Origin: Caldifarciminota bacterium
GTDB lineage: Bacteria > WOR-3 > Hydrothermia > WGAB01
Assembly (NCBI GenBank): GCA_015489295.1
Contig: WGAB01000277.1
Span: forward strand, 1 to 8,353
Direction: 5' to 3'
DNA length: 8,353 nt
Part shown: piece by piece, positions 1 through 8,353 of the stretch
Layout of the letters: each line of letters starts with the position of its first letter
Position numbering within the stretch: the stretch's first letter is position 1
Made by a program: the position numbers and the translations under genes
The notes under the pieces: generated by a model
Seen by the model: the letters and a program-made list of their open reading frames with translations, nothing else
What the model was told of the DNA's origin: nothing
Databases searched by the model: none

Positions 1-194
1 CGTGAAAACCCCCACTCCCATTTGATTGGGATTGCGACCGCAACGCGTCAAGGAATTGCTCCCCCCAGAATGCAGGCGTGAAAACCCCCACTCCCATTTG
101 ATTGGGATTGCGACTTATAATTCTTTGTCCTTTGGGGAAATTGCAATATCGCAGGCGTGAAAACCCCCCACTCCCATTTGATTGGGATTGCGAG
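1..194 (+). CRISPR. CRISPR array, leader-distal end (3 repeats, 2 spacers visible)
   Basis: Two identical 38-nt repeats lie at 1-38 and 77-114, and a third at 156-194 has one extra C in the C-run and a final G instead of C. They contain a short stem (TCCCA, loop TTTGAT, TGGGA) and end in ATTGCGAC. That is the 8-nt 5' crRNA handle known from Thermus thermophilus type III systems, so I infer transcription on the + strand, with the leader and older part of the array to the left of the window. Spacers are 38 and 41 nt; the second is AT-rich compared with its surroundings, as expected for foreign DNA. Both spacers end in GCAGG, so the true repeat may be 43 nt with spacers of 33 and 36 nt. The altered third repeat fits a degenerate terminal repeat. 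No cas gene is visible, so the subtype cannot be assigned. Confidence 0.85.
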
Positions 195-451
195 TTATAC
201 CCCACGGCCTCGCTTACGCGATGCCGCGGGGCCCCGCCGAGATGCGTCAGCAGATCGGTGGGGTGGGAGTCCCCCACTCCCATTTGATTGGGATTGCGAG
301 GAGCACCCCACGGCCTCGCTGTCGTGATGCCGCGGGGTCCCCGCCGGACTGCGAAGCAGGGCGGTGGGGTGGGAGTCCCCCACTCCCATTGAACTGGGAT
401 TGCGGGTTATGCCCCACGGCCTCGCTGGTGCGATGCCGCGGGGCCCCGCCG
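165..451 (+). repeat. 106-bp tandem repeats carrying the 3' part of the CRISPR repeat
   Basis: Two full units (165-270 and 271-376) and a partial third (377 to about 451) have an exact 106-bp period. Each starts with CCCCCACTCCCA and continues through the 3' end of the CRISPR repeat; the handle reads ATTGCGAG in the first two units and ATTGCGGG in the third. The rest of the unit is a conserved 76-nt segment. It holds a near-palindrome, CCCCACGGCCTCGC against GCGATGCCGCGGGG (12 of 14 positions pair), and ends in GGTGGGGTGGGAGT. The TGGGAGT at each unit end and the ACTCCCA of the next unit form a perfect 7-bp inverted repeat with a CCCCC loop. Variation is concentrated in the 4-5 nt after the handle and in the loop of the near-palindrome. 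The open frames across this block lie in both strands, are Pro/Arg-rich and look like artefacts of GC-rich repeats. Function is unknown. Confidence 0.8.
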
Positions 452-515
452 GGCCACACGTGCCTGTTCCTCTGGAAGTTCCTGCTGGGGCGGTGAGGAT
501 TCAGCCAGTTTTATG

Positions 516-554
516 GTCCCTGGAGTAAAAACCTTTACTCGTTTGCGCAGGGAC
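516..554. other. nested inverted repeat / stem-loop
   Basis: An inner perfect 18-nt inverted repeat, GAGTAAA-AACC-TTTACTC (523-540), is flanked by an outer perfect 7-bp pair, GTCCCTG (516-522) and CAGGGAC (548-554). A 7-nt bulge at 541-547 separates the two on one side. No T-run follows, so it is a poor intrinsic terminator. It lies upstream of the proposed promoter of the small membrane-protein gene. An operator or the structured 3' end of a transcript from the CRISPR side are both possible. The rest of 452-610 shows nothing else recognisable apart from that promoter. Confidence 0.6.
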
Positions 555-575
555 AGAGATGGCGGTGACGATGCC

Positions 576-604
576 TTGCAGCGCCTTCCCGCTCTCCTTA
601 TGTT
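576..604 (+). promoter_or_regulatory. possible promoter for the small membrane-protein gene
   Basis: TTGCAG (576-581), a 17-nt spacer and TATGTT (599-604) resemble -35 and -10 boxes. Only 6 nt separate the -10 from the ATG at 611, so the transcript would start at or next to the start codon. The box matches are modest (3/6 and 4/6), so this rests mainly on spacing and on the same layout at other genes here. Confidence 0.35.
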
Positions 605-610
605 TTAGGT

Positions 611-871
611 ATGCTGTGGGTAGGGCTTGGGGTTGTCGCGCTGGTCCTCCTTCATCTCATCCACAGAGAGATCCAGCGCCGAAACTTTCGCGGGGCAAAA
701 CAGCTGTCCCTGGTTCTCATCCTGATCTTGATCCCCTTTGCCCTGTTCAGCATTTTCTGGCTTGTCCTTTTCCTGATGGCCATGTTCAGGGTGTACGGCG
801 TGATCGGCCTGGGGATCACCCTCTTGTTCATCGCCGGTTTCGTCAAACTGGTGCTCCGCTTTGCCTCGTAG
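611..871 (+). CDS. small integral membrane protein, unknown function
   Basis: This 86-residue protein is not a family I recognise. It has a hydrophobic N-terminal segment (about 2-16), a basic stretch with IHREIQRRNFRG (about 17-28), a long hydrophobic segment (about 32-58) and a last one (about 62-83), so roughly three membrane helices. Codon use (CTG, ATC, GCC, GTC rich) agrees with neighbouring genes, which supports it being real. No good ribosome binding site precedes the ATG; AGG sits only one base away. A TATGTT box 6 nt upstream suggests a leaderless message. It stands alone between the CRISPR-side repeats and a convergent minus-strand gene. Nothing in it identifies a toxin, transporter or Cas accessory protein. 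A false gene is possible but less likely given the clean codon pattern. Confidence 0.6.
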   Translation: MLWVGLGVVALVLLHLIHREIQRRNFRGAKQLSLVLILILIPFALFSIFWLVLFLMAMFRVYGVIGLGITLLFIAGFVKLVLRFAS

Positions 872-989
872 CCGTATAAAACACACTCCCATCCACGGAG
901 AAATGAGATTCACCCCCGCCCCAATGCAGAGAAGTAAAACGGCGGAGTAGAAGCATCCCGGAGCCAGGGACGGGTAGGAAGAGGTGAGG

Positions 990-1265
990 TCACGGAGAGC
1001 CGGGAGTATTGCGGAGGCGGAAGGTGACCCGGGCGCCGTCCAGGTGCTCCTCCACGGCAACGATCTCGGTTTCCACGCCGAAATCCTTAAGGAGCCACAC
1101 CAGGTCTTCGTACCAGTCGTAGGCGCCGCAGGAGCGGCAAAAGGTGCCGGTGAACCGCACCTGGAAGGTGTCCGGCCCCAGGTGTACCACCTGCGCCCGG
1201 GCCTCGGGCTCCCGGTACCGGTTGTACTCGACGACCGCGCGTTTCAGGTGTTCCTGCCAGCGCAT
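990..1265 (-). CDS. hypothetical protein with a CxxC motif
   Basis: This is a 91-residue soluble protein that I do not recognise. It opens with a charged helix (MRWQEHLKRAVVEYNRYRE, 1-19), followed by alternating strand-like segments. The centre reads FTGTFCRSCGAYDWYEDL, with Cys43 and Cys46 as the only cysteines. A single CxxC could bind metal as a dimer or act in redox, but neither is shown. I chose the ATG at 1265. An in-frame TTG at 1301 would add 12 residues (MGPDPLGLTLQA), but that TTG coincides with a possible -35 box, and a possible -10 (TACCCT) lies 7 nt before the ATG. Neither start has a convincing ribosome binding site. The gene is transcribed divergently from mutS. About 120 bases between its stop and the membrane-protein gene show no gene or clear terminator. 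Confidence 0.65.
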   Translation of the reverse strand: MRWQEHLKRAVVEYNRYREPEARAQVVHLGPDTFQVRFTGTFCRSCGAYDWYEDLVWLLKDFGVETEIVAVEEHLDGARVTFRLRNTPGSP

Positions 1266-1272
1266 GGCCTGT

Positions 1273-1301
1273 AGGGTAAGGCCCAGGGGGTCAGGCCCCA
1301 A
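1273..1301 (-). promoter_or_regulatory. weak candidate promoter for the CxxC protein gene
   Basis: On the minus strand TTGGGG (1301-1296), 17 nt and TACCCT (1278-1273) precede the ATG at 1265 by 7 nt. Each box matches consensus at only 3 of 6 positions. The correct spacing and the leaderless layout shared with other genes in the window are the only support. Confidence 0.25.
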
Positions 1302-1392
1302 GGATCCCGGAGTTTCGGCGATGCGCTTTCCAGAGAGCCCCGTGGCGCCCCGGCAGGGGCATCCATTCCGTCGGTGCCCGGGGCCACCCGAG

Positions 1393-1398
1393 TATAAT
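1393..1398 (+). promoter_or_regulatory. mutS -10 element (TATAAT), near-leaderless
   Basis: A perfect TATAAT ends 9 nt before the mutS ATG at 1408. Transcription would begin about 0-4 nt before the start codon, leaving no room for a ribosome binding site, and none is present. No good -35 box is seen at 16-18 nt upstream. This promoter would drive the whole mutS-mreB-mreC operon. Confidence 0.6.
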
Positions 1399-1407
1399 TA
1401 ACCGACC

Positions 1408-3951
1408 ATGGCGGAGTCCCCCATCCTGCGGCAGTACCGCGAGATCAAGAGCCGATACCGGGACGAACTCCTCCTGTTCCGGATGGGGGACTTTTACGAA
1501 CTCTTCTTCGACGATGCCGAAGTCGCCGCCCGGGTGCTGGGGATCACTCTGACCTCCAAACCTCTGAGCAAGAACCAGCGGGTGCCCATGGCCGGCGTGC
1601 CCGTGCGGGCCGCCGATACCTACATCGCCCGGCTCCTGAAGGCCGGGTACCGGGTGGCCATCTGCGAGCAGATGGAAGATGAGCCACCCAAGGGCCGCGG
1701 GCTCATGCGCCGGGAGGTGGTAGAGGTCATCACCCCCGGCACCATCTTGGACCCTGCGCTCCTGGACGACAAGAATTTCCAGTTCATTGCCGCGGTGAAC
1801 CCCGCGGAGGACCGCTGGGGGGTGGCCCTCCTGGACCTGAGTACCGCCGACTTCTTCGTGTTTGAGGCCCCGCCCGAGCGGGCCCGGGAGGAAATGGAAA
1901 AACGGGGGGTGGTGGAACTCATCCTGCCCAAGGATGCCGAGGTGCCGGAACTGCGGGCGGCAGCGGTGTATCCCCTGGAAGAGTGGCACTTCGACCCCGA
2001 AACCGCCCGGCAGGCCCTGATGGAGCACTTCCAGGTGGCTTCGCTGAGGGCCTTTGAGGTGGAGCACCTGCCCCGGGCCCTGGGCGCGGCCCTGGCCCTT
2101 CTGGAGTACCTGCGCGACAAAAAGCCCGGCATGCTCCAGCACCTCCGGAACCTGCGCCCGCTGCGGCTCCAGGAGACCCTGTACCTGGACACCGCCACCC
2201 TGAAGAACCTGGAGGTGCTGGAACCCATCCACGAGGGCGGCCTCTCCCTGCTTTCGGTACTCGACGAAACCCTGACCCCCATGGGGGCCCGATTCCTGCG
2301 GGAGGCCCTGATCGCCCCCCTTCTGGACCTTCGGCAGATCCGGCTGCGGCTCCATCGGATCCAGGCGCTGCTGGAGGACCGCGAACTCCACGAGACCCTC
2401 CGCACCCTGCTCAAGGACATGGGCGATATCGAGCGGATGGTTTCCCGGTTTTCCGCGCGCAAGGCTGGCCCCCGCGAGGCCCGGAAGCTCGCCACAGCCC
2501 TCCGCCGCTTTGAGGACCTCCGGCAGGTTTTGGCTCCCCACGATCTCTTTGCGCCGCTCCTGCAACAGGCGCCCAACCTGGAGGAACTGGCCGAAGCGAT
2601 TGAGCACCGCATCGTGGAGAATCCGCCGGCCAGTGTGCGTGACGGCGGCTTCATCCGGCCCGAGGTGTCCGAGGAGCTGGCCGAACTTTTAGACCTGGCG
2701 CACCACGGCAAGACCCGCATCCTGGCCCTGGAACAGCGGGAACGCGAACGCACGGGCATCGCGTCCCTGAAGGTGGGGTACAACCATGTGCTGGGCTACT
2801 ACATTGAAGTGACCAAGGCCAACCTGGACCGGGTGCCCGAGGACTACATCCGCAAGCAAACCCTGACCAACGCCGAGCGGTTTTACACGCCGGAACTCAA
2901 GGAACTGGAGGCCCGCATCCTTTCGGCCGAGGAGCGGGCCCGGCGGCTGGAACTGGAACTCTGGGAGGAGCTTCGCCGCCGGGTGGTGGACCGGGCCCAG
3001 GCCCTCAAGGCCCTGGCCGCGGTGGTGGCCGAGGTGGACTTCCTGCAGTCCCAGGCCCTGGTGGCCCGCAAGCGGCGGTACACCATGCCCGAGGTGGCCG
3101 ACGATGGCACCCTGCGCATCCGAGAAGGCCGCCACCCCATGGTGGAGGTGATGATCGACGAACCCTTCGTGCCCAACGACACCGCTATGGACCTGCATCA
3201 CAACCGGATTTTCATTCTCACCGGCCCGAACATGTCGGGCAAGAGCACCTTTTTGCGGCAGGTGGCCCTCATCACCCTGATGGCCCAGATGGGCACCTTC
3301 GTGCCCGCCGCCGAGGCCCATATCGGCCTGGTGGACCGCATTTTCACCCGCATCGGGGCCTCCGACGACCTGGCCCGGGGGGTTTCCACCTTTATGGCCG
3401 AAATGATCGAAACCGCCAACATCCTGCGGAATGCCACCCAGAAGAGCCTGGTGATCCTGGACGAGGTGGGCCGCGGCACCTCCACCTTCGATGGTCTCGC
3501 CATCGCCTGGGCCGTGGTAGAGTACCTGCTGAAGCGTGTGGGCGCCAAGACCCTGTTCGCCACCCATTACCACCAGCTTTCAAAACTCGGGAAAATGTAT
3601 CCAGCCGTACGGAACTTCACCACCAAGGTGAAGGAATGGGAGGGCAGGGTAATTTTTCTTCGCAAGGTGGTACCCGGAGAGGCCGACCGCAGCTACGGCA
3701 TCCATGTGGCCCAATTGGCCGGGATCCCCGAGGAGGTGGTCCAGCGGGCCCGGGAAATCCAGGAGGACATTGAACGGGAGGGCACCATCCGTACCCGGCT
3801 CACCCAGCTCGACCTGTTCCAGCCGCAGCGGCCCGCTTCGGAGGCGGCCGAGAGGGTGCTGCAGCGCTTGAAATCGCTGGATTTGGATGGCCTGAGCCCC
3901 CGGGATGCTTTAAACTTGCTCTACGAACTCAAGAAGGAAGTGGAGTCCTGA
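1408..3951 (+). CDS. mutS: DNA mismatch repair protein MutS
   Basis: The 847-residue protein has full MutS1 length. MutS dimers bind mispaired or looped DNA and, with ATP, recruit MutL to start repair. The N-terminal mismatch-binding domain has the Phe-X-Glu wedge in GDFYELF (Phe29, Glu31). Connector, core and clamp regions follow. The ATPase shows Walker A TGPNMSGKST (605-614, Lys612), Walker B LVILDE with Asp685-Glu686, then GRGTSTFDG and the FATHYH switch histidines. QLDLF at 800-804 fits the bacterial beta-clamp binding pentapeptide. The tail (SPRDALNLLYELKKEV) is the usual C-terminal helical dimer region. An in-frame TAA at 1399-1401 makes the ATG at 1408 the only ATG start. The stop overlaps the mreB start (TGATG), so the genes are co-transcribed and probably translationally coupled. 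No mutL is in the window. The MutS1 rather than MutS2 assignment rests on the FxE motif and the lack of a Smr domain. Confidence 0.98.
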   Translation: MAESPILRQYREIKSRYRDELLLFRMGDFYELFFDDAEVAARVLGITLTSKPLSKNQRVPMAGVPVRAADTYIARLLKAGYRVAICEQMEDEPPKGRGLMRREVVEVITPGTILDPALLDDKNFQFIAAVNPAEDRWGVALLDLSTADFFVFEAPPERAREEMEKRGVVELILPKDAEVPELRAAAVYPLEEWHFDPETARQALMEHFQVASLRAFEVEHLPRALGAALALLEYLRDKKPGMLQHLRNLRPLRLQETLYLDTATLKNLEVLEPIHEGGLSLLSVLDETLTPMGARFLREALIAPLLDLRQIRLRLHRIQALLEDRELHETLRTLLKDMGDIERMVSRFSARKAGPREARKLATALRRFEDLRQVLAPHDLFAPLLQQAPNLEELAEAIEHRIVENPPASVRDGGFIRPEVSEELAELLDLAHHGKTRILALEQRERERTGIASLKVGYNHVLGYYIEVTKANLDRVPEDYIRKQTLTNAERFYTPELKELEARILSAEERARRLELELWEELRRRVVDRAQALKALAAVVAEVDFLQSQALVARKRRYTMPEVADDGTLRIREGRHPMVEVMIDEPFVPNDTAMDLHHNRIFILTGPNMSGKSTFLRQVALITLMAQMGTFVPAAEAHIGLVDRIFTRIGASDDLARGVSTFMAEMIETANILRNATQKSLVILDEVGRGTSTFDGLAIAWAVVEYLLKRVGAKTLFATHYHQLSKLGKMYPAVRNFTTKVKEWEGRVIFLRKVVPGEADRSYGIHVAQLAGIPEEVVQRAREIQEDIEREGTIRTRLTQLDLFQPQRPASEAAERVLQRLKSLDLDGLSPRDALNLLYELKKEVES

Positions 3952-5006
3952 TGTTGTCGTTCTTCAAAAAACTTTTCCGCGTGTGGGGCAACGAGGTGGC
4001 GGTCGACCTGGGCACGGCCTACACCCTGGTGTATGTGAAGGGCCAGGGCATCGTGCTCAACGAACCCTCGGTGGTGGCCGTGGACCAGGCCACGGGCAAG
4101 GTGCTGGCCGTGGGCTACGAGGCCAAGCGGATGCTCGGCAAAACCCACAAGGGCATCCTGGCCAAGCGCCCCATGAAGGACGGGGTGATCACCGACTTCG
4201 AGATGGTGCAGGAGATGCTCTACACCTTCCTCTCCAAAACCATCAGCAAGCACCTGTGGGCCAACCCCCGCACCCTGATCGCCGTGCCCTCAGCCGTAAC
4301 CGAGGTGGAACTCCGGGCCGTGCGGGATTCGGCCGAGAGCGCCGGGAGCCGTGAGGTTTTGCTGGTGGCCGAGCCCATCGCCGCCGCCGTCGGCATCGGC
4401 ATTGACATCGATGAGCCCGTGGGCCACATGATCGTGGATGTGGGCGGGGGTACCACCGAAATCGCGGTCATCTCCCTTTCCGGCATCGTGACCGATACCT
4501 CCATCCGGGTGGCCGGCGACGAAATGGACGAGGCCATCATCCAGTTTATCCGGGAACACTACCGGGTGGAGGTGGGCCAGCAAACGGCCGAGCAAATCAA
4601 GATCGAGATCGGCAATGTGTTCCCGCTGGAGGAAACCCGCCGGATGGAGGTCCGGGGTCGGGATCTCGTGAGCGGCTCGCCCAAGACCATTGAGGTGAAC
4701 TCCGACGAGATCCGCGAGGCCCTGAAGCCGGTGGTGTACCAGATCATTGACGCCGTAAAACGGGCCCTGGAGCGCACGCCGCCCGAACTGGTGGCCGACA
4801 TCATCGACCGGGGGATCTACCTTTCCGGCGGTGGCTCCCAGCTCAGGGGCTTTGCGGCCCTGCTCCGGGAGGAGACCAACCTGGCCGTCAACCTGGTGGA
4901 CAATCCGGTGGAGTGTGTGGTGCAGGGGGCCGGGAAGATCCTGGAAAACCTGGATCACTATCGCAAAGTGCTGATCCAGCCCCGGAGCCACGTCACCACG
5001 CGATGA
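3951..5006 (+). CDS. mreB: rod shape-determining protein MreB (bacterial actin)
   Basis: The 351-residue protein is of normal MreB length. MreB forms membrane-bound, ATP-dependent filaments that guide lateral cell-wall synthesis by the elongasome. Actin-fold motifs are clear: phosphate-1 AVDLGTAYT (17-25), phosphate-2 IVDVGGGTTEIA (161-172) and the adenosine motif GIYLSGGGSQLRG (288-300). The N-terminus MLSFFKKLFRVW is an amphipathic helix of the kind that anchors MreB to the membrane. PMKDGVITDFE is a typical MreB sequence. The ATG overlaps the mutS stop by one base and the stop overlaps the mreC start (ATGA), so it is the middle gene of a coupled operon. Mbl/MreBH paralogues are possible by sequence, but the adjacent mreC favours MreB. 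The upstream coupling to mutS is not the textbook mre arrangement. Confidence 0.97.
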   Translation: MLSFFKKLFRVWGNEVAVDLGTAYTLVYVKGQGIVLNEPSVVAVDQATGKVLAVGYEAKRMLGKTHKGILAKRPMKDGVITDFEMVQEMLYTFLSKTISKHLWANPRTLIAVPSAVTEVELRAVRDSAESAGSREVLLVAEPIAAAVGIGIDIDEPVGHMIVDVGGGTTEIAVISLSGIVTDTSIRVAGDEMDEAIIQFIREHYRVEVGQQTAEQIKIEIGNVFPLEETRRMEVRGRDLVSGSPKTIEVNSDEIREALKPVVYQIIDAVKRALERTPPELVADIIDRGIYLSGGGSQLRGFAALLREETNLAVNLVDNPVECVVQGAGKILENLDHYRKVLIQPRSHVTTR

Positions 5007-5761
5007 GGACCTTTCCCTGGTCGTCGGTGGCCTTTTTTCTGGTGCTTTCCCTGCTTTTTCTGTTTTCACCGGTGCGAGAGGCAACCTCGCGGGCTCTGCT
5101 CGCCACCGTGTACCGTCCGCTGTACCGGGTGAACCAGCGGGTGGCCTCCCTGGTCACAGCCGAGCAGGATCGGGAGCGGTGGCTTCGGGTGTTTTTGAGC
5201 CTTTCGCCGGACCTTCAGCGGGAGGCGCTGGCCCGGCTGGACTCCCTGTGGCAGGTGGAACCCGGCCAGCCGGTGGTGCACGCCCTGGCCTTTGACCCTC
5301 TGGGCATTCCCCAGCGCATCCTGGTCGACCGGGGGGCCGAAGACGGCCTGGAGTATGGCGAGGTGCTGGTCCACCGGGGTGTGCTCGTGGGCAAGGTGGT
5401 GCAGGTGCAGCCCCGTACAGCCTGGGTGAACACTGTGTTTCATCCGGATTTTCGGGTGGGGGTGGTGTCGCTGCGCACCGGGGTGCTGGGGGTTCTGGCC
5501 GGGGGGGACCGGCCCTACATCAAGTACCTGCCGGCCTGGGCCGATGTGGCGCCGGGCGACACCTTTGCCACGAGTGGCGTGGGCCACCTGATTCCGCCGG
5601 GGCTGCCCGTGGCCGTGGCCGAACGGGTAGACACCCTGAAAACCAATCCCTTTTACCTGCGGGTGTGGGCACGACCCCTATACGACCATGCCCGCACCGC
5701 CGCCTTTGTCGTGCTCCGGCGGGCCGATCTGCGTTCGGATACCCTGGTAGCCGGCCGGTAA
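5003..5761 (+). CDS. mreC: rod shape-determining protein MreC
   Basis: This 252-residue protein matches the MreC layout: a short cytoplasmic start, one membrane helix (about 7-23), an extracytoplasmic helical/coiled-coil stretch (about 40-85), then paired beta domains (about 93-240). Characteristic pieces are ILVDRGAEDGLEYGEVLVHRGVLVGKVVQV, TVFHPDFRVGVV and an SGVGHLIPPGLPVAVAERV segment. MreC links MreB filaments to PBP2/RodA outside the membrane. The ATG at 5003 gives an ATGA overlap with the mreB stop. A longer in-frame start at 4913 would lie deep inside mreB and add a non-MreC leader, so it was rejected. mreD and the PBP2/rodA genes do not follow. The last 84 bp (about 27 codons, FVVLRRADLRSDTLVAGR at the very end) overlap the convergent ispE gene. 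Confidence 0.92.
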   Translation: MRTFPWSSVAFFLVLSLLFLFSPVREATSRALLATVYRPLYRVNQRVASLVTAEQDRERWLRVFLSLSPDLQREALARLDSLWQVEPGQPVVHALAFDPLGIPQRILVDRGAEDGLEYGEVLVHRGVLVGKVVQVQPRTAWVNTVFHPDFRVGVVSLRTGVLGVLAGGDRPYIKYLPAWADVAPGDTFATSGVGHLIPPGLPVAVAERVDTLKTNPFYLRVWARPLYDHARTAAFVVLRRADLRSDTLVAGR

Positions 5762-6562
5762 CGCCGGAGCCTCGGAAATTCCTTCCGGAAACACGCCAAA
5801 CAGGGCCGAACCGGAGCCCGAGAGCCCGGCGAGAACGGCGCCGGATCGCTGCAGATGGGTCTTCAGTTCCCGCAGTTCGGGATGCCACCGGAACACCACC
5901 GGTTCAAAGTCGTTGGCCAGGTGTTCGGCGGCTTCCTGCCATTGCTGTTGCCGCAGGGCCGTGATCAAAGCGTCCATCCGTTTCCGGGCCTCGGAAGGCG
6001 GGGTGTACCGCCCGGTTTGGGCCAGGGCCTCGTAGGCCCGGGCGGTGGACACCCGGAACGGGGGCACCACGAGGAGCACCGGCACCCCGACGGGCAGATC
6101 CTGCAGAGGTTCCAGGAGGTCGCCGCGACCCCGCCCCCGGGCCCACACCGTGGGTTCCAGGAAGAAGGGCACGTCCGAGCCCATTTCCCGGGCCACCCGG
6201 TGGGCCAGTTCGTAGGGCACCTTTCGGTGCTCCACGAGCCACCGGAGCACCGTGGCCACGTTGGCCGAGCCGCCGCCCAAACCGGCCCCGATGGGCACCC
6301 GTTTTTCGATCTCGATCCGGAGGGGCCAGGGGTGTCCGGTGAGGTGTTCCAAACGCCGAAGGGCCTGGTACACCAGGTTTTCGGCCCCGGAGGGGCCTGT
6401 GGGCTGACAGGAGACCTCCAGCCGGTCTGAAGGGGCAATGGAGATCGTATCAGCCAGGCTTAAGCGGGCGAAGAGGGTGTCCAGGTTGTGGTAACCATCG
6501 GGCCTTTGGCCCAGGACAAACAGGCCCAGGTTGATCTTGCTGGGGGAATAAAGCCGGGCCAT
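5678..6562 (-). CDS. ispE: 4-diphosphocytidyl-2-C-methyl-D-erythritol kinase IspE
   Basis: IspE phosphorylates CDP-methylerythritol at the 2-hydroxyl with ATP in the MEP pathway to isoprenoid precursors. The 294-residue protein is slightly longer than the usual 280-290. It has the N-terminal KINLGLFVLGQRPDGYHNLDTLF motif (Lys9), the GHMP-kinase ATP loop VPIGAGLGGGSAN (89-101), the catalytic Asp130 in GSDVPFFL, and the C-terminal LSGSGSALF motif (247-255). The start ATG lies 4 nt after the stop of the upstream LiaI-like gene; TAAGGG just before it may serve as ribosome binding site. The gene therefore ends a three-gene minus-strand operon with two membrane-protein genes. The C-terminus beyond about residue 267 is antisense to the end of mreC, and the final GPPEHDKGGGAGMVV looks like an extension of the family's normal end. 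Isoprenoids supply undecaprenyl carrier lipid, a loose link to the wall-synthesis genes next door. Confidence 0.96.
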   Translation of the reverse strand: MARLYSPSKINLGLFVLGQRPDGYHNLDTLFARLSLADTISIAPSDRLEVSCQPTGPSGAENLVYQALRRLEHLTGHPWPLRIEIEKRVPIGAGLGGGSANVATVLRWLVEHRKVPYELAHRVAREMGSDVPFFLEPTVWARGRGRGDLLEPLQDLPVGVPVLLVVPPFRVSTARAYEALAQTGRYTPPSEARKRMDALITALRQQQWQEAAEHLANDFEPVVFRWHPELRELKTHLQRSGAVLAGLSGSGSALFGVFPEGISEAPALPAGYQGIRTQIGPPEHDKGGGAGMVV

Positions 6563-6566
6563 GCCC

Positions 6567-6818
6567 TTAGAAGGAAAACACGGAGCGCACCACCAGCACG
6601 CCGATGAAGCCCACCAGGAACACCAGCAGATACACCAGGATCCACTGGAACCGGTCTTCCAGCAGGAACTCCAGGCCCAGGAAGATGAGCAGTACCGGCC
6701 AGAACCGGACGACGGTGCGCCAGGCGTTCCCCTGGAGCAGGCCCAGGTTATCCAGGAGCAGCAGCAGGCCGCTCAGGATCAGGAAAAGGGCCAGGGTATA
6801 CCGTCCGGTCCGCATCAT
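6567..6818 (-). CDS. small membrane protein, LiaI/LiaF transmembrane-region-like (DUF5668 type)
   Basis: The 83-residue protein starts MMRTGRYTLALFLILSGLLLLLDNLGLL and continues with WPVLLIFLGLEFLLEDR. This pattern of an N-terminal helix, an LDNLG-type turn, a WPVLLI helix with an LGLEFL end and a last helix (about 60-80) resembles the LiaI/LiaF transmembrane module (DUF5668). Such proteins sit in the cytoplasmic membrane and often belong to envelope-stress modules. The family call is from motif memory, without a search. The ATG at 6818 overlaps the stop of the upstream gene as ATGA, so the genes are translationally coupled; a second ATG directly follows and could also be used. YvlD-like and LiaI-like genes sitting together is a known theme and supports a role in membrane or envelope homeostasis. 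No LiaF C-terminal sensor domain is present. Confidence 0.75.
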   Translation of the reverse strand: MMRTGRYTLALFLILSGLLLLLDNLGLLQGNAWRTVVRFWPVLLIFLGLEFLLEDRFQWILVYLLVFLVGFIGVLVVRSVFSF

Positions 6819-7156
6819 CCCCGTACCAGCCAGTTGATGATGCTGTTGAACACGGCCAGGAGGATGGCGGCCACCACGGCGGTAAGGAACCCGTGGACCT
6901 CAAAGCCCTCGACCACGCGTCCGGTGAGCCAGATGAGGAAGCCGTTGACCACGAAGGTAAACAGGCCCAGGGTGAGAACATTCAGGGGCAGGGTCAGGAG
7001 GATCAGTACCGGTCGAATCAGGGCGTTGAAGATGCCCAGGACCACGGAGGCAAAGAGCAGGGCCCAGAAGCCGGAGACCTCGATGCCCTTCAGCACCATA
7101 CCCACCACCCACAGGGAAAGCATCGACAGGATCCATCGCAAGATCAAGCCCCGCAT
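6815..7156 (-). CDS. YvlD-like membrane protein (phage holin family 4 / PF04020 superfamily)
   Basis: The 113-residue protein is nearly all hydrophobic and gives four predicted helices (about 3-21, 28-45, 50-77 and 88-110). The segment GIFNALIRPVLILLTLPLNV, followed by LTLGLFTFVVNGFLIWL, is the signature of the YvlD/phage-holin-4 superfamily: Asn-x-x-x-Arg-Pro, a TLPL-type turn, a TLGLF motif and a following Asn. Despite the family name these are chromosomal membrane proteins of unclear function, not evidence of a phage. The frame stays open up to 7339, but I chose the ATG at 7156 because AAGGAG lies 7 nt before it and the homologous start is MRGLILRW-like. It is the first gene of the operon with the LiaI-like gene and ispE, driven by a candidate promoter in the 55-bp divergent gap shared with the DUF1573 gene. 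Confidence 0.88.
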   Translation of the reverse strand: MRGLILRWILSMLSLWVVGMVLKGIEVSGFWALLFASVVLGIFNALIRPVLILLTLPLNVLTLGLFTFVVNGFLIWLTGRVVEGFEVHGFLTAVVAAILLAVFNSIINWLVRG

Positions 7157-7163
7157 CGGCACG

Positions 7164-7169
7164 CTCCTT
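7164..7169 (-). promoter_or_regulatory. ribosome binding site AAGGAG fixing the YvlD-like start
   Basis: AAGGAG on the minus strand, 7 nt before the ATG at 7156, is the strongest Shine-Dalgarno sequence in the window. It decides this start against longer in-frame choices reaching into the divergent gene. Confidence 0.75.
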
Positions 7170-7172
7170 GTG

Positions 7173-7202
7173 TTGCCGTTATTGTAAGGGACGGCGTATG
7201 AT
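7173..7202 (+). promoter_or_regulatory. promoter of the DUF1573 operon
   Basis: TTGCCG (7173-7178), an 18-nt spacer and TATGAT (7197-7202) match consensus at 4/6 and 5/6. The ATG at 7212 lies 9 nt after the -10, so transcription would begin at most a few bases before it. The earlier in-frame ATG at 7203 directly abuts the -10 and could not be on the transcript. Confidence 0.55.
7181..7186 (-). promoter_or_regulatory. candidate -10 (TACAAT) for the YvlD-ispE operon
   Basis: TACAAT on the minus strand matches TATAAT at 5/6. It would start transcription near 7174 and leave a leader of about 18 nt containing the AAGGAG site. It sits between the -35 and -10 of the divergent promoter, so the two face-to-face promoters would compete. 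No good -35 is seen. Confidence 0.4.
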
Positions 7203-7211
7203 ATGAAGGCT

Positions 7212-7910
7212 ATGGCGCGCCATTTCCCTGGATTCCTTCGGTGGATCACCGGCGTTTTGGTGGGGGGACTCCTTTGGGCAGCGCCCCACCTGGAGGTTTC
7301 CTCCCGCGAGCACAACTTCGGCCTGATCGACGAGGGCAAGATTTACACCCACGATTTCCTCCTTAAAAACACGGGCACCGACACCCTGAAGATCCTCTCG
7401 GTGCGCACCTCCTGCGGATGCACGGCCACCCTGTTGAAGAGCACCACCATTGCCCCGGGCGACAGCGAGGTGCTGCACGTGTCCTTCAATTCCACGGGTT
7501 ACGGGGGTCGAAGCTTTGTTAAAGTGGTGAGCATTCGCAGCAACGACCCCGAGCAGCCGGAGGTGCGGGTGCTCCTGCGGGGAGAGGTCAAGGCCTTGCC
7601 CAAGCCCCGGGGCTACGTGTATCCCTCGCTGTTGAACCTGGGGCAGGTGAAGCCGGGCACCGTGGTGCTGGACACCGTGCTCTTGATCAGCGACGGCCAG
7701 CTGCCCCTGGTGCTGGAATCCATCAACGGCTTCAAGGGCGTGGAGGTGCTGGGCTGGAGCCCCGACACGCTGGCTCCGGGCGACACGGGCCGCATCTTTT
7801 TGAAGATCACGGTGGACGAGAGCCGGCCCTACAGCGGGGTTCTGATGCTGAAGACCAACGACGGACGGCTGCCCCACAAGTTTGTGCGGGTGATTGCGAA
7901 CCAGGAGTGA
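7212..7910 (+). CDS. exported DUF1573 domain protein
   Basis: With the ATG at 7212 the protein has 232 residues. A basic start and a hydrophobic stretch (about 8-24, ending LLWAA) look like a signal peptide. Residues 30-125 fit DUF1573: HNFGLIDEGKIYTHDFLLKNTG, the TSCGCT motif (Cys68, Cys70), a TIAPG turn, FNSTGYGGR, then RSNDPEQPEV. Residues about 135-230 form a second Ig-like unit of similar type (LNLGQVKPG, DTLAPGDTGRI), without a CGC motif. These are extracytoplasmic beta-sandwich proteins of unknown role. The start at 7212 was preferred over 7203 because of the promoter position. The next gene begins 3 nt after the stop. Function cannot be stated beyond being a probable envelope or periplasmic protein. 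Confidence 0.88.
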   Translation: MARHFPGFLRWITGVLVGGLLWAAPHLEVSSREHNFGLIDEGKIYTHDFLLKNTGTDTLKILSVRTSCGCTATLLKSTTIAPGDSEVLHVSFNSTGYGGRSFVKVVSIRSNDPEQPEVRVLLRGEVKALPKPRGYVYPSLLNLGQVKPGTVVLDTVLLISDGQLPLVLESINGFKGVEVLGWSPDTLAPGDTGRIFLKITVDESRPYSGVLMLKTNDGRLPHKFVRVIANQE

Positions 7911-7913
7911 GCC

Positions 7914-8123
7914 ATGAAGGGCAAAACGGGATTCTGGCTGTTGTTCCTGACAGGAGGCCTGGTGGGCGCGGCCCTCACGCTGCTGCTGACCCCCTGGCGG
8001 GGGCCGGAGCTCCGGGAGCGGCTGGCCTCGCCCAGCCCGGAAAAGCGGCTCAAAGACCTGGAAAAACGGCTTCGCCGGCTGGAAGAGCAGCATTTTGACA
8101 CCGGCGAGCCCGAGATCCCCTGA
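7914..8123 (+). CDS. YtxH-like small membrane protein
   Basis: The 69-residue protein has one N-terminal membrane helix (about 6-26) followed by a proline- and charge-rich tail that is probably coiled coil (about 38-59, KRLKDLEKRLRRLEEQ). The GLVGAALTLLLTPWRGPELRERL segment recalls the YtxH-type pattern, a glycine-rich helix followed by LLxPxxGxELR. YtxH proteins are small membrane proteins of unclear function, sometimes linked to stress. AGGAG lies 6 nt before the ATG, inside the end of the DUF1573 gene, so translation is coupled. The family assignment is tentative because the protein is short. Confidence 0.7.
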   Translation: MKGKTGFWLLFLTGGLVGAALTLLLTPWRGPELRERLASPSPEKRLKDLEKRLRRLEEQHFDTGEPEIP

Positions 8124-8136
8124 GGCCTGAGTTTCC

Positions 8137-8353
8137 ATGAAGTTCCTCGCCTCGCCCCGGCATCGCCGGGTGGTGCTGGCCTTTGGCGTTGGTATCCTGG
8201 TGGGGGCGTTCCTGTACCTGTGCCTCTGGACCCGTCCGGCCACCCGGGCCGTGAACGGTCCGGCCTACTATCCCGTGGCCCGTGACCTCCTCAAGGGCGC
8301 CCGGTCCAGCATCCGCCTCCTCGTGTTTGAACTCTTTGAGGCCCGTCCGGGCG
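8137..8353 (+). CDS. membrane-anchored phospholipase D-like protein, N-terminal part (cut by window end)
   Basis: The frame from the ATG at 8137 stays open for 72 codons to the window edge. It begins with a basic start (MKFLASPRHRR) and one hydrophobic helix (about 12-31). The next region reads NGPAYYPVARDLLKGARSSIRLLVFELFE. It resembles the first strand-helix-strand of PLD-superfamily domains (cardiolipin synthase or PLDc_2 types), where an Asn-x-x-x-Tyr segment leads to an Ala-x-x-Ser-Ile helix and a hydrophobic strand. The catalytic HxKxxxxD motifs would lie beyond the window, so lipase, transferase or nuclease function cannot be judged. It follows the YtxH-like gene by 13 bp, so it is probably in the same operon. 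No strong ribosome binding site is seen. Confidence 0.65.
   Translation, partial: MKFLASPRHRRVVLAFGVGILVGAFLYLCLWTRPATRAVNGPAYYPVARDLLKGARSSIRLLVFELFEARPG

Follow-up and report, generated by a model that had tools for sequence, protein, structure and literature searches.

A REP doublet of a dispersed WOR-3 family, probably amplified in tandem, at the trailer of a CRISPR array

The window, that is, the whole stretch of 8,353 nucleotides analysed here (contig WGAB01000277.1), opens inside a CRISPR array, and the tandem block at the end of this array is very probably an amplified REP doublet of the REPIN or BIME type, belonging to a REP family of WOR-3 genomes and lodged at the array's trailer. 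This reading builds on the tandem units themselves, on the match of their structured part to the REP family, on the dispersal of that family and on the occurrence of the same layout at two CRISPR arrays of a second genome, G047. Throughout, “WOR-3 genomes” denotes the 147 genomes of the phylum of G001 (candidate division WOR-3 bacterium), which is the closest relative found: the MutS encoded downstream of the block (1408-3951) is 89% identical to that of G001 (locus L001).

Three CRISPR repeats are present at the left end of the window. The first copy (2..38, plus strand, 37 nt) is possibly longer at its 5' end, where it is cut by the window edge. The second (78..114, plus) has the same sequence, whereas the third (157..194, plus), which is the terminal repeat, carries an inserted C and has its final base changed from C to G. 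The motif GCAGGC stands ahead of both the second and the terminal repeat (71-77 and 151-157), and the true CRISPR repeat may therefore be a few nucleotides longer at its 5' end. The array appears to run toward the block, which would place its leader outside the window. The repeat was not found in any of the 147 WOR-3 genomes with up to three mismatches allowed, and in viral contigs neither the repeat core nor exact copies of the cores of the two window spacers were matched (0 in each case). Also a distant blastn search of window 1-620 against phages and plasmids gave no match. Between the array and mutS, two small open reading frames (611-868, plus, and 990-1301, minus) had no Pfam match at 0.001.

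The block consists of three units. Unit 1 (165..270, plus) comprises the 30 nt of the terminal repeat, a REP doublet and GGGAGT; unit 2 (271..376, plus) comprises a 5'-truncated repeat (271-300), a REP doublet and again GGGAGT; and unit 3 (377..498, plus), which is decayed and whose end was read by eye, comprises a 5'-truncated repeat (377-406) and a REP doublet. A repeat search placed three copies at 143, 249 and 355, with start-to-start spacings of 106 and 106, and TRF reported the interval 165-452 with a period of 106, 2.7 copies, 85% matches, 2% indels and a score of 423. Both searches bear out an earlier sequence-only reading, in which three units at a spacing of 106 bp were proposed to begin with the 3' portion of the CRISPR repeat. 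That reading had also stressed that the period is exact, which is correct for the spacing (106/106) but partly accidental, since two 1-nt indels between units 1 and 2, one of a T at the centre of the doublet and one of a loop base, compensate each other. Likewise, the units are real but the block, formerly delimited as 165..451, was drawn too short: unit 3 has both a left palindrome and right arms, and the repeated feature spans roughly 157 to 498.

Units 2 and 3 each contain the 3'-terminal 30 nt of the CRISPR repeat. Over this length, the terminal repeat and unit 2 depart from the first two copies (2-38 and 78-114) at the last base alone (C to G), which confirms that the altered handle ATTGCGAG of the terminal repeat recurs in unit 2. 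The proposal that the repeat end was amplified along with the structured segment, the altered handle being common to the terminal repeat and unit 2, is supported. The description of the third unit as more diverged stands only in part: it carries ATTGCGGG and differs from the repeats at five positions of the 30-nt part, but it is not clearly odd, as the identity over the first 67 nt is 59/67 between units 1 and 3, compared to 60/67 between units 1 and 2 and 55/67 between units 2 and 3. At the unit junction GGGGTGGGAGT/CCCCCACTCC (260-280), an inverted repeat involving the 5' region of the CRISPR repeat was observed, which is possibly a trace of the duplication event.

The GC-rich 76-nt segment of the units is a pair of head-to-head REP-type palindromes and is not derived from the CRISPR repeat. 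A covariance model, R1, was built from 45 family sequences, none of them from the window. Under default filters R1 identified four REPs in the strand order -,+,-,+, and no further match up to E 10: the left and right REPs of unit 1 (199..231, minus, 28.1 bits, E 9.6e-06; 232..264, plus, 35.8 bits, E 1.2e-07) and those of unit 2 (305..337, minus, 23.3 bits, E 1.5e-04; 339..370, plus, 40.4 bits, E 8.5e-09). With the filters off, a weak left REP of unit 3, absent under default filters, was added (411..443, minus, 16.2 bits, E 0.0086), and the remaining matches had E-values of 0.13 or worse. The right REP of unit 3 (444..498, plus), read by eye, is broken, an enlarged loop separating its arms (444-450 and 489-498), and was matched by R1 neither under default filters nor with the filters off. 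Units 1 and 2 thus each have a minus-strand REP on the left and a plus-strand REP on the right, a doublet in inverse orientation that is reiterated in tandem with flanking DNA. The two REPs of each of these doublets have a GCGGGG[T]CCCCGC centre in common, so that each REP's tag falls in the stem of its partner. Only the right REP of unit 2, out of five recognisable REPs in the window, has a perfect GGGGT tag, followed by the canonical TGCGAAGCA core; the tag of the left REP of unit 2 reads GGGGA, and the REPs of unit 1 overlap without the T.

When window 195-376 was searched against the WOR-3 genomes at E 0.01, short matches to either half were obtained in 9 of the 147, and the hairpin form read at those places was CGGGGT-CCCCGC-N5-TGCGNAGCA-N5-GTGGGGT. 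The exact pattern CCCCGC-N5-TGCGNAGCA-N5-GTGGGGT occurred at 66 places in 9/147 genomes, compared to 0 places for the reversed-pattern control in the same genomes. The family is thus dispersed among WOR-3 genomes. The stem of its hairpin covaries strongly: at the five free stem positions, pairing was observed in 171 of 225 cells across 45 distinct copies, compared to 113.5 +/- 5.5 in shuffles (maximum 129, n=2000). The covariation score was 0.254 versus 0.096 and was reached by 0/500 shuffles. Of five measures, three lay above all 500 shuffles (the percentage of pairing, the cells with changes on both sides and this score), whereas two did not, the count of pairs with both sides changed (98/500) and that of pair types (158/500); nine of the 14 pairs were fixed by the search pattern. 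Such covariation is expected from recognition between REP and RAYT and does not speak for a CRISPR RNA. Among the copies listed, GGGGT immediately precedes the hairpin in 34 of the 36 distinct copies with flanks, two of which are from viral contigs, and conservation falls off outside the element. An exact pattern of the left palindrome gave 0 matches in viral contigs and 0 in genome contigs, which says little as this pattern required bases absent from the wider family. Two IMG/VR contigs showed one REP-pattern match each, without an array (L182:7677-7708 and L183:679-710), and the family, or a look-alike, hence extends beyond the WOR-3 genomes searched.

At E 0.001, R1 matched 12/147 WOR-3 genomes, and in four of them (G057, G058, G059 and G061) 42-45 of the 49 scored candidates each were R1 matches. 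No REP match was obtained in G001. Among 33 genomes that were reached via other loci (32 outside the WOR-3 set and G025 inside it; 150 candidates per genome scored) there was no match at 0.001, nor was there one at 1e-4 in any of 400 genomes belonging to the same phylum as the Anaerolineales genome G172 (18 candidates per genome scored). With candidate lists capped in this way, such zeros prove little by themselves, although the same model did match 12/147 WOR-3 genomes. Also 15 of 80 MutS loci searched with R1 gave 0 matches up to E 1. Mobilisation of the family may be linked to PF01797, the RAYT-type transposase, which was found in 7/9 genomes with the exact pattern. A search of ten genomes yielded 17 PF01797 matches at 12 loci, with none in G047, G061 and G001. 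All seven proteins tested, from seven of these 12 loci (L131, L132, L135, L136 and L137 fell outside the sample), scored above the NCBIfam cut-off for REP_Tyr_transpos, the REP-associated tyrosine transposase. Six REP matches of R1, one of which is truncated at the edge of its locus, occurred at 5 of the 12 loci.

With the amplified doublet as the preferred reading, the block would have arisen in two stages. At first, a REP doublet would have come to adjoin the terminal CRISPR repeat on its 3' (trailer) side, brought there either by a RAYT transposase acting in trans or together with the CRISPR locus by horizontal transfer. As no PF01797 match was obtained in G001 and G047, the machinery that moves REPs was not seen there, and arrival with a transferred CRISPR locus or by means of a transposase lost since is possible. 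Tandem amplification by slippage or recombination would then have taken in about 30 nt of flank on the upstream side, which correspond to the 3' portion of the CRISPR repeat, and 6 nt on the downstream side (GGGAGT), after which the units would have decayed. The truncated repeats probably have no role of their own.

The same layout was encountered in G047, in which two exact-pattern REPs are located on a contig, C19, that also contains cas1. This contig has two CRISPR arrays, the repeat of which (CTCTGAATAAACTCCTTGCCTAAAAAGGGTTAAGAC) is unrelated to that of the window, and homologues of the segment beside other arrays, which the sequence-only reading had envisaged, thus do exist. The leaders of the two arrays are alike and lie at the end opposite the REPs. 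At each trailer the order is the repeat minus its last base, a minus-strand REP, 27 nt, a plus-strand REP, GTGGTATTT and a 5'-truncated repeat, the terminal repeat ending in ..AAGA followed by ATGG or ATAG. As in the window, the truncated repeat of one array is immediately followed by a further doublet; in the other (array 2), one ordinary spacer plus a full repeat intervene. The two arrays (L172:1413-2520 and L172:18920 to L173:771), with the same repeat and similar leaders, lie in opposite orientation and flank a block of open reading frames including cas1, which by eye resembles a type III (Cmr-like) set.

The concentration of G047 REPs at CRISPR ends suggests more than plain chance insertion. 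It might be explained by a preference or better persistence of REPs at CRISPR trailers, either because a RAYT, or some other activity, has the hairpin or handle of the repeat as its target, or because the cluster serves as an end block, e.g., an RNA 3' end or insulator; we consider this unlikely on the whole, though it is the alternative to be weighed most seriously. All four R1 matches in G047 (threshold E 0.1, with 150 out of 432 candidates scored; two of the four had their sequence included in the set of 45 from which R1 was built) are located at these two trailers, where a regular expression found eight REPs. In both hosts the penultimate base is the last one of the repeat before the REP side starts (..GCGA/G.. 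in the window, ..AAGA/ATGG in G047), and the repeat that comes next is missing its 5' part. G047 MutS is only 48% identical to that of the window, which indicates distant hosts. Furthermore, inward REP pairs in which both tags are exact and 2-32 nt separate the elements, a pattern that the overlapping doublet of the window itself would not match, occurred in 2/147 genomes, at two places in G047, both at arrays, and at one in G062; the reversed-pattern control occurred at one place, in G001. The G062 pair (contig C37, L196 ~1501-1528) lies just past a frame that by eye resembles an outer-membrane receptor.

Against such a preference, the two G047 arrays have leader and trailer sequence in common and may therefore represent one event. 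Seven arrays met in stretches around cas1, which do not amount to a census, had no adjoining REP: three on contig C1 of G047, two in the REP-rich G058 and two in G001. None of the 31 REP loci outside G047 that were obtained by the exact-pattern and R1 searches (L100-L107, L109-L128, L141-L143) holds a CRISPR array, a two-copy 18-mer in L126 being the most that was found, and ten further loci of G013, G046 and G093 had no array. By regular expression, 27 of the 31 loci have at most one REP; L115 and L116 have groups on the same strand, and L111 and L117 inverse pairs with wide gaps. Tandem units of the window type were not seen at these 31 loci in REP-rich genomes. With respect to an end block, terminator-like sites (GC stem plus T run) were not in excess, with 2 in window 1-1420 compared to a shuffle mean of 1.8, and one of these, at 260-280, is located in the tandem block. 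A more specific version, to which we give rather little credence, would have trailers as a preferred landing or survival site, where a single-strand transposase recognises the repeat hairpin or an exposed strand and places REPs after the penultimate base, and amplification then builds units of pseudo-repeat and REP.

The sequence-only reading had considered a repeat-derived non-coding RNA family under selection for RNA structure, which is very improbable given the present data. The structured part is a dispersed REP and not derived from the repeat, and 0/31 REP loci outside G047 have an array. Units 1 and 2 do fold strongly, with z-scores of -5.7 and -3.4 in a shuffle test of the 76-nt parts, and this is what any REP pair gives; the corresponding stretch of unit 3 folds no better than shuffles (z -0.6). 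The stem of the repeat is unaltered in unit 3 despite a changed loop, which had been taken as a hint of selection. All four differences between units 3 and 1 in the 30-nt repeat part fall outside the 10 stem positions, but this is a weak sign, as the probability of all four missing the stem by chance is P = 0.177, or 0.44 if they represent two events. The conservation of the CRISPR stem hence gives no evidence of selection on RNA. A search of window 1-1500 against Rfam also gave no match up to E 1.

Equally, there is scant reason to believe that the REP doublet is an oversized spacer captured by the CRISPR adaptation machinery. The doublet of array 2 in G047, which stands between a repeat and a truncated repeat and is then followed by an ordinary spacer, would fit this proposal. 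CRISPR integration should duplicate the whole repeat, but the repeat following the doublet lacks 7-11 nt at its 5' end in units 2 and 3 of the window and once in each G047 array, and the doublet lies at the trailer and not at the leader. The identification of the doublet as a CRISPR spacer was accordingly rejected: an intact repeat on both sides was not encountered, and the following repeats lack their 5' part. An artefact of assembly or binning has next to no probability, because the copies in the window differ by substitutions as well as indels and the same layout occurs in the independent genome G047.

The amplified doublet has close parallels among known REP systems. Clusters of REPINs in ordered arrangement were reportedly described by Bertels and Rainey. 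In Pseudomonas fluorescens SBW25, ordered clusters are tandem repeats including the flanks, with a unit of f1, a REPIN and a shorter f2 (PMC3116915), and tandem reiteration together with flanking DNA is described for REP singletons or dimers (PMC3733652). The window shares with the SBW25 clusters the tandem arrangement of f1, REP doublet and shorter f2, but in the window the 3' portion of the CRISPR repeat takes the place of f1 and GGGAGT that of f2, and the REPs belong to a different sequence family (PMC3116915). As in the BIMEs and the GTAG- and CGTC-tagged REPs (PMC3733652, PMC8266576), the elements are short palindromes with a 5' tag, tandem inverse pairs occur, and RAYT/TnpAREP is present in most carriers; unlike in those families, the tag of the WOR-3 family is GGGGT. 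The term “WOR-3” was absent, by a term search, from the main text of the RepRanger survey (PMC12306157). Mobile DNA lodged in arrays is also known from IS and MITE insertions in CRISPR repeats, two examples of which are single elements inside a repeat with duplications of 4-5 bp (PMC4852346); in the present cases, REP doublets instead stand after the terminal repeat and have 25-30 nt of repeat in tandem. Among the papers listed in literature searches, no title or abstract opening reported REPs at CRISPR ends.

Taken together, the results point to a recurrent fusion between a hairpin family of the mobile type and the end of a CRISPR array, in two distant hosts and with unrelated repeats. Should the association fail, “degenerate repeats with odd long spacers” at array ends can be duplications of mobile elements and not RNA genes. 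If, in turn, a census upholds the association, CRISPR trailers would be a niche for REPs, and RAYT-type enzymes may use repeat hairpins. In the more specific version given rather little credence above, the units of pseudo-repeat and REP, if transcribed and cut at the retained handles, would yield crRNA-like molecules bearing REPs that match the genome's own REPs.
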